Assembly (NCBI RefSeq): GCF_004765815.2
Contig: NZ_ML974128.1
Location: forward strand, 248,001 to 312,000
Origin: Halorussus salinus
GTDB taxonomy: Archaea; Halobacteriota; Halobacteria; Halobacteriales; Haladaptataceae
Length of the DNA stretch: 64,000 nucleotides
Direction of reading: 5' to 3'
Shown here piece by piece: positions 1 to 64,000 of this stretch. The position numbers and the translations under genes are program-made. How positions within the stretch are numbered: position 1 is the stretch's first letter; each line of letters opens with the position of its first letter. The notes beneath the pieces were generated by a model, which was not told where the DNA came from, did no database searches, and worked only from the letters and a program-made list of their open reading frames with translations.

Positions 1-111
1 CTGATAATCTTCGGCGCGCTGTTGGCGACGACGCTGTGGTCCTACGAGGAGTCGGGCGCGCCCGACTCCCGGACCGCCGACGCCGCGGCCGGGTATCCGA
101 GCGACGACTGA
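1..111 (+). CDS. C-terminal end of an unidentified membrane protein (partial)
   Basis: Only the last 36 codons are inside the window; the reading frame ends in TGA at 109-111. The visible part starts with a hydrophobic stretch (LIIFGALLATTLW), probably the end of a transmembrane helix. It is followed by a short acidic, Ala/Asp-rich tail typical of a haloarchaeal cytoplasmic or surface terminus. The family cannot be recognised from this fragment. Confidence 0.55.
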   Translation: MIIFGALLATTLWSYEESGAPDSRTADAAAGYPSDD

Positions 112-159
112 ACAATTTAGCGGCGCTCTCCTCCGAATCTGGACGGTTCGCGCCACGAT

Positions 160-168
160 TATATAGTA
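160..168 (+). promoter_or_regulatory. TATA-like box of the first ABC importer operon
   Basis: TATATAGTA stands about 35 nt upstream of the ATG at 199, in an otherwise GC-rich gap. The spacing predicts a short leader of about 10 nt. The GGGGGA just before the ATG could act as a weak ribosome-binding site. Confidence 0.5.
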
Positions 169-198
169 TCGCGTAGACGTGATGTCGGGGGAAAAACA

Positions 199-1119
199 AT
201 GGACATCGACAGGCGGTCGTTTGTCAAGGGGAGTGCAGGAATCGTCGGCGGACTCGCGTTGGGCGGAGTCTCCGGAGCGCAGGACCAAGGCGTGATTCGA
301 ATCGGGTCGGACATCCCGTACAAGCCGTTCGAGTACAGAACGCAGGACGGGACGCTGGTCGGGTTCGACGTGGACATCGCGGAGGCCATCTTCGGCGAGT
401 TAGACCGGGAGTACGAGTTCGTCCAGACCGGGTTCGACACCATCATTCCGAGTCTGAACAACGGGAACTTCCGCATCATCATGTCGGCGATGACCATCAA
501 CGACCAGCGGGCCGAGCAGGTGGACTTCTCGGAACCGTACTTCATCGCGTTCCAGACGGTCGCGATTCTGGAGAGCGGCAACATCCAAAGTCTGGAGGAC
601 CTCGAAGGGAAGACCGTCGCGGTCCAGAAGGGGACCACGGGCGAGGCCGCCGCTCAAGAACTGCAACAGCAGTTCGGCGGCAACCTCAACATCGACAGCT
701 ACGACCAGATTACGGGCGCGTTCAACGCCTTACTGAACAATCAGGCGGTCGCGGTCATCAACGACAACGCGGTCAATCTCCAGTACACCGAGGACCAAGA
801 GGCGGTCACCCTGCTTCAGGGCGAAGGACAGGCCGCCGAGGAGTTCGAGAGCGCGCCGCCCTACCTCACGCTGACGGTCGAACGCTACGGTATCGCGTTC
901 CGGCAGGACGACGACGAGTTCCGCCAGCAGGTCAACGAGGCGCTGAACGCCGTCATCGCGAGCGGTCGGTACGAGGAGATTTACAGCGAGTACTTCACCG
1001 GCGCGCCGCCACAGAGCATCTTGGACCGGGCGCGCCCGTCGCCGGGGACGACCGCGGCGAACGGGACCGAGAACGGCACGGCCGGGAACGCGACCGACAC
1101 CACGACGAACGGCGGGTAA
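199..1119 (+). CDS. Amino-acid ABC transporter substrate-binding protein (SBP family 3)
   Basis: 306 residues. The first 27 residues form a twin-arginine signal (DRRSFVKGSAG followed by a hydrophobic core), so the folded protein is probably exported by Tat. The mature part has the family-3 pattern: GSDIPYKPFEY, then GFDVDIAEAI, then the hinge segment MTINDQRAEQVDFSEPYF. These proteins bind polar amino acids outside the membrane and deliver them to the permease. The Thr/Asn/Gly-rich C-terminal tail (about 275-306) may be a glycosylated linker. It is the first gene of a three-gene operon with the permease (6 bp downstream) and the ATPase. The exact substrate cannot be read from the sequence. 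Confidence 0.9.
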   Translation: MDIDRRSFVKGSAGIVGGLALGGVSGAQDQGVIRIGSDIPYKPFEYRTQDGTLVGFDVDIAEAIFGELDREYEFVQTGFDTIIPSLNNGNFRIIMSAMTINDQRAEQVDFSEPYFIAFQTVAILESGNIQSLEDLEGKTVAVQKGTTGEAAAQELQQQFGGNLNIDSYDQITGAFNALLNNQAVAVINDNAVNLQYTEDQEAVTLLQGEGQAAEEFESAPPYLTLTVERYGIAFRQDDDEFRQQVNEALNAVIASGRYEEIYSEYFTGAPPQSILDRARPSPGTTAANGTENGTAGNATDTTTNGG

Positions 1120-1125
1120 TCCGAG

Positions 1126-2037
1126 ATGGGGGAGACGTACACCGACGAGCAGGCGGTGGAGGCACCCGGAGACGAGAGTCTGCTGACCGACGAGCGCGTC
1201 AAGTGGGCGGGGATGGCGGTGGCGCTGGTGTTCACGGCGCTCGTCGTCGGGTTCATCGGTCTCGTCCTCCTCGAGTACGTGAACTACGAACTGCTGACGG
1301 CGGTCGTGCCGCGATTCGTCGTAGCGTTCTTCCGGGTCGTGGTGGTGGTCGTCATCTCCAGCGTCCTCGCGGTCACTGCCGGGGTGTTCGTCGGGTTGGG
1401 TCGAGTCTCGCGTACCTCCATCACGCACGCCATCGCGACCGCGTACGTCCAGTTCTTCCGGGGGACGCCACTGCTGTTTCAGTTGTTCATCATCTATCTG
1501 GGCGTCCCGTCGCTGTGGGCGACGGGCCAGTTCCCGATATCGCAGGGGTGGCAGGTCTACCCGCCGATTCTGGTCATCGACTGGACGTTCATCACGGCCG
1601 TCGTCGCGCTGACGCTGAACCACGCGGCGTACGTCGGCGAGGCCGTGAAGGGCGGCATCAACGCGGTGCCCGACGGCCAGATGGAGGCCGCGCGGTCGCT
1701 CGGGATGTCGTACGTCGATTCGATGCAGGAGATAATTCTGCCCCAAGCGTGGCGCAACGCGCTGGCGGCCATCGGCAACGACCAAGTCATCTTGGTCAAG
1801 GACACGTCGCTGTTGACCGTCATCGCGTTCCCGGAGATAATCACCGTCTTCCGGGAGATAAACTCGAACACGTTCGACGCGTGGACGCCCATCGTCCTCG
1901 TGGCGGTGACGTATCTCGCCATCACGCTCCCGCTGATGCGGACCGTCCAGTATCTCGAAGACCGCGCCGAGTGGGGCACCGGCGACGACGAGGAGTCCGG
2001 ACTGTTGGCGGCGCTCGGGTTGGGTGAGCGCGCGTGA
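1126..2037 (+). CDS. Amino-acid ABC transporter permease (HisM/GlnP type)
   Basis: 303 residues with several transmembrane helices. [10 protein letters not shown] at about 110-119 is the signature of polar-amino-acid permeases. The cytoplasmic EAA loop ([19 protein letters not shown] from about 185) docks on the ATPase. It forms the membrane channel for the substrate bound by the upstream protein. The N-terminal extension of about 30 acidic residues before the first helix is longer than in bacterial homologues. The stop overlaps the GTG start of the ATPase gene by 4 bp, so the two are probably translationally coupled. Confidence 0.9.
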
Positions 2038-2813
2038 GCGACGCCGACGAGACCACCGTCACGACCGACGACCTCGCTAGCGGCCAACCGATGGTCGAGT
2101 TCGAGGGCGTGGACAAGTTCTTCGGGAGCGCCCACGTCCTGAAGGACATCGACCTCGCGGTCGAGGAGCAGGAAGTCGTCGTCGTCGTCGGCCCGAGCGG
2201 GAGCGGGAAGTCCACGCTCCTGCGCTGTGTCAACCGACTCGAAGAGATTCAGGACGGCGAGGTTCGCATCGGCGGGGAGTCCATCACCGCGCCGGGCGTG
2301 GACGTGAACCGACTCCGCCAGAAGGTCGGGATGGTGTTCCAGCACTTCAACCTCTTTCCGCACAAGACGGCCTTGGAGAACGTCACGCTCGCGCCCGTGC
2401 GAGTCCGCGGCCTCTCGAACGCCGAGGCCCGACAGACCGGCGAGGACCTGCTGGAGGAGGTCGGTCTGGGCGACCAGATGGACTCCTATCCCGCGGAACT
2501 CTCGGGCGGCCAGCAACAGCGGGTCGCCATCGCTCGCGCGCTGGCGATGGACCCCGACGTGATGCTGTTCGACGAGGTGACCTCGGCGCTCGACCCGGAA
2601 CTGGTCGGCGAGGTGCTGGGCGTCATGCGCGGCCTCGCCGAGGAGGGCATGACGATGCTCGTCGTGACTCACGAGATGGGGTTCGCCCGCGAGGTGGGCG
2701 ACCGCGTGGTGCTGATGTCGGAGGGACGCATCGTGGAGTCCGGCGCGCCAGCGGCGTTCTTCGACAGTCCGGAGACCGACCGAGCGAAGCAGTTCCTCCA
2801 GCGCGTACTGTGA
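2034..2813 (+). CDS. Amino-acid ABC transporter ATP-binding protein (GlnQ type)
   Basis: 259 residues. Walker [10 protein letters not shown] at 53-61, ABC signature LSGGQ at 156-160, Walker B VMLFDE at 176-181 and the H-loop His near 213 are all present, so it should hydrolyse ATP to drive import. The D-loop region reads DEVTSALDP, with Val where nearly all relatives, including the paralogue at 4457, have Pro. The GTG start overlaps the permease stop by 4 bp. The first 20 residues are an acidic extension. A strong hairpin follows the gene, ending the operon. Confidence 0.9.
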
Positions 2814-2826
2814 ATCGCAGTCTCGG

Positions 2827-2852
2827 CGACTCCGGGTGACTGCCCGGAGTCG
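2827..2852 (+). terminator. Hairpin terminator between the two ABC operons
   Basis: Perfect 10-bp inverted repeat CGACTCCGGG / CCCGGAGTCG with a 6-nt loop, 13 nt after the ATPase stop and followed by a moderately T-rich stretch (TCGGTCTTTGATT). This is the shape expected of a transcription end before the second, separately promoted importer operon. Confidence 0.6.
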
Positions 2853-2959
2853 TCGGTCTTTGATTGACGAAGCTTCAATAATCTGTCCCTTATACGCAAT
2901 TTTTGAAGGTTAAAATGGGTGAGAAAGGTTCAAAAGCGTAGTCTTCTTCCTGTGAGAGT

Positions 2960-3781
2960 ATGGAACACAGAACTTCCGTCGATATGGACCGGCGTACCTA
3001 CGTGAAGGTCGTCGGCGCGAGCAGTGTCGCAGGGCTGACCGCGACCGCGGGTTGCGTCGGTAGTCTCACCGGAAGCGGCGGCGACGAGACCCCCGACAAG
3101 ACCCTAACCGCCGGTACTGCGCCCGGCTTCCCCCCGTTCGAGATGAAGGAGGGCGGCGACCTCGTCGGCTTCGACATCGACCTGCTGGAGGCCGTCGTCG
3201 CCGAGAGCGAGTACACCCTCTCGGGGTGGGAGGAGTTCGAGTTCAAGGGCCTCACGCCCGCGCTCGGTAGCGAGAAGATAGACGTTATCGCGGCCGCGAT
3301 GACGATAAACGACAAGCGCGATAAGAATATCGACTTCTCGAACCCCTACTACAGCGCCGACCAGTCGATACTCGTGCGCAAGGGCGGCGACTTCTCGCCG
3401 TCGAAACTCGGCGACCTCTCGGGCCACCCCATCGGCGCGCAGAAGGGAACCACGGGCGAGGGCATCGTCAAGGACGAACTCGTCTCGACGGACCAACTGA
3501 AGCAGTCGAACTACAACTCGTACGGAAGCTACGTGCTGGCGGTCGAGGACCTCGTGAACGGCAACATCGACGCCATCGTCATCGACAAGCCGGTCGCCCA
3601 GACCTTCCAGAGCGAGCGCGACGTTTCCATCGCGTTCACCTACGAGACCGGCGAGCAGTACGGGTTCGGCGTGCGAGAGGGCGACAGCGACGTGCAGTCG
3701 GCGCTCGACACCGGCCTGAAAGCCGTTCGCGACAGCGGCGAGTACGCCGAGATTCGCAACGAGTGGTTCAGCGACTCGTAG
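2960..3781 (+). CDS. Amino-acid ABC substrate-binding lipoprotein (SBP family 3)
   Basis: 273 residues from this ATG. A second ATG at 2984 (MDRRTYVKV) gives a more usual signal and may be the true start. The signal combines a twin arginine (DRRTYVKV) with a lipobox-like TATAGC, so the protein is probably Tat-exported and lipid-anchored at Cys. Family-3 hallmarks: GTAPGFPPFE, GFDIDLLEAV and MTINDKRDKNIDFSNPYY. It heads a second importer operon with permease, ATPase and permease, related to the one at 199 but with a lipoprotein instead of a freely secreted binder. The substrate is probably a polar or basic amino acid. Confidence 0.9.
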   Translation: MEHRTSVDMDRRTYVKVVGASSVAGLTATAGCVGSLTGSGGDETPDKTLTAGTAPGFPPFEMKEGGDLVGFDIDLLEAVVAESEYTLSGWEEFEFKGLTPALGSEKIDVIAAAMTINDKRDKNIDFSNPYYSADQSILVRKGGDFSPSKLGDLSGHPIGAQKGTTGEGIVKDELVSTDQLKQSNYNSYGSYVLAVEDLVNGNIDAIVIDKPVAQTFQSERDVSIAFTYETGEQYGFGVREGDSDVQSALDTGLKAVRDSGEYAEIRNEWFSDS

Positions 3782-3785
3782 AGCC

Positions 3786-4460
3786 GTGCTGACTCCGCTG
3801 CTGTCGAGCGACTGGGCGTTCGTCGCCGACAACGTGCCGTATCTGTTCGGTGGCATCGTGCTGACCGTCGCGCTGACGGCCGCCAGCATCCTGCTCGGCT
3901 TCCTCGCCGGATTCCCGGCGGGAACCGTCGAGGTGTACGGCGGCCGCTACGCGAGCGGCGCGGTCGAGACCGTCGGCGTCGTCCTCCGAGGGACGCCCAT
4001 CGTCGTCATCCTGCTGTTCGCGTATTTCGGGACGCCCATCGAGAGCGCGTTCGTCGCGGCCGTCCTCGGACTCGGACTCCGGAGCGGAGCCTACCAGTCC
4101 CAGATATTCCGCGGTGCGATACAGAGCGTCGACGAGGGCCAGATGGAGGCGGCCCGCGCCGTCGGACTGTCCCGACTGCAAGCGATTCGTCGCGTCGTCG
4201 TCCCGCAGGCGCTCCGCCGGTCGATTCCGGGGTTCCAGAACGAGTTTACCATCGTCCTCAAGGACACGAGCGTCGCGTTCGCTATCGGTCTCTCGGAACT
4301 GCTGACCCGAAGCAACGACCTGTTCGTCCAGAACACCAACGCCGTGCTGGAGGTCATCCTGTTCGCCAGCGCGGTGTACTTCGTGCTGACGTTCGTCACG
4401 AATCGGACGCTGGACTACGTCGGCAACGTCTTCGCGATTCCTACGGGTGATTCAACATGA
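3786..4460 (+). CDS. Amino-acid ABC transporter permease, short form
   Basis: 224 residues starting at GTG, 4 nt after the upstream stop. It has about five transmembrane helices, the RGTPIVVIL motif and the EAA loop QMEAARAVGLSRLQAIRRVV. It is close to the minimal size of this family. The last codons overlap the ATPase start (ATGA). A second, longer permease follows the ATPase, so the functional channel may be a heterodimer of this protein and that at 5199. Confidence 0.88.
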   Translation: MLTPLLSSDWAFVADNVPYLFGGIVLTVALTAASILLGFLAGFPAGTVEVYGGRYASGAVETVGVVLRGTPIVVILLFAYFGTPIESAFVAAVLGLGLRSGAYQSQIFRGAIQSVDEGQMEAARAVGLSRLQAIRRVVVPQALRRSIPGFQNEFTIVLKDTSVAFAIGLSELLTRSNDLFVQNTNAVLEVILFASAVYFVLTFVTNRTLDYVGNVFAIPTGDST

Positions 4461-5206
4461 GTCTGCTACGCGTCGAGAACCTCTCGAAGAGCTACGGTGA
4501 CGAACGCGTCCTCCGGGACGTGAGTTTCGAGATGGACCGAGGAGACGTGGAAGTCCTCGTCGGCCCGAGCGGGAGCGGGAAGTCCACGCTCCTGCGGTGT
4601 ATCAACCGCCTCACGGAGACTGATTCGGGCGAGGTCTACCTCGACGGCGACCTCACGACCGCTCCCGACGCGAACGTGAACGAACTCCGGCGAAACGTCG
4701 GGATGGTGTTTCAGGACTTCAACCTGTTCGCGCACCTGACCGCTCGCAAGAACATCACGCTCGGTCTCCGACGAGTCAAGGGACTCTCGGAGGAGGAGGC
4801 CCGGAGCGTGGCCGACGAACACCTCGATATGGTCGGACTCGCGGCGCAGGCCGACTCCTACCCCGCGGAACTGTCGGGCGGCCAGAAACAGCGCGTCGGC
4901 ATCGCCCGCGCGCTGGCGATGGAGCCGAAACTGATGCTGTTCGACGAACCGACCAGCGCGCTCGACCCCGAACTCGTCGGCGAGGTGGTCGGCGTGATGC
5001 AGAAACTGGTCGAGCGCGGGATGACGATGCTCGTGGTGACCCACGAGATGGGGTTCGCTCGGTCGGCCGCCAGCACGGTCACGTTCCTCGAAGACGGCCA
5101 AATCGTCGAGCGCGGCCCGCCGGAACAGTTGTTCGAGAGGCCCGAGAAGGCGCGAACCGAGGAGTTCCTCGGTCGCCTCGACAGCGTCCACGCCGACCAT
5201 GAGTGA
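4457..5206 (+). CDS. Amino-acid ABC transporter ATP-binding protein (GlnQ type)
   Basis: 249 residues. Walker [10 protein letters not shown] at 36-44, LSGGQ at 139-143, canonical Walker B/D-loop DEPTSALDP, and H-loop VVTHEM. Its ATG overlaps the permease stop. Over the Walker A region it shares 40 identical nucleotides with the ATPase gene of the first operon (2185-2224 and 4557-4596), which fits paralogy with strong codon conservation or gene conversion. It powers the importer encoded around it. Confidence 0.9.
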   Translation: MSLLRVENLSKSYGDERVLRDVSFEMDRGDVEVLVGPSGSGKSTLLRCINRLTETDSGEVYLDGDLTTAPDANVNELRRNVGMVFQDFNLFAHLTARKNITLGLRRVKGLSEEEARSVADEHLDMVGLAAQADSYPAELSGGQKQRVGIARALAMEPKLMLFDEPTSALDPELVGEVVGVMQKLVERGMTMLVVTHEMGFARSAASTVTFLEDGQIVERGPPEQLFERPEKARTEEFLGRLDSVHADHE

Positions 5207-6179
5207 CGTTACTCGCCGGGCGACGGCGGTCCCGCGCTGGCGGTCGTACGGACTCCGGCAGTGGCTCGCCGTCGCAGTCGGGGCGCTGTTCTGGGGGTGG
5301 CTCGTCTTCCGGTGGGTCAACGATTTGCTCCTCGGCGGGGCCGTCGTGTCGCCCGGCCAGCCGCTCGTTCCGGCCGCGACGTTCGCCGGAGTCGCCGAGT
5401 CGCTGTCGGCGACGGCCGACGCGCTCGGTCTCCTCGGCTGGCCCCTTTCGCAGGTCGCGGGACTGTTCTCGTTTCTCGCGACCGGCGCGTCGGCGCTCCC
5501 CGGACTGGCACAGGGCGCGTGGTTGACCGTCGTGCTGACGGTCACCAGCATCGCGCTGGGGTTCCTCCTCGCCGTTCCGCTCGCGGTCGCGCGGGTGTAC
5601 GGCGACCGGACGGCGTGGCTCTCGCTCGGATACACCGAACTCATCCGCGGGACGCCGCTGCTCGCCCAACTGTTCGTGCTGTACTACGGGACCGGGCTGT
5701 CGGCGTGGGTACGCGAACTGCCGCTCGTCGGCGTCGGCTTCGTCCCCGGTCAGGCCGTCTGGGTCGCCATCGTCGGCTTCACCATCAACGGTTCGGCCTA
5801 CCAGTCGGAGTACATCCGGGCGGCCATCGAGAGCGTCGATTCGGGACAACTGACCGCGGCCCGCGCCGTCGGACTGTCGAAGCTCGCGGGGATTCGCCAC
5901 GTCGTCCTCCCGCAGGGGCTTCGCTACGCGATACCCGGCTGGTCGAACGAACTCGTCTACCTCATCAAGTACTCGTCGCTGGCGGCGTTCATCACGGTTC
6001 CCGAACTGTTCGAGCGCGCCGACGCCATCGCCTCGGAGTCGTTCGAGTTCACCACGATGTACGCGTTCGCCGCGCTCGTCTACCTCGGACTCGTCCTCTC
6101 GGCTTCGAAGCTAATGTCGGCCGTGGAACGACGGTCCGCAATCCCCGGCATCGGCAACGTCGAGGGCCGGGACCGGTAG
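5199..6179 (+). CDS. Amino-acid ABC transporter permease, long form
   Basis: 326 residues, overlapping the ATPase gene by 8 bp. The N-terminal third holds an extra hydrophobic helix (about 22-45) and a loop before the conserved channel core. The core has IRGTPLLAQLFVLYYG and the EAA loop QLTAARAVGLSKLAGIRHVV. It is the second permease of this operon. Fused or extended N-termini of this kind are known in haloarchaeal HisM-like permeases. It is the last gene of the operon. Confidence 0.88.
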   Translation: MSDVTRRATAVPRWRSYGLRQWLAVAVGALFWGWLVFRWVNDLLLGGAVVSPGQPLVPAATFAGVAESLSATADALGLLGWPLSQVAGLFSFLATGASALPGLAQGAWLTVVLTVTSIALGFLLAVPLAVARVYGDRTAWLSLGYTELIRGTPLLAQLFVLYYGTGLSAWVRELPLVGVGFVPGQAVWVAIVGFTINGSAYQSEYIRAAIESVDSGQLTAARAVGLSKLAGIRHVVLPQGLRYAIPGWSNELVYLIKYSSLAAFITVPELFERADAIASESFEFTTMYAFAALVYLGLVLSASKLMSAVERRSAIPGIGNVEGRDR

Positions 6180-6312
6180 CCGAACCGTCTGTCGGGGCGG
6201 GAACTCCTCGACTCCCGAAACGGAGGCTCCTCGGTACTCCCGAAATCGCGTGCCGAGCGCGTTTCTTTCAGTCGCAACTCCTATGTGATACCGACTACCA
6301 CTGACCGGGTAG

Positions 6313-7998
6313 ATGGCTCTCGAAAGCATCGACGCTGGCGTCTGGTCGCTCGTCCCCGCAATCCTCGCTATCACGTTGGCGTGGACGACGCGAGACGCAC
6401 TCATCGGCCTGTTCGTCGGCGTAGCGAGCGCCGGACCGGTCTACGGCGCGATAAAGCCGGGCGCGGACGCGGTGGGCGTGCCGCCGGACTTGGTGGGCAC
6501 GCCGCTGGGCAACGCTCTCGGCGCGCTGTTCGGCCTGAAACTGATTCCGACGCTCGTCGCCACCGCACCGCTGTTCAGTTCCGCGTGGTACGTCGAGAAC
6601 GTCCTGCTGGCTATCTTCGCCATCGGCGGGATGATCGGACTCATGATTCGGGCGGGCGCGATTCAGGGCGTCCTCGAAGCCCTCGCCGACTGGGCCGACT
6701 CCCCGGCCGACGCCGAGAAGGCCGCCTTCCTCGCCGGAATCGCGGTCCACATAGACGACTACTTCAACTGTCTGGTGGTCGGGTCGATGATGCGCCCGCT
6801 GACGGACAAGTACAACGTCTCGCGGGCGAAACTGGCCTACTACGTGGACTCGGCAGGGAGTCCGGCCGCGCGCCTCGCGTTCTACTCGACGTGGGGCGCG
6901 GCGCTCATCGGCTTCATCGGCGCGGGACTGGAGTCGGCGGCGACCCAAGACGTGCTTCCCCAAGCGATGGACGGGTTCGTACAGGCGGGAAGCGACGGCC
7001 CGACCGCGGTCACGGCCGAAATCTGGCCGCTGTTCTTCAACAGCCTCTTCTTCGGCTTTTACTCGTGGGTCGCGCTCGTCATCGCGGCGCTGGTCGCGTG
7101 GCAGGTGTTCCCCAATATCGCTGGCATGGGCCGCGAGGAGTCCCGCGCTCGCGCCGGAAACGGCGTCGTCGGCGACGACCACGACCCGATGATATCCGAG
7201 GAGATGGACCGCTACGAGATGGCCGAGAGCGCGACGCCCGACTGGCGGAACTTCGCCGTTCCAGTCGGCACGATGATTCTGGTCGGTCTCGGCGCGATGT
7301 TCTGGCGCGGGAGTCCCGTCGTTCACGTCCCCGGCAAGCCCGAGAACCTGCTGTTCGCGCTCGGGGGCTACCAACTGATGGTGCCGCCCGCGGGCGAGTG
7401 GGCGTTCAACATCGGCGGCGTCAGGTTGGGACTCGCGGCGACGGCGGCGCTGGTCGTCGCGGCGGTCCTGTTCCGCCTGCGTGGCGACATCCCGAGCAAC
7501 GACGACGCGACCGACGCGATGGTCCACGGGTTCAAGGGCATCTTCCTCGCGGCGCTCATCCTGATGTTGGCCTCGTCGATTCAGAACAGCGTCACCGTGC
7601 TGGGTATCTCGGACTTCGTGACCGACTGGTTCCAAGGCGTCCCGGCCGCGGTGATTCCCCTACTCGTGTTCCTCGCGACCGCGGGCATCAGTTTCTCCGA
7701 CGGGAGTTCGTGGTCCACCTACGGCATCATGTTCCCCATCGCCATCCCGGTCGCGTTCACCACGGGCGCGAATCTGCCGCTAGTGTTGGGCGCGGTGTTC
7801 AGCGGCGGCATCTTCGGCGACCACGCCTCGCCCATCTCCGATACGACGGTGCTGGCCTCCTCGACCGCGGGGAGCGACCACCTCGTCCACGTCCGAACCC
7901 AGATTCCCTACGCAGTCATCACGGCGACCATCGCGGGGACGCTCTTTTTGCTCCTCGGAGTGGTCCTGCCGCAGGGCTTCGAAATCTTCCCGTACTGA
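6313..7998 (+). CDS. NhaC-family Na+/H+ antiporter or amino-acid/H+ exchanger
   Basis: 561 residues with about 11-12 hydrophobic segments. Family features include IDDYFNCLVVGSMMRPLTDK in the first half and DGSSWSTYGIMFPIAIPVAF plus FGDHASPISDTTVLASS in the second. These mark the NhaC/ion-transporter superfamily. A hydrophilic cytoplasmic loop (about 275-300, acidic) separates the two halves. It probably exports Na+ in exchange for H+, a housekeeping need in a halophile. Amino-acid exchange, as in some family members, cannot be excluded, and the two amino-acid importers upstream keep that option open. Confidence 0.85.
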   Translation: MALESIDAGVWSLVPAILAITLAWTTRDALIGLFVGVASAGPVYGAIKPGADAVGVPPDLVGTPLGNALGALFGLKLIPTLVATAPLFSSAWYVENVLLAIFAIGGMIGLMIRAGAIQGVLEALADWADSPADAEKAAFLAGIAVHIDDYFNCLVVGSMMRPLTDKYNVSRAKLAYYVDSAGSPAARLAFYSTWGAALIGFIGAGLESAATQDVLPQAMDGFVQAGSDGPTAVTAEIWPLFFNSLFFGFYSWVALVIAALVAWQVFPNIAGMGREESRARAGNGVVGDDHDPMISEEMDRYEMAESATPDWRNFAVPVGTMILVGLGAMFWRGSPVVHVPGKPENLLFALGGYQLMVPPAGEWAFNIGGVRLGLAATAALVVAAVLFRLRGDIPSNDDATDAMVHGFKGIFLAALILMLASSIQNSVTVLGISDFVTDWFQGVPAAVIPLLVFLATAGISFSDGSSWSTYGIMFPIAIPVAFTTGANLPLVLGAVFSGGIFGDHASPISDTTVLASSTAGSDHLVHVRTQIPYAVITATIAGTLFLLLGVVLPQGFEIFPY

Positions 7999-8099
7999 CC
8001 GCCTTCTCCTCGTCGCTCTCGTCGTAGGAGTTCCCTTCCGTCGCGGTAACCGCCGTCTTCGGGTCCGAAGGGGCGTTTTACCTCAGATTGTCACGCAGA

Positions 8100-8108
8100 G
8101 AAATATAT
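8100..8108 (+). promoter_or_regulatory. TATA-like box for the ATP-grasp gene
   Basis: AAATATATG lies about 58 nt upstream of the preferred ATG at 8163. A transcript would start near 8130, so the in-frame TTG at 8088 would lie outside it. This supports the shorter protein. Confidence 0.4.
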
Positions 8109-8162
8109 GCGTACCTCAACAGATTCCGCATAACAAAGCCGACGAAAACCGATTGGGAACGC

Positions 8163-9596
8163 ATGGGAGACCCCCATCCCGCCACCGAGTCCACGGTGGT
8201 CGTGCCCGCCATCGACACGGCGAGTAGCACGGCCGCCATCCGGTCGCTCGGTCGGCACGGTATCCGGACTATCGCAGTTTCCGAGCGCGAGACTCCACCG
8301 GCGAGGAGTTCGAAGTATTGCGACGAGTTCGTCACAGTTCCCGACCCGACGCGCGACTTACAGGCGTACGAGGAGGCCCTCTTCGAACTCGCGCGCCGCG
8401 AACGCGTCGACACTATCCTCCCCTTCCGCGAACCGGACGTGTACCTCCTCGCGCGCAACCGCGAGGCGTTCGCCGACCACGTGGGCACGCCGTGGCCCAC
8501 GCTCGACCGCCTCCGCGGCGCTCAAGACCGCGTGGAACTGTTCGACGCCGCGGCCGCGGCTGGCGTCTCGGCACCGGAAACCGCGCTACTGGACGAGTGG
8601 AACGAGTGGGACCGCGACGTTATCGTCAAACCCCGCTACACGGTCCACGCCGCCGAGTACTCCGACCGGTTCGCCCGGAGTCACACCCAGTGGAGTTCGA
8701 CCCGCTACGTCGCGCCCGACGAGACGCCCGACCGGGACGCGCTGGTCGCGGAGATGGGTCACGTCCCGCTCGTCCAAGAGTACGTCCCCGACTCCGACGA
8801 GTACGGCTTCTTCGCGCTCTACGACGAGGGCGAACCGCTGGCCACCTTCCAGCATCGCCAGCGCCGCGGGTGGGAGTACTCCGGCGGGCCGAGCGCCTAC
8901 CGCGAGTCGGTCGATATCCCCGAACTGGAGACCGCTGGCCGCCGACTGCTGGACGAACTCGACTGGCACGGCGTCGCGATGGTCGAGTTCCTCCGAGACC
9001 CCGAGACCGGCGAGTTCGAACTCATGGAGGTCAACCCGCGGTTCTGGTCGTCGCTTCCGTTCACCGTGCAGGCGGGCGTCGATTTCCCCACGCTCTACTG
9101 GCGGCGCGCGACCGGCAGACCCGTCGCGCGCCCGCCCGACTACGACGCGGGCGTCGCTGGCCACCTGCTCCGCGGAGAACTCCTCCATCTGGCGAGCATC
9201 CTCACCGACGACTTCCCGCTGGTCTCCCGGCCCTCGTTCGCCGAGACGGCGCTCGCCGTCGCCGGGTCGGTCGTCCGCGACCGCCGGTTCGACTACCTCA
9301 GCGCCGACGACTTCGGGCCGTTCGCCCGCGACGTTCGGAACACGGCGGGTCTCCTCGTGCCGGGCGCGGGCGACGCCGCGGACTCACCGGACCTGCCCGA
9401 GGGCGCGACTCGCCCGCCGGAACTGGTCGAGGTCCCGTCCGAGGCCGTCGCTCCGGCCGCCGACCGACCCGACGCCGCGGGCGAACGGTCCGGCGTCGCG
9501 ACGGCCGAGCGTTCCCGGTCCGCGCGAGACAAACATCTACAATCAGTAGAGAAATCTGCACCGATGTCAGAGCAAGCGAAATCGTCGTCGGACTGA
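8163..9596 (+). CDS. ATP-grasp carboxylate-amine ligase
   Basis: 477 residues from the ATG at 8163. The frame is open to a TTG at 8088, but that stretch is basic and carries the likely promoter. The fold follows the carbamoyl-phosphate-synthetase-like ATP-grasp pattern: an N-terminal nucleotide-binding-like domain (VVVPAIDTASSTAAIRSL), the ATP-binding Lys in VIVKPRY, and metal-binding residues in MEVNPRFWSSLPF. Such enzymes couple a carboxylate to an amine. Haloarchaeal homologues are often near cell-surface or amino-acid genes, but the substrate is not known. The last 90 residues are an Ala/Pro/Asp-rich disordered tail that does not look conserved. Confidence 0.8.
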   Translation: MGDPHPATESTVVVPAIDTASSTAAIRSLGRHGIRTIAVSERETPPARSSKYCDEFVTVPDPTRDLQAYEEALFELARRERVDTILPFREPDVYLLARNREAFADHVGTPWPTLDRLRGAQDRVELFDAAAAAGVSAPETALLDEWNEWDRDVIVKPRYTVHAAEYSDRFARSHTQWSSTRYVAPDETPDRDALVAEMGHVPLVQEYVPDSDEYGFFALYDEGEPLATFQHRQRRGWEYSGGPSAYRESVDIPELETAGRRLLDELDWHGVAMVEFLRDPETGEFELMEVNPRFWSSLPFTVQAGVDFPTLYWRRATGRPVARPPDYDAGVAGHLLRGELLHLASILTDDFPLVSRPSFAETALAVAGSVVRDRRFDYLSADDFGPFARDVRNTAGLLVPGAGDAADSPDLPEGATRPPELVEVPSEAVAPAADRPDAAGERSGVATAERSRSARDKHLQSVEKSAPMSEQAKSSSD

Positions 9597-9682
9597 CTCG
9601 GCGGCGGTCAGCGGTCGGCGGGTCGGCTTCGGCGGGTCGGCCGACCCCGGCCGCGTTCGACCGACGAACTGACTCCCCGGAC

Positions 9683-10519
9683 TCAAGCCGACCGCTCGCC
9701 GGACCGCCCGCCAGCGACCGGGAGCGCGCGCCCGCCGGTCCCGTTGTCGAGGGTCTCGTCTACCACCTCGCGAGCGACTTCATCCTCGAACTGGTAGAGC
9801 GCGCGGGCCTGCGCGCCGAGGTCCCAGATTCGGGAGGCGTTGATGGCGTACGCCCGGCGCGCGGAGTCGGGAAGCTCCTCGGCGGCCCGCGCGGTCCGGT
9901 TGGCCCGACGCTCGACGGTTCTGGCCCGGACCACGAACTCGGTCAGCGCGGCGCGGTACTCCCCTTCGGAGAGTTCGTCGCGCTCCCACGCCTCGGTGAG
10001 GTTCGCCCGGACGCCTTCGAGGGTGTCGAGGTACGCCGAAAGCGACTCGGCCTCGTCGGCGACGACCGCGGCGCGCTCGTCGGGCGTCGTCGCGTTCGCC
10101 AGTCGCCCCGACAGCGACCGGTTCAGCAGTTCCCCCTGCACGGACGCGCCCTGCGCGCCGACCGCGCCGCTCAACTGCTGGCCCGGCGAGACGCCGGTCG
10201 TGGTGTCGTCGGGTCGGTCGGTCTCTCTCCGGTCGGTCGGTTCGTCGGGTCGGTCAGTCGGTGCTTCCGTTCGGTCTGTCGGTGCCTCCGCCGGGTCGGT
10301 CTCCTCGTGCTGTTCGGTCGGCGCGTCTCGTCGCTCGGTCCCGTCGTCGCTCTCGTTTCTCGTCGTCTCTTGGCCCGGCCAGCCCGGTTCTCCGGGGTCG
10401 GCGACCGGTCGCACCGAGGAGGTCCCGTCGGCGACCGGCGGCGACTGGTCGGCGACCGCGCCGCCGGTCGCGAGCGCCAGTCCGACCGCGGCGAGGAGGA
10501 CGACGAACGTCGGTCTCAT
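9683..10519 (-). CDS. Secreted Thr/Asp/Pro-rich protein with helical C-terminal domain
   Basis: 278 residues. The first 23 residues are a classic Sec signal peptide (hydrophobic core VVLLAAVGLALATGG). Residues 25-110 are low complexity, with runs of T-D-R/P-D. The rest (about 120-260) is Ala/Arg/Glu-rich and predicted helical, probably coiled coil. It lies 73 bp downstream of the membrane-anchored winged-helix gene on the same strand, so the two probably form an operon. I recall haloarchaeal families with this arrangement (annotated DUF7096-like) but cannot confirm membership. It might be an extracytoplasmic partner of that regulator. Confidence 0.7.
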   Translation of the reverse strand: MRPTFVVLLAAVGLALATGGAVADQSPPVADGTSSVRPVADPGEPGWPGQETTRNESDDGTERRDAPTEQHEETDPAEAPTDRTEAPTDRPDEPTDRRETDRPDDTTTGVSPGQQLSGAVGAQGASVQGELLNRSLSGRLANATTPDERAAVVADEAESLSAYLDTLEGVRANLTEAWERDELSEGEYRAALTEFVVRARTVERRANRTARAAEELPDSARRAYAINASRIWDLGAQARALYQFEDEVAREVVDETLDNGTGGRALPVAGGRSGERSA

Positions 10520-10592
10520 AGATACATCCGATGGCGTCCACGGTCAATAAGTCGCCGTTACTGAACTCGGATTTAGCCGAATTAACGGAGTT

Positions 10593-11702
10593 TCAGGACT
10601 CCTGTCGTTCGGTCGGCAGCGCGAGTACGTTCTCCCTACCGAGCCGGAAGCTCTCTATTTTCCCCTGTTCGCGGAGGCTCCCGACGACCTGACTGGTCTT
10701 GGCCTCGGTCCAGCCGAGTTCGTCCACGACCGCGCGCTGTTTGACGCGCCCGCCGCGGCGTTCGAGGAGTCGAAGGACGCGCTCCTCGTTGCTCAGCAGG
10801 TCCTCGGGCGGAGCGTCGCCATCCGGTTCCGGGTCGCGGTCGTCGCGGTCGCGGCTCCGGTAGAGCCACCACCCGCCAGCCGCGAGCGCCGCGGCGAGCG
10901 CGAGACCGCCGACGCCGGTCGCGACCAGCGTCCACGGCACGTTCGGCCCGACCGCGCCGGGCGCGGTCAGCACGATTCGGGGCTCGTTGCCCGCGAACTC
11001 CAGCGGGCCGTTCCAGATGACCGCGTTCTCGCGCTTCTCGTAGCCCGAGTCGGGGCGCGGCTCGACCGTCGTCGCGTCGTACTCCTCGGGCCACTTGACG
11101 AGTAGCCGGGTCTTCTCGTTGAGGATGAGTCCGGACAGCGAGTCGCCGACGCGGACCTCGCCGTCGGCGACCGTGGCGAACCCGTGCCACTCGAAGGAGT
11201 AGACGACGAGTCCGTACCGTTGCGGGAACTCCCGAATCTCGGCGCTGACCGTGTAGTTCGTCCCCGACATCTCCCGGTCGGTGGTTCGCTCGGCGCTCCG
11301 GATGGTGCTGTTCATCCGGCCGACGAACTGCTGGCTGTACTTCGTGGCGTTGGCCTCCACGTCGTTCTTGTAGCTCCGGAACGCCGCGGTCGTCTGGGCG
11401 TCGTCGAGTCGCGTGCGGTAGACGACCTCCCACCGGGCGGTGCCGTTGCCGTACACCGACACGTCGAGGACCACCGTGTCGGGCGTGACGCGCTGGCTTT
11501 GGGACTGTGCGTTCGCGTCGGCGCGGGACTGCGCGTTCGCGTCGATGCGAGACTGCGCGCTCGCGTCGGCGAGTGCTACCTCGGACTCGCCGGTCGCCGT
11601 CCCGGCGTCGCCGATAGCCGACGCCCCACCGACGACTGTGCCGACCGCGGCCACCAGACAGAGGGCCGCGGCGAGCAACGCTACGGACTGTCGCGCCCCC
11701 AT
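10593..11702 (-). CDS. Membrane-anchored winged-helix regulator with extracytoplasmic domain
   Basis: 369 residues: Sec signal (1-27), low-complexity AQSRADAN repeats (about 45-70), an extracytoplasmic beta-rich domain (about 72-250), one transmembrane helix (about 258-282), then a cytoplasmic linker and a winged helix-turn-helix (about 300-365, NEERVLRLLERRGGRVKQRAVVDELGWTEAKTSQVVGSL). The topology suggests that an outside signal is passed directly to DNA. Haloarchaea have many such proteins (DUF7345/DUF7343-like in current annotation, from memory). It is followed by a secreted protein gene in the same direction. Confidence 0.8.
   Translation of the reverse strand: MGARQSVALLAAALCLVAAVGTVVGGASAIGDAGTATGESEVALADASAQSRIDANAQSRADANAQSQSQRVTPDTVVLDVSVYGNGTARWEVVYRTRLDDAQTTAAFRSYKNDVEANATKYSQQFVGRMNSTIRSAERTTDREMSGTNYTVSAEIREFPQRYGLVVYSFEWHGFATVADGEVRVGDSLSGLILNEKTRLLVKWPEEYDATTVEPRPDSGYEKRENAVIWNGPLEFAGNEPRIVLTAPGAVGPNVPWTLVATGVGGLALAAALAAGGWWLYRSRDRDDRDPEPDGDAPPEDLLSNEERVLRLLERRGGRVKQRAVVDELGWTEAKTSQVVGSLREQGKIESFRLGRENVLALPTERQES
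11503..11574 (-). repeat. Three tandem 24-bp repeats inside the winged-helix gene
   Basis: Three consecutive 24-bp units (11503-11526, 11527-11550, 11551-11574) starting GACTGYGCGYTCGCGTCG. They encode three copies of an eight-residue unit close to AQSRADAN in the secreted N-terminal linker. The in-frame period keeps the gene open. Confidence 0.85.
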
Positions 11703-11945
11703 TCGTCAGGAACGTCCGACGCGCAAGGAAAAAGGGATTGCGTCGTTTTGGGTAGTCTTACCCCATTCCGGGCGGTTCCACGGCTCGTTTCTCCGCGGTA
11801 GGCAGTCGTTACTCCCGTTAGGTCGCCACTGGCGGAGTTAATTCGGATTAACTCGGGAGCAAGCCGCCCTCAGAGCCACCAATCGGCTTTCAGCGTTTCG
11901 GGGGTTCAAGCACCTGTCTACCCTTGCCACAGTCGGCGAGATACG

Positions 11946-12275
11946 ATGTCGAAGACCGAAATGCACACCGCCGACGCGAGAGAGTACGAGAGCGAGAACC
12001 CCCTCCGAGAGAGCGAGACACCCCTGCGGATGCAGGCCGACTGGTCGGGCTCCGAGACGCTCGACTCGGCGGTCACGTGCGCCATCTCGCGGGCGACCGG
12101 AGTGTCGGTGACCGAACTCGCCCCGCTGTACGAGTACATGGACCCCGACGCGCTCCACGAGTTCGTGGCGTCGATGCGCGACCGCGAGACCGAGACCTCC
12201 ATCACGTTCCGGTACGAGGGCCACGACGTGACGGTTCGGGCCGACGGCGAAATCTTGGTGTGGCCCGCGCGGTGA
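11946..12275 (+). CDS. HalOD1 output-domain protein
   Basis: 109 residues. The C-terminal 75 residues match the haloarchaeal HalOD1 output domain: DSAVTCAISRATGVSVTELAPLYEYMDPDALHEFV, then a beta-rich end FRYEGHDVTVRADGEILV. HalOD1 domains are found alone or at the end of haloarchaeal receiver or sensor proteins; their molecular action is unknown. The N-terminal 35 residues are acidic and probably disordered. It stands alone, convergent with rfcL. Confidence 0.8.
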   Translation: MSKTEMHTADAREYESENPLRESETPLRMQADWSGSETLDSAVTCAISRATGVSVTELAPLYEYMDPDALHEFVASMRDRETETSITFRYEGHDVTVRADGEILVWPAR

Positions 12276-12324
12276 CGAGTCGCTCGGCGACTCGGCGTCC
12301 CGGACGACCCGCGTCGGTCGGGCG

Positions 12325-13788
12325 TCAGCCGAAGTCGCCCAGTCCGGCCTGCGCGTCGTCGTCGCCGGAGTCCCCGCTGGCTTCACCCTCCGAGGAGTCG
12401 GCCTCCTCCGCCGACTCGTCGCCTCCCGAGTCGGCGTCGGGGGACGCCGACTCGCCGGTGGCCATCGACCCGTGACTGCCCTCGAACGCGCCCCCGGAAT
12501 GCTCGACGGCCGCCTCCTCCCGTAGCTCCTCGGCCGATTCCACGATGTTCTGGACTTTGTTGGTGTCCTTCCCCGACCCGGTGACGAACGAGACGTGCTT
12601 GGCGTCGAGGTCGTACTTCGCGGTCATCGCTATCGTCAGCTCCCGGTTCTTGCAGTGGTGGGTCATCGCCGCGAGGAACGGCAACATCTCGCGGCGCGCG
12701 GTGGACATGCTCACGCCGTCGGCCTCGGCTATCTTTCGGGCAACGTAGTCGCGCTTGTTGCGGTTGCCCCGCGAACTGCCCAGTTTCCGCCAGTAGCTCG
12801 GCGGGCCGTACCGGGTCCACCCGCCCTTGTCGCCCTGCCGGGCCGCCGCGACCCCGCCAGCGATGTTGTCGCCAGCGTAGCGCCAGTAGGAGTAGTCTTG
12901 GGACGCTTGCACGCGACCGAGCCACTTGTCGGCGTTCGAGAGGAAGTCGTACGCGGTGGCCAGTTCCGCGCCCTCGTAGTCCTTGGGCACGTTGTCCTCG
13001 ACCCAGTTCAGCATGTCGTCGGGCGTCTCGTCCACGTCGTAGGACGCCTGAATCGCGCTCCGGGCGTCCTCCTCCTTGAACAGCGCGTCGAGGAAGTCGA
13101 AGATGCCGCTCGACCGGTCGCGCTCGCCGGTGACCTCCACGTCCTCGGCGGTGAGGCGCTCCTCGGTCTCGGCGATGGCTTGCAGGTCGTTGACCGCCGA
13201 GCGCAGGTCGCCGTCGTTCTTGTCCGCGATGGCTCGGAGCGCGTCCTTCTCGTACTCGATGCCCTCCTGCTTGCAGATGTGCCGGAGCGCGGGCACGATG
13301 GAACGGGCCTGCACGTCCCGGAACTCTATCTCCTCGCAGGCGTTCCGGAGCGTGTTGGACATGTCGTAGAACTCGTTGGCGATGAGAACCATCGGCTGTC
13401 CGGCCTCTTTGACGACCTCGGTGATGGCCTTCGACCCGCCCCTATCGACGTTCCCGTGGAGGTTGTCGGCCTCGTCCATGACGACGAGTCGGCGGCCGTC
13501 GCCGCCCCCGGTCAGCGTGCCGGACTTGGCGGCCTCGCCCGCGACCTTCTCGACCACCGAGGAGGTCCGTTGGTCGCTGGCGTTCAGTTCGATGGTGGGC
13601 CAGTCCATGTCGTTGGCCAGCGCGTGGGCCGCCGAGGTCTTGCCCACGCCGGGACTGCCGTGGAGGATGGCGGCGTCGCCGTGGTCGTCCCACGTCTCGG
13701 CCCACTCCTTGAGCGCGTCGCGGGCCTTGTTGTTCCCGCGGAGTTCGGAGAGGGAGGTGGGCCGATACTTCTCGGTCCAGTCGGTCAT
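12325..13788 (-). CDS. rfcL: Replication factor C large subunit
   Basis: 487 residues from the ATG at 13788 (MTDWTEKYRP, the typical family start). The frame is open 63 codons further upstream, but that part overlaps the divergent promoter region and is not conserved-looking. AAA+ clamp-loader ATPase: Walker A GSPGVGKT at 44-51, Walker B with DEAD at 105-108, then the RFC collar domain. With the small subunit it loads the PCNA sliding clamp on primed DNA. The C-terminus is a long Ser/Asp/Glu tail ending DDAQAGLGDFG, which resembles the PCNA-interacting tail of archaeal RfcL. Confidence 0.95.
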   Translation of the reverse strand: MTDWTEKYRPTSLSELRGNNKARDALKEWAETWDDHGDAAILHGSPGVGKTSAAHALANDMDWPTIELNASDQRTSSVVEKVAGEAAKSGTLTGGGDGRRLVVMDEADNLHGNVDRGGSKAITEVVKEAGQPMVLIANEFYDMSNTLRNACEEIEFRDVQARSIVPALRHICKQEGIEYEKDALRAIADKNDGDLRSAVNDLQAIAETEERLTAEDVEVTGERDRSSGIFDFLDALFKEEDARSAIQASYDVDETPDDMLNWVEDNVPKDYEGAELATAYDFLSNADKWLGRVQASQDYSYWRYAGDNIAGGVAAARQGDKGGWTRYGPPSYWRKLGSSRGNRNKRDYVARKIAEADGVSMSTARREMLPFLAAMTHHCKNRELTIAMTAKYDLDAKHVSFVTGSGKDTNKVQNIVESAEELREEAAVEHSGGAFEGSHGSMATGESASPDADSGGDESAEEADSSEGEASGDSGDDDAQAGLGDFG

Positions 13789-13919
13789 TGAGCGTCGGTA
13801 GGTGCGAGCGGCGGTTAGTTGTTGCGGAGTACCGGACGGGTCGCGTTCGAGCAACACAGGCACCGCCTCGTCCCCGACCACCGCACAGCTTTTTCCTCTC
13901 TCGCGTGGTACCATCTCGC

Positions 13920-14372
13920 ATGACAGACGCAGGTGCTGTCGAGATGGACGCCGAGGAGCGCACCGAATTTCTCGCACACGGGGGCACGGGGGTTCTCTCG
14001 TTCGCGCGCGGCGACGAGTCGCCGCTCTCGCTCCCGGTGTCGTACGGCTACGACGAGACCGAGGGCCACTTCTACTTCCGACTCGCGTTCGACCCGGACG
14101 CCGAGAAGCGAGGCCCGGTCGAGGAGGGCGCGTCGATGTCGTTCGTCACCTACGAGGACACCGACGAGGGGTGGCGGAGCGTGGTCGCGGAAGGCGAACT
14201 GGAGGAGATTTCCGAGGAGTCGCTGGACTCGTCGGTCGGCGAGGCGATGCGGCAGGTCGAGATTCCGCTGGTGGACGTGTTCGAGCGCAACCCGCGGGAA
14301 GTCAACTTCCGGTTCTTCAGGCTCGACCCCGACGAGCTAGCGGGGCGCAAGGAGGCGACCGCCGAGTACTGA
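13920..14372 (+). CDS. Pyridoxamine 5'-phosphate oxidase-like flavin-binding protein
   Basis: 150 residues from the ATG at 13920, the only ATG matching the domain start. It has the split-barrel pattern of the PNPOx-like family: an N-terminal helix (ERTEFLAHGGTGVLSFA), PLSLPVSYGYD, FRLAFDPDAEKR and MSFVTYE. Such proteins bind FMN, F420 or heme. This short single-domain form is common in haloarchaea and is not pyridoxine oxidase itself. Divergent from rfcL with a 131-bp gap; the GNAT pair follows on the same strand. Confidence 0.8.
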   Translation: MTDAGAVEMDAEERTEFLAHGGTGVLSFARGDESPLSLPVSYGYDETEGHFYFRLAFDPDAEKRGPVEEGASMSFVTYEDTDEGWRSVVAEGELEEISEESLDSSVGEAMRQVEIPLVDVFERNPREVNFRFFRLDPDELAGRKEATAEY

Positions 14373-14436
14373 GCGGTCCGTCACCGCGTCCCGCTCTCGG
14401 GTAACGCTTTTCTCCTCGGTCTCCGACACGTCTGGC

Positions 14437-15057
14437 ATGTTCCCGGAGCGAATCGAGACCGACCGGTTGGAACTGACCGCCCTGACGCCCGAGAACGTGC
14501 CCGTGCTGGACTACTACGACATCTGCTCCGGGAACGCTGGCGACGACATCGACACCGTAACCGAACACCTGCCGTGGGAGCCACACGACACGCCCAAGGA
14601 GACCGCGGACTATCTTGACCGACTCGCCGACCAGCGCGCGGCGGGCGAGAACGCCGAATTTCTGGTTCGGCCGAGCGACCGCGGCGACGAGTCGAACGAC
14701 TCGTCGGGCGACGCCGCGACCGACGCCATCGCTGGCGCGGTCGGTCTCGCGCCCCATTGGGACCGCCGGACCGGCGAACTCGGCATCTGGCTCCGCGAAC
14801 CGTTCTGGGGCCGGGGCTACTACGGCGAGGCGTTCGCGGAGCTGACTCGGGTCGCGTTCGATCTCCTCGACCTCGACGCGGTCGAAATCGTCCACCGCCA
14901 CGGCAACGCCAACTCCCGGCGCGCGACCGAGAAGTTCGTGGCGCGATTCGGCGGTCGCCACGAGGGTCGCCTGCGAAACTACTGGGTCGGTCCGGGCGGT
15001 CCCGCCGACGCCCACCGCTACACCGTCACCCGCGAGGAGTGGGAGGAGAACCGATGA
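14437..15057 (+). CDS. GNAT N-acetyltransferase (RimJ/RimL-like)
   Basis: 206 residues. RimJ/L-type GNAT: start RIETDRLELTALTPENVPVL, core IWLREPFWGRGYYGEAF (acetyl-CoA binding), and the end HRHGNANSRRATEKFVARFGG. It transfers an acetyl group from acetyl-CoA, probably to a protein N-terminus or small amine. It is translationally coupled (ATGA) to the following paralogue, with which it shares design and length; the pair arose by tandem duplication. Confidence 0.88.
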   Translation: MFPERIETDRLELTALTPENVPVLDYYDICSGNAGDDIDTVTEHLPWEPHDTPKETADYLDRLADQRAAGENAEFLVRPSDRGDESNDSSGDAATDAIAGAVGLAPHWDRRTGELGIWLREPFWGRGYYGEAFAELTRVAFDLLDLDAVEIVHRHGNANSRRATEKFVARFGGRHEGRLRNYWVGPGGPADAHRYTVTREEWEENR

Positions 15058-15665
15058 ACGAGAGCGACCTCCTCCCCGAAACTATCGAGACTGACCGCCT
15101 CCAACTGGAACGACTCTGCCACGAGAACGTCGAGACCCTCGCGCTCTACGACTGCTTCGCCGCGGGCGTCGCCGCCGAGGAGGTCTTCGAGTACGTCCCC
15201 GAGGACCCGTGCCAGACGCCGAAGGGGGCCCACGACCGAATCGAGGAGGCCGAAGAACGCTGGGACGAGGGCGAGGCCGCCGAGTACGTCGTCCGTCCGA
15301 AGGCGGGCGAACCTCGCGCCGGGGAGATTGCGGGGACGGCCAATCTCATCTGCGAGTGGGACAGGCGCACCGCCATCCTCGGACTGGTTCTACGAAAGTC
15401 GTTCTGGGGACGAGGCTACTCGGGCGAGCGCGCCGCCGCCCTGATGGAACTGGCGTTCGACCGACTCGACTTGGAACTCGCCACGGCGGGCTACAACGAG
15501 GGCAACGAGAAGTCCCGGCGGGCCATCGAGAAGTACGTCGAGCGATTCGGCGGGCAGTACGACGGGGTGCTTCGCAACTGGGTGCCGATGGGCGACGAGA
15601 TAGCCGACCTGCACCGCTACACCGTCACGCGCGAGCAGTGGGTCGAAGCGACGAAGAGGGACTGA
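15054..15665 (+). CDS. GNAT N-acetyltransferase (RimJ/RimL-like), tandem paralogue
   Basis: 203 residues from the ATG that overlaps the upstream stop. Same architecture as its neighbour: ETIETDRLQLERLCHENVETL, LVLRKSFWGRGYSGERAA and NEGNEKSRRAIEKYVERFGG, both ending in HRYTVTREQW/E. The substrate is unknown. Coupled translation and equal lengths suggest that the two act together, possibly as a heterodimer. Confidence 0.88.
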   Translation: MNESDLLPETIETDRLQLERLCHENVETLALYDCFAAGVAAEEVFEYVPEDPCQTPKGAHDRIEEAEERWDEGEAAEYVVRPKAGEPRAGEIAGTANLICEWDRRTAILGLVLRKSFWGRGYSGERAAALMELAFDRLDLELATAGYNEGNEKSRRAIEKYVERFGGQYDGVLRNWVPMGDEIADLHRYTVTREQWVEATKRD

Positions 15666-15680
15666 CGAGAACCACCGGCT

Positions 15681-15908
15681 ATGCCCGAGCGTTTCGACGT
15701 TCACGACCACCGTCACGCCCTGAAGTTGCACAAGGACACCGGCCAGACTCAGCTGTGGGAGAACAAGAAGGGACTCGACTGCCCGGCCTGCGACGAGTCG
15801 TTCGCGGACCTCCTGATTTCCGAGAAGCGCCACAACAGCTTCAGCCAGCCCGACGGCCGGTTCTGCGTCGTCCGCGAGGAGGGCCGACTCTTGGTCTTCA
15901 CCCACTGA
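15681..15908 (+). CDS. Small CxxC protein (haloarchaeal 'flagella cluster protein'-like)
   Basis: 75 residues. A single CPACDESF knuckle and several His residues (HDHRHALKLHK) suggest metal binding. From memory, haloarchaeal genomes label close relatives 'flagella cluster protein' (DUF7385); the function is unknown and no archaellum genes are near. It follows the GNAT pair by 15 bp and may be co-transcribed. Convergent with the amidohydrolase gene. Confidence 0.7.
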   Translation: MPERFDVHDHRHALKLHKDTGQTQLWENKKGLDCPACDESFADLLISEKRHNSFSQPDGRFCVVREEGRLLVFTH

Positions 15909-15923
15909 ATCGGAGTTGGAGCG

Positions 15924-17108
15924 CTACTCCGCGAGTCGGTCGAACGCCGTCCCGGCGACGACTTCGCCGCCCTTGACGACCGTCTCGGGGTCCCGGAGCG
16001 CGCCGAGGTCGTCCAGCGGGTCCTCGTCAAGCACGAGGAGGTCGGCGTACGAGTCGGGTTCGAGCGTGCCCGCGCCGTCCAAGCCGATGACCTCGGCGGC
16101 GCGGCCGGTCATCGCCACGAGCGCGTCGTGGGGGTCCATCCCGTACTCGGCCATGAACGAGATTTCGGTGGCGTTCGCGCCGTGGTAGTTGAACGGCGTG
16201 CCCGCGTCGGTGCCGCCCGCGATGTCCACGCCCGCCTCGACCGCCGCGGAGAACGACTCGATGTGGCGCTCGTACACGTCGTTGGTCTTCTGAAGCGCCT
16301 CGTCGGTGGCGTGGTCGGCGTTGCGGACGATGCGGTAGGGCGCAGAGAGAGTGGGGACGAGAACTACGTCCTCCGCCACGAGGAGGTCGATGGTCGCCTC
16401 GTCGAGGAACGTGCCGTGTTCGATGGTATCGACGCCCGCTCGGATGGCCGCGCGTGCGCCCTCCGCGCCGTGGGCGTGGGCCGCGACGTGGACGCCGCGG
16501 CGGTGGGCCTCGTCCACCAGCGCGTCCATCTCGTCTTGGGTGAACGCGGGCGCGTTCGGGTCCGTACCGGGTGTCGTGACCCCGCCGGTCGCCATGAACT
16601 TGATGAACTGCGCGCCCTGCTTGACCTGCTCGCGGACCGCCTTCCGGCACTCGGTCGGGCCGTCCACTTCCCGGCCGAGGTGGTGGCCGTGGCCCCCGGT
16701 GATGGTGATAGAACGACAGTTGGCGACCATCCGCGGGCCGGGCACGTCGCCGCGGTCGATGCGCTCGGCGAGGAGAACGTCGAGGTCGCGGGCACCCATC
16801 GCCCGGACGCCGGTGACCCCGGATTCGAGGGTCTTGCGGGCGTTGACCGCCTCGGTCAGCATCAACTCGGCCTCGCTCATCCCCACCACGTCGGCGACGC
16901 TGGCCTCGCCCGACAGCGAGAAGTGGACGTGGGCGTCCACGATACCCGGAACCACGGTCTTCCCGCCGAGGTCGTAGGTCGGTTCGTTCTCCCGCGGGTC
17001 GGCGTCGCCGACCGCCTCGATGCGTCCCGACTCGGGGTCGAACTGGAGCGCGGCGTCGTCTCGCAGGTCGCCGGTGCCGTCCACGACTCGGGCGTCACGC
17101 AGAATCAT
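15924..17108 (-). CDS. Metal-dependent amidohydrolase (imidazolonepropionase/prolidase-like)
   Basis: 394 residues. TIM-barrel amidohydrolase: metal-binding VDAHVH after the N-terminal beta-sandwich, GGHGHHLG, VAAHAHG, IEHGTFLDE and the catalytic Asp in GGTDAGTPF. Complete in length. It hydrolyses a C-N bond of a cyclic or peptidic substrate with one or two metal ions; relatives include Xaa-Pro dipeptidases and aryldialkylphosphatase-like enzymes. It stands alone, divergent from the membrane protein at 17244. Confidence 0.85.
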   Translation of the reverse strand: MILRDARVVDGTGDLRDDAALQFDPESGRIEAVGDADPRENEPTYDLGGKTVVPGIVDAHVHFSLSGEASVADVVGMSEAELMLTEAVNARKTLESGVTGVRAMGARDLDVLLAERIDRGDVPGPRMVANCRSITITGGHGHHLGREVDGPTECRKAVREQVKQGAQFIKFMATGGVTTPGTDPNAPAFTQDEMDALVDEAHRRGVHVAAHAHGAEGARAAIRAGVDTIEHGTFLDEATIDLLVAEDVVLVPTLSAPYRIVRNADHATDEALQKTNDVYERHIESFSAAVEAGVDIAGGTDAGTPFNYHGANATEISFMAEYGMDPHDALVAMTGRAAEVIGLDGAGTLEPDSYADLLVLDEDPLDDLGALRDPETVVKGGEVVAGTAFDRLAE

Positions 17109-17243
17109 GTGGTGAACGTTCCCAGTGGTCGCTCTTGAATCCCGCGAATGCCCCCCGCGAAATCGGCCGCGAGGAGTCCGGAGGTGTTACTCCACTGTCG
17201 TGCGGCCACAAGATACTCCAATCGTCGGTGGTACGCCCCGGAC

Positions 17244-17837
17244 ATGACAACCGCAGAGGACCCATCGCTCACCGCCGACGGCGTGGCTCGGCGTGCGACG
17301 CTGGCCCGCGGCGCAGTCGCGGGCGTCGGCGCGTGGCTACTCGGCTATCTGGTCGCGTACGTCTGGAAGTCCCAAGCCGTCTCGGAGGCGCTCCGCGGCG
17401 TCGGCTTCGTCTCGGAACTGCTCGGCGGCGAGGCGATTCCCGCGTGGAAGGGCGTCTCGTGGCTCTTCTTCAACGCCCACTTCGTCGCCGCCCGGTTCCC
17501 GACCATCACGGGCGGGACCCAGACCGCGAACTTCGTGACCGGCGAGGAGGGTTCGACCGCGATGCTGGCGCTCCCGGTCGTCGTCCTCCTCGCGGCCGGA
17601 GTCGTCGCCGCGTACGGGCGACCGGGCGGCGCGCTCGAACGCGCGAAAGCGGGCGCGACGGTCGCGCTCGGCTACCTCCCGCTGTCGGCCGGGGTCGCGC
17701 TGGTCGCGACCCACGCCATCGGCGACACCGACGCCGCCATCGCGCCCGACCTCGTGACCGCGGTTCTCCTCGCAGGACTGGTCTATCCGCTGGCGCTGGG
17801 CGCTGTCGGCGGCGCGTTGAGTAGCGCGCTTGAGTAG
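17244..17837 (+). CDS. Integral membrane protein of unknown function
   Basis: 197 residues from the ATG at 17244; the frame extends upstream but without membrane-protein character. About five hydrophobic helices (AVAGVGAWLLGYLVAYVW, then near 110, 140, 160 and 175). A 45-residue loop after helix 1 contains Trp/Phe-rich SWLFFNAHFVAARFP. It resembles haloarchaeal 'transporter' hypotheticals (DUF7978-like by memory). No catalytic motif is seen. Confidence 0.7.
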   Translation: MTTAEDPSLTADGVARRATLARGAVAGVGAWLLGYLVAYVWKSQAVSEALRGVGFVSELLGGEAIPAWKGVSWLFFNAHFVAARFPTITGGTQTANFVTGEEGSTAMLALPVVVLLAAGVVAAYGRPGGALERAKAGATVALGYLPLSAGVALVATHAIGDTDAAIAPDLVTAVLLAGLVYPLALGAVGGALSSALE

Positions 17838-17933
17838 GACGAACGGGACGGTACCGGACGGGTGACGCTTTTCGTCGGAATTACGCTCACGAGATAGCGA
17901 CCGCTCGACTGGACAGACACCCGTTCGGGTGGA

Positions 17934-18058
17934 TGAAAGGGGCCGCCTGCTCGCGGGTCGAAGACCCGTGGTCGCTTGCTCGGCCACTATCCGCGCCGGG
18001 CGGTGCGGAGAGGCACAGATATGCCGAGCAACGACCGCGAGCGGGCGGGGGCTTTCGA
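17934..18058 (+). repeat. Structured dispersed element, family 2, copy X
   Basis: 125-bp element in the gene-free gap 17838-18140. It starts TGAAAGGGGCCGCC and ends GGGCGGGGGCTTTCGA; the two ends are complementary at 10 of 13 positions. Inside are a 6-bp hairpin CGGGTC/GACCCG with loop GAA (17954-17968), a 9-bp stem TTGCTCGGC/GCCGAGCAA (17976-17984 with 18023-18031), and the loop GGGCGGTGCGGAGAG. A second copy lies at 61034-61159 on the other strand with the same ends and loop but different stems. Outside the element the gap shows nothing I recognise. Confidence 0.75.
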
Positions 18059-18140
18059 GGACTCCACGGTTCCGATTCCGGCGGTCACCTCAAAGCGAGG
18101 AGTGCCCGAAAACGAGTGAACCATTCCGAGAACGAGTTCG

Positions 18141-18719
18141 CTACGCTAATTTCTTGGCGACCATCTCGCCCCAATGTTCGAAGCCGTGGCGGTCGTAGAA
18201 CGCCTGCGCGCGGTCGTTCTCGCGGTCCACGTCCAACACGAGTCTGTCGAGCGGGAGGTCCTGCTCGTCGGCCAGTTCGACCGCGGCGTCCATCAGGTCG
18301 TCGGCGACACCGGTGCCGCGGTACTCCGGCCGGACGTAGAGTTCGTTCAGGACCGCGGCGTCCCAGATCATCGCCAACTGCTGTGGCAGGACGAAGACGT
18401 AACCCGCCAGCGCGGGGTCGTCGGCCGCTTCCGTTTCCTCCGGGGCCTCCTCGTCGCTCTCGGACCGTGCTGTATCTGCTTCGTCGTCCCCGACGACCTC
18501 CGCGACGGTGACGCACTGCGGGTCGTGTTTCGTACACCATAACACCCAGTCGAGGTACCGCTCGCCGTAGTCGTCGGTCAGTTTCTCCTCGTAGACGGCC
18601 CGCTTGTCGTCGCCGCCGGTGCCGGACCCGAGTCCCAACTCGAAGGCGCGCTTGAGGTCCCAGAGGTCGCGGGGGTCGCGGTCGGGGTCGTACGGTCGGA
18701 GTTCGACGGTCTCGGTCAT
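18141..18719 (-). CDS. GNAT N-acetyltransferase
   Basis: 192 residues from the ATG at 18719 (MTETVELRPYD). The longer open frame upstream runs into the hairpin-rich gap and is not protein-like. GNAT core: AAVLNELYVRPEYRGTGVADDLMDAAVELA and the C-terminal LDVDRENDRAQAFYDRHGFEHWG, a typical acetyl-CoA fold ending. An acidic insert (about 85-115) precedes the core, as often in haloarchaeal GNATs. The substrate is unknown. Confidence 0.85.
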   Translation of the reverse strand: MTETVELRPYDPDRDPRDLWDLKRAFELGLGSGTGGDDKRAVYEEKLTDDYGERYLDWVLWCTKHDPQCVTVAEVVGDDEADTARSESDEEAPEETEAADDPALAGYVFVLPQQLAMIWDAAVLNELYVRPEYRGTGVADDLMDAAVELADEQDLPLDRLVLDVDRENDRAQAFYDRHGFEHWGEMVAKKLA

Positions 18720-18863
18720 GGTCCGGCTTTGGTCCGAGAGGGTGTTAGCGATTGCGAGTCGGGACGAGGAGTGACGCGATTTTTCGGCCCCGAGCGAGTC
18801 GTTTCCGACGCTCGTGAGGCCACGACGATACCGTACCGCGACAACACTGCGAACCGCGCTGTC

Positions 18864-18966
18864 GCCGACACCTCTCGGACCGCGACCGCACAGCACCGCG
18901 CCCCGTGCCTCCCCGCTCGCGCGCTCGGCCGCGCAGAACCGCGAGCGCGGCCGAGCGCGCGGCGCG
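18864..18966 (+). repeat. Structured dispersed element, family 1, copy E (short form)
   Basis: Lies in the gene-free gap 18720-19075. It begins GCCGACACCT, continues with CGCGACCGCACAGCACCGCG, then TGCCTCCCC, and ends in a hairpin with perfect 17-bp arms (18918-18934 with 18945-18961, loop of 10). The middle block found in the other copies is missing. This hairpin is the longest of the five copies. No gene is supported in the rest of the gap. Confidence 0.7.
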
Positions 18967-19075
18967 TCCCGTGTTCGGCGTCGGTTCGCGTTTCTGATGG
19001 TCGGCGTAACTTCGTTTCCAGCGGTCGGGGTCGATTCGCGCTACCGGGGGCGACCCGAATCCGCTCGCACTCGCG

Positions 19076-19810
19076 TCACTCACGGCGCTCCATCCAGACC
19101 CGAAGCCCGACCACCGTGTAGCCCGTCAGCGCGAGGAGCGCCCGCTCGCCGGTGTAGGCGATGGGGAACAGGCGTTCGACCCGGCCCTCCTCGGCACCCT
19201 TTTGGGGGTCGATGCCCGTGCTGTAGTGGGTGTTCTCGGTCGTCCGCACCGACTCGGACCCGCCGCCAGCACCCGACGAACCGCCGCCGCTCGACCCGGC
19301 TCCCGACCCCGCGTCGGCCCCCGCACCGCCCGACCGGTCGGGCGCGAACGCCTCGACCAGCCCCCCGAAATCGACGTTCACGAGCGTCTGGACGAACCCC
19401 TCTTTCGTGGAGTAGAACACCTTCCCGTCGAAGGTGTAGAATCGGTCGTGAAGCGGGTAGAGGAGGTTCGCGCCGTTGAAGAACGCGTCGAGACCGATTC
19501 CGGCGAACGTCACCGCGACGAGGCTGACCCACGCGACGCGGACGCCCCGGCCGCCCCACTGCGAGCGAACGAGCGAGGCGTCTCCTCGGCGCAGGTCCGC
19601 CCACAGCAGGACCCCACCCAGAAGCGGCAACAGGAGCGTGTGGAACGCCGCCCGATGCGCGCCCGCTATCCAGAACCCGACGAACACGTCGAAGTCCACC
19701 AGCGCCACCGCCGTCATCACGACCGCCACCGACTTCCCGTCGAAGTAGTCCGCCAACAGTGCGGTCCCCACCAGTCCCGCCAGCGCGACGTGTACCACCG
19801 TCGAAGGCAT
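19076..19810 (-). CDS. Membrane-bound metal-dependent hydrolase (DUF457-like)
   Basis: 244 residues from the ATG at 19810 (MPSTVVHVALAG), nine codons inside the longest frame; this start matches the family's N-terminus. Helix 1 carries the early His. DFDVFVGF and HRAAFHTLLLPLLGG give the Asp and His residues expected for metal binding in the YdjM/DUF457 family. A Gly/Ser/Ala-rich insert (about 150-190) is probably an extracytoplasmic linker. Members are inner-membrane proteins of poorly known function. Confidence 0.75.
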   Translation of the reverse strand: MPSTVVHVALAGLVGTALLADYFDGKSVAVVMTAVALVDFDVFVGFWIAGAHRAAFHTLLLPLLGGVLLWADLRRGDASLVRSQWGGRGVRVAWVSLVAVTFAGIGLDAFFNGANLLYPLHDRFYTFDGKVFYSTKEGFVQTLVNVDFGGLVEAFAPDRSGGAGADAGSGAGSSGGGSSGAGGGSESVRTTENTHYSTGIDPQKGAEEGRVERLFPIAYTGERALLALTGYTVVGLRVWMERRE

Positions 19811-19919
19811 GTGAACTGTCGTACGTGACCCATCCACATTATCACTTTCCCGCTATCTTCGACGTTCGCCGAACCCCGATTTCGATACGCTTTTCCGAGC
19901 GACTCGCGCAGACCGGAGC

Positions 19920-20633
19920 ATGACTGGAGATACCGACCCCCGCGGGGACCTCGCGGAACGCATCGCGGGCGAGATAACCCTGAGCGACGACCCCGGCGCG
20001 ACGCTCCGCAAGTGGCGCACCGACTTCGGAGTCTCCCAGACCGATTTGGCCGACCACCTCGACGTGTCGTCGTCGGTCGTCAGCGACTACGAGAGCGGCC
20101 GCCGCGAGAGTCCGGGCATCGGCGTGGTCTCCCGACTCGTCAACGCCCTGCTGGACATCGACGAGCGCCGCGGGGGCGACCGCATCCGCCAGTACGCCCG
20201 CGTCGTCTCCGCGGGGTTCGAGAGCGACATCGTGAACGACCTCCGGGAGTATCCGACGCAGGTCTCACTCGACCGATTCTACGACGCGGTTGGCGCGAGG
20301 GAACTCGCAGAGGGCGACCAGCGCCACGTCACCGGCCACACCGTCATCGACAGCATCGAGGCTATCACGCGCCTCTCCAGCGAGGAGTTCTATCGACTCT
20401 ACGGCCAGAGTACCAGCCGCGCGCTGATGTTCACCAACGTCACCCGCGGGGAGTCGCCGCTGGTCGCCATGCGCGTCGTGAATCCGACGCCGAACGCGGT
20501 GGTCCTCCACGGCCTCGACCGCGGGGACCTGTGGGACCACGCGCCGAAGATGGCCCGCCTCGACGGTTTCTCGCTCTCGGTCACGAACGAGCCGATAGAC
20601 GACGTGTTGCAGGCGCTCCGAGAGTTCCCCTGA
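19920..20633 (+). CDS. XRE-family helix-turn-helix regulator
   Basis: 237 residues. The helix-turn-helix lies at about 35-70: LRKWRTDFGVSQTDLADHLDVSSSVVSDYESGRRESPG. The C-terminal 150 residues form a haloarchaeal/archaeal conserved domain with TSRALMFTNVTRGESPLVAMRVVNPTP. It is 125 bp upstream of the proteasome operon on the same strand. The 18-bp palindrome in between is an obvious candidate binding site, but that link is inference. Confidence 0.85.
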   Translation: MTGDTDPRGDLAERIAGEITLSDDPGATLRKWRTDFGVSQTDLADHLDVSSSVVSDYESGRRESPGIGVVSRLVNALLDIDERRGGDRIRQYARVVSAGFESDIVNDLREYPTQVSLDRFYDAVGARELAEGDQRHVTGHTVIDSIEAITRLSSEEFYRLYGQSTSRALMFTNVTRGESPLVAMRVVNPTPNAVVLHGLDRGDLWDHAPKMARLDGFSLSVTNEPIDDVLQALREFP

Positions 20634-20704
20634 GCGAATTTCGGCCCGAGTGTCCACCGGAGCAGTCGGTCCGAGGCGCGTCCGACCTTCCGTCCACCCG
20701 TCCG

Positions 20705-20722
20705 GCTAAAATATATTTTAGC
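20705..20722. promoter_or_regulatory. Perfect 18-bp palindrome overlapping the proteasome-operon TATA box
   Basis: GCTAAAATATATTTTAGC is fully self-complementary. It covers the only TATA-like sequence upstream of psmB, whose ATG is 37 nt further on. A dimeric regulator bound here would block TBP. It is therefore both a promoter and a probable operator. Confidence 0.65.
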
Positions 20723-20758
20723 TAACACTTTTCGGTGGCTGGCCCGTACCTGTTTTCG

Positions 20759-21481
20759 ATGCCAGACGCCAGACCTCCCTCGGAATCGACCCCGAACAGC
20801 GACCCGGAACTCACGAAGACCGGCACGACGACGGTCGCGGTCACGGCCGACGACGCGGTGGTCGTGATGGCCGACAGGCGTGCGAGCGCGGGCGGCCGGT
20901 TCGTCACGAGCAAGGATACCCAGAAAGTCGAGCGAGTCCACCCGACCGCGGCAGTCGCGCTCTCGGGCGCGGTCGGCAGTCTCCAAGACTACACCCGCCG
21001 ACTCCGCTCGCGGGCCGACCAGTACGAGATTCGCCGTGGCGACCCGCCGAGCGTCGCCGCGTTCGCCACCTTCGCGGGGAACCTCCTCCGAAACGGTCCC
21101 TACCGCATGGTCCGGCCGATTCTGGGCGGCGTGGACGGCGACGGCCCGCAGGTCTACGACCTCGACGGCGGCGGCGCGGTGATGGACGCGCCCTACGCCG
21201 CGAAGGGGAGCGGCACCCAGTTCGCGCTCGGCGTCCTCGAACGCGAGTTCCGGCCCGGCCTCTCGGTCGAAGCCGCGACCGACGCCGCGGCCCGCGCCGT
21301 CGAGAGCGCAATCGAGCGCGACACCGCCAGCGGGAACGGCGTCACCGTCGCCGAAATCACCGCCGAGGAGGTCGCCATCGACGCGTACGACGACCCGGCC
21401 GAGTTGTACGCCGACCCGGCCACCGCGGCCGGAGGCGACGCGGCCGACCGCGACGCCGACGACGGCGAGGAGGTGGCCTGA
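20759..21481 (+). CDS. psmB: 20S proteasome beta subunit
   Basis: 240 residues from the ATG at 20759 (a GTG at 20735 lies in the leader). Autocatalytic processing between Gly22 and Thr23 (TG/TTTVAV) would free the Thr nucleophile. The catalytic set is complete: Thr1, Asp17 (MADRRAS), Lys33-equivalent (KDTQKVERV, shifted by one inserted Gly), GSGTQ and ERDTASGNG. The propeptide is short. It forms the proteolytic inner rings of the 20S core with the alpha subunit encoded directly downstream (one-base overlap). The sequence departs from typical haloarchaeal PsmB, so it may be a second, accessory copy. Confidence 0.92.
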   Translation: MPDARPPSESTPNSDPELTKTGTTTVAVTADDAVVVMADRRASAGGRFVTSKDTQKVERVHPTAAVALSGAVGSLQDYTRRLRSRADQYEIRRGDPPSVAAFATFAGNLLRNGPYRMVRPILGGVDGDGPQVYDLDGGGAVMDAPYAAKGSGTQFALGVLEREFRPGLSVEAATDAAARAVESAIERDTASGNGVTVAEITAEEVAIDAYDDPAELYADPATAAGGDAADRDADDGEEVA

Positions 21482-22242
21482 TGCAGGGCGACCAGCAGGC
21501 CTACGACCGGGGCACCAGCATCTTCTCGCCCGACGGACGACTGTATCAGGTCGAGTACGCCCGCGAGGCGGTCGAGCGCGGGAGCGCGAGCGTCGGGGTC
21601 ACGACCGCCGAGAGCGTCGTCCTCGCGGCCCGCCGCCGGGTGCGCTCGCCGCTGATGGACCCCGAGAGCGTCGAGAAGTTGCATCAGGTGGACGACCTCC
21701 TCGGGGTCGCCTCGGCGGGTAACGCGGCCGACGCCCGACAGTTGGTGGAGTTCGCGCGTCAGACCGCCCAGCGCGACCGCCTGACCTACGACGAGCCGAT
21801 GGGCGTCGAACCGCTCGCGAAGGCGGTCGCCGACCACGTGCAGGAGTACACGCAGTCGGGCGGCGCGCGCCCGTTCGGGACCGGCCTGCTGGTCGGCGGC
21901 GTGACCGAAGACGCCTCGGGAGACTACCGGCCCGCGCTGTACGAGACCGACCCCTCGGGGACGCCCTCGGCGTGGGACGCCGCGGCGGTCGGACGCGACA
22001 GCGCCGAGATTCGGAAGTTCCTCGAAGCCGAGTATCGTCCGGACGCGGACCTCGATTCGGGCGTGGACCTCTCGCTGGAAGCCCTCGCCGCGCCCGACGA
22101 CGAGTCGTTCGCCCCCGCGGAGGTGGCCGTGGCGACGGTGACGAAAGAGGCGGGCTACCGCCACCTCTCGGCCGACGAGCGCCGGAGCGCGCTCGACCGT
22201 CTCGGACTGCTGGACGAGAGCGGGAATCGGCAGGCGTCCTGA
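21481..22242 (+). CDS. psmA: 20S proteasome alpha subunit
   Basis: 253 residues; the ATG shares one base with the psmB stop. The alpha signature is present: YDRGTSIFSPDGRLYQVEYAREAVERG, then RVRSPLMDPESVEKLHQVDD and ASAGNAADARQL. Alpha rings gate the core and dock regulatory ATPases (PAN/Cdc48). The C-terminus is shorter and more acidic than usual and lacks an obvious long tail. A beta-alpha operon is unusual for haloarchaea, where I recall psm genes as unlinked. Confidence 0.92.
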   Translation: MQGDQQAYDRGTSIFSPDGRLYQVEYAREAVERGSASVGVTTAESVVLAARRRVRSPLMDPESVEKLHQVDDLLGVASAGNAADARQLVEFARQTAQRDRLTYDEPMGVEPLAKAVADHVQEYTQSGGARPFGTGLLVGGVTEDASGDYRPALYETDPSGTPSAWDAAAVGRDSAEIRKFLEAEYRPDADLDSGVDLSLEALAAPDDESFAPAEVAVATVTKEAGYRHLSADERRSALDRLGLLDESGNRQAS

Positions 22243-22364
22243 CGGTTCCGCGGCGATTTCCTATCGCGCTTATTCGTTTATCCGGCCCGAGTGCGACGCT
22301 CGTCTCGCTGGCGGGGTCGCTGTTGCTGGCGCTCCGGAACTCCTCGAATCGAAAAGAGCGAAAC

Positions 22365-23459
22365 CTACGACGCCTGCCGAACCGACTCCGCGCCGCGCCG
22401 CCGCGTCCCGGCCACCGAGCAGTCCCCGGCGACGAACACGTCCAGCAGTTCGTCGTCCAGTTCGACGCCGACCCTGACACACCACGGGTCGTCGGAGACG
22501 ACCGTCTCGGTCCACTCGTCGCCGACGTTCCAGATGGGCCTATCCCGGACGTTCAGCCCGTGGTCGTGGAAGAACGCGACGACCGCGGGGTGTTCGAGGA
22601 CCGCGAGCGTGACGGGCGCGTGGAGTCGGCACCCGCACTGCGCGCAGTCGAGGAGGACCTGCGCGCGCTCGGCGTCGCTGTCGGGCAGGCGGTCGGTCAG
22701 GGAGTCGGGCGGGGACGCGAGCGCGGCGTCCATCGTCGCCGCGCACTCGGGACAGACCCCGTCGGACATCACAGAGAGGCGGTGGCGGTGGTGGCGGTCG
22801 AACGCCGAAAGCAGGCGCTCGGGGTCGCGGTCCCGGCGCGCGCTCGGTGGGAACGGCAAGGTTAGGACGCCGCGCCCGCAGTCGTCGCAGGCCACGGTGA
22901 CGGAGTTGGCCTCGCAGACCGCCGCGAGGTCGCCCGACTCACAGAGCGGGCAGGCGTCGCCGGTCGGCACGGGACCGAACGACACCCGGTCGGTGTAGGT
23001 TCCGGCGGCGATGGCTCGGGCGACCTGCCGCCCGGCGTAGGTCAGCGCGTAGCGGTCGCCCTCGTCGCCGGTTCGCCGGAGGAACAGGTCGGTCAACTGC
23101 CGAAGGTGGTAGGCGAACCCGGCGGTCGTGTCGGCGGGACTTCGCTCGAAGAGTTCCGAGAAAGTCATCGTCCGGCGCTCGGGCGAGTCCGACGTGCCCT
23201 CGCCCGCGGCGTCGCTATCGTCCTCGCCGCCCGCGAGCGCCCGGAGGACCGCCATCCGGACCTCGTTGCCCAGCGCCTCGAAGGCGTCGCTGGCCGCGCT
23301 CGACTCGACTTCCGGCGCGGGTGCGGCGGCTTCGGTGTCCGCCGTGACGGTCCCCGCGTCGGACTCGCGGGTCTCCTCGACCGCCGCACGCTCCGGTAAC
23401 TCGGTCGGGGTCGCCTCCGCACCCGACTCGTTCGCGCCTTCCGTGCCAGCGTCACTCAT
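22365..23459 (-). CDS. ArsR-like winged-helix protein with zinc ribbons
   Basis: 364 residues. Acidic disordered N-terminus (1-55), ArsR-type winged helix (about 58-160: SDAFEALGNEVRMAVLRAL ... TTAGFAYHLRQLTDLFLRRTGD), then three Cys-pair knuckles: CPLCESGDLAAVC with CDDCG, CPEC, and CAQCGC. The C-terminal beta-rich part may bind a ligand. This matches a common haloarchaeal regulator layout (DUF7351-like). Probably a transcription regulator; the target is unknown. Confidence 0.82.
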   Translation of the reverse strand: MSDAGTEGANESGAEATPTELPERAAVEETRESDAGTVTADTEAAAPAPEVESSAASDAFEALGNEVRMAVLRALAGGEDDSDAAGEGTSDSPERRTMTFSELFERSPADTTAGFAYHLRQLTDLFLRRTGDEGDRYALTYAGRQVARAIAAGTYTDRVSFGPVPTGDACPLCESGDLAAVCEANSVTVACDDCGRGVLTLPFPPSARRDRDPERLLSAFDRHHRHRLSVMSDGVCPECAATMDAALASPPDSLTDRLPDSDAERAQVLLDCAQCGCRLHAPVTLAVLEHPAVVAFFHDHGLNVRDRPIWNVGDEWTETVVSDDPWCVRVGVELDDELLDVFVAGDCSVAGTRRRGAESVRQAS

Positions 23460-23544
23460 GCCGGTATCGTCGGGCGTCGTCGTTTATAAGCTCTCGGACC
23501 GCGGCGGATTCGTTCTCGCTCGAATCGTTACGTCCCGTGGTGGT

Positions 23545-23686
23545 CGGCGCGCGCTGGCGCGAGTTCATCTCGCGCCGTCGTCGCGCGAGGGATGACCGAA
23601 CGAAGTGAGGGAAGCGGTTGGGGAGGTGTGAGGCCCGTGCGGGGCGGTGTCATGCGGTGGCGTCGCGGTCACTCCGAGGTGTCGGC
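23545..23686 (-). repeat. Structured dispersed element, family 1, copy A
   Basis: Lies in the gap 23460-23772. Read on the minus strand it runs GCCGACACCTCGGAGT, an ACCGC-rich tract, CACACCTCCCCAACCG, CATCCCTCGCGCG, then a hairpin with perfect 8-bp arms GGCGCGAG/CTCGCGCC (plus-strand 23556-23563 with 23569-23576, loop of 5), and AGCGCGCGCC. No gene is supported in this gap. Confidence 0.75.
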
Positions 23687-23772
23687 AGTAGGGCGGTTTG
23701 CGGGTCCAAGACCGCTCGACCGAGAAAACAGCCGATAGAACCGCAGAAAAGCAACCGACTCAGCTGGTCCGA

Positions 23773-25113
23773 CTAGTTGTCCACATAATCGTAGAGCCGC
23801 TCGTTCATCCGGCCCGTCCCGGTGAAGACGAACTCGCCGTCCGGCACCGTGAAGTCCTCCATCTCGATGGTCTTGTCGTGGTTGTGCCGGTCGTGGACGT
23901 TCTCGTACTCCTCGAAGCTGAGGTCGTAGCGGGCGTCGTTCTGGGCGTCGATGTTCAGCGCCTCGATTTCGTCTTCCCAGCCGTCGGCGACCGTCTCCGC
24001 GTGGATTTCCGCCTGCGCGCCCGAGCCGTAGGACCCCACGAGGAGTTTCTGGCCAGCGAGGTCGATGCCCTCCTCGGCGGCGGTCTTGAGCGCGCTGGCA
24101 CGGGCGATGTGGACCGACCCGGTGTACCAGTTGCCGACCTCTCGGGAGATGGAGAGGGTCGGCTCGACGGTGGCGGCGTACCAGTCGCGGTACGCCTCGG
24201 TCGAACTCAGGTCGTCCATGTGGTCCCGGATGGCCTCCTCGTAGCTCTCGCGGTCGTCGAAGTCCTCCTCGCGGGGCTGGAAGCCGATTTCCTCCGCGAG
24301 TTCCTCCTCGATGGGCGTGTCCCGAATCATGTGTCGGTAGCCCAGCAGGCCCGCCTTCCGGACCATGCCGGGGAACGGCGTGTGGAACGGGATGTACGCG
24401 AAGTCGTCGGGGTGGGTGTCGCCCGAGACGCTCTCGAAGTCCTCCAGCGCCTCGCGCATCCGAGCGAGATAGACCTGCATCGAGCGCTTACCGTCCACGC
24501 TCGGGAACTGCTGGTTGGGCTTGAGGAAGTCGGTCTCGTCGGCGCTCCCGTAGCCCTGCTCGGTCGAGAGTTCCACGAGGCTCGGCTCCTCGTCGATGAG
24601 CATGGCGACCGCGCCCGCGCCCTGCGTGGCCTCACCGGGGTCGCCCCGCGCGTAGAGGGCGGTGTCGGTCGCCACGACGAGCGCGGCGCGGCCGCGGTTA
24701 CGACCCGCTTTGATCCAGTTGTACGCGTCGTCCAGACTCTGAGTGCCGGAGATGCAGGCGAACTTGCGCTCGCCCTTGTTGGCGTGGTGGAAGTCGCCGT
24801 CGTAGACCTGTTCGAGACAGCCCGCGATGTACGTCGAGACGGGCTTGGAGTTGTCGAACGAACTCTCGGTGGCCACGTCGATGCGACCGATGTCGTCGGG
24901 CGAGAGACCCTTGCGGTCCATCAGGCGCTTGGCCGCGTTCGCGCCCATCGTCACGATGTCCTCGTGAGCGTCCGGGAACGAACTGGCGTGCAGGCCGAGT
25001 CCCTTCGTGTACTTTTCGGGCTCCTCGCCCTTCTCGGGCGCGAACGTCTCCGCGAGGTCCAGTTTGAGCTTCCCCGTCCAGATTTCGATGGCGTCGATAC
25101 CGACAGCTGTCAT
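23773..25113 (-). CDS. mvaS: Hydroxymethylglutaryl-CoA synthase
   Basis: 446 residues, full length. Catalytic Cys120 (KFACISGTQSL), Glu83 (ATESSFDNS) and His244 (IPFHTPFPGM) are all present. It condenses acetyl-CoA with acetoacetyl-CoA to HMG-CoA, the second step of the mevalonate pathway that feeds archaeal isoprenoid lipids, carotenoids and quinones. It is monocistronic here. The C-terminus has the typical archaeal ending TVPDGEFVFTGTGRMNERLYDYV. Confidence 0.95.
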   Translation of the reverse strand: MTAVGIDAIEIWTGKLKLDLAETFAPEKGEEPEKYTKGLGLHASSFPDAHEDIVTMGANAAKRLMDRKGLSPDDIGRIDVATESSFDNSKPVSTYIAGCLEQVYDGDFHHANKGERKFACISGTQSLDDAYNWIKAGRNRGRAALVVATDTALYARGDPGEATQGAGAVAMLIDEEPSLVELSTEQGYGSADETDFLKPNQQFPSVDGKRSMQVYLARMREALEDFESVSGDTHPDDFAYIPFHTPFPGMVRKAGLLGYRHMIRDTPIEEELAEEIGFQPREEDFDDRESYEEAIRDHMDDLSSTEAYRDWYAATVEPTLSISREVGNWYTGSVHIARASALKTAAEEGIDLAGQKLLVGSYGSGAQAEIHAETVADGWEDEIEALNIDAQNDARYDLSFEEYENVHDRHNHDKTIEMEDFTVPDGEFVFTGTGRMNERLYDYVDN

Positions 25114-25179
25114 ATCCGTTACTCCGGCGACCGCCTATAAGATTTTGTCGATAGGGTCTTCGACGCGCGTCGAAATACG

Positions 25180-28100
25180 TCAGCTCACGCGGCCCCGTCT
25201 CGGTTCGCCGACGACCGTCGCGCTCTCGGTGTTCTGCAGGGTTCCGCTCCTCCCGCGCTCCTCTATCGTCGCCTCCGCGACGAACAGGGTACCCTGTGAG
25301 ACGGTCGCCGACGACGACCGAGCGGTGTTCAGTTCGGTCCGATTCAGGACGGCGTCGCCGGTCCGGGCGGTCAGCGAGATGCTACCGGACCCGCTCCCGC
25401 CGACGAAGTTGTTCACGCTCGTCCGGGCCGCGTCGAGCGAGTCGCCGGAGAGACTAACGTCCCGTTTCGAGAGGAGGTCGGCGTCCCTCACCGACAGCGA
25501 GCCACCGGAGGCCGAGACAGTAATCGCGCCGCTTCCGCTCCCGCCTTGGTAGTTGTCTATCGACGCTCCGTCGAGGTCCGCGCTCGCGGCCGTGACCTGT
25601 ACCGTGTTCTTGGTGGCGAAGACGCTCTCCTCGGCGGCGAACGACCCGGCAACGTCGACAGTCACCGAACCGCTCCCGCTTCCGCCTTGGTAATTGTCGA
25701 ACACCGCGTTCGAGGCTGTCACCGCGTCGGCTTCGACCGAGATGTCGCCCTTCGTATCGACCACGGCGTCGGCGGCCGAGAGACTGCCCGAACTAGTTAT
25801 CGAGACGCCGCCGCTCCCGCTTCCGCCGACGTAGTTGTCCAGCACGGTGCCGGTCAGGTCCGTCTTGCCCCCGTCGATGGAGACGGTCCCTTTCGTCCGC
25901 ACGTCCGTTCCGGCCATCGCTACCGACCCGGCGGCGTCGAGGGTGACGCCGCCGCTCCCGCTTCCGCCAGCGTAGTTGTCTACCGTCCGGTCGGCGAGGT
26001 CAAGCGACCCCGACTCGGCCGTGAGGCGCACGTCGTTTCGACTCGTCACGTTGGCATCGAGGAGGATACTCTCGGCCGTCCAGTCGGCGCGGTTCACGTC
26101 GAGCGACCCGCGCCCGTCCGTACTGTCTGGCACCACGAGGTCGTTACCGTCGCCCGCGGTAAAGGTGCCGTCGAGTTGCGCTTCACTGACGGGCGAATCC
26201 GTAGTGTCGGGCTCGTAGACGCCGTCACCGTCGGCGTCCTGATACGCGAATCCGGGGTCAACCCCAGCACCGCCACCGCCCTGCCCGTCGGCGGTGTCGG
26301 TCACGCTCGCGGTCTCAGTGTTGTCGGCTTGGTCGGTCGCCTCGATGCGAACCGTGTACTCCTCGCCGTAGTTGCCGTTGCCCGAGTCCGGTGTGAGCGT
26401 CGCGGTTCCCGAAGCGGAGTCGCCGCTCACTCCGACAGTCTGAGTCGTAACGGTCTGCCCGTTCTGATTGCGGAGGGACAACTCGACGCTCGACAGACCG
26501 CTCCCGCCAGTATCCGAGACCGCCCAGTCGATGCCGTACTGGACGCTTCCGGAATTGCCGGGGCAGGGCGTCTGTCCGGACGGGCAGTTGCTCTGGTCGT
26601 CCACGATGAACCGCTCGATGGTCGGTGAGTCCGATTCGGCCGCCGGGTCGGGGTTCACGATTCGGACGCGAATCGGGTCCACGTCGTCGCCGCTGGCCGC
26701 GTAGACGGTGACGGTCCCGTTGGTCGGCGTCAGGCGGAGCGTGGTCTCGTTGCGGCCCGCGGCGTCGGTCGTCTCGCCGGTCGGGACGACCTCGGCGAGC
26801 GCGGAGTCGTTGACCGCGTAATCGACCGCGGCCTGCGCCAGCGGGTCGGTGCCGTCGGTGACGGTCGCGGTCAGGTCCAACTCGATTCCGTCGTCGGCGT
26901 TCACCGTACAGCGAGTCAGTTGCGCGTCACAGTCCCTGAGGCCGTCGCCGACCGCGTCGGTCCAGTTCACGCTGTACGTGGCCGGACCGTCGCTGTCGTC
27001 AGTTAGTCCGCTCCCGTCGGTGTTCACCGCGGTCAGGTTGTAGCTCAGGTTCGTCCGCGTGCCGGGGTCGAAGTCGCCGCCAGCGGGCGGCACCGACGCC
27101 ATCCCGACCCGGACCGCAACGTCGCGGTTCGACCCGTCGAAGTTCTCCGGCGCGTCGTACCGAATCGTCACCCGGCCCTCCTCGTCGGTCGTCAGGTCGG
27201 TGAGTTGGTCGCCGCGCTGGCCCTGCGCCGCGACCGCGTCGCCGCCGAGACCGCTGTCGAGGGTCATGTTCACGGTCGCGCCCGAGACCGGATTATCGAA
27301 GCGGTCGCGGACCTCCACCACGAGGTCCCGTCCGCTGTTCTCCGCGACGCTCGCGTTGTCGCCCCGAACGTCGGTGACGTAGTGGGCGTCGGTGTCGGTC
27401 ACGTCGGTTCCGACGCCGACCTTCGCCAGTTCGAGTTCGTAGGTCGCGGGTTCGAGGACGAGCCGGACCGCGCTTCTGTCGGGGACCTCCTCGACCGCCC
27501 GGACGTAGCGGTCGGGATTGGACGCCGTTTCGTCCATCTCCGCCGAGAGGAGTCCCCGCCACTCGTCGGCCGGGAGCGTCGTCGGGACCAGAACCGAGAC
27601 GTTGCTCGACTCGTTGCCGACAGCCACGGTGCGGGTCGCGGCGCTGACCGCGCGCAGGTCCACCGTGGTCGTGCTACTGCTGGACTTCGAGAGGCTTCCG
27701 TTCAGCGCGACCAGCGAGATGCTGTTACCGTCTACGAGTCGCTGGCCAGCGAGGGTTCGGTTCGCGCTGTCGAACCGATTGTAGAGGACGCCAGCGTCGT
27801 AGACGGTGGTCGGCGGGTTCTGGTAGACGTGGTAGAGGGGGTCGTAGGTCAGCCCGCGCGTCGAGAAGTTGCGCGCGCTCCCGGTCCAGTAGTCGCCGGT
27901 CTCGCCGGTCGCGGTGGCGTTCTCGACGGTCAGGTTCGCCGGAGGAGTCGTCCGGAGCGTGCCCGAGGGCGGTGCGGGGTTGACGAAGACGGCCCGAACC
28001 GGGTACTGCGTGCCGAGCGCGACCGAGGCCGACCCGCCGCTCCCGGTCGCCGCGGTCCGCAGGAGGTCGTCGCGCAGGTCTTGCAGTTGGCTCTGGACTG

Positions 28101-28245
28101 CTTGGTTGTGAGTGAACTCCACCTGCTCGTTCTGCTGGGGGACGACCGACGCCTGATAGATAGAGAGGAGAATCACGAGGACTGCGAACAGCAGGACGGT
28201 CCCGATTTGGACCGTCACCCCGCGCTCGTCGGTTCGAAGTCGCAC
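25180..28245 (-). CDS. Large cell-surface protein with Ig-like and 47-residue beta-repeat domains
   Basis: 1021 residues. The N-terminus (DERGVTVQIGTVLLFAVLVILLSIYQ) is one pilin-like transmembrane anchor, so the rest is probably outside the cell. Residues about 290-400 contain a Big-1/invasin-like module (DLVVEVRDRFDNPVSGATVNMTL), followed by further Ig-like segments (about 410-640). The C-terminal third holds five repeats that start D/N-N-Y/F-x-GGSGSG, with a period of 47 residues. Many N-x-S/T sites suggest N-glycosylation. It may be an adhesin or S-layer-associated protein. No anchor-processing signal is seen at the C-terminus. Confidence 0.75.
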   Translation of the reverse strand: MRLRTDERGVTVQIGTVLLFAVLVILLSIYQASVVPQQNEQVEFTHNQAVQSQLQDLRDDLLRTAATGSGGSASVALGTQYPVRAVFVNPAPPSGTLRTTPPANLTVENATATGETGDYWTGSARNFSTRGLTYDPLYHVYQNPPTTVYDAGVLYNRFDSANRTLAGQRLVDGNSISLVALNGSLSKSSSSTTTVDLRAVSAATRTVAVGNESSNVSVLVPTTLPADEWRGLLSAEMDETASNPDRYVRAVEEVPDRSAVRLVLEPATYELELAKVGVGTDVTDTDAHYVTDVRGDNASVAENSGRDLVVEVRDRFDNPVSGATVNMTLDSGLGGDAVAAQGQRGDQLTDLTTDEEGRVTIRYDAPENFDGSNRDVAVRVGMASVPPAGGDFDPGTRTNLSYNLTAVNTDGSGLTDDSDGPATYSVNWTDAVGDGLRDCDAQLTRCTVNADDGIELDLTATVTDGTDPLAQAAVDYAVNDSALAEVVPTGETTDAAGRNETTLRLTPTNGTVTVYAASGDDVDPIRVRIVNPDPAAESDSPTIERFIVDDQSNCPSGQTPCPGNSGSVQYGIDWAVSDTGGSGLSSVELSLRNQNGQTVTTQTVGVSGDSASGTATLTPDSGNGNYGEEYTVRIEATDQADNTETASVTDTADGQGGGGAGVDPGFAYQDADGDGVYEPDTTDSPVSEAQLDGTFTAGDGNDLVVPDSTDGRGSLDVNRADWTAESILLDANVTSRNDVRLTAESGSLDLADRTVDNYAGGSGSGGVTLDAAGSVAMAGTDVRTKGTVSIDGGKTDLTGTVLDNYVGGSGSGGVSITSSGSLSAADAVVDTKGDISVEADAVTASNAVFDNYQGGSGSGSVTVDVAGSFAAEESVFATKNTVQVTAASADLDGASIDNYQGGSGSGAITVSASGGSLSVRDADLLSKRDVSLSGDSLDAARTSVNNFVGGSGSGSISLTARTGDAVLNRTELNTARSSSATVSQGTLFVAEATIEERGRSGTLQNTESATVVGEPRRGRVS
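25405..25980 (-). repeat. Five 47-codon repeats in the surface protein gene
   Basis: The DNA coding DNY/NNF recurs at 25972, 25831, 25690, 25549 and 25405: spacings are exactly 141, 141, 141 and 144 nt. Each unit begins with a Gly/Ser turn GGSGSG, then alternating hydrophobic and small residues in two short strands. This looks like a right-handed beta-solenoid. The units differ in sequence, so this is an old in-frame expansion rather than a recent slippage. Confidence 0.85.
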
Positions 28246-28327
28246 TACCCGGTTCCTTTCGGGGCAGGTAGTTAAAAATAGCGCCTGCGCCGTCGGAATC
28301 GGTCTCTCCGACGCGCGACCGGCGCAA

Positions 28328-28912
28328 CTACTCGTCGTCTTCCTCTTCGACGACTTCGGGGTCGCTCATCGCGCTCTGGAGGCTGTCGAGTCCGTTGACC
28401 CACTCGGTGACCAGCCCGTATTCGAGGTCTTCGGTGACCTCCATGTTCAGCTCCTCGCCGTCGATGATGCGCGTTCCGGCGGCCGCGACGAGACCGAGCG
28501 CCGAATCGAGGTCTTCGCCCTCCTCGGCGCGTCCGGCTTCGAGGACGTACTCCTCGACGCTCGCCTCGTCGGCGGGACCCTCGGCGACGTACTGGTCGGC
28601 CGAGTAGAAGACACAGACCAGACTCGTCTGGACCCCGTCGATGAGCATCGCTTTCTCGTCGTTGTCGAACTCGACTTCTTCGAGGACGACCTCGCGGATG
28701 TCGCTCAGTTCCTCGAGCGCCTCCTCCTCGTCGATGTCGTCGTCGTCGTAGGCGGTGACGATTTTCGCGACCGCGATGGCCACGTCGTCCTGCAAATTGA
28801 GGAGCAGGCGGGCCGAATCTTCGTTCTCCGGGTCGATCTCTTCGTCTCGGATGCGGTCGAGCCAGTTCTGCCAGCGTTCGTCGGAGTAGAATTCCTCCGG
28901 AGGCGCGCTCAT
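28328..28912 (-). CDS. Conserved archaeal DUF2150-like protein
   Basis: 194 residues from the ATG at 28912 (MSAPPEEFYSDERWQNWLDRI). The long upstream extension is basic and unlikely. Highly acidic and mostly helical: LLLNLQDDVAIAVAKIVTAYDDDDIDEEEALEEL, LIDGVQTSLVCVFYSADQY, and AAAGTRIIDGEELNMEV. It resembles the DUF2150 family found across haloarchaea and other Euryarchaeota. The function is unknown; no nucleic-acid or membrane motif. Confidence 0.8.
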   Translation of the reverse strand: MSAPPEEFYSDERWQNWLDRIRDEEIDPENEDSARLLLNLQDDVAIAVAKIVTAYDDDDIDEEEALEELSDIREVVLEEVEFDNDEKAMLIDGVQTSLVCVFYSADQYVAEGPADEASVEEYVLEAGRAEEGEDLDSALGLVAAAGTRIIDGEELNMEVTEDLEYGLVTEWVNGLDSLQSAMSDPEVVEEEDDE

Positions 28913-29074
28913 GTCTCCTCGGAGTGTTGCGCGCTTCATAAATCCTACGAGGCGAATCTTCGCTCGAAAAACCGCGGTCACGCGCCGCGTTCCGACGACT
29001 CCGGCGTTTCGGCCGCGGTTCGCCGTCGCGCACTCGGGCAGTCGTGTGACCTCGATGATGGGTGCGATAGAGGG

Positions 29075-29160
29075 TCGGTCGGCTAGCGGAATCGGGTCGG
29101 TCGGCTAATCGGAATCAGGTCGGTCGGCTAATTGGGCCGGGCCGGTCGGCTACCGGTCGA
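29075..29160. repeat. Tandem 22-23-bp repeats ending at the TatD-like gene stop
   Basis: Four units with the core GGTCGGTCGGCTA repeat every 22-23 bp. On the minus strand each contains TAGCCGACCGAC or the close TAGCCGACCGGC, the sequence of the hydrolase stop codon (29150-29152) and what follows. The array therefore looks like repeated copies of the gene's 3' end. Confidence 0.7.
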
Positions 29161-29998
29161 GCGTCGCCTCGGTGTCGAGTCCGTAGACCGACCGGGGCGT
29201 CTCGACGTGGGCGTTGCGAATCGCGTCGTCGTACCCCTTCTCCTGCATCCAGCGAACGCGCCGGGGCACCGTCTTCGGCCCCATGACCGCGCCGGGACGG
29301 TCGGGGTCGTCCACGAAGTCGGTCTCCATCAGGAAGGGGTCGCCCCGGTCGGCCGCGAGTTCGAGACGGTCCTTCTCGCTCATCACGCTCGGGGTCGGTC
29401 CCGCCAACCGACCGCCAGCGTAGTGCTTGACGACTCGGTGGGGGTCGAGTCCGCGCTCGTCGGCCCACTCGGCGATGTCGGTCAGGTCCTCGCTGGCCTC
29501 GGTGTGGAGTTGGACCGCACAGTCGTTCTCGGCACCGAGGGCGAGTCCGTGCCGGAGGACTTCGTTGGAGGCCTCCCACACCGCGTCGGTGGTGTCGTAG
29601 TGCGGGCGGCCGGTCTTGAGCGCGAGGGCCTTCCCGTCGGCGACGTACTCCGCCGCGAGGTCCAGTCCGTCCTGCATCAGGTCGCGGGCCTCCTCCGGAG
29701 CGAATTCCCGGTCGTCCACCAGTTTCGAGACCAGTCCGGGGTGGACCCCGAGGACGGGCCACGCGCGACCGGGCAGTATCTCGTCGGCGCGCGCCACCAC
29801 GTCGAGCGTCGTCTCGAAGACTGGGCGGAACTGTTCGCCGGTCTCGGGTTCGACGCCCAGCAGCCACGAGGGTTTGTTTACCACGAGGAGATGCGTGCCG
29901 CCGCTCCTCGCGAAGTCCTTCACGGCCTCGATGCCCCGGCCGTGGTCGGGGTCCAGATGCAGGTGATTGTCGAGTACCGGCGTGCCGAGGTCGTCCAT
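29150..29998 (-). CDS. TatD-related metal-dependent hydrolase
   Basis: 282 residues from the ATG at 29998 (MDDLGTPVLDNHLHLDPDHG). The longer open frame crosses a tandem repeat and is not real coding. DNHLHLDP is the N-terminal metal-binding motif; VLGVHPGLVSKL, LKTGRPHYD, VQLHTEAS, VVKHYAGG and LMETDFVDDP give further His/Asp ligands of the TatD-like TIM barrel. Archaeal members of this family are of unknown substrate; nuclease or amidohydrolase activity is possible. It is flanked on both sides by short tandem arrays. Confidence 0.8.
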   Translation of the reverse strand: MDDLGTPVLDNHLHLDPDHGRGIEAVKDFARSGGTHLLVVNKPSWLLGVEPETGEQFRPVFETTLDVVARADEILPGRAWPVLGVHPGLVSKLVDDREFAPEEARDLMQDGLDLAAEYVADGKALALKTGRPHYDTTDAVWEASNEVLRHGLALGAENDCAVQLHTEASEDLTDIAEWADERGLDPHRVVKHYAGGRLAGPTPSVMSEKDRLELAADRGDPFLMETDFVDDPDRPGAVMGPKTVPRRVRWMQEKGYDDAIRNAHVETPRSVYGLDTEATLDR

Positions 29999-30035
29999 AC
30001 CTCCCGATTCGGGCGAGCGCAGGAAAAACCTCGGC

Positions 30036-30139
30036 GGTTCGGCCACGAGCCAGTTTGGCGATTCGGCCACGAACCAGTTTGGCGATTTGGCCACGAACCA
30101 GTTTGGCGGTTCAACCACGAGCCAGTTTGGCGGTTCGTG
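30036..30139. repeat. Four and one-third tandem 24-bp repeats upstream of the TatD-like gene
   Basis: Units at 30036-30059, 30060-30083, 30084-30107 and 30108-30131 plus 8 bp, sharing GGCCACGARCCAGTTTGG. The array sits within the 332-bp gene-free gap 29999-30331, just upstream of the TatD-like start on the minus strand, so it would lie in its promoter or leader. Units differ at 1-4 positions. The rest of the gap holds no recognised feature. Confidence 0.85.
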
Positions 30140-30331
30140 TCGGTCGCGTGCCCGCGGGCGAACGCAAGCGGCGTGTGAGCGTTGCACACGCGCGTGCGAA
30201 TGTGCGGCGCACTCGCGAGCGCGCCTCCGCGAGAAAATACTATACGCTGGTGTTGATGTCACACCCCGGTGTCGACCGAGAGACGCGGTGTCGGCACGAA
30301 GTTGAAGGGCGCTCACGCCTGAGTCGGAGGC

Positions 30332-30829
30332 ATGGACGACGAGGAGACCCCGCGAGCGATTCGGTCGGTCGCGGTCACGGCCGACGACGTGGTGGCGGCC
30401 TACGAGGCCCGCCAGCGGAGTCCGCGCAGGCCCGTCCTCCGGGTGACGCCGCCGTTCTCGGGGCGGATGCGCGCGCGACTCCACGACCCCGGCCCGGCCG
30501 TGAACGAGTCCGAAAGCGACGAGACGACCGGCGAGGAGGTCGGCGACCGCGACCCGGCGACCGGGGCAATCTATCTGCCTCCCGAGCGACTCCTCGACGC
30601 CGACGCAATCGGGGCGTTTCCCTCGCCCGACGACACCGAGGACGCACTCCGGGCGGACTCCGAGGTGGAATTCACCGTCGAACGCCACCGCGAGCGCCAC
30701 GTCGAGGCGGTCGAGGAGTGGCGCGAGGCGGTTCGCGGGGCGCTGGTGGACGAGGTAGTGATTCGGTTGGACGGCGGCGGGACCCATCGCGTCGAAGTGA
30801 AGACGTTGGCGAACTCTGCTGGCGAGTAG
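30332..30829 (+). CDS. Conserved haloarchaeal protein of unknown function
   Basis: 165 residues. The start AIRSVAVTADDVVAAYEARQRSPRRPVLRVTPPFSGRMRARLH and the end EEWREAVRGALVDEVVIRLDGGGTHRVEVKTL look like a folded alpha/beta protein with an acidic insert (about 55-75). It may belong to a haloarchaeal-only family (DUF8009-like, uncertain). It stands alone, with repeat-rich gaps on both sides. No catalytic motif is recognised. Confidence 0.7.
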   Translation: MDDEETPRAIRSVAVTADDVVAAYEARQRSPRRPVLRVTPPFSGRMRARLHDPGPAVNESESDETTGEEVGDRDPATGAIYLPPERLLDADAIGAFPSPDDTEDALRADSEVEFTVERHRERHVEAVEEWREAVRGALVDEVVIRLDGGGTHRVEVKTLANSAGE

Positions 30830-30926
30830 TCGTTTCCGGAGTTCGGTCATCGCGGGACGGCGGTCGAAATCAGTGCGTAGACAGCTACCGCCGACGCCAC
30901 TCGGACTGCACCGCGACCGCGAACCG

Positions 30927-31070
30927 CACTGCAACTGGGACCGTAGACCACACCGCAACTGCGACCGTGGACCACACTGCAACTGGGACCGTAGACCACA
31001 CCGCAACTGCGACCGTGGACCACACTGCAACTGGGACCGTAGACCACACCGCAACTGCGACTGCAAACTA
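30927..31070 (+). repeat. Six tandem 24-bp repeats in alternating A/B form
   Basis: Six units (30927, 30951, 30975, 30999, 31023, 31047). Odd units begin CACTGCAACTGGGACCGTAG; even units begin CACCGCAACTGCGACCGTGG. Units 1, 3 and 5 are identical, as are 2 and 4, so the recent duplication unit is 48 bp. The array lies in the 444-bp gap 30830-31274, directly before family 1 copy B. It looks like an expansion of that element's ACCGC-rich tract. Confidence 0.9.
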
Positions 31071-31077
31071 CACTAAA

Positions 31078-31228
31078 GCCGACACCAAGGAGTCACTGCA
31101 CAGCACCGCGACCGCACCGTAACCGCATCCGCCTCACACCTCCCCAACCTTCTGCGTTGCTCCCTGCGGTGCGCTACTCGGCCCTCGCGCGGTGTGGCGA
31201 CCCACGGGGGGTCGCCCCGCACGCGCCG
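31078..31228 (+). repeat. Structured dispersed element, family 1, copy B
   Basis: Starts GCCGACACCAAGGAGTCACT, then GCACAGCACCGCGACCGCAC, CACACCTCCCCAACC, a variable block, CCCTCGCGCG and a hairpin with perfect 8-bp arms GGCGACCC/GGGTCGCC (31196-31203 with 31209-31216), ending CCGCACGCGCC. It closely matches copy D at 47494. Confidence 0.78.
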
Positions 31229-31274
31229 AGGAGAAAGGATGGTCGAGCGACGACGCGTGAAACGTCGAGGTCGG

Positions 31275-31766
31275 TCAGTCCTCAGAATCTTCCGAATCGC
31301 CCGACTCCTCGGTGTTTCCGTCGGGGTCCACGACCTGCGCGTCGTGGGCCGCGTTCCGGAGCGCGTCCGACCGGCCGTACTCGCCGGGCGCGATGGCGAC
31401 CGTGCGAACGCCGTTGTGGGCCGCCTTCTCCAGCACGGGCTTGAAGTCGGTGTCCCGCGAGGCGACCGCCAGCACGTCCAGTCCGTCGGTGAGCGCGAAC
31501 TCGGTGGCGTCCACGGCGAGTTTCACGTCCACGTCGCCCGACGTGACCGTCACCTCGAACCCGCGGGCCTCCGCGGCCTGAATCAGACCGGGACTCGCGT
31601 GTTCGTCCAGATACAGCCGCGTCGCGGCGAGTTGGCCGAGGTCCTCGGCGGCGACTCGAAGGTCGTCTAAGTCCACGTCGAACTCCTCGCGCAGGACGTT
31701 GGGACCGTCCACGAACAGCGCGACGGTGGTCGTCTCCCCGCCGAGGAGCGAACGCAACGGTTGCAT
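31275..31766 (-). CDS. NYN-domain (PIN-like) putative ribonuclease
   Basis: 163 residues. NYN/LabA-type PIN-like fold: VALFVDGPNVLREEFDVDLDDL at the start, DVDVKLAVDATEFAL in the middle and LAVASRDTDFKPVLEKA near the end supply the conserved Asp residues of the metal site. Archaeal relatives (TIGR00288-like) are predicted RNases. The last 20 residues are an acidic Ser/Asp/Glu tail. Monocistronic. Confidence 0.82.
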   Translation of the reverse strand: MQPLRSLLGGETTTVALFVDGPNVLREEFDVDLDDLRVAAEDLGQLAATRLYLDEHASPGLIQAAEARGFEVTVTSGDVDVKLAVDATEFALTDGLDVLAVASRDTDFKPVLEKAAHNGVRTVAIAPGEYGRSDALRNAAHDAQVVDPDGNTEESGDSEDSED

Positions 31767-31906
31767 ACCCTGCCGTAACCCCCGTTCGGGTTTAGCGGTG
31801 CCGGTCTCGCGCCGATGGCATTCGTTCCACGGTTACAAACGATTCAATAGTTTTCTTTTAATCTGATTATAACTGAATAACACTTTATTACAACCAAAAA
31901 TTAAAG

Positions 31907-31916
31907 CTTAAATAAT
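31907..31916 (+). promoter_or_regulatory. TATA box of the subtilase gene
   Basis: CTTAAATAAT lies within a strongly AT-rich stretch (about 31845-31920). Its centre is about 29 nt before the ATG at 31942, so the transcript is probably leaderless or nearly so. Confidence 0.55.
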
Positions 31917-31941
31917 AGCAGTGTGTGCGTTGTAATGTAGC

Positions 31942-33540
31942 ATGTCAGACGACAGCACGCAGCGATTCAATCGCCGTACGTTCCTCAAAGCAACCGGTGC
32001 CGCCGGTGCCGCAGCAGCCGCGAGCGGTGTCACCGCCGCGACCCCCGGCCGCGAACCCGGCCCCAAGAAAGACGAGATTCTCGTCGGCGTCTCCGCAGGC
32101 CGCGGTGACGTGGAGAAGACAGTCGCCCAGAACGTCCCCGGCAACGCGGAAGTCGTCCACTCCAACAAGACGCTCCGCTACGCCGCCGTGAAGTTCCCGA
32201 GTCAGGCCCCCGAACAGGCCAAGGAGAACTTCATCGAGGCCATCACCAAGAAGGACGGCATCAAGTACGCCGAGAAGAACGCGACCCACCAAGCGTTCGC
32301 CACGCCGAACGACCCGCGCTTCAGCAACCAGTACGCGCCCCAGCAGGTCGAGTCCCCCGCCGCGTGGGACGAGGTCAGCGGCTTCGGTGACTCCGGCGTC
32401 ACCATCGCCGTCGTGGACACGGGTGCCCAGTACGACCACCCCGACCTCGACGGGAACTACAAGTCCAACCCCGGACGCGACTTCGTGGACAGCGACTCGG
32501 ACCCCTATCCCCCGAGCCCGTCGAGCGAACAGCACGGTACCCACGTCTCCGGGTGTGCCGCCGCGGTCGTCGACGACGGCACGGGCGTCGCCGGACAGGG
32601 TAACTCCTCGCTCATCAACGGTCGCGCGCTCGGCCCGAACGGCGGTTCGACCGCCGACATCGCCGACGCCGTCGAGTGGGCGACCGACCAAGGCGCGGAC
32701 ATCATCAACATGTCCCTCGGTGGCGGCGGTTACAGCCAGACGATGAAGAGCGCCGTCCAGTACGCGGTCAACAACGGCGCGCTCCCCATCTGTGCGGCCG
32801 GTAACAGCGGCGCGAGTTCGGTCTCGTACCCGGCGGCCTACAGCGAATGTATGGCCATCTCCGCGGTCAACTCCAACGAGAACCTCGCTTCCTTCTCGCA
32901 GTACGGCGACGTGGACCTCGCCGCGCCCGGCGTGGACGTTCTCTCCACGGTTCCGACCGACAGCTACGCGGAGTTCAGCGGCACCTCGATGGCGACCCCC
33001 GTCACGTCCGGCGTTGCCGGTCTGACCCTCGCCAAGTTCGGCTCGCTCGGCCCGAACGACCTCCGCAGCCACCTCAAGGCGACCGCGAAGGACATCGGTC
33101 TCTCGTCGGACAAGCAGGGCGCAGGTCAGGTCAACGCCCTCAACGCGGTCACCACCCAGCCCGGTAACGGCGGCGGCGACGACGGCGGTGACGACGGCGG
33201 CGACGACGGCGGCAGCGGCGACTCCACGACTAGCACGGCCTCCGGCAGCCTCAGCGGCTCCTACGACTACAAGGACTACTCGTACGGCTGGGAGTACAGT
33301 AGCCCGAGCCAAGTCGTCGTGGAACTCTCCGGCCCGTCGGACGCCGACTTCGACCTCTACGTCAACACCGGCACCACGGCGGCCGCGACCCCGAGCAGCT
33401 ACGACTACCGCTCCTACACTCCGGACAGTCAGGAGTCCATCACCATCGACAACCCCGACACGTCGACCGACATGCAGATCGACGTGGACTCCTACAGCGG
33501 GTCGGGCAGCTACACGGTGACCATCACCGAGAAGAAGTAA
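31942..33540 (+). CDS. Tat-exported subtilisin-like serine protease (halolysin type)
   Basis: 532 residues. Twin-arginine signal (NRRTFLKATGAAGAAAAASG), I9-like propeptide (about 40-120, DEILVGVSAGRGDVEKTV ... YAAVKF), then the S8 domain with Asp159 (AVVDTGAQYDHPDL), His198 (HGTHVSG), oxyanion Asn288 (AAGNSG) and Ser349 (FSGTSMATP). A Gly/Asp linker (about 410-430) leads to a C-terminal PPC-type beta domain (DADFDLYVNTG), as in halolysins. It should be secreted and self-processed. It has its own AT-rich promoter. Confidence 0.93.
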   Translation: MSDDSTQRFNRRTFLKATGAAGAAAAASGVTAATPGREPGPKKDEILVGVSAGRGDVEKTVAQNVPGNAEVVHSNKTLRYAAVKFPSQAPEQAKENFIEAITKKDGIKYAEKNATHQAFATPNDPRFSNQYAPQQVESPAAWDEVSGFGDSGVTIAVVDTGAQYDHPDLDGNYKSNPGRDFVDSDSDPYPPSPSSEQHGTHVSGCAAAVVDDGTGVAGQGNSSLINGRALGPNGGSTADIADAVEWATDQGADIINMSLGGGGYSQTMKSAVQYAVNNGALPICAAGNSGASSVSYPAAYSECMAISAVNSNENLASFSQYGDVDLAAPGVDVLSTVPTDSYAEFSGTSMATPVTSGVAGLTLAKFGSLGPNDLRSHLKATAKDIGLSSDKQGAGQVNALNAVTTQPGNGGGDDGGDDGGDDGGSGDSTTSTASGSLSGSYDYKDYSYGWEYSSPSQVVVELSGPSDADFDLYVNTGTTAAATPSSYDYRSYTPDSQESITIDNPDTSTDMQIDVDSYSGSGSYTVTITEKK

Positions 33541-33705
33541 CGTCGCAGTTCACCACGGTTTTTCTCCCTTCTTTCGGGCGACGCGCCGACGTAGCACTTA
33601 CCATCCGAGCGTCGCCCGCAATCGTCTCGCTTTCTCCTCGAAAGAGCGCCGTCGAAATTCGAATCGGTAATTGAGCTTTTACGCCTCCCACGTGTACCAC
33701 GGGGC

Positions 33706-35433
33706 ATGGTTGCCGAAACCGGAATCGCGGCCGAACTCATCGACCTGCTGTCGGTGTTCGTCATCGCGGCGGGTGTCGGCGTCTTCGTCGCCAAAATCGG
33801 CCGGTTTCCATACACGATTGCGCTCCTGCTCGCCGGACTCGCAGTGTCGGTTCTCGGCATCACTATCGACATCGAACTCTCCCACGACCTGATACTGCTC
33901 GTGTTCCTCCCGCCGTTGCTGTTCGAGGGCGCGGCGACGACCGACCTCCAGCGGTTTCGGACGAACATCTGGCACGTCCTCGTGTTGGCAGTCGTGGGGT
34001 TGATAACCGCGATTCTGCTGTTGGGGGTAGTCGGCCACTTCGCCTTCGGGTTCCCGCTGCTGGTCTCGCTACTGTTCGCGGCGATGATTCTGCCGACCGA
34101 CCCGGTTTCCGTACTGGCGCTGTTCGAGGAGCTAGGCGCGCCCGAGCGCCTGTCGGTCCTCGTGGAAGGCGAGAGTCTGGTCAACGACGGGGTGGGCGTC
34201 GTCATCTTCTCGACGCTGTTCGCGCTGGTGGTCCAGTCCACCGAAGCCGGGACCGACCTCGCGGAACTGGTTACGATGGACACCATCGTCAACGCCTCGA
34301 CGGACATCGTGGTCGCCAGTTCCGGCGGGGCCGTCGTCGGACTGGTCGCGGGACTCGCGGTGTATCAGGTGATGTACCGACTCGACGAACACACGACCGA
34401 AATCGTGCTGACACTGGTGCTGGCCTACGGGAGCTTCCTGCTGGCCGAACACACCCTGAGCGGCGTCGTCGGCGACTACTACTTCAGCGGCGTCATCGCC
34501 ACGGTGACGGCGGGCCTCCTCATCGGGAATCGGGGCGCGGAGTACGCAATGAGCGCCCAGACCAAGATTTCGGTGTTCAACACGTGGGACACCGCGGCGT
34601 TCCTCGTCAACACGCTCATCTTCCTGCTCATCGGCGCGAAGACGCCCATCAACCAGATACTGACTCACGGGCGGCTCATCCTGCTGGCCATCCCGCTGGT
34701 CCTGCTCGCGCGCGCCGCGGTGGTCTACCCCATCACGAATCTGGTCAACCGATTCGTGCCGAAGGGCGTTCCCCTCGAATACCAGCACGTGATGGTCTGG
34801 GGCGGGCTTCACGCCTCGATTCCCATCGCGCTGGTGTTGGGCCTGCCACCGAACTTCCCGCTCCGCGAGGAGCTACGCGCGATGGTGTTCGGCGTCGCCG
34901 CCTTCAGCCTCGTCGTGCAGGGGCTGACGATGGGTAATCTGATGAACGCGCTCGACATCGTGACGCGCTCGGAGGCCGAGGAGCTGTACGAACTCCTCGT
35001 CGGCCGCGCCCGAGCGGTGGACGCCGCGCTCGAATCGGCCGCCCAACTCCACGACGCGGGGGAACTCTCGCCGAGCGTCTACGAGGACTTCCGCACCGAG
35101 TACGAGCGCGAGAAGGAGGACCTCGCCGAGGCCATCTCGCAACTGCTGGACGACAACCCCGAACTCCGGCGCGAGGAGCTACTGGTCGGCGAGCGCCGCG
35201 TCCTGAAACGGGAAAAGAGCGCGCTGATGGACGCGATGCGAACCGGCGCAGTCAGCGACGACGTGGGCCACCGGCTGATGGAGGAGGTGGACCTGAAACT
35301 CGACCGCATCGAGTCGGGCGAATCGACCGTGACCGACCGCCCCGAGGAGGGCTACGAGGAGTTCTGGCGCTCGCGCGCTCGGGAGTTCGGACTGGAAGGG
35401 CGGCCGGAACCACAAGAGGCGAGCGACGACTGA
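33706..35433 (+). CDS. CPA1-family Na+/H+ antiporter (NhaP type)
   Basis: 575 residues. About 12 transmembrane helices, with FLPPLLFEGA, ILPTDPVSVLALF and LVEGESLVNDGVGVVIF, the hallmark segments of CPA1 exchangers. The last 150 residues (from about 425) are a charged, helical cytoplasmic domain (YEREKEDLAEAISQLLDD), as in NhaP/NhaK. It exports Na+ (or K+) against H+. It is the second antiporter gene in the window. Confidence 0.9.
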   Translation: MVAETGIAAELIDLLSVFVIAAGVGVFVAKIGRFPYTIALLLAGLAVSVLGITIDIELSHDLILLVFLPPLLFEGAATTDLQRFRTNIWHVLVLAVVGLITAILLLGVVGHFAFGFPLLVSLLFAAMILPTDPVSVLALFEELGAPERLSVLVEGESLVNDGVGVVIFSTLFALVVQSTEAGTDLAELVTMDTIVNASTDIVVASSGGAVVGLVAGLAVYQVMYRLDEHTTEIVLTLVLAYGSFLLAEHTLSGVVGDYYFSGVIATVTAGLLIGNRGAEYAMSAQTKISVFNTWDTAAFLVNTLIFLLIGAKTPINQILTHGRLILLAIPLVLLARAAVVYPITNLVNRFVPKGVPLEYQHVMVWGGLHASIPIALVLGLPPNFPLREELRAMVFGVAAFSLVVQGLTMGNLMNALDIVTRSEAEELYELLVGRARAVDAALESAAQLHDAGELSPSVYEDFRTEYEREKEDLAEAISQLLDDNPELRREELLVGERRVLKREKSALMDAMRTGAVSDDVGHRLMEEVDLKLDRIESGESTVTDRPEEGYEEFWRSRAREFGLEGRPEPQEASDD

Positions 35434-35470
35434 GCGCGGTTTCGAGGGTCGCGTGTTTCCGGATTCCACT

Positions 35471-35659
35471 CCGGCGCGCGCTGGCGGACTCCTCGTGGGT
35501 CCGCCAACCGCGCGAGGGATGAGTAGCGCAACGAAGTGAGGCTTGCGAGACGCGAAGCGCCTCGCTGATCTGCGAACGTTGTTCGCAGACAACGCAATCG
35601 GTTGGAGAGGGTGTGGCTCGCTGTTGCGGTGCGGATGCGGGAGACTCCGTTTTGTCGGC
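35471..35659 (-). repeat. Structured dispersed element, family 1, copy C (long form)
   Basis: Read on the minus strand: GCCGACAAAACGGAGTC, CCGCACCGCAACAGCGAGCC, ACACCCTCTCCAACCGATTG, a variable block with its own 9-bp hairpin TCTGCGAAC/GTTCGCAGA, then CATCCCTCGCGCG and the terminal hairpin TGGCGGAC/GTCCGCCA (plus-strand 35482-35489 with 35499-35506), ending AGCGCGCGCC. It fills most of the gap 35434-35907; the remainder is AT-rich promoter-like DNA. Confidence 0.78.
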
Positions 35660-35907
35660 GATAGTCTGCTGTGCTGTCGCGGTCCGCTGTGCGGTCGCGG
35701 TGCCGTCCATGGTATCAGGTCAATCAGTCCAGCCGTGAGTCAATCGCACAAAAATCTCTATAGCTATGCGAAAGATATCTATAGAATTTCCAAAATGATA
35801 AAAGTATTACTCGAATGCGAGCCCCGAAGTCCTGCCAAAGTTCAAGTACGATACCGAACCAACTCGCCCCGACCGGCGCGCGGAACGCACCTGCCGGTCC
35901 GACAACC

Positions 35908-36222
35908 ATGACGCACTGCTACAATTGCGGTCACTCCGGTACGTTCGTACTGCTCGCCCAGTTCGCGCTCGCGGTTCCCGACGCCGAGGAGGCTACGGGA
36001 ACTCCCGACGCTCGGACCGACGCCTCGGACCTCGAATCCGACGCTATGGACCACTCCGACACCTCGGACTCTCCCGACTCGGACGACTCCACTGCGGACC
36101 AGCGACTCCCCTCCTCGGGCGACTGCTCGCTGGCGGTCCAGTGTCCGACCTGCGACAGCACCGATGTCGGCGTCGCGGCCAGCGACCTGCTGGCGCGCTA
36201 CGGGTCGAGTACCACGTCGTAG
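35908..36222 (+). CDS. Small zinc-ribbon-like protein
   Basis: 104 residues from the ATG at 35908 (MTHCYNCGHSGTFVLLAQFA). An N-terminal CYNC knuckle and a C-terminal CPTC knuckle, plus one extra Cys, would make one zinc ribbon around a long acidic Asp/Ser loop (about 28-75). Its function is unknown; such ribbons often bind RNA or protein. The end overlaps the convergent gene at 36198 by 25 bp. Confidence 0.7.
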   Translation: MTHCYNCGHSGTFVLLAQFALAVPDAEEATGTPDARTDASDLESDAMDHSDTSDSPDSDDSTADQRLPSSGDCSLAVQCPTCDSTDVGVAASDLLARYGSSTTS

Positions 36223-36731
36223 CGGTCTTCGACCGTCACGCACTCTTCGTCCGTCGTCCCGCAATCGTCGTTCGTGCATTCGCGGTCGCTCCTCGTCGGT
36301 TCGCGGTCGCTCCTCGTCGGTTCGTAGTCGTTCGTCCAGACGACGAGCCGCGCGTCCGCGTCGCGGGCGGCCTCGGCGAGTCGTCGTTCGAGCATCGCGG
36401 CGGTGCCCCGGCCCCACCACGCCCGAATCTGGTCGCGCCCGCAGAGCCACGCCGCCCGCGAGTCGTGTTCGCCGAGGAGTCCCGCCGCGCGGTCGGCGGC
36501 CGCGCGAGGGTTCCGGCCGTCGAACTCTCTGGCCGTCCGACCCTCGGCGGTCTCGCCCGTCACGAACAGCGGTCCCGGACCGTCGTCCACGCCGACCGCC
36601 CTACTGACGCCCGGCGCGACCGCCACGGTCTCCGGCGGCCGAGGAGGGGCGGCGGCTCCTCGGACGAGCGCGGTCCGTGCGCCGGTTTCGTCCAGCCGCA
36701 TTCGGAGTTGGTCTATCGATTGGGTAGTCAT
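36198..36731 (-). CDS. Hypothetical haloarchaeal protein
   Basis: 177 residues. An N-terminal Ala/Arg-rich helix-like part, GVDDGPGPLFVTGETAEGRTAREF and WLCGRDQIRAWWGRGTAAMLERRLAEAA look folded. The C-terminal 40 residues contain a duplicated TRSDREP unit (two 21-bp DNA repeats at 36280-36321) and three Cys. It is not recognised. It overlaps the zinc-ribbon gene tail to tail, so transcription of one may interfere with the other. Confidence 0.6.
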   Translation of the reverse strand: MTTQSIDQLRMRLDETGARTALVRGAAAPPRPPETVAVAPGVSRAVGVDDGPGPLFVTGETAEGRTAREFDGRNPRAAADRAAGLLGEHDSRAAWLCGRDQIRAWWGRGTAAMLERRLAEAARDADARLVVWTNDYEPTRSDREPTRSDRECTNDDCGTTDEECVTVEDRYDVVLDP

Positions 36732-36833
36732 AATTGACTATAAATCTAAAAAATTGGTTAATTTATAATAGTGTCGGTAGTGGATAATCCGTCCGTGAAT
36801 CGAAACGCGCCGAGTCAGTTTCAGTAGATAGAA

Positions 36834-36840
36834 TTATAAA
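36834..36840 (+). promoter_or_regulatory. TATA box of the CHAT protease gene
   Basis: TTATAAA is centred 29 nt before the ATG at 36866, in an AT-rich gap (36732-36865). This predicts a leaderless transcript. Confidence 0.5.
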
Positions 36841-36865
36841 TTCGGACGGGTACGGTTCGGAGTGA

Positions 36866-38962
36866 ATGAGGTTCGACCCACTCGACGACCGCCCCGGAAT
36901 CCGCATCTTCGACCCGATAGAGACCGTCCGGTTCGAGTTGTACACGCCGGTCGCCGTCGAGTTGGAACCGGTCACGACCGAAGGGTTCTACTTTCCGATA
37001 GACGACGCCGTCGAGTTCCGGGCCGCGGCAGTCGAGATACCGAAACTCGTCTCTACCGTCGTTCGGCGTCAGGACGGCCAGATGATAGCCGACGCGACCG
37101 CGAGCGAAATCCAGCGATTCGGCGACGGCGACTACCTCATCGAACTCCAGAGTACGCCGATGAAAGTGTATCTCACTGTCTCGGGGTCGATGCGGGTCGT
37201 CCCCGGCGACGAGTCGGTGACGGTGAAGTTCGGTGAGGCGCGCTCGGTCAGAGTCGGCGCGCGCTCGTTCCACGAGCAACCGGTCGGGACGGTGACGGTC
37301 ACCGACGACGTGGCGGACGTGATGGATGCGGTGTCGCTGTTCGGGTCCGCGCTCAAGACGACTTCCTGCGAACGGTCGTTTCCGACGCTCCGTGGCTATC
37401 CGCCACGCATCGAGCGCGGCGATTCGTTCGCGGTCTCGGGCGACGTGGCGGTGCCGGACACCGGCGTCGAACTCGTCGTACCGCCAGAACGCGAACAGGT
37501 CTATCTGGCGTCGTCGCTGGCGTACTACCTCGGTGCCGAGGTCGTCGCGGGGCGGTCCCCGCGGCTCGTGGCGGGCGACTTCGAGTACTCGCTGGACGGG
37601 CCGGGCGGCTACGAGGCCACGGTCAACCGCGTCCTCAAGCAGGTGTTCTTCCTCGACTGCCTGACGCGGACGGAAGGCTACTACCCCGTGGACCTCCACG
37701 AGCGCCAGCAGGTCGAACCCTCGGTGGACCTCGATTTCGCGGCGCTGTACGACGCGCCGCTCGCCGCGCAGGTGTCCGAGTACCTCGCGGTCCCGTTCGA
37801 GGTACTGGAACCGCATCTCCTCGACTGGCATCTGACGACCGACATCGTGCCGGAGGCCGAGAACGTGGCCGCGCTCCCGCACTTCGCGCACGAACTCTCG
37901 CTGTTGCGGACGCCGGACAACCGAGACCTCAAGTCGCCCGAACCGACGATGGAGGAGATAGACGAGTTCACGCGCTCGGCGGTCGCGGCGGGCGATTTCA
38001 CGCGGAGCGCGACCGACCTCTCCCGGAGTACGGGCGACAGCGACGACTGGGGCGACGACGAGATGTTTCAACTCGAACCGGTCGAGACGGTCGAACACGC
38101 GTGGGTCGGCGACGGCTACCCAATCAACGCGAACAAGGTGACGGTAGAGTCCCTTCACCGCGAAGCGACGCGGACACCGCCCGAGGAGTCCGACATCGAG
38201 GTCCACGTCGTCTGTAACGACCCGCGGATGGCCGAGGAGAACGTCGTTCGAGAATTTTATGGGAAACGTGACTTCGTGAACTACGACGTGTCGTTCCACC
38301 AAAAGTTGACGGTGGCCGAATTTGCGGGCCTCCTCGAATCCTCGGGAGATTTTCTACATTACGTCGGTCACGTAGACGAGGAGGGTTTTCGCTGTCGTGA
38401 CGGCTATCTCGATGCCGAATCGCTCGATTCGGTGGGCATCGAAGCCTTCGTTTTGAACGCTTGCCAGTCCTACGAGCAGGGTGCAATACTGGTGGAAAAG
38501 GGCAGTCGGGGTGGTGTGGTCACGCTCGCGGAGGTCGTTCACTCTGCCGCAACGGTAGTCGGACGAGCGATGGCGAGGTTATTAAACTCCGGATTTACAC
38601 TTCGGTCGGCGTTGAGTATTGCCAAGAAGGAAGTTGAGGTAGCGATAGAGTACGTGACACTTGGCGCTGGTGGGTTGACGCTGTGTCAAGGAGAAAGCGG
38701 AGTTCCGTTGAAATACCAGATTCAACCAGATGGAGACGAGTATCTGGTCAGCCAGTATTCGTATCTGAGTCCCTCCTACCGTCTTGGGTCTCTGACGCGA
38801 TCCGTTGTTGAAGGTCCAAACCGGTATCTTTCTTCTGGATTGATAGGGACATTTCGGATGACTGCAAGCGAGTTAGAATCGTTCTTAGACGCAGAACTTG
38901 TACCAATAGAGGTAGCAGGTAAATTACGCTGGAGCCACGATATTTCTCTCTCGGAAGTTTAG
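36866..38962 (+). CDS. CHAT-domain (caspase-like) protease
   Basis: 698 residues. The C-terminal part is a CHAT peptidase: IEVHVVCNDPRMAEENVV, the His motif FLHYVGHVDEEG (His498 and His502) and the Cys motif FVLNACQSYEQGAILVEKGSRGGVVTL (Cys543), followed by SGFTLRSALSIAK. The N-terminal 430 residues are beta-rich, with no recognised domain, and may sense a partner. A Ser/Thr/Asp linker is at about 380-405. GC content drops from about codon 455 onward. CHAT proteases act in defence and cell-death systems, e.g. gasdermin activation or type III-E CRISPR. A convergent 44-codon membrane microprotein gene ends 4 bp away. Confidence 0.85.
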   Translation: MRFDPLDDRPGIRIFDPIETVRFELYTPVAVELEPVTTEGFYFPIDDAVEFRAAAVEIPKLVSTVVRRQDGQMIADATASEIQRFGDGDYLIELQSTPMKVYLTVSGSMRVVPGDESVTVKFGEARSVRVGARSFHEQPVGTVTVTDDVADVMDAVSLFGSALKTTSCERSFPTLRGYPPRIERGDSFAVSGDVAVPDTGVELVVPPEREQVYLASSLAYYLGAEVVAGRSPRLVAGDFEYSLDGPGGYEATVNRVLKQVFFLDCLTRTEGYYPVDLHERQQVEPSVDLDFAALYDAPLAAQVSEYLAVPFEVLEPHLLDWHLTTDIVPEAENVAALPHFAHELSLLRTPDNRDLKSPEPTMEEIDEFTRSAVAAGDFTRSATDLSRSTGDSDDWGDDEMFQLEPVETVEHAWVGDGYPINANKVTVESLHREATRTPPEESDIEVHVVCNDPRMAEENVVREFYGKRDFVNYDVSFHQKLTVAEFAGLLESSGDFLHYVGHVDEEGFRCRDGYLDAESLDSVGIEAFVLNACQSYEQGAILVEKGSRGGVVTLAEVVHSAATVVGRAMARLLNSGFTLRSALSIAKKEVEVAIEYVTLGAGGLTLCQGESGVPLKYQIQPDGDEYLVSQYSYLSPSYRLGSLTRSVVEGPNRYLSSGLIGTFRMTASELESFLDAELVPIEVAGKLRWSHDISLSEV

Positions 38963-38966
38963 GAGA

Positions 38967-39101
38967 TTATGGTCCCGGTGTTGAACTTGCTCCATTCCCC
39001 GCAACGCTTCCGGCCTGCGCCAAGACCATGCCAGCAGTAAAGAGGTAGCCAATGAGCCGCGGATGCTGTTCGAGTTGTGCGAGTATCCTTTGATTCGACA
39101 T
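38967..39101 (-). CDS. 44-residue membrane microprotein (DUF7503-like)
   Basis: ATG at 39099-39101, stop TAA at 38967-38969. The protein starts MSNQRILAQLEQHPRLIG, continues with one hydrophobic helix (YLFTAGMVLAQAG) and ends in a small-residue tail with TPGP. A TATA-like box on the minus strand (39125-39134) is correctly spaced for a leaderless message. From memory this matches a haloarchaeal family of tiny proteins (DUF7503) with an 'HPR-G-LFT ... QAG ... GP' pattern. It ends 4 bp from the CHAT gene, tail to tail. The function is unknown; a membrane target or effector of the CHAT protease is an inference. Confidence 0.7.
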   Translation of the reverse strand: MSNQRILAQLEQHPRLIGYLFTAGMVLAQAGSVAGNGASSTPGP

Positions 39102-39330
39102 GCAAGTATAGTATCGAGTCGTTGTAAAGTATATTTTTCTAAATTGTTCTAACTATGAAATATAGTATGAAAGGCCGGAGGGGCGGGGAATGTTGAATTT
39201 GAGAGGCGTTTACAGTTATATTAGCTAATTTCCCGGAATTACCGCTATCTGTCTTTCGTCCAGTTTCGGTGGTCAGGCGATTCGTTATTCGTCGGAGAGT
39301 ATTATCTATCTGACTCTAAATTCCGGAAAT

Positions 39331-39339
39331 TTTATTATA
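39331..39339 (+). promoter_or_regulatory. TATA box of the DUF7504-like gene
   Basis: TTTATTATA is centred 28 nt upstream of the ATG at 39363, in a 260-bp AT-rich gap (39102-39362) that contains no other gene I can support. Leaderless transcript likely. Confidence 0.5.
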
Positions 39340-39362
39340 GTCAACTACGACAAAATGAATAC

Positions 39363-40052
39363 ATGACCAGCGAACTTCGCTTTCGCGGGAGTGGAGCGAA
39401 CCCGCGGTTCTCGAAGTGGCTCGCCAATCTCAAGCAGACGGGGAGCAACATCCTCCTCACGGGCGAGGTCCCCGACGCGGTGTCCGCGCGCGCCTCCCGG
39501 TATCTCTTCGGGAGCGCCGACCGCCGGTTTCGAGTCCTCGCGCTGACCGACCAGACGATTCGGAACGCCGACACGCGTCTCCCCACCGACACGTCCCGAG
39601 ACGCCCCCGAGACGTGGGTCATCGACCAGCGCAGCGGCGAGCGGTCGGTCCCGGCCACCGCGCGAGGGTTCATGCCCGACTCGGATACGCTTCAGACCGA
39701 CGACGCCCAGCAACTCTGCGACGAGGTGCAGGCCGCCATCAGCTTCTACGCCGAGGAGACAGACGGTCTCGACCCGGCCGAGCTTCGCGTCGGCGTCGAT
39801 TCGCTGTTCCCGCTCGTCCGGGAGGACCGCGCGACGACCGAGCGGGTCCTGCGGACGCTCTGTGCGACGGTTCGGGGCGTGCAGGGGATGGCTCACTATC
39901 ACCTTCGGGTGCCCGACGACGACGACCTCGTGACCGAACTCGGGGACCTGTTCGACGCGCGCGTCGAACTTCGGAAGCGTCCGCGGCGCAACCCCGAGCA
40001 ACGCTGGCACGCCCTCGACATCGACGCCGTGACGCCGTGGATGGAACTGTAG
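39363..40052 (+). CDS. DUF7504-like protein (RecA-fold-like, degenerate)
   Basis: 229 residues. The start (LANLKQTGSNILLTGEVPDAVSARASRYLFGSADRRFRVLALTDQ) has the strand-loop-helix shape of a P-loop ATPase but no canonical GKT/S. The C-terminal half is alpha/beta (ELRVGVDSLFPLVRED ... MAHYHLRVPDDDDLVTELGDLFDARVELRKR). This resembles haloarchaeal DUF7504 proteins (memory-based). It could be a regulatory or sensor partner in the CHAT island. It is convergent with the winged-helix gene. Confidence 0.7.
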   Translation: MTSELRFRGSGANPRFSKWLANLKQTGSNILLTGEVPDAVSARASRYLFGSADRRFRVLALTDQTIRNADTRLPTDTSRDAPETWVIDQRSGERSVPATARGFMPDSDTLQTDDAQQLCDEVQAAISFYAEETDGLDPAELRVGVDSLFPLVREDRATTERVLRTLCATVRGVQGMAHYHLRVPDDDDLVTELGDLFDARVELRKRPRRNPEQRWHALDIDAVTPWMEL

Positions 40053-40140
40053 ACCGGCGACCTCGCTCCACTCCCACACACTGGTCTCTCGTTCTACTCC
40101 CGCACGCCGTTTTCTCGCCCTCCTCGTCTTCTCGACCGCT

Positions 40141-40491
40141 CTACTCCACGAACTGCTCGACGTTACCCTCCAGCAGGCTCCCCGAGTTCTCCAGTTGCGA
40201 CTGGAGCGCGTAGTGCAGTCGCCTCGCCCGCGCCGCCTGCTCGGTGTCAGCGAGCGTGTACCGGGGCGACGACCGACCGGTCTCCTCGGCGTCGCGTCGC
40301 TCCATCACGCCGAACTCCAAGAGAACGGACTTGTGGTCGCGGTGGAACCCCGACTGTGATACGTCCGAGAGGTCACAGAGTCGTGCGGCTGTCAGATGGT
40401 CGTCGCGACGCTCTACGAGTACGGCCACGAGTTTCGCCCGTACCTGTGAGCCGAGGACCTGTGACAGCGCCGGAACGAACTCCCTCGCCAT
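40141..40491 (-). CDS. Winged-helix transcription regulator
   Basis: 116 residues. Winged helix at about 5-95: QVRAKLVAVLVERRDDHLTAARLCDLSDVSQSGFHRDHKSVLLEFGVMERR, then a wing SPRYTLADTEQAARARRLHYALQSQLE. A MarR/PadR-like haloarchaeal regulator without a ligand domain. Divergent from the small gene at 40671; an AT-rich spacer between them (about 40515-40600) holds likely promoters for both. Confidence 0.78.
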   Translation of the reverse strand: MAREFVPALSQVLGSQVRAKLVAVLVERRDDHLTAARLCDLSDVSQSGFHRDHKSVLLEFGVMERRDAEETGRSSPRYTLADTEQAARARRLHYALQSQLENSGSLLEGNVEQFVE

Positions 40492-40670
40492 GTCTGCGAC
40501 TACGACTGACTGGCCTAAATATCTGGGTGAAATTATTCACCTTTCCATCCCCGAATAGTATATTTTCCGATAAGTATTTCCAAGAAATCGTTTTACACTC
40601 GTACGACGATGGAGAACCGTAGCAACCGACCGCGACTCGCGAGACGACCCTCCCAACCACTCGACCAACG

Positions 40671-40838
40671 ATGACAGCGAACGATTCCGACACCGACCAT
40701 CGCTCCGACACGAAAACGCCCCTTCTCCTCGACGGGGTAACGCCCGACGAGTTGACGAGTGGATTCCTCAGCGAAATCCACCACGCCGCCGAGAGCGAGG
40801 GACTGTCCGTAGAGAACATCTCGGTCGAGACGCGGTGA
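40671..40838 (+). CDS. 55-residue acidic small protein
   Basis: ATG at 40671, TGA at 40836-40838. The N-terminal 15 residues are polar and disordered (DSDTDHRSDTKT); the rest looks like a small folded unit, LLLDGVTPDELTSGFLSEIHHAAESEGLSVENISVETR. Codon bias fits haloarchaeal coding (GC at third positions). It lies between a winged-helix gene and two AbrB-like genes. Not recognised. Confidence 0.5.
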   Translation: MTANDSDTDHRSDTKTPLLLDGVTPDELTSGFLSEIHHAAESEGLSVENISVETR

Positions 40839-40877
40839 GCGCGTCGCGCTTCGGCCACCTCTGCCCCTTTCGTCGAT

Positions 40878-40892
40878 ATAGTCGAAATAGCT
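40878..40892 (+). promoter_or_regulatory. Duplicated promoter/operator motif, copy 1
   Basis: ATAGTCGAAATAGCT, ending 39 nt before the ATG of the first AbrB-like gene. The same 15 bases, with the same 39-nt spacing, precede the second gene (41146-41160). It may combine a BRE/TATA-like core with a binding site for the AbrB-like proteins themselves. Confidence 0.6.
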
Positions 40893-40931
40893 CGAAGTAC
40901 ATAAGAGAGTCGCTATAAGAAAAGTAGCGTT

Positions 40932-41105
40932 ATGGGCGACGATTCGGCGAAGATACTCGGAACGACGACAGTGACCCGGCGATGGCGCATCAGTCTCATC
41001 AAAGCGGCCCGCGAGGAGTTGGAGCAAACCGGCCCCGAAATCGAGGAGGGAGACCGATTGGTCTACAAGGTCTCGGACGGAAAAATCGTCATCGAATTGG
41101 CGTGA
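40932..41105 (+). CDS. AbrB/SpoVT-like small DNA-binding protein 1
   Basis: 57 residues, ATG at 40932, TGA at 41103-41105. It carries the swapped-hairpin AbrB core: [26 protein letters not shown], then [20 protein letters not shown]. Such proteins dimerise through this fold and bind DNA; many are antitoxins or transition-state regulators. No toxin gene is adjacent. The downstream paralogue shares about two thirds of its residues. Confidence 0.78.
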   Translation: MGDDSAKILGTTTVTRRWRISLIKAAREELEQTGPEIEEGDRLVYKVSDGKIVIELA

Positions 41106-41145
41106 AAACCGAAAAATAGTAGTCTAAAGAACCTTTTTAGGCAAG

Positions 41146-41160
41146 ATAGTCGAAATAGCT
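41146..41160 (+). promoter_or_regulatory. Duplicated promoter/operator motif, copy 2
   Basis: Identical to 40878-40892 (ATAGTCGAAATAGCT) and likewise ends 39 nt before the start codon, here the ATG at 41200. The flanks differ, so the motif itself appears to be under selection. Confidence 0.6.
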
Positions 41161-41199
41161 AAGAGTCCATAACAACAGCGATACCCAAGACGCCGGTAG

Positions 41200-41379
41200 A
41201 TGAGTTCAGAAGAATCCGACGAAAAGATACTCGGAACGACGACAGTGACCCAGCGATGGCGAATCAGTCTCATCAAAGCAGTCCGCGAGGAGTTCGCCGA
41301 GGACGGTCTCGACGTGGAAGAGGGCGACCGCCTCGTCTACAAACTCCGCGACGGACAGATCGTCGTCGAACCGGCCTGA
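41200..41379 (+). CDS. AbrB/SpoVT-like small DNA-binding protein 2
   Basis: 59 residues, ATG at 41200, TGA at 41377-41379. Same design as the gene at 40932: [23 protein letters not shown], then [21 protein letters not shown]. Tandem duplication including the promoter. The two could form homo- or heterodimers and control their own promoters. It is 104 bp upstream of gcvT, so an effect on the glycine cleavage genes is conceivable. Confidence 0.78.
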
Positions 41380-41483
41380 CCGCGCGGCGACGACGAAACT
41401 GAGCAGACGTTTACTCGCAGTCGAGTACCGTTCGTCCGTCCGGAAGACAAAGCATTACGTACCGGGCGGACGACCGTTCGGGT

Positions 41484-42575
41484 ATGACGCTTCGGAAGCC
41501 GCCGCTGCGCGACGTACACGACGCCGCGGGTGCGACGTTCACGGAGTTCGGCGGGTGGGACATGCCCGTCGAGTTCGACTCCATCAAGGCCGAACACCGC
41601 GCGGTCCGCGACGAGGCGGGCATCTTCGACGTGTCCCACATGGGCCAGATAGCGGTGTCCGGTCCCGACGCCGAGGGCCTGATGCAACGGCTCACGTCCA
41701 ACGACGTGAGCCAACTCGGCCGCGGGGACTCGCACTACTCGATGATTCTCGACGAGGAGGGCACCATCTTGGACGACACCGTCGTCTACCGACTCCCCGA
41801 GGACGACGACGCCGAGTACCTCTTCGTCCCCAACGCGGGCCACGACGAGCAGATGCACCGGCGGTGGACCGACCACCGCGACGAGTGGGGTCTCGACGCC
41901 ACCGTCGAGAACGTCACCGACGAGTACGCGATGTACGCGGTGCAGGGACCCGACGCCCCGAACCTCGTCTCGGACGCGGCGGACGACTCGGTCATCGACC
42001 TCTCGAAGTTCGAGGGGCGATACGCCGAGTTCGCCGGAGCAGACTGCTGGACCGCGCGCACGGGCTACACCGGCGAGGACGGCTTCGAGCTTATCGTCCC
42101 CGTCGAGTCCGCCGAAGCCGTCTGGGACCTGCTGGACTGCCAGCCCTGCGGACTGGGGTCGCGCGACACCCTCCGCATGGAGATGGGCTTTCTCCTCTCC
42201 GGGCAGGACTTCGACGCCGACGAGAACCCCCGCAACCCCTACGAGGCGGGCGTCGGGTGGACGGTCAAACTCGACACCGAGTTCGTCGGCCGGGACGCGC
42301 TCGAACAGGCCAGCGAGGAGGGCACCGACGACGAGTTCGTCGGCATCAAGCTCGTGGACCGGGGCGTCCCGCGCCACGGCTACGACGTGACCGACACCGA
42401 CGACCACGTTATCGGCGAGGTCACAAGCGGGACGATGAGTCCGACGCTGGGCGAACCCATCGCGCTGGGCTACGTGCCCAGCGACTTCGCGGACCCCGGC
42501 ACGGTGGTCCGCGTGGTGGTCCGCGGTCAATCGAAAAAGGCAAAGATAGCGAACACGCCGTTCTTGAACGACTAA
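41484..42575 (+). CDS. gcvT: Glycine cleavage system T protein (aminomethyltransferase)
   Basis: 363 residues. [24 protein letters not shown] at the start, [10 protein letters not shown], the folate-binding segment [18 protein letters not shown] and [11 protein letters not shown] are all typical. It transfers the C1 unit from the aminomethyl-lipoyl H protein to tetrahydrofolate (or the haloarchaeal folate), releasing ammonia. First gene of gcvT-gcvH-gcvPA-gcvPB, all on the plus strand. Confidence 0.95.
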
Positions 42576-42577
42576 CA

Positions 42578-42961
42578 ATGAGTTTCGAAGTTCCCGACGA
42601 CCGGAAGTATCTGGAATCGCACGAGTGGGTAGACGACGCCGCCGACACCGCACGCATCGGCATCTCGGACTTCGCGCAGGACGAACTCGGCGACGTGGTG
42701 TTCGTGGAGTTGCCCGACGAGGGCGACGACCTCGCGCAGAACGACGAGTTCGGCGTGGTGGAGTCCATCAAGGCGGTCTCGGACCTCTACTCGCCCGTCA
42801 ACGGCACCGTCACCGCGGTCAACGACGCGCTGGCCGACCAGCCGGAACTCGTCAACGAGGACCCCTTCGGCGAGGGCTGGATGCTGGAGGTCGAGTTGGC
42901 CGACGACAGCGGCTTGGACGACCTACTGAGCGCCGACGAGTACCGCGAGCAAATCGAGTAA
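42578..42961 (+). CDS. gcvH: Glycine cleavage system H protein
   Basis: 127 residues, 2 nt after gcvT. The lipoylated Lys is K65 in [14 protein letters not shown]. It shuttles the aminomethyl group between P, T and L proteins on a lipoyl arm. Complete and canonical; co-transcribed with gcvT. The L protein (dihydrolipoyl dehydrogenase) is not in this window. Confidence 0.95.
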
Positions 42962-43110
42962 CTCCTCGAAGAGTCCGCCTTCTTTCGTTCGGAACCCCAA
43001 GGCCGACAGCGACGGCAGTCGAGTTGTCTGACGCGCTTCTCTGAAAGGTAACCGGACAACGTGACCGAATACCCCTATCTTAAAACGGTACACTCCCTAG
43101 GCCCGACTAC

Positions 43111-44454
43111 ATGAGCGGACGACACGAGTCTGGGGACCGGGGAAGCCCGTACGCGCCTCACACCGCCGAGGAGACCGCCGCGATGCTCGACGCTGTGGGC
43201 GCGGACGACGTGAGTGAACTGTTCGACATACCCGACGAGGTCGCCTTCGACGGGGAGTTCGGCATCGAGGAGCGCACCGAGCGCGAGGCCGAGCGCCACG
43301 TCCGGGGCCTGCTCTCGCGCAACGACGACCTGACCGAGTTCCTCGGGCGGGGCCACTACGACCACTACGTGCCCTCGCTGGTGGACCACCTCTCGCTCCG
43401 GTCGGAGTTCCTGACCTCCTACACCCAGTACCAACCCGAAATCACGCAGGGGTTCCTGCAAGCCCTCTTCGAGTACCAGTCGATGCTGGTGGAGTTGACC
43501 GGCCTCGGCATCGTCAACGCCTCGATGTACGACCACGCGACCGCGCTGGCGGAGGCCGCCTTGCTGGCGGCGCGCGTCCGCTCGACCGACGGCGACCGCG
43601 TGCTGGTTCCCGACTACCTCCTCGCGAGTCGCCGTGACGTACTGGAGAACTACACCGACGGCGCGGGCCTCACCGTCGAGACGTTCGCCACCGACGACGG
43701 GAACGTCGATACGGACGCGCTCGCCGAGGCAATCGACGACGACGCCGTGATGGTGTACGCCGAGAACCCGACCACGCGGGGCACCGTCGAGGAGAACCTC
43801 ACCGAAATCGGCGACCTCGCGGACGACCACGACGCGCTGTTCTGTCTCGGCTCGGACCCCGTGGCGCTCTCGATTCTACAGGAACCCGCCGCAGTCGGTG
43901 CCGACGTGGTGGTCGGCGACGCCGCGACGCTCGGCCTGCCCACGGCCTACGGGATGGGCCTCGGACTGTTCGCCTGCCGAGGCGATTTCGTCCGGCAAGT
44001 ACCGGGCCGCCTCGTCGGCGCGAGCGAGGACGCCGCCGACAACCGCACCTACACGCTGACGCTCCAGACGCGCGAACAGCACATCCGCAAGGAGCGAGCG
44101 ACGAGCAACATCTGCACGAATCAGGCGTGGGTCGCGCTCCGGACCGCCATCCACGCGGCCTACCTCGGTCCTGACGGCCTCGTGGACCTCGCTAACGACT
44201 GCGTGCGACTCGCCGACGACCTCGCCGACCGACTGGACGACGTGACCGGCCTGCAGGCACCGGTCCACGACCGCCACCACTTCCGGGAGTTCGTCGCCCA
44301 CACCGACCAACCCGCGAAGGCGGTCACGGAGGACTTGGAAGCCGAGGAGTTCGCGGTCCACGCGGTCGGCGAACACGAAGTGCAGGTGTGTATCACCGAC
44401 AGCAACCAACACGCCGCGGACCAACTCGTCGCGGCGTTCGAGGAGGTGGCCTAA
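43111..44454 (+). CDS. gcvPA: Glycine dehydrogenase (decarboxylating) subunit 1
   Basis: 447 residues. [45 protein letters not shown] and [30 protein letters not shown] are hallmark segments of the split P-protein N-half. It forms an alpha2beta2 enzyme with GcvPB that decarboxylates glycine using PLP. A 149-bp gap after gcvH suggests a second promoter or an internal start. Its stop is 1 nt from the gcvPB start codon. Confidence 0.95.
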
Positions 44455-44455
44455 C

Positions 44456-45916
44456 ATGAGCTACGACCAAGCGCGCTGGACCGACGGGAAGACCAAAGAG
44501 GGCGAGGACGCCGAGGGACAGTACGAACCGCTCCTCGCCGAGAAGAACAGCGAGGAGGTCGAGGTCGAGTCCCCGCTCCCCGACGAGTTGACCCGCGACA
44601 GCGTGGAACTCCCCGACCTCGAAGAGCCACAACTCGCGCGCCACTACACGCGACTCTCCCAGATGAACTACGGCGTCGAGTCCGGGCCGTACCCCCTCGG
44701 AAGCTGTACGATGAAGTACAACCCGAAGTTCACCGAGGACGTGGCCGCGCTCCCGAGCGCCGGAGTCCACCACGACCGCTCGGACCGGAGTTTGCAGGGG
44801 ACGCTCGGCCTGATGGACGGACTACAGGACTACCTCGCGGACATCGGCGGGATGGACGCCGTGAGCCTCCAGCCCCCCGCTGGCGCGGCGGGCGAGTTCA
44901 CCGGCATTCTGGTCGCCAAGGCGTTCCACGAACACAACGGCGAGGGCGACCAGCGCGACGAGATTATCGTCCCCGACAGCGCCCACGGCACCAACTTCGC
45001 CAGCGCCGCGCTCGCGGGCTACGAAGTCGTGGAACTGCCCTCCGGCGAGGACGGCCGCGTGGACTTGGAGGCGCTGGAAGCCGCCGCGAGCGAGCGAACC
45101 GCGCTGTTCATGCTCACGAACCCCAACACGCTGGGCCTGTTCGAGCGCGACATCGAGGAGATAGCCGAGACCATCCACGACGCGGGCGGTCTGCTCTACT
45201 ACGACGGCGCGAACCTCAACGCCCTGCTGGGGCAGGCCCGGCCGGGAGACATGGGCTTCGACATCATGCACTACAACGTCCACAAGACGTTCGCCACGCC
45301 CCACGGCGGCGGCGGACCCGGCGCTGGCCCGGTCGGCGTCGTCTCGGACCTCGCGGAGTTCCTGCCTGCGCCCCGCGTGCGGGAGACCGAGTCAGGAGAA
45401 GCTAAATTCGAACGCTTCGACCCCGAGAACACGGTCGGCAAGGTCCACGGCTTCGAGGGCAACTGGCTGGTGCTGGTGAAAGCCTACGCCTACATCGCGC
45501 GCCTCGGCGACGCCGGTCTCTCGGACGCCGCCGAGAAGGCGGTGCTGAACGCCAACTACCTCGCCAGTCAGGTGGACTACGAGGTCCCCTTCGAGCCGTT
45601 CCACCACGAGTTCGTCGCGTCGGCGGGCGACCAAGACGCCGCGGACGTGGCAAAGCGCATGCTCGACTACGGCGTCCACCCGCCGACGACCAAGTGGCCC
45701 GAAATCGTCTCGGAGGCGCTGATGACCGAGCCGACCGAAATCGAGGGCAGGGACACCTTGGACCAACTCGCCGACGCGTTCAACCGAGTCGCCGCGGAGG
45801 ACGACGAGACGCTGGCGGACGCGCCCAACCGGACCACCGCCCGGCGCATCGACCAGACCAGCGCCGCGCGGAACCTCCGGCTCTCGTGGCAGTCGCTCGA
45901 CGGCGACGGAGAGTAG
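44456..45916 (+). CDS. gcvPB: Glycine dehydrogenase (decarboxylating) subunit 2
   Basis: 486 residues. The PLP Lys is K277 in HYNVHKTFATPHGGGGPGAGP. SGPYPLGSCTMKYNPK and QPPAGAAGEFTGILVAKA are also diagnostic. It carries the PLP site of the split P protein; with GcvPA it starts glycine cleavage, giving CO2 and methylamine-loaded H protein. Last gene of the cluster, convergent with the CheY-like gene. Confidence 0.95.
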   Translation: MSYDQARWTDGKTKEGEDAEGQYEPLLAEKNSEEVEVESPLPDELTRDSVELPDLEEPQLARHYTRLSQMNYGVESGPYPLGSCTMKYNPKFTEDVAALPSAGVHHDRSDRSLQGTLGLMDGLQDYLADIGGMDAVSLQPPAGAAGEFTGILVAKAFHEHNGEGDQRDEIIVPDSAHGTNFASAALAGYEVVELPSGEDGRVDLEALEAAASERTALFMLTNPNTLGLFERDIEEIAETIHDAGGLLYYDGANLNALLGQARPGDMGFDIMHYNVHKTFATPHGGGGPGAGPVGVVSDLAEFLPAPRVRETESGEAKFERFDPENTVGKVHGFEGNWLVLVKAYAYIARLGDAGLSDAAEKAVLNANYLASQVDYEVPFEPFHHEFVASAGDQDAADVAKRMLDYGVHPPTTKWPEIVSEALMTEPTEIEGRDTLDQLADAFNRVAAEDDETLADAPNRTTARRIDQTSAARNLRLSWQSLDGDGE

Positions 45917-45943
45917 TCAGTCGAGGAGAGAACGCGGAGGGCT

Positions 45944-46300
45944 TCAGAGGACCGACCCGAGTTCGGCTTTCACGTCTTCGGGTTCGAAAGGCTTGGTGAC
46001 GTAGCCGTCCGCTCCGGCCTTCACCGCCTGTTTCATCTTGCTCTGCTGGTCCACGCTCGTCACCATCACGACGACCGGCGGGTCGTCGCTGTCCTTTATT
46101 TGAGAGGTCGCTTCAACGCCGTCCATCTCGGGCATCATGATGTCCATCGTGACCGCCTCGGGGCGGTGGGTCTCGTACTCTTCGACGGCCTCGACGCCGT
46201 TGGCGGCCTCCGCGACGACCTCGAAGTCGTCCTCGACCGCTTGGCGGACCATCGTGCGCTGGAAGTCGCTGTCGTCTACGATTAGCAAGGTGGGTGCCAT
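45944..46300 (-). CDS. CheY-like single-domain response regulator
   Basis: 118 residues, receiver domain only. Acidic pocket Asp9/Asp10 (IVDDSD), phospho-acceptor Asp53 (MDIMMPEMDG), Thr at about 81 and Lys103 (VTKPFEP) are all present. Strong candidate for CheY in chemotaxis or archaellum switching, but no che genes are nearby, so an orphan regulator is equally possible. Confidence 0.9.
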   Translation of the reverse strand: MAPTLLIVDDSDFQRTMVRQAVEDDFEVVAEAANGVEAVEEYETHRPEAVTMDIMMPEMDGVEATSQIKDSDDPPVVVMVTSVDQQSKMKQAVKAGADGYVTKPFEPEDVKAELGSVL

Positions 46301-46484
46301 TCGTTACTTGTCGTTCGTTGGAGAGTGGCAACTAAATAAAACCCAAGGAAGGTCGCGGTTCGGCGGGCGGTCGCCGACACCTCGACGGTGACGAACCGGT
46401 GCGGCGTCCGCCCAGTCCAGTACCCACCCTGCCCAGCGCCCGACCTTCCGGAACGCTTTTTCCCGGCGCGGGCGGCCTACCGGC

Positions 46485-47351
46485 ATGCGCGAACTCGCCC
46501 TCGACGACCTGCCGACTCACACGCCGTGGCCCGCCCGACTCGTCGGCCCCGCGGACGACCCCGACGACGCTGGCTTCGGTGGGACCGGCGTGTCGGCCTA
46601 CGACGAGGTGTACGCGAACCTCCTCGGACTGGCCGAGGAGAACCCCGAGATGGACTTCCGGGACCTCCAGCGGTCGGCGAACCACTACGCCGAGGAGAGT
46701 CCCGTCCCAATCTCGCGGGCGGAGGAACTCTATCTGGTGGACGTAGACGAGAAACAGGAGCTACAGGACGAGGCGATGGTGGCCTCGCTCGCCGGGGCGC
46801 TCTCTGGCGGCGAGACGGTGGTCGCGCTCGGGTGTGGCTGGGGGTACGAACTGGGACTCCTCGCGGAGGCCTACCCCGACTGCGAGTTCGTCGGCGGTGA
46901 GCCTGCCGAGAACGGCGTCGCGCTCGGCCGGGAACTGTTCGGCGACCGCGACCGCATCCGCATCGAGGAGTTCGACTTCCGCGACGAGACGTGGGACCTG
47001 TTGGAGGACGTTCTCGCGGAGAGTGACCCCGACGAAGGCGAGAACGAAGTGGTGCTGTTCACGCAGGGGTCGCTGACCGCGCTCCCGAGCGTGGCCGACA
47101 TCGTGACCGAGACGCTGGCGGGGTACGCCGACCGCGTGCGCGAGGGCGTCCACCTCGAACACGTCTACGAACTGCACTCCGACGAGTCGCTTCTGGGACT
47201 GCTCCGGCGGGCGTACACCGAGCGCCGGGAGTACAACGACGACCTGCTGACCTCGTTGCGGGGATGTGGGGCGGTCGAGGTGACGAGCGCGACCTACGAC
47301 GTGGTGGGCGGGAATCCGCTCCATCCCCTCTCGGAAATTCGGTGGGAGTGA
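46485..47351 (+). CDS. SAM-dependent methyltransferase-like protein
   Basis: 288 residues. A Rossmann-type motif I is seen at about 108-120 (TVVALGCGWGYELGLLAEAYPD), with motif II acidic EFVGGEPAENGVALG and a following IRIEEFDFRD. The N-terminal 100 residues are helical (SAYDEVYANLLGLAEENPEMDFRDLQRSANHYAEES). The substrate is unknown. The start is the first ATG after a GC-rich promoterless stretch; monocistronic. Confidence 0.75.
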   Translation: MRELALDDLPTHTPWPARLVGPADDPDDAGFGGTGVSAYDEVYANLLGLAEENPEMDFRDLQRSANHYAEESPVPISRAEELYLVDVDEKQELQDEAMVASLAGALSGGETVVALGCGWGYELGLLAEAYPDCEFVGGEPAENGVALGRELFGDRDRIRIEEFDFRDETWDLLEDVLAESDPDEGENEVVLFTQGSLTALPSVADIVTETLAGYADRVREGVHLEHVYELHSDESLLGLLRRAYTERREYNDDLLTSLRGCGAVEVTSATYDVVGGNPLHPLSEIRWE

Positions 47352-47493
47352 GTTCGGGGTAGTGTCGGTCGGGTTGGTGTGGCGGAGTCGATTCTGTTCG
47401 TCGGAGAATGGGGAGGGGTCGATTTAGTTCGGCGGAGAAAGAAGGGACGAGGCTAGTTTCGAGACGACGAAAGGCGAGCAGAAGCTAGCTACT

Positions 47494-47647
47494 GCCGACT
47501 CCAAGGAGTCACCGCAACCGCACCGCACAGCACCGCGGTCACGAGCCACACCCTCCCCAACCGATTGCGGTCCTCGGCCACCGGCCTGCGGTCCTCATCC
47601 CTCGCGCGGATGGGCGCGGCGCACGAACGCCGCGCCGCACGCGCCGG
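47494..47647 (+). repeat. Structured dispersed element, family 1, copy D
   Basis: Lies in the gap 47352-47738. It reads GCCGACTCCAAGGAGTCACC, CGCACCGCACAGCACCGCGG, GAGCCACACCCTCCCCAACC, GATTGCGG, a variable block with a direct repeat GCGGTCCTC, CATCCCTCGCGCG, and a hairpin with perfect 8-bp arms GCGCGGCG/CGCCGCGC (47614-47621 with 47628-47635), ending CGCACGCGCC. It is the best-preserved copy. Nothing else is seen in the gap. Confidence 0.8.
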
Positions 47648-47738
47648 TCGTGGGTGAGGAGAGTCGCGTGAGAAGTCGATTAGAGTCGAGTGGGCAGTCG
47701 TCCGATGAAATGATGGCAGAGAAGCCCGAAGTGCTGTC

Positions 47739-49667
47739 CTATTCGAGGAAGTTCGGCTCGATGGCCTTGCTCTCGACCTCTTCTCGGAGGTGGTCGCGGA
47801 ACGCCTCGACTTCCACGTCGTCGCGCTCGCGCTCCTCTCGGTCGCGCACCGAGATGGTTCCGGCGTCCTCCTCGTTGTCGCCGACGACGAGCATGTAGGG
47901 CACGTTGTCGTCGTGGGCCTGCTGAATCTTTTTGCCGACCGTCCACGACCGGTCCTCGATTTCGACGCGGAAGTCGCCGAGATACCGGTTCTGGAGCTGT
48001 TTGGCGTAGCCGATGTTGTCGTCGCTGACCGGCAGGATGCGGACCTGCTCGGGCGCGAGCCACGTCGGGAAGTTACCCTTGAAGTGTTCGATGATGATGC
48101 CCATGAACCGCTCGAAGGTCCCCAAGAGCGCGCGGTGGACCATCACCGGCCGATGTTCGTCGTTGTCCTCGCCGGTGTAGCTCAGGTCCAGTCGCTCGGG
48201 GATGTTGAAGTCGAGTTGGACCGTGCCGATGGTCCACTCGCGACCGATGGCGTCCACGGCGTTGATGCCGATTTTCGGCCCGTAGAAGGCGGCCTCGCCC
48301 TCCTCTACGTCGTAGTCGAGACCTTCCGACGAGAGGGCGTCTTTCAGCGCGTCGGTCGCCTCGTTCCAGATTTCGTCGCTCCCCACCGCGTCGTCGCCCT
48401 TCGTCTCCAGTTTGTACTGCACGTCGAGGTCGAAGTGACCGTAGATTTCGTCGATTACGTCGAGGACCGACAGAATCTCGCCGCGAATCTGGTCCTTTCG
48501 GATGAAGGCGTGGCCGTCGTCCTGCGTGAACCCGCGGACTCGCAGGAGTCCGGATAGTTCGCCCGACTGCTCGTTGCGGTAGCAGGTCCCGAACTCCGAG
48601 AACCGGACCGGCAGGTCACGGTAGGAGTACTGGTGGTCGTCGAAGATGGAGGCGTGGTTCGCGCAGTTCATCGGCTTCAGGCCGTACTCGGTGTCGTCCT
48701 GCTCCCACGCGAACATCTCGCCCGCTTCCTTGAACGTGTCGTAGTGGCCCGTCGGCTTCCAGAGTTCGGCCTTGTTCAACTCGGGCGTCCAGACCTCGTC
48801 GTATCCCAACTCGTCGTTCTTCGACCGGATGTAGTCCTCCAACTCGCGCCGGATGGTCATCCCGTTGGGGTGGTAGTGGGCGCACCCCGGCGAGTGGTCG
48901 GGGATGTTGAACAGGTCCATCTCGCGGCCGATCTTGCGGTGGTCGCGCTCCTCGGCCTCTTCGCGGCGCTCGATGAACTCCTCCAGTTCCGCCTCGCTCT
49001 CGAAGGCCGTGCCGTAGACGCGGGTCAGCATCTCGTTGTCCTCGTCGCCGCGCCAGTACGCACCCGAAATCGAGAGGAGGGCGAACCCGCCGATTTCGCC
49101 GGTCGATTCGACGTGGGGACCCTTACACAGGTCCTCGAACTCGCCCTGCTCGTAGAAGGAGATGGACTCCTCGTCGGCGGCCTCGTCGTCCAGAATCTCG
49201 CGCTTGAACCGGTTGTCCTCGTAGACCTCGAAGGCCTCGTCGCGCGACCGCTCGAAGCGCTCGATTTCGAGGTCCTCCTCGATGATGTCGTACGCTTCCG
49301 CCTCTATCTCTTCGAGGTCCTCCTCTTCGAGTTCGACGCCGTAGATGTCGTAGTAGAAACCGTCGTCGGTCCACGGCCCGATGGTCAGGCGGGCCTCGGG
49401 GTAGAGACGCTGGAGGGCTTGCGCGAAGACGTGGGCGGCCGAGTGGCGAAGCACGTCGAGGTACTCATCGCTAGAGGGCGTGACGATTTCCAACTTCGCA
49501 CCGTCGGGCAACTCGCTCGCCTTGTCCACGAGGTCGCCGTTCACGACCCCCGCGACGGTGTCGCGGCCGAGACCGGGGCCGATTTCGAACGCGGCGTCTT
49601 CGACCGTGGCTCCCTCCTCCAGTTCGAGTTCCGAACCGTCCGGAAGGACGACCGTAATCTGGCTCAT
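47739..49667 (-). CDS. thrS: Threonyl-tRNA synthetase
   Basis: 642 residues. TGS domain (1-62), bacterial-type editing domain with HSAAH (75-79) and DLCKGPH, class II catalytic core ([33 protein letters not shown]) and anticodon-binding domain at the end ([15 protein letters not shown]). It charges tRNA-Thr and removes mischarged Ser. The bacterial-type layout is normal for haloarchaea. Monocistronic. Confidence 0.97.
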
Positions 49668-49774
49668 GTGTTGGTTACGGTTCCGGCGAACTGATAACCC
49701 TTTCTACACGCGAGTTGGCATCGCCGCCTCGCGCTCAGGTCGTCTCGCGACGCAACCTCGGAGCGAGTCGGCGG

Positions 49775-50236
49775 TCACTCGTCGTCACCTCGCATCGGTC
49801 GCGCAATCCCGGCCGCCGTCTCGACGGTTCGGTCCGCCAGCGAGACGACCGGTCGCTCCTCGGTCCCACCGTGACGGTCCGGGTCGGGGAGGCCGACGAC
49901 GAGGCCCGCCGCCGCGAACGACAGTAGTCCCGCGAGCGCGACGACTGCATAGACGCTCGACGCGCAAGGAGACCGAGCAGGACGCCGACGAGAAGCTATC
50001 CACCCACATCGCCCGCGGCGAGTGCGCTGTTCGGAAACCCGACCGTTCGGCCGCGGTGGGTCCGCCCGCCGAGTACACTGACTGCAGAGAGCAAGGGCGG
50101 GGCCGACGAACACTGCGAGCGCGGTCGCTAGCATTCTGCCAGCCACGGCGCGGGTCGCTCCGGCCGCGCCGACCGCGAGCTTCGTCGTTCGGTCCAGCCC
50201 ACCGTTCACGGGGCTATCGACCACCTCCGAAAGCAA
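49775..50236 (-). pseudogene. Possible decayed membrane-protein gene
   Basis: An open frame of 153 codons with hydrophobic segments at its start (MLATALAVFVGPALAL) and end (VYAVVALAGLLSFAAAGLVVGL), but a basic, Arg/Cys-rich middle (about 52-95) that does not look like protein. In another minus-strand frame the middle contains LLVGVLLGLLARRA after a stop codon. This pattern suggests one or two frameshifts in a former three-helix protein. It may also be a chance open frame in GC-rich DNA. Confidence 0.35.
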
Positions 50237-50272
50237 AAGCGCGTTCGCGCTCCCGGAGCGTTCAGAGAGACG

Positions 50273-50282
50273 TTTAGTATAT
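50273..50282 (+). promoter_or_regulatory. TATA-like box before a nested hairpin
   Basis: TTTAGTATAT, centred about 27 nt upstream of 50304, where a nested inverted repeat begins. No convincing reading frame follows at the right distance. Confidence 0.4.
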
Positions 50283-50300
50283 CTGAATATGGTTTATTTG

Positions 50301-50370
50301 TTCTGCTTCGGTCGTGGAAAGGGCCTGAAAGTCGGTTCGACGAAGCGAAGACCGACTCTCACGAGCAGAA
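50301..50370 (+). ncRNA. Candidate small structured RNA
   Basis: Nested complementary arms TTCTGCT/AGCAGAA (50301-50307 with 50364-50370), CGTG/CACG (50313-50316 with 50360-50363) and AGTCGGT/ACCGACT (50330-50336 with 50351-50357) fold one 70-nt hairpin. A TATA-like box is correctly placed for a start at about 50304. It lies in the gap 50237-50568, for which I see no gene. Expression is not shown. Confidence 0.35.
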
Positions 50371-50568
50371 GCGACGTGGAGGCACGAGCGACGTGGCGCA
50401 ACGAGTCGCGCGCCCGAGGAGAACCGTCGGTAGAGCCGCGGTCGAGCGATCGGCCGCTCGGGAGATGGCACGGACCGTAGGGTAGCGAAGCGAAAGGGCA
50501 GAAACGAGCGACGCGACTGGTCGGACCGAGCAGTGGGACCCCAACAGCGAACGGCAGAAAGACCGTCG

Positions 50569-50736
50569 TCAGGCTTGGGCCGAGTCGATGTCGCCGTCGA
50601 TGCGAACGAACCGGAAGTCACACTCCGGACAGCCCCACTTGGTCTTCTCGCCGAGGTGGAGTGTCGTACTCGCGGTGCGGTAGAACGTCCGCTCGGTCCC
50701 GCACTGGGGACAGTCGTGGTCGAGTTCCTGAGCCAT
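50569..50736 (-). CDS. Small zinc-ribbon protein
   Basis: 55 residues, ATG at 50734-50736. Two CxxC knuckles, CPQCGTERTFYRT and CPECDFRF, separated by 28 residues form a rubredoxin/zinc-ribbon fold: MAQELDHDCPQCG ... KTKWGCPECDFRFVRIDGD. Similar short ribbons are widespread in haloarchaea (DUF7838-like by memory) and unexplained. The window has an unusually large set of these. Confidence 0.75.
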   Translation of the reverse strand: MAQELDHDCPQCGTERTFYRTASTTLHLGEKTKWGCPECDFRFVRIDGDIDSAQA

Positions 50737-51029
50737 GTTCGAACGTGAAAGCGCGTCGCATTTGAGGATACTGGTTTAGTCCACGTGCGAAGTCGTCGGC
50801 GTCGGACCGACTGCGCATCCTCGCGAACTGCGACTCATCGAAGTCGCTCCGTGTCGGGGTCGTCGGCGACTATCGGCAAGAAATAAATCAAATAACGATA
50901 TATCGAATTTGCGTTCGAGTGTGAGAAACGGGTCGGCGGGAGAGGAGTCGAACTCTCGTCGTTCTCCGGGGCCGAACCGGTGGCTCCTCGGACGGTAGCT
51001 ACTTGCGAGACGAGACCGAATCGGTAGAC
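50737..51029. other. Gene-free gap
   Basis: About 290 bp between the zinc-ribbon gene and the glutaredoxin-like gene. It holds an AT-rich stretch (about 50880-50925) with the small palindrome CGATATATCG, probably promoter DNA. A T-arm-like sequence near 50941-50960 on the minus strand resembles a tRNA 3' end but has no matching 5' half. Confidence 0.5.
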
Positions 51030-51269
51030 ATGTCCGTAACCTTGTACGCGCTCGACGGCTGTCCGTACTGCGAGAAGGTCCACGACGCGCTCGCCGACAA
51101 CGGCGTCGAGTACGAGACCGAGTGGGTCGAGGCACTGCACTCCGAGCGAGACGAGGTCAAGCGTATCAGCGGCCAGCGCGGCGTTCCGGTCCTCGTGGAC
51201 GACGAGCGGGGCGTCACGATGGCCGAGAGCGACAAAATCGTGGAGTACGTCGAGCGGTCGTTGGCCTGA
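51030..51269 (+). CDS. Glutaredoxin-like / GST N-terminal domain protein
   Basis: 79 residues from the ATG at 51030. Thioredoxin fold with the redox motif CPYC at 11-14 (LYALDGCPYCEKVHDALAD), the cis-Pro in GVPVLVDD and the helix AESDKIVEYVERSL. Probably a thiol-disulfide oxidoreductase. Haloarchaea use gamma-glutamylcysteine rather than glutathione, so the natural partner is probably that thiol. Followed 76 bp later by the cobalamin gene. Confidence 0.85.
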   Translation: MSVTLYALDGCPYCEKVHDALADNGVEYETEWVEALHSERDEVKRISGQRGVPVLVDDERGVTMAESDKIVEYVERSLA

Positions 51270-51345
51270 CGAGAGACGCGACCACCGGGTGGCGCACCGC
51301 TCGTTCGGGGCGGGAGTTAAGTGCGGTCCGTCGCTACTGCACGGT

Positions 51346-51879
51346 ATGAAAATCTACACCGGTCGCGGTGACGAGGGCCAGACCGACCTCCGGGACATGT
51401 CGCGGGTCTCGAAGGCCAGTCCCCGCATCGAAGCCTACGGCACGGTAGACGAGGTCAACGCGCTCGTCGGGCGTGTCCGACCGACCGGCCACGACGACGT
51501 GGACGGCCACCTCCGCGAGATTCAAAACCACCTCCACGTCGTGCAGGCCGACTTCGCCAACCCGGACCCCGACGACGAGGACCCGGCCGTCCGGGAAGAA
51601 CACGTCGAAAAATTAGAGGAGTGGATGGACGACTACGACGAGGAACTCGAACCCCTCCAGTCGTTTATTTTGCCGGGCGGCGGCGACTCGGGTGCGCGAC
51701 TCCACCACGCCCGGACGGTCTGTCGGCGCGCCGAGCGCCGCGCGGTCGCGCTTGAAGCCGACGAAGACATCAACGACACTGCGGTCACGTATCTCAATCG
51801 GCTCTCGGACGCGCTGTTCGTGTTCGGCCGCGTGGTCAACCAGCGCGAGGACGAACCCGAGGAGTCCCCGACGTACTGA
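51346..51879 (+). CDS. Cob(I)yrinic acid a,c-diamide adenosyltransferase (PduO type)
   Basis: 177 residues from the ATG at 51346 (MKIYTGRGDEGQTDL). PduO signature: YTGRGDEGQTDLRDMSRVSKASPRIEAYGTVDEVNAL, FILPGGGDSGARLHHARTVCRRAERRAV and YLNRLSDALFVFGR. It adds the 5'-deoxyadenosyl group to reduced cobalamin. An acidic insert (about 70-105) is a halophilic feature. The start excludes a 19-codon upstream extension that is not conserved-looking. Confidence 0.9.
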   Translation: MKIYTGRGDEGQTDLRDMSRVSKASPRIEAYGTVDEVNALVGRVRPTGHDDVDGHLREIQNHLHVVQADFANPDPDDEDPAVREEHVEKLEEWMDDYDEELEPLQSFILPGGGDSGARLHHARTVCRRAERRAVALEADEDINDTAVTYLNRLSDALFVFGRVVNQREDEPEESPTY

Positions 51880-52013
51880 CTCCGAGAGATGCCGACGTAC
51901 TGACTTCGAGAGTCGCCGACGTATGATTCCGAGCGAGGTGGCTCCGGTTCGCGGCGACGGGCCTCTCTAGACCGATACGTTCATTCTCCCTCGGTCGCAT
52001 GTGACCCATAAGC

Positions 52014-52565
52014 ATGCGGATACGCGAGTGGAAGGACATCGTCGAGGACGTGGTCGAGAAAGACGTGGACCCCGACGACTGGCGGGCGGTCGGCGGCAAG
52101 CGTGCCGGGGGCGTCGGCGAAGACCTCTACCTCGGACATCCGCGCGGCGGGGTCTACCACATCAAGACCTACGCCAAGAACCCCTACGACGTGAAAGGCG
52201 TCGGCGCGCGAGTCGCGCGCAAACTGGACGACGAAATCGGTTCGTTCCTCCCCCAACAGGAGACCGAGGGTCGCTTCGCGGTTCAGAACCCCCCGAAGAG
52301 CGAGGACGACGCCGAGGAGAAGGCCCGTCACCTCGAAGAGGTCGTCAAGGCCCACGCCGACGCGCCGACCACCCCGAACGACTTCTTCGACGACGTGATG
52401 GACGCCCTCGACAGTCCCGCGTTCGGTCCCATCGACTTCGACCGCTACGAGCGGCCCGACCCTGCCGAGGAACTCTCCGACCGGTTCGAGGAGGCCGAAG
52501 ACCTCCTGAACGAGGAACTGGACGACCTCATCGAGGACGACGATGTGGGTCGGGGCTTCCAGTAG
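52014..52565 (+). CDS. Conserved haloarchaeal protein of unknown function
   Basis: 183 residues. A folded N-terminal half (MRIREWKDIVEDVVEKDVDPDDWRAVGG ... GVGEDLYLGHPRGGVYHIKTYAKNPYDVKGVGARVARKLDD) is followed by a very acidic helical half. It does not match a family that I can name. The compact start and even codon bias support a real gene. Its promoter region (51880-52013) is GC-rich without a clear TATA box. Confidence 0.72.
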   Translation: MRIREWKDIVEDVVEKDVDPDDWRAVGGKRAGGVGEDLYLGHPRGGVYHIKTYAKNPYDVKGVGARVARKLDDEIGSFLPQQETEGRFAVQNPPKSEDDAEEKARHLEEVVKAHADAPTTPNDFFDDVMDALDSPAFGPIDFDRYERPDPAEELSDRFEEAEDLLNEELDDLIEDDDVGRGFQ

Positions 52566-52690
52566 CTAACGTTGGCCGGGACTTCCAGTAGCTGGCGTTG
52601 GTCGAGGATTCTCGCGGCCGACTTCGGAGAGAGGCGCGAGCAACCGGCCAGACGAGTAGGCTTAAGCGAGTTCGCCGTCACCGATTTTTC

Positions 52691-53182
52691 ATGAACGCGA
52701 CCGAGACCGTCGAAGCGTACTACGAGGCGCTCCGGCGCGGCGACCCCCTCTCGCCGTACTTCGCCGAGCGCGAGGAGGTAGTGAAGTTCGGCGTCGGCGA
52801 GCGTCTCGCTGGCTACGAGGCAGTCGCCGACGGACTGCGCGAACAGACCCGCACCACCGACGACTGGCGAGTCGAGAGTCGCGCCCTCCGGGTGACTGCT
52901 CGGGAAACCGTCGCGTGGTTCACCGACGACGTGGCGATGTCGTGGACCGCAACCGGGAGCGAGCGCGCCGAGGAGACCGACGCTTCCGGAAGCGAGACAC
53001 GACACTCCTTCGAGACGCGATGGAGCGGTGTCCTCGAACGTGATGCTGGCGAAGGGAACGCTGGCGACGACGGTGAGAGTGGAAGCGACGACGGTGAGAG
53101 TGAAACCGGCGACGACAGCGAGCGAGACGAACCGGGCTGGCGATTCGTCCAGATGCACGTCAGCGCACCGCACGAACTCTAA
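52691..53182 (+). CDS. NTF2/SnoaL-like protein
   Basis: 163 residues from the ATG at 52691. Cone-shaped NTF2-like fold: NATETVEAYYEALRRGDPLSPYFAEREEVVKFGVGERLAGYEAVADGL, then strands REVTARETVAWFTDDVAMSW-like and a final WRFVQMHVSAP. The insert (about 115-145) is an almost pure Gly/Asp/Glu/Ser run, encoded by a short imperfect repeat. A ligand-binding or enzymatic role is not known. Confidence 0.75.
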   Translation: MNATETVEAYYEALRRGDPLSPYFAEREEVVKFGVGERLAGYEAVADGLREQTRTTDDWRVESRALRVTARETVAWFTDDVAMSWTATGSERAEETDASGSETRHSFETRWSGVLERDAGEGNAGDDGESGSDDGESETGDDSERDEPGWRFVQMHVSAPHEL

Positions 53183-53184
53183 GC

Positions 53185-53382
53185 ATGGTCAGACCAACAT
53201 CAGACGACGAGAGGCGCGACGCGATGAACCAACTCAAGATCGGCATCGTCCTGTTAGTCGGGGTGTCGGCGGGCCTCACCGCGTTCTTCGGTGGCGGGTC
53301 GCTGGTGGAAATCGCGGTCGCGCTCGGCGCGGGACTGGTAGTCGGTGCGGTACTCCTCGCGTATCTGGTTCGTATCGCGTAG
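53185..53382 (+). CDS. Small two-helix membrane protein
   Basis: 65 residues, 2 nt after the preceding stop, so probably co-transcribed. Two hydrophobic helices, KIGIVLLVGVSAGLTAFFGG and LVEIAVALGAGLVVGAVLLAYLV. A second ATG at 53224 would give a shorter 52-residue protein with both helices intact. Unknown function. Confidence 0.65.
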   Translation: MVRPTSDDERRDAMNQLKIGIVLLVGVSAGLTAFFGGGSLVEIAVALGAGLVVGAVLLAYLVRIA

Positions 53383-53425
53383 GAGGACCGCAGAGCGTCG
53401 AATCGGGAAGAGCTGAAGCGAAGCG

Positions 53426-53529
53426 CCGAGTCAGGGATTCACGCCGAAACACCGAGTTAGGGATTCACGCTAAAACGCCGAGTCAGGGATTCACGCTAAA
53501 ACGCCGAGTCAGGGGTTCACGCGGGCGAG
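53426..53529. repeat. Four tandem 26-bp repeats ending in the metalloprotease stop codon
   Basis: Units at 53426, 53452, 53478 and 53504, each with CCGAGTCAGGGATTCACGCT or a close variant; the fourth is partly degenerate. On the minus strand each carries the codons for VNP followed by TGA, identical in sense to the end of the adjacent gene (stop at 53509-53511). The last unit overlaps the coding end. Confidence 0.85.
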
Positions 53530-54489
53530 CCACTGCTCGGGAGCGTCGAGTTCTTCGTCGGTCGGGAGGTTCTCCGGGCGGTCCCAGACGACCGTCGCGC
53601 CCTCGATGCCGCGTCGGGCCGCAACGGTCTCGAAGAACGCCTTGCCGCGCTCGTACTGGCGGCGCTTCAGGCCGAGACCGAGGAGTCGCCGGACGAGCCT
53701 CGACAGGGGGTCGCCGCCCTGCCTGCGAGCTTCCATCTTCTCGCGGAGGTCGGCGTACTCGTCGTCGAACGCGCCGTCCATCAGGAGTTCGGCGTACCCC
53801 TCGACGGCGGTCATCGCGGCGTCGAGGTCCCGGAACGCGTCGCGGTCGAGTCGGCCCTTCGCCAGCGCGTCGATGCCCGACTCCATCCGGGTTTCGAGGT
53901 GGTCCGAGAGCCACGGGGCCGCGCCGAACTCCGCGGCGTGCGTGACCTCGTGGAAGGCGATCCAGCGCCGGAACCGGTCGTAGTCCACGTCGAGTTCGCG
54001 GGCGATGCGGTCGATGTTCGGCCGGACGAAGTAGAGGGCGTGTTCGTCGCCGTCCGCGAGCAGGAGCGGGTCGTACTGCCCGAGGACGTTCTTGGCCAGC
54101 ACCGACAACATCAGCGACATCGTTCCCGTGTTGATGGTCCGGGCGACGCCCGGCATGAGTTCGGGGCCGCGCTCCTCGACGGGTTCCATCACGCGCCGGA
54201 ACGTGTCGATGTTGGCGTCTATCCAGTGGTGGCGGTTCTGCACCTCGATGGTATCCGGAACGTCGAACTCCGCGCCGGAGACCTCGCGGACGCGGGTACG
54301 GGCGTCGCGCACGTCGGCCGCGTACCCCGCTCGCTCGCTCGGGGACATGTCTATCGAACCGGGGTCCGTGGACGCCTTCGCGGCCTCGGCGACGGCCGCC
54401 CAGTCGATGGGACCGGTGCCGGAGGCGTCGGCGATTGCCCGGACGCTGCGGTAGAGACTCACGGGTTTCAGTTGGGACCGACCGGTCAA
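53509..54489 (-). CDS. Zinc-dependent metalloprotease (DUF2342-like)
   Basis: 326 residues. The zinc motif is HEVTH at 180-184 (FHEVTHAAEFGAAPWL), with a further acidic ligand likely in MTAVEGYAELLMDGA. IEVQNRHHWIDANIDTF and ALYFVRPNIDRIARELDVDYDRF match the family of predicted metalloproteases linked in name to coenzyme F420. It is complete. Its 3' end is copied in a tandem 26-bp repeat. Confidence 0.85.
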   Translation of the reverse strand: MTGRSQLKPVSLYRSVRAIADASGTGPIDWAAVAEAAKASTDPGSIDMSPSERAGYAADVRDARTRVREVSGAEFDVPDTIEVQNRHHWIDANIDTFRRVMEPVEERGPELMPGVARTINTGTMSLMLSVLAKNVLGQYDPLLLADGDEHALYFVRPNIDRIARELDVDYDRFRRWIAFHEVTHAAEFGAAPWLSDHLETRMESGIDALAKGRLDRDAFRDLDAAMTAVEGYAELLMDGAFDDEYADLREKMEARRQGGDPLSRLVRRLLGLGLKRRQYERGKAFFETVAARRGIEGATVVWDRPENLPTDEELDAPEQWLARVNP

Positions 54490-54729
54490 AATCTTTCTGC
54501 TGCTTCTGGACCGCGAGTCGGCCGCTCGCGTTCCGACTGGCGGACGTTCGGGACCGGAGTCGAATCGACGCGCGTTCGCGGACGGGGAAAACTACCGGAG
54601 TTTCGGCTTCCGGTCCGGACCGACGGCGATTTCGACGCTCCGCGGCGGTCGGAACTCCTCGGGGGGACACACCACCGTCGCGTTTGTAAGCGTCGAGAAG
54701 GGGATGATGGGGGTCGGCCGGTTCCTTAG

Positions 54730-55367
54730 CGCCTGTTACCACGCTCGCGGATGTATCATCAATTCCTGAAATAAAGATAATGTTGAATCACTATATAGCT
54801 TTTCCAGACGTTGAGAGATGCATATTCTATATATTTACATTCGCGGGGGTGGTGTGTGTTGTTTCTCTAGAGAGATACGCCGTTACAGACGCGACGAAGG
54901 TGTGTGAGTCCGTATATGTTTTCGAACTACTATCGTCGCTTTCGACGTTCTCCTTCGCTCTCGGTGTTCTCCTTCGTTTTCTACTTTCTCTATCGACACT
55001 CCTTCGTCGTTCCTTCGAGCCTTCGACTCCGCACCGGGCCACCGACCTACTGCGACTACCTGCTCGTTCTTCTTCTCAGATCCATCTCCCGGCCCAACCT
55101 CCCGGCCCCCTCCCGCCCGCCTGCTTACATCCGCGAGGTAGGTGTCTGTCCTAACTACTCGGCGTCGAACGCTCCTTCGCTTGGGTCGAGCGACCGTTCC
55201 TCGTCTCCCGTCGAATACGCGGAGTCGGAACATCCGCGAGGGTACTCGGTGGCGGCGACTCGCTCGAAGGGGCGACAAACGACGCTGGCTCCGTGTTCGA
55301 CACCGAGTTACATCCGCGACGATACCCCCTCCATTTATATGCTCAAGTGCGAATGCAGTGGCAACTG
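54730..55367. other. Candidate replication origin upstream of orc1/cdc6
   Basis: The 880-bp gap 54490-55367 has no supported gene. It holds an AT-rich island (about 54760-54840, possible unwinding element), a pyrimidine-rich plus strand (about 54915-55125), and three direct copies of ACATCCGCGA (55127, 55230, 55310), two extended to ACATCCGCGAGG. Archaeal origins typically lie beside an orc1/cdc6 gene with repeated binding sites. The left part, 54490-54730, has only a short unsupported reading frame. Confidence 0.55.
55334..55341 (+). promoter_or_regulatory. TATA box of orc1/cdc6
   Basis: TTTATATG is centred about 30 nt before the ATG at 55368, supporting that start over the ATGs at 55293 and 55353, which lie upstream of the predicted transcript start. 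Confidence 0.5.
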
Positions 55368-56597
55368 ATGGCTACCGACGACGACGGCGACAGGGACCCA
55401 CTGTTTCGCTACGACGAGCCGATATTCGCCGACGAGGACCTCCTGCGAATCTCTCACCTCCCCGGCCCGAACCGTATCGTGGGGCGCGACGAACACATGC
55501 AGAAGGTCGCCGAGGCGCTCAACCCCGCGATTTTCGGGCAGGAGCCGACCCACCTCTTCATCTTCGGCAAGACCGGGACCGGAAAGTCGCTCATCTCCCG
55601 GAGCGTCTCCAAGCGTGTCGAGAACGAGGCCGAACACGAGGAGGTGAACGTCCGCACCGCCTTCATCGACTGCGGCGAACAGACGACCGAGGCGTCGGTC
55701 ATCAAGACCATCGGGCGCGAACTCAACGACCCGAACGAGACCGGCATCAAGGTGCCCCAGCGCGGACTCGGTACCGGCGACTACTACGACCGACTCTGGC
55801 AGATTATCGACAGTTGTAGCGACGTAGTCATCGTCATCCTCGACGAAATAGACATGCTCGAAGACGACGAGGTGCTACGGAAACTCTCGCGCGCTGGCGA
55901 GAACCGCCGCGTGACCGACTCGACCATCGGCATCATCGGCATCTCGAACAAGATAGACTTCCCCGACGAACTCAACGAGCGCGTCAAGTCGAGTTTCGCC
56001 CACGACGAACTGGTCTTCCCGCCGTACGACGCCCACCAGCTCGTGGATATCCTCCAGAATCGTGCCGACGCGTTCCGCGACGGCGTCCTCTCGGACGACG
56101 CGGTCCCGCTCACCGCCGCGCTCGCCGCGCAGGAACACGGCGACGCGCGCAAGGCCATCGACATCCTGCGGAACGCGGGGCGAATCGCCACTAAGCAAGA
56201 GGACGAGGAGGTAACCGAGGAACACGTCTACGCCGCCAAGGAGAAGACCGAGGCCGACCGCTTCGCCGAACTCATCGAGGGCGCGCCGACCCAAGCGAAG
56301 GCCATCCTGCTGGCGCTCACCGTCCTGACGGAGAACAAGCCCCGCGACCAGTTCCCGACCCAGCAGATATACCGGCAGTACCAGACCATCGCGTCGGACC
56401 TCGACATGGACCCGCTCTCGGAGCGCCGCGTGCAGGAGATTCTACAGGAACAGGACTTCCTGAACGTCATCAACTCCGAGACGAAGGGCCGGGGCCGCGG
56501 CCGGGGCGTCCACACCAAGCACCGACTCCTCGAAGAACCCGAAATCGTCAAGAAGGTCCTCAATCGGGACTCCCGAATCGCCGACCTCGGCATCTGA
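55368..56597 (+). CDS. Orc1/Cdc6 origin-recognition initiator protein
   Basis: 409 residues from the ATG at 55368. AAA+ ATPase: Walker A GKTGTGKS at 67-74, Walker B ILDEIDML (Asp159, Glu160), sensor 1 IGISNKIDF and sensor 2 ARKAIDILRNAGRIA. C-terminal winged helix about 315-400. It should bind origin repeats and load MCM. Haloarchaea carry several copies, each specific for its own origin. Confidence 0.94.
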   Translation: MATDDDGDRDPLFRYDEPIFADEDLLRISHLPGPNRIVGRDEHMQKVAEALNPAIFGQEPTHLFIFGKTGTGKSLISRSVSKRVENEAEHEEVNVRTAFIDCGEQTTEASVIKTIGRELNDPNETGIKVPQRGLGTGDYYDRLWQIIDSCSDVVIVILDEIDMLEDDEVLRKLSRAGENRRVTDSTIGIIGISNKIDFPDELNERVKSSFAHDELVFPPYDAHQLVDILQNRADAFRDGVLSDDAVPLTAALAAQEHGDARKAIDILRNAGRIATKQEDEEVTEEHVYAAKEKTEADRFAELIEGAPTQAKAILLALTVLTENKPRDQFPTQQIYRQYQTIASDLDMDPLSERRVQEILQEQDFLNVINSETKGRGRGRGVHTKHRLLEEPEIVKKVLNRDSRIADLGI

Positions 56598-56785
56598 CGC
56601 CTCTCAGTGCCCGCAACTCCTCGGTTCTCTCCTCCCGTCTTCTGGCGGTCGGTCCGACTCCCGCGGCTTCGACACCAGAGCGTGCGACGCGGTGGGAAAC
56701 AAATATTAGGGGCATATTATGCCAACTAAGGTATTTTAGATATATCCGCACAGAATTTATACGGAAGAACGTCGGCATCATATCC

Positions 56786-56962
56786 ATGTCAACGACATCG
56801 ACGTGGGACGACCCGAACGACTGTCCGTTCTGTGGCGACGAACTCCAGAACCCCGGCGCGGCCTTCATCGACCACATCCACGACAATCCGGACTGCGAGG
56901 AGGGCTTCGAGACGTGGCGGACCAACGTCAACGACGACATCTGCGCTGGCTGGTCCGGATAG
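56786..56962 (+). CDS. 58-residue zinc-finger-like protein (DUF7501-like)
   Basis: ATG at 56786, TAG at 56960-56962. Contains CPFCGDEL, then FIDHIHDNPDCEEGFETWR and a final Cys, a C2HC-like arrangement with conserved His residues. TATA-like ATTTATAC (56756-56763) is correctly placed for a leaderless message. From memory, haloarchaeal DUF7501 proteins have this pattern, sometimes near orc genes. It could support initiation, but that is inference. Confidence 0.7.
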   Translation: MSTTSTWDDPNDCPFCGDELQNPGAAFIDHIHDNPDCEEGFETWRTNVNDDICAGWSG

Positions 56963-57169
56963 CCCCGTCTCCCGAACCTCGCCCCGTTTTTCACGTCCGT
57001 CCGAAATCCCGATTTCTCGCGGGTTCGAGCGCCAGTATCGCCACTCCTCGGACCGAACGCCAGTTTCGAAACCCTCGCAAAAAATAATAGGTGTCCTTAT
57101 ACAATTTCCGAGAAATTATACCATCTTATAGGAAGTCTTATACTCTCGTCTCGGCTACCGACGCTCACG

Positions 57170-57265
57170 ATGAGATGCCCACAATGCAGCGGTGAACTCG
57201 TAGACGCACGCGGTTACGAGTCCTGTTCGACGTGCGGTCACGTTCCACCCCACGGTGCCGACTGA
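57170..57265 (+). CDS. 31-residue zinc-ribbon microprotein
   Basis: ATG at 57170, TGA at 57263-57265. Two knuckles, CPQCSGEL and CSTCGH, 15 residues apart make a minimal zinc ribbon: MRCPQCSGELVDARGYESCSTCGH. A TATA-like TCTTATACT (57136-57144) gives leaderless spacing. Haloarchaea are known to use such micro zinc proteins (HVO_2753 type). Short length keeps the confidence moderate. Confidence 0.5.
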   Translation: MRCPQCSGELVDARGYESCSTCGHVPPHGAD

Positions 57266-57382
57266 CCGGAGTCGAGCGACCTGACACCGGACCCCGGCCT
57301 TTTCGCTCGGGGTAGTATCGACCCGACGACCCCCTCCCGCCGACCGACGGGGTTTTTCTACCGGCGGGCGTTACCCACCTCC

Positions 57383-60295
57383 GTGAACGTTCGGGGAGGA
57401 GTCGCGGAAGTCGGCGAGATTCGCACGGTCAGCACGCAGTACGGCGAGCGCGACCTCGCGGAGGTGACGGTCCGCGACGAGGGTGGCCACGACGAGGCCA
57501 CCGGCCAAGCACCGGAAAAGACGGTCACGCTCTGGGGCAAGTGGACCGAGAGCGCCGACCTCCTCGAAGAGGGGATGGAACTGCTCGTCACCGACGTAGA
57601 AGAGGACGAGTATCAGGGGGAAACGACATACTCGACCGGGAAAGACTCGTACGTCGTGGTCGAACCGTCGTTCCTCGTGGACGTGACCGACGTTCGGTCG
57701 TGGGTCCAGTGCCCGCGGATGTACTACCTCAACAAACTCTCGGGCATTCCGCTGGCGTACCCCGTCGTCAAGGGGACCATCGTCCACGAGGTGTTCGGCG
57801 ACCTGCTACGCGGCCGGGACTTGGACGAGTCCATCGACGAGCGCGTCGCGGAGGCCGGACTGGAACTGGGGCTTCTGGGCCGCGAGCGCGACGAGGTTGC
57901 CGACGAGGTCCGCCAGAACGCCGCGGCGATAGAGGGGTGGCTCGCGCAGGGCGCACTCACCGAAGAAGATAACTGGCGGAGCGAGCAGACGCTCATCAGC
58001 GAGCGGTTCGCCATCAAGGGCCGGGCCGACGCGCTCCGGCGCGGGATGCCCGTCGAGTTGAAGACCGGCAAGAACCTCAAGCGCGACCCGCGGTTTCAGG
58101 ACAAGATTCAGGCGGCGTGTTACGCGCTCTTGCTCCAAGAGAAGGGCGTGCCCGCCGACACCGGCACCCTGCTCTACACGAAGAACTCCGCGCTCGACCG
58201 GACCGAGGAGGACGGCGACCTCTCGCCAGCCAAGGAGTTCTCCGTGGGCGACGGTCTCCTCGATTTCGTCGTTCGCACGCGGAACGAAATCGCGGCGATG
58301 GAGTACCACGCCGTCAACCCCGAAGCGTCGGACCGGGAGAACCCCGGCATCCCGACCGGCTACGAGGCTGACGCGACCTGCGAGTACTGCTTCGAGCAGG
58401 ACACCTGCATGGTGGTCTCGGGCCGCCTCGACCAAGAGTCGAAGGCGGGCCAAATCGGCACCGCGATTCCCGAGGCGGAACGCGACTACTTCGACCGCGT
58501 CTACCGACTGATAGAGGAGGAACGCCGGGCGACCCACGCCGAGTACGCGAAGCTCTGGCGACAGACCGCCGCCGAGCGCGCCGACGACGACCGCGCGCTC
58601 CTCGGCCTCGAACCGACCGAGCGCCGCCAGTTGGACGGCGGCCGGTGGGAGATGCACGCCGAGCGCGCCGGGAGCGCGGTCTCGAAGATTCGAGAGGGCG
58701 ACGTGGTGCTGGCCAGCGACGGCGACCCCGTGAACGGCCACGCCGAGTTGGCCCGCGTCGAGCGATTGGGCGAGGAGGTCGTCGTCACGGCCGACGAACC
58801 GGTCGAGTTGCGGCGGCTCGACGTGTACCCCTCGGAACTGTCGGCCGACCGGATGCTGACGGCTCTCCACGACTTCCTGCTGAAGGGCGACGAGCGCCGG
58901 AAGGACGTGCTGTTCGACCGCGCGGACCCGGAGTTCGCCGACGACCGGCGGACCTACATCGACAACAACGAGGCCCAGAACGACGCGGTGAACCGCGCGG
59001 TCAACGCCGAGGAGTTCGCGCTGGTCCACGGGCCGCCCGGTACGGGCAAGACCTACACCATCGCGCGGACGATTCGCGCCCTCGTGGAGCATGGCGAGGC
59101 GACGGAGTCGCCTCGAACCGGAGGCGGTGATAGCGAGGCGCAGAGCGCCTCGGACCGTTCGAGCGGGCGAAGCCCGCGAGAAGAAACCGCCGGAGGGGGC
59201 GAGCGCGTTCTCCTCTCGGCCTTCACGAACCGCGCGGTGGACAACGCGCTCGAAGCCCTGCGGGACCAAGGCTTCGAGGACATCGTTCGCGTCGGAACCG
59301 AGAGCGGCGTCCGCGAGGACATGCAGGACCTGCGACTGGAGCAGGCGGGCGACCCCGGCGAGCGTCTCGCCCAACTGCGCGACGCGAGCGTCGTCGCCGC
59401 CACGACCGCGACCTGCGGCTCCCGAATCATGCGCGAACAGTCGTTCGACGCGGCGCTGGTGGACGAGGCGTCCCAACTCACCGAACCCGCCACGCTCGCG
59501 GCGGTCAACCTCGCCGACCGGTTCGTACTGGTCGGCGACCACCAGCAACTCCCGCCGGTCGTCCGGACCGATAGTGAGACGGTCGCCTCGAAGGAGGTAA
59601 ACGCCTCGGATGACGCGAACGCCTCGGAAAACGCGAGCGGCGAGGAGCGAAGCGACGACCCGCGAGTGACCGACCTCTCGACTTCCCTGTTCGAGCGCCT
59701 CATCGGCCAGTCCCCCGAGGCGGGCGTGATGCTCGACCGCCAGTACCGGATGAGCCAGCGGATTCAGGCGTTCTCCTCGCGGGAGTTCTACGACGGCGAG
59801 TTGCGCCCGGCCTCGGGCGAGGTCGCCGCCCAACGGCTCGCGGACCTGCCGCACGTTGACGAGACGGCGGTCTCCGCGGCGGTGCGCGGCGCGGGCGGCG
59901 TTGCGTTCGTGGACCCCGACGGTCGCGCCGAGGGCAACACCAACCTAATCGAGGCCGAGCGCGTCGCCGACATCGTGGCCGAGTTCCTCGCCGCGGGCGT
60001 CGAACCGGACGAAATCGGCGTCATCGCGCCGTTTCGAGCGCAGGTCGCCGAAATCGGTCGCCGGGTGTCGGACGGCGTGACGGTGGACACGGTGGACCGC
60101 TTTCAGGGGTCGAGCAAGGAGGTCGTCGTCGTCTCGTTCGTCGCCACCCAAGACCTCGACAGCCCCATCTTCGAGGACTACCGCCGGGTGAACGTCGCGC
60201 TGTCGCGCGCGAAGAAGTCGCTCGTGCTGGTCGGCGACGAGGAGGCCCTGCGAAGCGACGACTTCTACGCGCGGATGGTCGAGTGGGCGCGGTGA
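57383..60295 (+). CDS. Dna2-like nuclease-helicase (Cas4/RecB nuclease plus SF1 helicase)
   Basis: 970 residues starting at GTG. OB-like N-terminus (1-95), then a Cas4-type PD-(D/E)XK nuclease with His135, Asp216, Glu225 and Lys227, framed by four Cys (110, 333, 336, 342) for a 4Fe-4S cluster. SF1 helicase: Walker A GPPGTGKT at 550-557, VDEASQ, GDHQQLPPV, RQYRMS and VDRFQGSSKEVVVVS. It should trim 5' flaps and ends in replication and repair. Two low-complexity inserts follow Walker A and the DHQQLPP motif; the first is DNA with three hairpins. Confidence 0.93.
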   Translation: MNVRGGVAEVGEIRTVSTQYGERDLAEVTVRDEGGHDEATGQAPEKTVTLWGKWTESADLLEEGMELLVTDVEEDEYQGETTYSTGKDSYVVVEPSFLVDVTDVRSWVQCPRMYYLNKLSGIPLAYPVVKGTIVHEVFGDLLRGRDLDESIDERVAEAGLELGLLGRERDEVADEVRQNAAAIEGWLAQGALTEEDNWRSEQTLISERFAIKGRADALRRGMPVELKTGKNLKRDPRFQDKIQAACYALLLQEKGVPADTGTLLYTKNSALDRTEEDGDLSPAKEFSVGDGLLDFVVRTRNEIAAMEYHAVNPEASDRENPGIPTGYEADATCEYCFEQDTCMVVSGRLDQESKAGQIGTAIPEAERDYFDRVYRLIEEERRATHAEYAKLWRQTAAERADDDRALLGLEPTERRQLDGGRWEMHAERAGSAVSKIREGDVVLASDGDPVNGHAELARVERLGEEVVVTADEPVELRRLDVYPSELSADRMLTALHDFLLKGDERRKDVLFDRADPEFADDRRTYIDNNEAQNDAVNRAVNAEEFALVHGPPGTGKTYTIARTIRALVEHGEATESPRTGGGDSEAQSASDRSSGRSPREETAGGGERVLLSAFTNRAVDNALEALRDQGFEDIVRVGTESGVREDMQDLRLEQAGDPGERLAQLRDASVVAATTATCGSRIMREQSFDAALVDEASQLTEPATLAAVNLADRFVLVGDHQQLPPVVRTDSETVASKEVNASDDANASENASGEERSDDPRVTDLSTSLFERLIGQSPEAGVMLDRQYRMSQRIQAFSSREFYDGELRPASGEVAAQRLADLPHVDETAVSAAVRGAGGVAFVDPDGRAEGNTNLIEAERVADIVAEFLAAGVEPDEIGVIAPFRAQVAEIGRRVSDGVTVDTVDRFQGSSKEVVVVSFVATQDLDSPIFEDYRRVNVALSRAKKSLVLVGDEEALRSDDFYARMVEWAR
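59095..59191 (+). repeat. Cluster of three hairpins inside the dna2-like gene
   Basis: CGAGGCGAC/GTCGCCTCG (9-bp arms, loop GGA, 59095-59115), CGAGGCGC/GCGCCTCG (8-bp, loop AGA, 59134-59152) and GCGGGC/GCCCGC (6-bp, loop GAA, 59163-59177), enclosed by GGCGGT and ACCGCC. The DNA encodes a 35-residue disordered insert right after the Walker A helix. It looks like an inserted element that kept the frame. Confidence 0.75.
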
Positions 60296-60545
60296 GTTGG
60301 CGAGGCTCCTCGGCCGACCCGTAGAAATATATTTGTTGCTTAGAAAAAATAAATAAATTCTAAAAGACAGATTTAGGTTTCCTTTAAATTGGTATAGATA
60401 TCTTGGCGGCGGTGGTCGGTCGTCGCTCGAAGCGCCGCGATTCGCCCGACCTGTCAACAATTCAATTCGGAGCGCGCGCGATGAAACATTCCTCTAGAGA
60501 GGCGTTTCCGGTACGTTTAAGACTTCGACGGGTGGCGATAGTGAT
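60296..60545. other. AT-rich gap with the lsm promoter
   Basis: The first half (60320-60400) is strongly AT-rich without a gene. Near the end, GTTTAAG (60515-60521) is centred 28 nt before the lsm ATG at 60546, a likely TATA box for a leaderless lsm-rpl37e message. Confidence 0.5.
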
Positions 60546-60737
60546 ATGAGTGGACGACCGCTCGACGTGCTGGAAGCCTCCCTGCAAGAGGAGGTTACGG
60601 TGCGATTGAAAGGCGGCGAGGAGTACGAGGGCATCCTGACCGGCTACGACCAGCACATGAATCTGGTGCTGGAGGACACCGACGAGGAAGACACAACCAT
60701 TATACGCGGCGACAACCTCGTGTCGATTAACCCATGA
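60546..60737 (+). CDS. Lsm (Sm-like) RNA-binding protein
   Basis: 63 residues. Sm1 ([29 protein letters not shown]) and Sm2 ([14 protein letters not shown]) motifs complete a minimal Lsm protein. It forms heptameric rings that bind U-rich RNA. It overlaps rpl37e by 4 bp (ATGA), the classical archaeal arrangement linking RNA handling and the ribosome. Confidence 0.95.
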
Positions 60738-60907
60738 CTGGTGCAGGAACCCCGAGCCAAGGGAAGAAGAACACCACGACTCACACGAAGTGTCGCCGGT
60801 GTGGCGAGAAGTCGTATCACACGAAAAAGAAGGAGTGTTCGAGTTGCGGGTTCGGTAAGTCGAAGAAGCGCCGCGACTACGAGTGGCAGAGCAAGTCCGG
60901 CGAGTAA
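60734..60907 (+). CDS. rpl37e: 50S ribosomal protein L37e
   Basis: 57 residues, ATG at 60734, TAA at 60905-60907. [30 protein letters not shown] is diagnostic: four Cys form one zinc site, and the protein is basic, unlike its neighbours. Translationally coupled to lsm. Confidence 0.96.
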
Positions 60908-61033
60908 TCGGCCTCGAACGCTTCTTTCTCTCTGCGGTCTCTTCGTTTTCGTGTAGTCGCTTCTGTATCGATTCGATTTTCGATAGACGAGACCGTTGTA
61001 CGGGTCGCCACGGGAGCGACCGCGGCGAACGTT

Positions 61034-61159
61034 TCGAAAGCCCCCGCCCGGTCGCGGTCGCTCCGCGAGATATTTCCGCGCTCTCCGCACCGCCCGCGCG
61101 GAAATAGTTGCCCGCGGAGACGACCACGGCCTGCGGCCGCGACCGGGCGGCCCCTTTCA
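61034..61159 (-). repeat. Structured dispersed element, family 2, copy Y
   Basis: 126 bp in the gap 60908-61429. On the minus strand it starts TGAAAGGGGCCGCCCG and ends CGGGCGGGGGCTTTCGA, as copy X does. Inner stems: CGGCC/GGCCG with loop GCA (plus 61127-61139), CTCCGCG/CGCGGAG (61061-61067 with 61113-61119) and an 11-bp stem TATTTCCGCGC/GCGCGGAAATA (61071-61081 with 61096-61106) around the same loop GGGCGGTGCGGAGAG. No gene is supported in the rest of the gap, where an AT-rich stretch near 61395-61405 may be the purF promoter. Confidence 0.75.
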
Positions 61160-61429
61160 GCCCACCCAAACGGAGGTTCGTGGAATCGAGCGCGTTCCAG
61201 TGGAGTGTATCACGGAGCGTTCGCTGGCGGAGGCGTCACCGAGCGCATCCGGGGTGGCCTGCGTCACCGAGCGCGCCCGACGCCATCGTCGGGTGGCGTC
61301 CGGGCCGGAATCGGAGGTTTCAGTGTTGTAACTAGAAGTGTACGAGAACGTGCATACATTCGGGGCGCCGGTCGGATTTTTCGGCACGATAGCGAGGGTT
61401 TTTACTACGGTGGCGCAGTAGCTCCGTCC

Positions 61430-62974
61430 ATGCAAAACGGCCGGGACGCGGCCCGCAACGCTTCGACCGAGAACGCCCAGACGGGCGAGCCAGCGCCCTC
61501 CGAAGCGGGTGCGAGTCGCCCGGACCTGTCGGGTCCGACCGAGAAGTGCGGCGTCGTCGGGGTCTCGCTCGCCGAGCGGGACGCCGCGCGCCCCCTCTAC
61601 TACTCGCTGTACGCGCTCCAACATCGCGGACAGGAGTCGGCGGGCATCGTCACCCACGACGGGTTCCAACAGCACGACCACGTCGAGATGGGACTCGTCG
61701 GCGACGCCTTCGAGCAGGAGGACATCGAGGCCCTGCGCGGGAGCGCGGGCATCGGCCACGTCCGCTACCCCACCGCGGGGAGCGTGGACAAGTCCTGCGC
61801 GCAACCGTTCACCGTCTCGTTTCGGAGCGGCGCGCTCGGGCTGAGCCACAACGGCAACCTCGTCAACGCCGAGGAGGTCCGCGACGAGTTGGCCGCCGAG
61901 GGCCACGCGTTCACCTCTGACGGCGACACCGAGGTCATCGCCCACGACCTCGCGCGCAACCTGTTGGAGGCCGACCTCGTGCGCGCGGTCAAGCGCACGA
62001 TGGGTCGCATCCACGGCTCGTACTCGCTGACCATCATGCACGACGACACCGTGCTGGGGGTTCGGGACCCCGAGGGCAACCGCCCGCTCTGTATCGGCGA
62101 ACTGGACGACGGCTACGTCCTCGCCAGCGAGTCGGCGGCTATCGACACCCTCGACGGGGAACTCGTCCGGGACGTGCGACCGGGCGAACTCGTCGTCCTC
62201 CGACCCAACGGCGAGGGCTTCGACTCCTACCAACTGTTCGAGCGCGAGAACACGGCTCACTGTTTCTTCGAACACGTCTACTTCGCGCGCCCGGACAGCG
62301 TCATCGACGACCACCTCGTCTACGAGGTCCGGAGGGAGTTGGGCCGCAAGCTCTGGGAGGAGAGCGGCATCGACAGCGACGTGGTGATGCCGGTGCCCGA
62401 CTCCGGCCGCGCGTTCGCCGGAGGATACGCCGAAGCCGCCCAAGAAGACGGCGCAAACGTCGAGTTCGCCGAGGGGCTGATGAAGAACCGCTACGTCGGC
62501 CGGACGTTCATCATGCCGACGCAGGACGAACGCGAGCGCGCGGTCCGCCTGAAGCTCAATCCGATAAAGTCCACCGTCGAGGGCAAGACCGTCACCATCA
62601 TCGACGACTCCATCGTCCGCGGGACCACCTCGACCCAACTGGTCGCGCTCCTGCGGGACTGCGGTGCCGAGGAGGTCCACATGCGCGTCGGTGCCCCGCC
62701 CATCGTCGCGCCCTGCTACATGGGCATCGACATGGCGACCCGCGAGGAACTCATCGCCGCGGACAAGTCCGTCGAGGAGATACGTGAGGAAATCGAGGCC
62801 GACAGCCTCGCGTACCTCTCGAACGAGGCGGTCGCCGACGCGCTCGACACGAGCAAGGCCGACCTCTGTATGGGCTGTGTCACCGGCGAGTACCCCTACG
62901 ACATCGACGGCGAAGCGACCGACCGGGACGTGACCCGCCCCGACGTGGGCACCCCCGCGAGCGCGGACGACTGA
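61430..62974 (+). CDS. purF: Amidophosphoribosyltransferase
   Basis: 514 residues from the ATG at 61430. First enzyme of purine synthesis: glutamine amide plus PRPP give phosphoribosylamine. Class II amidotransferase domain (Cys40 in EKCGVVGVSLAE, then YALQHRGQESAGI and GHVRYPTAG) and PRPP-binding loop VTIIDDSIVRGTTS. Cys residues around MGCVTGEYPYD may bind 4Fe-4S. Cys40 must become N-terminal, so a 39-residue propeptide has to be removed; this is longer than in most relatives. No nearer ATG exists. Confidence 0.95.
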   Translation: MQNGRDAARNASTENAQTGEPAPSEAGASRPDLSGPTEKCGVVGVSLAERDAARPLYYSLYALQHRGQESAGIVTHDGFQQHDHVEMGLVGDAFEQEDIEALRGSAGIGHVRYPTAGSVDKSCAQPFTVSFRSGALGLSHNGNLVNAEEVRDELAAEGHAFTSDGDTEVIAHDLARNLLEADLVRAVKRTMGRIHGSYSLTIMHDDTVLGVRDPEGNRPLCIGELDDGYVLASESAAIDTLDGELVRDVRPGELVVLRPNGEGFDSYQLFERENTAHCFFEHVYFARPDSVIDDHLVYEVRRELGRKLWEESGIDSDVVMPVPDSGRAFAGGYAEAAQEDGANVEFAEGLMKNRYVGRTFIMPTQDERERAVRLKLNPIKSTVEGKTVTIIDDSIVRGTTSTQLVALLRDCGAEEVHMRVGAPPIVAPCYMGIDMATREELIAADKSVEEIREEIEADSLAYLSNEAVADALDTSKADLCMGCVTGEYPYDIDGEATDRDVTRPDVGTPASADD

Positions 62975-63061
62975 GATTCTCCCGGACGCCAGCTGGATTC
63001 CCACTGGCGTCCGCCGCGCTCGGCCACAGTTGCTACCCGTCTCGAAGCCGAGGATTCTCGC

Positions 63062-63547
63062 ATGGTCGAAGAAGACCTCGGAGAGGCGACTATCGTGTAC
63101 GAGGGACCCGACGGCGAGACCGAATCCCAGACGGTCCAGAACGAACACGTCGCCTACTTTCAGGACCACTGGATACTCAAGACCGGCGAGGACGACCACG
63201 GGCGCGACTTGGTGCGCCGCATCCCCGCCGAACGGGTCTACCACGTCGAGCGAACCGTCGAGCAGTTCGAGGAGGAAGTCAGCACGCTCCGGGACCAAGT
63301 GGAGTCGGTCGCCGACGACCTCCGGACGCGACTCCTCGGGAGCGACAGCGGCGGTAGCGGCGACGAGCGCAGGACCACGACCGAGTCCGCGAGTCGCTCC
63401 GAGAGCGTCAGCATCGACGTGACGAGTGGTGAACCCAGCGACTCCGACGACGGTGACGAACTGGACGGCGACGACGCTCTCGGGACCGGCGATTCGAGCG
63501 GGAGCGACGACGCCGACGAAGACGACGCCCCCGGACGCAACAATTAA
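63062..63547 (+). CDS. Conserved haloarchaeal protein of unknown function
   Basis: 161 residues. A small beta-rich N-terminal domain (ATIVYEGPDGETESQTVQNEHVAYFQDHWIL ... LVRRIPAERVYHVERT) leads into a coiled-coil segment (VEQFEEEVSTLRDQVESVADDLRTRLL) and a long Ser/Asp tail. Not recognised. It is 87 bp after purF, so co-transcription is possible. Confidence 0.7.
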   Translation: MVEEDLGEATIVYEGPDGETESQTVQNEHVAYFQDHWILKTGEDDHGRDLVRRIPAERVYHVERTVEQFEEEVSTLRDQVESVADDLRTRLLGSDSGGSGDERRTTTESASRSESVSIDVTSGEPSDSDDGDELDGDDALGTGDSSGSDDADEDDAPGRNN

Positions 63548-63573
63548 TCTCTCGCGGCCCGTCGAAGACGAAG

Positions 63574-63855
63574 ATGGCTCACGATTACGACCGGCGAGAC
63601 CGGCCCGCAACCGGCGAAGAGACTGCCGACGAGACCGCCGACGAGAGCGTCGCGGAGTCGGACCCCGCGGCCTCCGATTTCGCGGGAACGGACGACGAGG
63701 AGTCGCCCGCCGAGACCCGGCCCGAACTCGAACGGGCGCGACTCCTCGAACCGAGACACGCGCTCGAAATCGGGCGGGACGGCCGCGTCGTCGGCAGTCA
63801 CTACCACGAGGGCCGCGACACGTGGGAAATCCTCTTGGAGCGGTACGACGAGTAA
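63574..63855 (+). CDS. Small acidic haloarchaeal protein
   Basis: 93 residues. A disordered Asp/Glu/Ala N-terminus (1-50) and a folded end RPELERARLLEPRHALEIGRDGRVVGSHYHEGRDTWEILLERYDE. Same strand and 26 bp after the preceding gene, probably one transcript. Unknown function. Confidence 0.65.
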   Translation: MAHDYDRRDRPATGEETADETADESVAESDPAASDFAGTDDEESPAETRPELERARLLEPRHALEIGRDGRVVGSHYHEGRDTWEILLERYDE

Positions 63856-63876
63856 AGCGATTTCGAGGCCGGGGAG

Positions 63877-64000
63877 TCAGAACAGATACAGCATGAGGTA
63901 GACTACCACGCCGAGCGCGAACGAGGTCATCCACAGCGCGGCCGCGACGCGCCCGACTTTGGGGTGGTTCGTCGCCGAGAGGTCCGACACGGGCCGGGTC
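63877..64000 (-). CDS. DUF420-like membrane protein, C-terminal end (partial)
   Basis: The last 40 codons are visible, cut by the window end; stop TGA at 63877-63879. TNHPKVGRVAAALWMTSFALGVVVYLMLYLF is the last helix pair of DUF420 family proteins: a conserved N-H-P/K loop, then one helix. Members are short membrane proteins near cytochrome oxidase in many organisms. Confidence 0.6.
   Translation of the reverse strand, partial: TRPVSDLSATNHPKVGRVAAALWMTSFALGVVVYLMLYLF

Follow-up and report, generated by a model that had tools for sequence, protein, structure and literature searches.

Dispersed hairpins with a near-invariant base in haloarchaeal intergenic regions, a candidate family of transposase-free mobile elements

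What kind of sequence occurs twice in one stretch of Halorussus salinus DNA, with complementary ends and with stems that differ in both arms at once? An initial annotation of the window, the whole 64-kb stretch of DNA analysed here, had named two such copies, X on the plus and Y on the minus strand, and read them as a folded RNA or a structured repeat. Both copies were present at 17934-18058 and 61034-61159, with a common start of 14 nt and a common end of 16 nt that were exact in both. Their length was described as the same, it is 125 nt for X and 126 nt for Y. Start motif and end motif each occurred exactly twice in the window; chance would provide 0.56 starts with up to two mismatches and 2.2 ends with up to three mismatches, while the real pairs are exact. 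The quoted stems of X and Y were found and differed in the paired manner described. Compared with dinucleotide shuffles, X and Y folded with z-scores of -6.6 and -5.9, and none of 200 shuffles folded as well.

The element is larger than the annotated interval, its true start lies about 12 nt upstream, at GTTCGGGTGGA in X and GTTTGGGTGGGC in Y. According to covariance model and fold, the whole element of copy X covers 17921-18060 (+). Its conserved single-stranded 5' lead, GTTCGGGTGGA together with the two preceding bases, occupies 17921-17933 and is followed by the P1 arm GAAAG (17935-17939, 3' arm CTTTC at 18052-18056), an internal loop of GGG (17940-17942) opposite GGG (18049-18051) and the P2 arm (17943-17955, 3' arm at 18036-18048). 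Copy Y covers 61032-61173 on the minus strand, as defined by the same model and fold, with the P1 arms at 61154-61158 (GAAAG) and 61036-61040 (CTTTC), the GGG at 61151-61153 opposite the GGG at 61041-61043, and the P2 arms at 61138-61150 and 61044-61056.

Each copy of the family is a single long hairpin. The 5' part consists of the single-stranded lead GTYTGGGTGGAC, P1, the GGG/GGG internal loop and P2 with 13 bp. The upper part contains a small and often degenerate side hairpin P3, a P4 with one bulged T, and an asymmetric loop; a UAU/AUA helix carries a variable tip. Extra hairpins are sometimes present at the tip and at the P3 position. The loop GGGCGGTGCGGAGAG, presumed to be fixed in the initial annotation, was exact in only 4 of 27 own copies, the rest had unrelated tips; it is one among several tip types. 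The truly constant unpaired part is instead the GGG/GGG internal loop, which was constant in 77 distinct copies save for one A in one copy. The basal stem GAAAG/CTTTC is nearly invariant and further unpaired positions are conserved to more than 90 %. In other families of the order, the bases of P2 can differ widely with the GGG/GGG loop retained. One copy (L103, 3035, +) is a perfect palindrome, GAAAGGGGCC...GGCCCCTTTC, in which the GGG/GGG mismatch has turned into GGG/CCC. Downstream of the element, the 3' tail GGGCGGGGGCTTTC was duplicated in L139 (~3097, -), L119 (~2596, -), L091 (~4805, -), L133 and L144, as a tandem array of ~38-nt units in L139 and elsewhere after 60-70 nt of unique sequence.

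Stem changes that are not paired would have spoken against a fold. In an alignment of 77-79 copies, 98.5 % of the cells were paired and 23 of 35 pairs had a double change. None of 500 shuffles reached any of the observed measures, and the signal collapsed when the partner was slid by 1-3 columns. Fitting to the model biases the pair counts of this alignment towards the structure; an alignment of 22 copies that was not model-fitted agreed with the covariation. In the model-fitted alignment, G.U pairs exceeded A.C pairs (40 versus 16, p = 9e-4), which points to the written strand as the folded one. Six loci (L086, L087, L125, L133, L139 and L144) contained elements of a second type, which combines the basal module of the first (GGGACTGAAAGGGG...GGGGCTTTC) with a different core (GCACCGCAG...GAGGAGCGCAGCGAG); in L086 and L087 it stood head to head with an element of the first type. 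Minimal hairpins also exist as relatives of the family. The combination of one base with different cores and minimal hairpins would fit a recognition module that they share and an upper part that can be exchanged.

A search for the start motif with one mismatch allowed revealed 29 sites in the H. salinus genome, 27 of them elements. The covariance model R1 was built from 22 of the elements in this genome. The initial annotation had proposed such a search and had regarded a lack of further copies in related genomes as an argument against its reading; R1 matched 51 times in the 4.75-Mb genome and many more times in related genomes. At least one match was present in 105 of 195 sampled genomes of the order, and the named carriers were mainly Halorussus, also Haladaptatus, in addition to Halobacteriales MAGs. 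Within Halorussus, the copy number varied from 106 in Halorussus salilacus (G074), 94 in G041, 51 in H. salinus and 37 in G097 to 11 in G118, 10 in G176, 7 in G066, 1 in G136 and 0 in G017. A pattern scan for short inserts in 393 genomes of the phylum yielded matches in 3 genomes only, all within the order, because the pattern detects only minimal forms. Phage records searched for the family had no match, and viral contigs with the two boxes searched numbered only 1 and 3. The suggested comparison with Rfam revealed no meaningful match at gathering or relaxed thresholds and none at or above the gathering score.

All 50 own copies examined were intergenic and occurred in all orientations. With genes called by our own codon score, 19 copies had both neighbouring genes on their own strand, 15 were antisense to both neighbours, 12 were in convergent and 4 in divergent gaps; a clear preference for an orientation was not observed among these 50 copies. 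Copy Y is antisense to both neighbouring genes. On an annotated plasmid of H. salilacus the copies were likewise intergenic, and one copy in H. caseinilyticus partially overlapped a short annotated hypothetical ORF. Signals of transcription were not detected: no A/T run of at least six was present in the 60 nt upstream of the 50 own copies, where shuffles predict 3.1, and none had a T5 run as terminator downstream. The initial reading therefore stands for the structured repeat, with 51 matches and paired stems, and finds no support for an RNA beyond the fold itself, considering the missing A/T and T5 runs, the lack of an orientation preference and the result with Rfam. A chromosomal strand bias, as would be expected from a coupling to replication, appeared suggestive on contig 1 of G000 and was rejected after permutation (p = 0.53; G074, 0.81).

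The occupancy of sites differed between species. The closest own pair had 94.7 % identity across exactly GTTTGGG...CTTTC and none beyond, which defines the unit of duplication. For only 13 of 30 loci in G097 did both flanking genes match those of an own locus with a copy. In G118 and G176, with flanking genes ~95 % identical, one junction held one element in the former and two in the latter, and the rest of the junction was rewritten. The junction of X contained an element in opposite orientation in G041. The junction of Y had elements in G097, G124 and G082, a rearranged or degenerate remnant in G066 and G136, and none in other species. The species compared yielded no clean empty site resolved to the base, and target duplications were not seen, the k-mers common across junctions equalled those of shuffled controls. 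Elements and immediate flanks were mostly less similar than the surrounding genes at shared sites; in the pair L078/L083 the element was nearly identical and the adjacent upstream sequence had diverged. A range of decayed copies was present. The flanks of X (window 17828-18137) were located in G097 at C1:355975-356702 and C1:289877-290523, separated by ~66 kb and oppositely oriented, which indicates an inversion breakpoint inside the gap that holds copy X.

How the stems change was visible at 13 sites shared by G097 and G000. Of the stem pairs, 335 were unchanged and 56 had changed in both arms with pairing retained; in 6, a change in one arm left the pairing intact, and 23 were broken, chiefly in decayed copies. 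In L358/L057, both arms of P2 differed in a block of 4 bp, with P4 and the tip stem being the same. Ordinary compensatory evolution would be expected to leave more one-sided intermediates, hence copies or segments have probably been replaced, or one arm has been copied from the other. Since the arms change in concert, covariation by itself is no proof of RNA; hairpin-templated DNA change or copy replacement could be its source. Either process would erase mismatches, and thus the near-invariant GGG/GGG loop appears as the best evidence of selection on the fold.

We consider it on balance probable that the family is a non-autonomous, transposase-free dispersed mobile hairpin of haloarchaea, similar to REP or SMR sequences and dependent on a putative mobilising protein. 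A copy number of 0 to 106 inside one genus, the sharp borders of the closest pair, the minority of G097 loci with both flanks shared, and the altered element number or orientation at the G118/G176 junction and at the junction of X speak for this reading, as do the exclusively intergenic placement in all orientations without promoter-like or terminator-like signals, the near-invariant mismatch together with the G.U excess, the decayed copies and the combination of one base with other cores. The duplicated unit would comprise the ~130 nt between GTYTGGGTGGAC and CTTTC, both included. It would fold as a single strand into a fixed base, composed of the G-rich 5' lead, GAAAG/CTTTC and GGG/GGG, and an interchangeable upper part. 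The base may serve as docking site of the mobilising protein, the active form may be single-stranded DNA rather than RNA, and an enzyme acting in trans may spread the hairpin. The arms probably change in concert, either by hairpin-templated repair or by one copy replacing another. Selection would hold the base fixed, and copies with broken stems would decay and accumulate. Against mobility count that neither an autonomous partner nor an enzyme was found, that clean empty sites were missing, that many sites are shared between species, that the conserved element in L078/L083 fits a host function as well, and that the G.U excess derives from a model-fitted alignment.

A role in RNA was weighed in two forms. 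The hairpin may be a cis-acting transcript element that protects or ends the read-through message of a neighbouring gene, with mobility being secondary. Bacterial REP sequences can protect or end messages, and the 19 copies between genes on their own strand, the few divergent gaps, the identical pair of co-directional neighbours that some copies have across several species and the G.U excess of the written strand agree with such a function. The 15 antisense copies, copy Y among them, and a copy number of 0-1 in some Halorussus species do not, and we regard this explanation as unlikely. Independent small RNA genes present in many copies would account for the strong covariation and the fixed internal loops, yet the regions upstream and downstream lack A/T and T5 runs, copies range from none to more than 100 within one genus, paired changes have few intermediates and Rfam provides no meaningful match; such genes are improbable. 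A retrotransposed, SINE-like RNA was rejected, a reverse transcriptase (PF00078) was encoded in none of the 18 Halorussus genomes.

Two further explanations operate on DNA. Y1 transposases recognise hairpins in single-stranded DNA and TnpB genes are common in these genomes, which would agree with a MITE or PATE as deletion derivative of a known insertion sequence, above all of IS200/IS605. However, the Y1 transposase (PF01797) was found in 10 of 18 Halorussus genomes and was absent in the copy-rich G041, G114, G097, G130, G156 and G058. The TnpA and TnpB loci examined had no element box at their ends, target duplications were not seen, and among the loci examined none held a longer, ORF-containing autonomous element bounded by the ends of the hairpin. 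The Y1-based origin is thus largely refuted, and a derivation from a known insertion sequence has little probability. As partners of the hairpin, neither the Y1 transposase, missing in several copy-rich species, nor TnpB, encoded in all 18 Halorussus genomes including the element-free one, was supported; two small elements were the only ones near the TnpB loci examined. The passive alternative assumes a palindrome in which template switching or repair copies arm from arm, by mutation alone and without selection. The ratio of 56 double compensated to 6 one-sided, still-paired changes, the P2 block swapped in both arms of L358/L057 with the inner part nearly unchanged, and the perfect palindrome of L103 would be explained. 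Arm correction would, however, erase the GGG/GGG mismatch, which several families of the order keep essentially without variation, and the other unpaired positions are conserved as well. The invariant mismatches largely refute this explanation, which we rate as very improbable; as the route by which the arms change, arm copying is plausible.

In the literature on the motif letters and on haloarchaeal repeats, a description of this hairpin family was not found; the SMRs, compared by description, are the nearest published class, with the hairpins as candidate members at most. SMR-A of Haloquadratum walsbyi (HqIRS42, HqIRS43, HqIRS55) are ~110 bp long and have inverted termini unrelated to transposons; SMRs have no target duplication, no transposase and up to 54 copies, and their mobilisation was called enigmatic (PMC3119063). 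Repeats or orientations that differ at a single position were termed 'SwitchRepeats', and SMRs of one type are usually more than 95 % identical and often inside PATE or IS605 elements (PMC3119063). The hairpins resemble SMR-A in size, complementary termini, copies in the tens, the absence of target duplication and transposase, and the occurrence of different repeats, or of different orientations, at one position. In contrast, the hairpin copies show more diversity and are flanked by ordinary genes, the 50 own copies all lying between called genes, without preferential insertion in PATE or IS605 palindromes. With bacterial REP and REPIN sequences they share the character of short extragenic palindromes in many copies, the single-strand fold and the non-autonomous state. 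Bacterial REPs have 20-40 bp and are tied to Y1 (RAYT) transposases, whereas the hairpin has ~130 nt and copy-rich species lack this transposase, so that the tie that characterises REPs fails. Like haloarchaeal PATEs and MITEs, the hairpins are dispersed, transposase-free and palindromic; unlike these, they have ends unrelated to known IS ends and no target duplication. Integron attC sites are folded single strands in which the base is conserved, a spacer is unpaired, the stem sequence is free and the tip varies. The hairpins are analogous in all these features, but cassette arrays were not seen around them.

If the mobile reading is true, a large class of mobile hairpins has been overlooked in haloarchaea; an undiscovered enzyme would spread them, and the invariant base module would make that enzyme easy to hunt for. 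Rather doubtful, and offered tentatively, is the wider proposal of an order-wide class in which a putative enzyme reads the folded strand via a tandem G.G mismatch module, possibly a G-quartet favoured by the high intracellular potassium, and in which hairpin-templated change rewrites the stems in matched pairs and so creates covariation without RNA function. The family is also a warning: standard covariation tests are passed with very strong values, but the paired changes are nearly without one-sided intermediates, a pattern expected if the DNA hairpin templates its own change or if copies replace one another. With the covariance model, a recurrent and so far unexplained feature between haloarchaeal genes could be annotated.

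Other repeats accompany the hairpins. In Halorussus, a degenerate 27-nt repeat is often located upstream in a fixed phase of -29, -56 and -83; 18 of 25 genome matches to its consensus were directly upstream of an element, all on the strand of the element. Such repeats precede copy Y at 61174-61280 (-), with the phase fixed relative to the element. Another dispersed repeat, ending in GGTTGGGGAGGTGTGAGG, occurred in the window at 23595-23642, 31123-31170, 35593-35632 and 47530-47569; in other loci, it is often directly upstream of the hairpin, and it was upstream in L005, L016, L226 and L336. Separate tandem repeats were present in the window at 30020-30137 and 30910-31074 (24-nt units each) and at 53421-53522 (26-nt units).

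Follow-up and report, generated by a model that had tools for sequence, protein, structure and literature searches.

The 64,000-nucleotide stretch of the Halorussus salinus genome analyzed here (hereafter the window) contains two adjacent proteasome genes on the plus strand, a psmB-like gene at 20759–21481 and a psmA-like gene at 21481–22242, located behind an 18 bp palindrome at 20705–20722 (GCTAAAATATATTTTAGC). An earlier note on this DNA had described a beta-alpha pair under a palindromic promoter; both genes were confirmed, as was the palindrome, which is a perfect 9 + 9 inverted repeat. The first gene, psmB2, encodes a second proteasome beta subunit of 240 aa from an ATG start, with a propeptide encoded at 20759–20824 and the Thr1 codon at 20825–20827. 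The second, psmA2, encodes a second alpha subunit of 253 aa, and the two reading frames share one base (TGATG). The palindrome, regarded below as a putative operator, consists of half-sites GCTAAAA and TTTTAGC around four central nucleotides (N4), and is followed at 20723–20732 on the plus strand by a BRE/TATA-like element, TAACACTTTT, 27–36 nt upstream of the psmB2 ATG. Upstream of the palindrome lies the XRE-type helix-turn-helix gene reported previously (19920–20633, plus strand), a family-specific neighbor that was judged to be outside the module. Downstream of the pair, a convergent gene (22365–23459, minus strand) encodes a 364 aa protein combining a predicted winged-helix domain (DUF7347) with a zinc-ribbon domain (DUF7351), here treated as the candidate regulator, and beyond it an HMG-CoA synthase-like gene (23773–25113, minus strand) forms the right-hand flank of the module.

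The psmB2 and psmA2 products hit PF00227 with 147.5 and 168.9 bits, respectively (cut-off 22.4), and the psmA2 product also carries the N-terminal signature PF10584 (49.6 bits, cut-off 27.7). Tested against the NCBI canonical equivalog models (TIGR03633/TIGR03634), both fell just under the cut-offs, with 279.6 against 287.35 for alpha and 189.9 against 224 for beta. The beta residues listed previously as retained, Thr1, Asp17 and Lys33, are present along with Asp166 and Ser169, and all five are invariant in 34 of 34 second betas, as is the GSG motif in the beta alignment (A1). The YDR gate motif and Lys66, the HbYX-pocket residue for ATPase docking, are invariant in 31 of 31 second alphas. The dN/dS ratios of 0.05–0.19 for beta2 and 0.03–0.27 for alpha2 indicate that both genes are under purifying selection. 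Judging by their sequences, the second beta and alpha are working enzymes. The propeptide of beta2 is short, as had been observed (22 aa, whereas that of the canonical H. salinus beta has 48 aa). The extra Gly before Lys33 (GGRF), which had been put forward as a distinguishing mark, also occurs in canonical psmB of Haladaptatus, Natrinema, Natrialba, Halobacterium and Marine Group IV, and the psmB products without it are those of the canonical Halorussus type and Haloferacaceae type; as the residue is ordinary in haloarchaea, it was discarded as a sign of specialization.

Five genes with PF00227 were found in the genome of H. salinus: a canonical alpha (contig C2), a canonical beta (C3), the pair (C2) and a short beta-like gene (C5). 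The canonical psmA and psmB are intact, not linked to each other and located away from the pair. Therefore, the window does not hold the sole proteasome locus of the genome, the case that the earlier note had named as refuting it, and the two genes represent a second 20S pair, distinct as the note had supposed. Its subunits share only 46% (beta) and 57% (alpha) identity with the canonical subunits of the same cell. The short beta-like gene (L005, C5:176905–177429, minus strand), with a 229 aa product and weak relatives across Halorussus, reads MATIVAI at the Thr1 position and so seems to be without Thr1; it may be a proteasome homolog that is inactive or works in a different way. Two PAN-like ATPase genes are present in the H. 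salinus genome. An extra PAN dedicated to the module was not found and was dismissed as a component, since the complete genomes of this family all have two PANs, whether or not they carry the module.

Within the family Haladaptataceae, the pair was found in 19 of 28 genomes, namely 10 of 18 in Halorussus (counting H. salinus itself) and 9 of 10 in the sister genera. Many of the best 80 loci in a scan of named genomes were beta-then-alpha pairs, from Halorussus, Haladaptatus, Halomicrococcus, Halostella, Halocatena, Halovenus, Halosimplex, Halorarius, Halogranum, Actinarchaeum and others, and another set of genera including Natrinema, Natronomonas and Halorhabdus had alpha-then-beta pairs. The latter are linked genes of the canonical type (L039, L048, L061, L066 and others, in Natronomonas, Halosimplex, Haloterrigena/Natrinema and Halorhabdus), so that the statement in the earlier note that haloarchaeal psm genes are normally unlinked is not supported. 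In the beta tree, the 34 betas of beta-then-alpha pairs formed a single clade (support 100/99) against 62 canonical or alpha-then-beta betas; this clade contains all sampled beta-then-alpha pairs and covers at least six haloarchaeal families. The alpha tree was less firm: grouping of the pair alphas needed two changes in the first tree, a branch with support 95.7 set them apart when three long-branched rows were removed, and support fell to 79 when Haloferacaceae and further alphas were added. By their phylogeny, beta2 and alpha2 are a separate, old pair with common descent.

The palindrome was compared across genomes. It is the sole match in the 4.75 Mb H. salinus genome even when 3 mismatches are allowed. 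In an exact search, its 16 bp core was found in 38 of 292 haloarchaeal genomes, always as a single copy, and the reversed pattern used as a control never occurred, so the palindrome is not a chance sequence. At all 31 inspected loci the second beta lies directly downstream of the palindrome, with alpha adjoining beta at 30 of them. Nearly every pair locus in Halorussus, Haladaptatus and Halomicrococcus has the palindrome before the second beta. In other genera the central N4 varies while the half-sites are still recognizable. A conserved TAACA[T/C][A/T]T[A/T][T/A] element is fixed at +9 to +18 from the palindrome center, and the psmB2 ATG is placed 43–45 nt from the center at nearly all loci (51–52 in one genus). 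This spacing fits a leaderless promoter, and we infer a TATA box near −27 with the palindrome touching the BRE from upstream. The palindrome itself is unlikely to be the TATA box, given that several genera differ in its four central bases while the half-sites and a separate TATA-like element are fixed.

A promoter profile built from 26 such promoters and searched in 391 genomes gave matches in 87 genomes and 37 of 86 genera, at about one site each. When 40 of these loci were read in detail, 31 had a second beta downstream, next to an alpha in 21 cases and with no alpha alongside in 10; one further locus had an alpha only, and eight had neither gene. With about one profile site per genome and few, weak extra matches, a wider regulon under the operator was rejected; the promoter element is dedicated to the pair and conserved. 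Three weak profile matches (E 0.004–0.006) in one genus (L310, L311 and L312 in G346, G225 and G235) precede a superoxide dismutase-like gene, which may be chance or a hint of an oxidative-stress link.

Gene clustering around 56 pairs from many families identified only one constant neighbor, the convergent downstream gene. It accompanies the pair at 55 of the 56 loci, 52 by clustering and three (L204, L205 and L231) by translated search; at the remaining locus, in Halorussus litoreus (L037, matching G018), the candidate regulator lies 13 kb from the pair. In the family, the gene was detected in all 19 pair-bearing genomes (at least 335 bits) and in none of the nine pair-less ones, one of which is only 62% complete (best paralog at most 170 bits), although linked genes are partly co-inherited and this co-occurrence is not independent evidence. 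The H. salinus protein scored 77.1 bits for DUF7347 (cut-off 27.6) and 174 bits for DUF7351 (cut-off 31.2). The latter, a putative sensor domain (22413–22958, minus strand), contains two conserved CxxC...CxxC zinc ribbons, whose cysteines (Cys170/173/191/194 and Cys236/239/272/275) are invariant in a 41-member alignment. The predicted DNA-binding domain comprises residues 57–150 (23010–23291, minus strand). In a predicted monomer model with a mean pLDDT of 79 overall, a PDB look-up on the winged-helix domain returned HxlR/ArsR/MarR-type winged helices at Z of about 9–10, including 3df8 (Z 10.2, 6.6 Å over 98 residues) and BigR 3pqk (Z 9.5, 3.2 Å over 87). The recognition helix, residues 112–122 (23094–23126, minus strand, core AGFAYHLRQL), has a core AGF[AS]YHL that is nearly invariant in the module members, whereas paralogs have AQFNYHL and similar sequences, and the module members were split from the paralogs with support 93. 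DUF7347-DUF7351 proteins form a multi-copy family, with 1 to 12 matches per genome in H. salinus and its family, and no published function of DUF7351 was found in the open-access literature. In Halobacteriaceae (L207, L208, L209 and L071) the convergent regulator has only 118–143 aa, without DUF7351 but with the recognition-helix core kept, indicating that the sensor is not universal.

Comparison of loci with and without the pair indicated that the module was gained and lost as a unit. Four Halorussus genomes that lack it have the XRE and HMG-CoA synthase-like genes in convergent orientation, separated by 0.8–2.8 kb of DNA without the palindrome. Genome G276 has the operator and TATA-like element (GCTAAAAGCTGTTTTAGCTATCATATATCC, L330 around 3001) with neither a proteasome pair nor the regulator, and is a relic site. 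The regulator is missing in G082, which has beta2, and lies nowhere within 3 kb of the pair at L325. In Haloferacaceae, beta2 stands under the operator at ten loci where no alpha adjoins it, the second beta and second alpha are often 8–16 kb apart, and three genomes keep a second alpha without beta2. The unlinked second alpha is under the same operator in three genomes of one Haloferacaceae genus (G126, G108 and G082; L344, L346 and L350 around 1302–1334), and this holds even for G126, which has neither beta2 nor the module regulator. The Haloferacaceae second alphas formed their own clade (support 99) at the junction of the pair alphas and the canonical alphas, in a tree whose rows include no H. 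volcanii sequence by name. Carriage of the module by plasmids was rejected, as beta2 had no close relative in PLSDB plasmids (7 weak matches, < 60% identity), and so was carriage by viruses, as the 23 bp element was absent from viral contigs.

The occurrence of the same gene set across many related genera suggests a dedicated, switchable second proteasome. We consider it fairly probable, at roughly 0.6, that the locus is a regulated alternative-proteasome module in which a regulator acts on the palindrome to control a separate, active second core. The DUF7347-DUF7351 protein would bind GCTAAAA-N4-TTTTAGC as a dimer, with which the symmetry of the operator is compatible, directly upstream of the BRE/TATA of the leaderless promoter, and would switch psmB2-psmA2 on, more likely than off. 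The signal would be sensed by its zinc-ribbon domain; zinc ribbons suggest a redox or metal signal, and stationary-phase stress is a further guess. Beta2 and alpha2 would then assemble into an additional 20S core with catalytic activity, which would coexist with the housekeeping particle and share the PAN/Cdc48 ATPases of the cell with it.

The regulator proposed in the earlier note was the neighboring XRE protein, which would control the operon through the palindrome. Its gene does lie adjacent, upstream and on the same strand in nearly all pair-bearing Haladaptataceae, but it adjoins the pair only in this family. All 17 complete Halorussus genomes have it, although seven of them have neither pair nor palindrome, and it is not adjacent in Halostella, Halovenus, Halogranum, Natrialbaceae and others, which have the identical palindrome. 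As some genomes have the gene but not the site and others have the site with no XRE gene beside it, control by XRE is very improbable, and the convergent DUF7347-DUF7351 protein, which lies outside the coordinates of the earlier note, is probably the better candidate. How this protein would act is a separate matter. It could be a repressor that sits on the palindrome and blocks TFB/TBP until a signal frees it, which would agree with the palindrome abutting the BRE/TATA region and with the resemblance of the wing domain to HxlR/ArsR/MarR-type proteins, many of which are repressors. Archaeal activators usually sit just upstream of TATA, however, and the operator is placed there at constant spacing rather than over the TATA element and the start. 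Because of this position, activation is somewhat more likely than repression, which we regard as a possible but doubtful mode of action.

Other readings concern the particle. The second subunits might be swapped into the canonical 20S under some conditions to give mixed particles, like those of H. volcanii, where two alphas and a single beta form alpha1-beta, alpha2-beta and alpha1-alpha2-beta particles (PMC6267482). The Haloferacaceae loci with beta2 lacking a neighboring alpha and the genomes with a second alpha lacking beta2 indicate that the subunits can be used apart. In most genomes, however, both subunits were inherited together, as one clade each and from overlapping or adjacent genes, which favors a partnership, and the low identity between second and canonical subunits within one cell also speaks against mixing; we therefore consider mixed particles unlikely. 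Least credible is the reading that the pair is a copy of the housekeeping genes that is now decaying and has no role of its own. The second subunits do evolve faster than canonical alpha, their presence is patchy, and at least one relic site exists (G276), but the catalytic and interface motifs are all intact, the promoter is conserved across families, and dN/dS far below 1 refutes decay in its strong form. The regulated second core may further be viewed as a 'switch proteasome' of ancient origin and separate inheritance, in which a whole additional 20S core is under a one-target zinc-ribbon-sensor regulator and a nearly invariant operator; the Haloferax-group second alphas would be what remains of the same module after loss of beta2. 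We propose this extension tentatively.

The pair shares with canonical archaeal psmA/psmB the PF00227 fold, Thr1 with its partners Asp17, Lys33, Asp166 and Ser169, the PF10584 signature, YDR and Lys66, and differs from them in its separate clade, 46–57% identity, short propeptide, and own palindromic promoter and regulator. Haloferax volcanii (psmA, psmC, psmB) is likewise a haloarchaeon with more than one 20S subtype, but has one beta, whereas the module adds a second beta, in an operon and with a dedicated operator. In H. volcanii, alpha2 rises in stationary phase (PMC2910475), and cells with alpha2-beta only tolerate hypochlorite better (PMC6267482); by analogy, this points in the same direction as the zinc ribbons with regard to the signal. 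The published H. volcanii alpha2 peptide GTSLFSPDGR matches the second alphas near beta2 in Haloferacaceae. The candidate regulator shares its predicted fold with ArsR/HxlR/MarR-type regulators, and is set apart from the DUF7347-DUF7351 paralogs by its own recognition-helix core. In eukaryotes, core subunits of the proteasome are inducibly replaced to form the immunoproteasome. The likeness to this swap is one of function only, as the module has no homology to the regulatory circuit of the immunoproteasome, would replace both alpha and beta, and is proposed to be under the control of a single operator by a bacterial-type winged-helix protein.

No paper on a second haloarchaeal 20S operon was found in the open-access literature. 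Extra archaeal proteasome subunits were already known, and why they exist and how a core is chosen is a standing question; a 2026 review states that what archaea gain from alternative core particles is mostly unknown (PMC13022661). The compact, recurring system described here makes core choice testable: it combines a single operator with a single candidate regulator and a single target operon, and within one genus some genomes naturally have it and others do not. It also provides a first candidate function for the DUF7347-DUF7351 family, which has many copies in haloarchaeal genomes. If Haloferax alpha2 belongs to the module, there would be a regulatory explanation for the phenotypes published for stationary phase and hypochlorite, and if the switch proteasome proves true, haloarchaea would have a prokaryotic system that parallels the inducible immunoproteasome in its logic.
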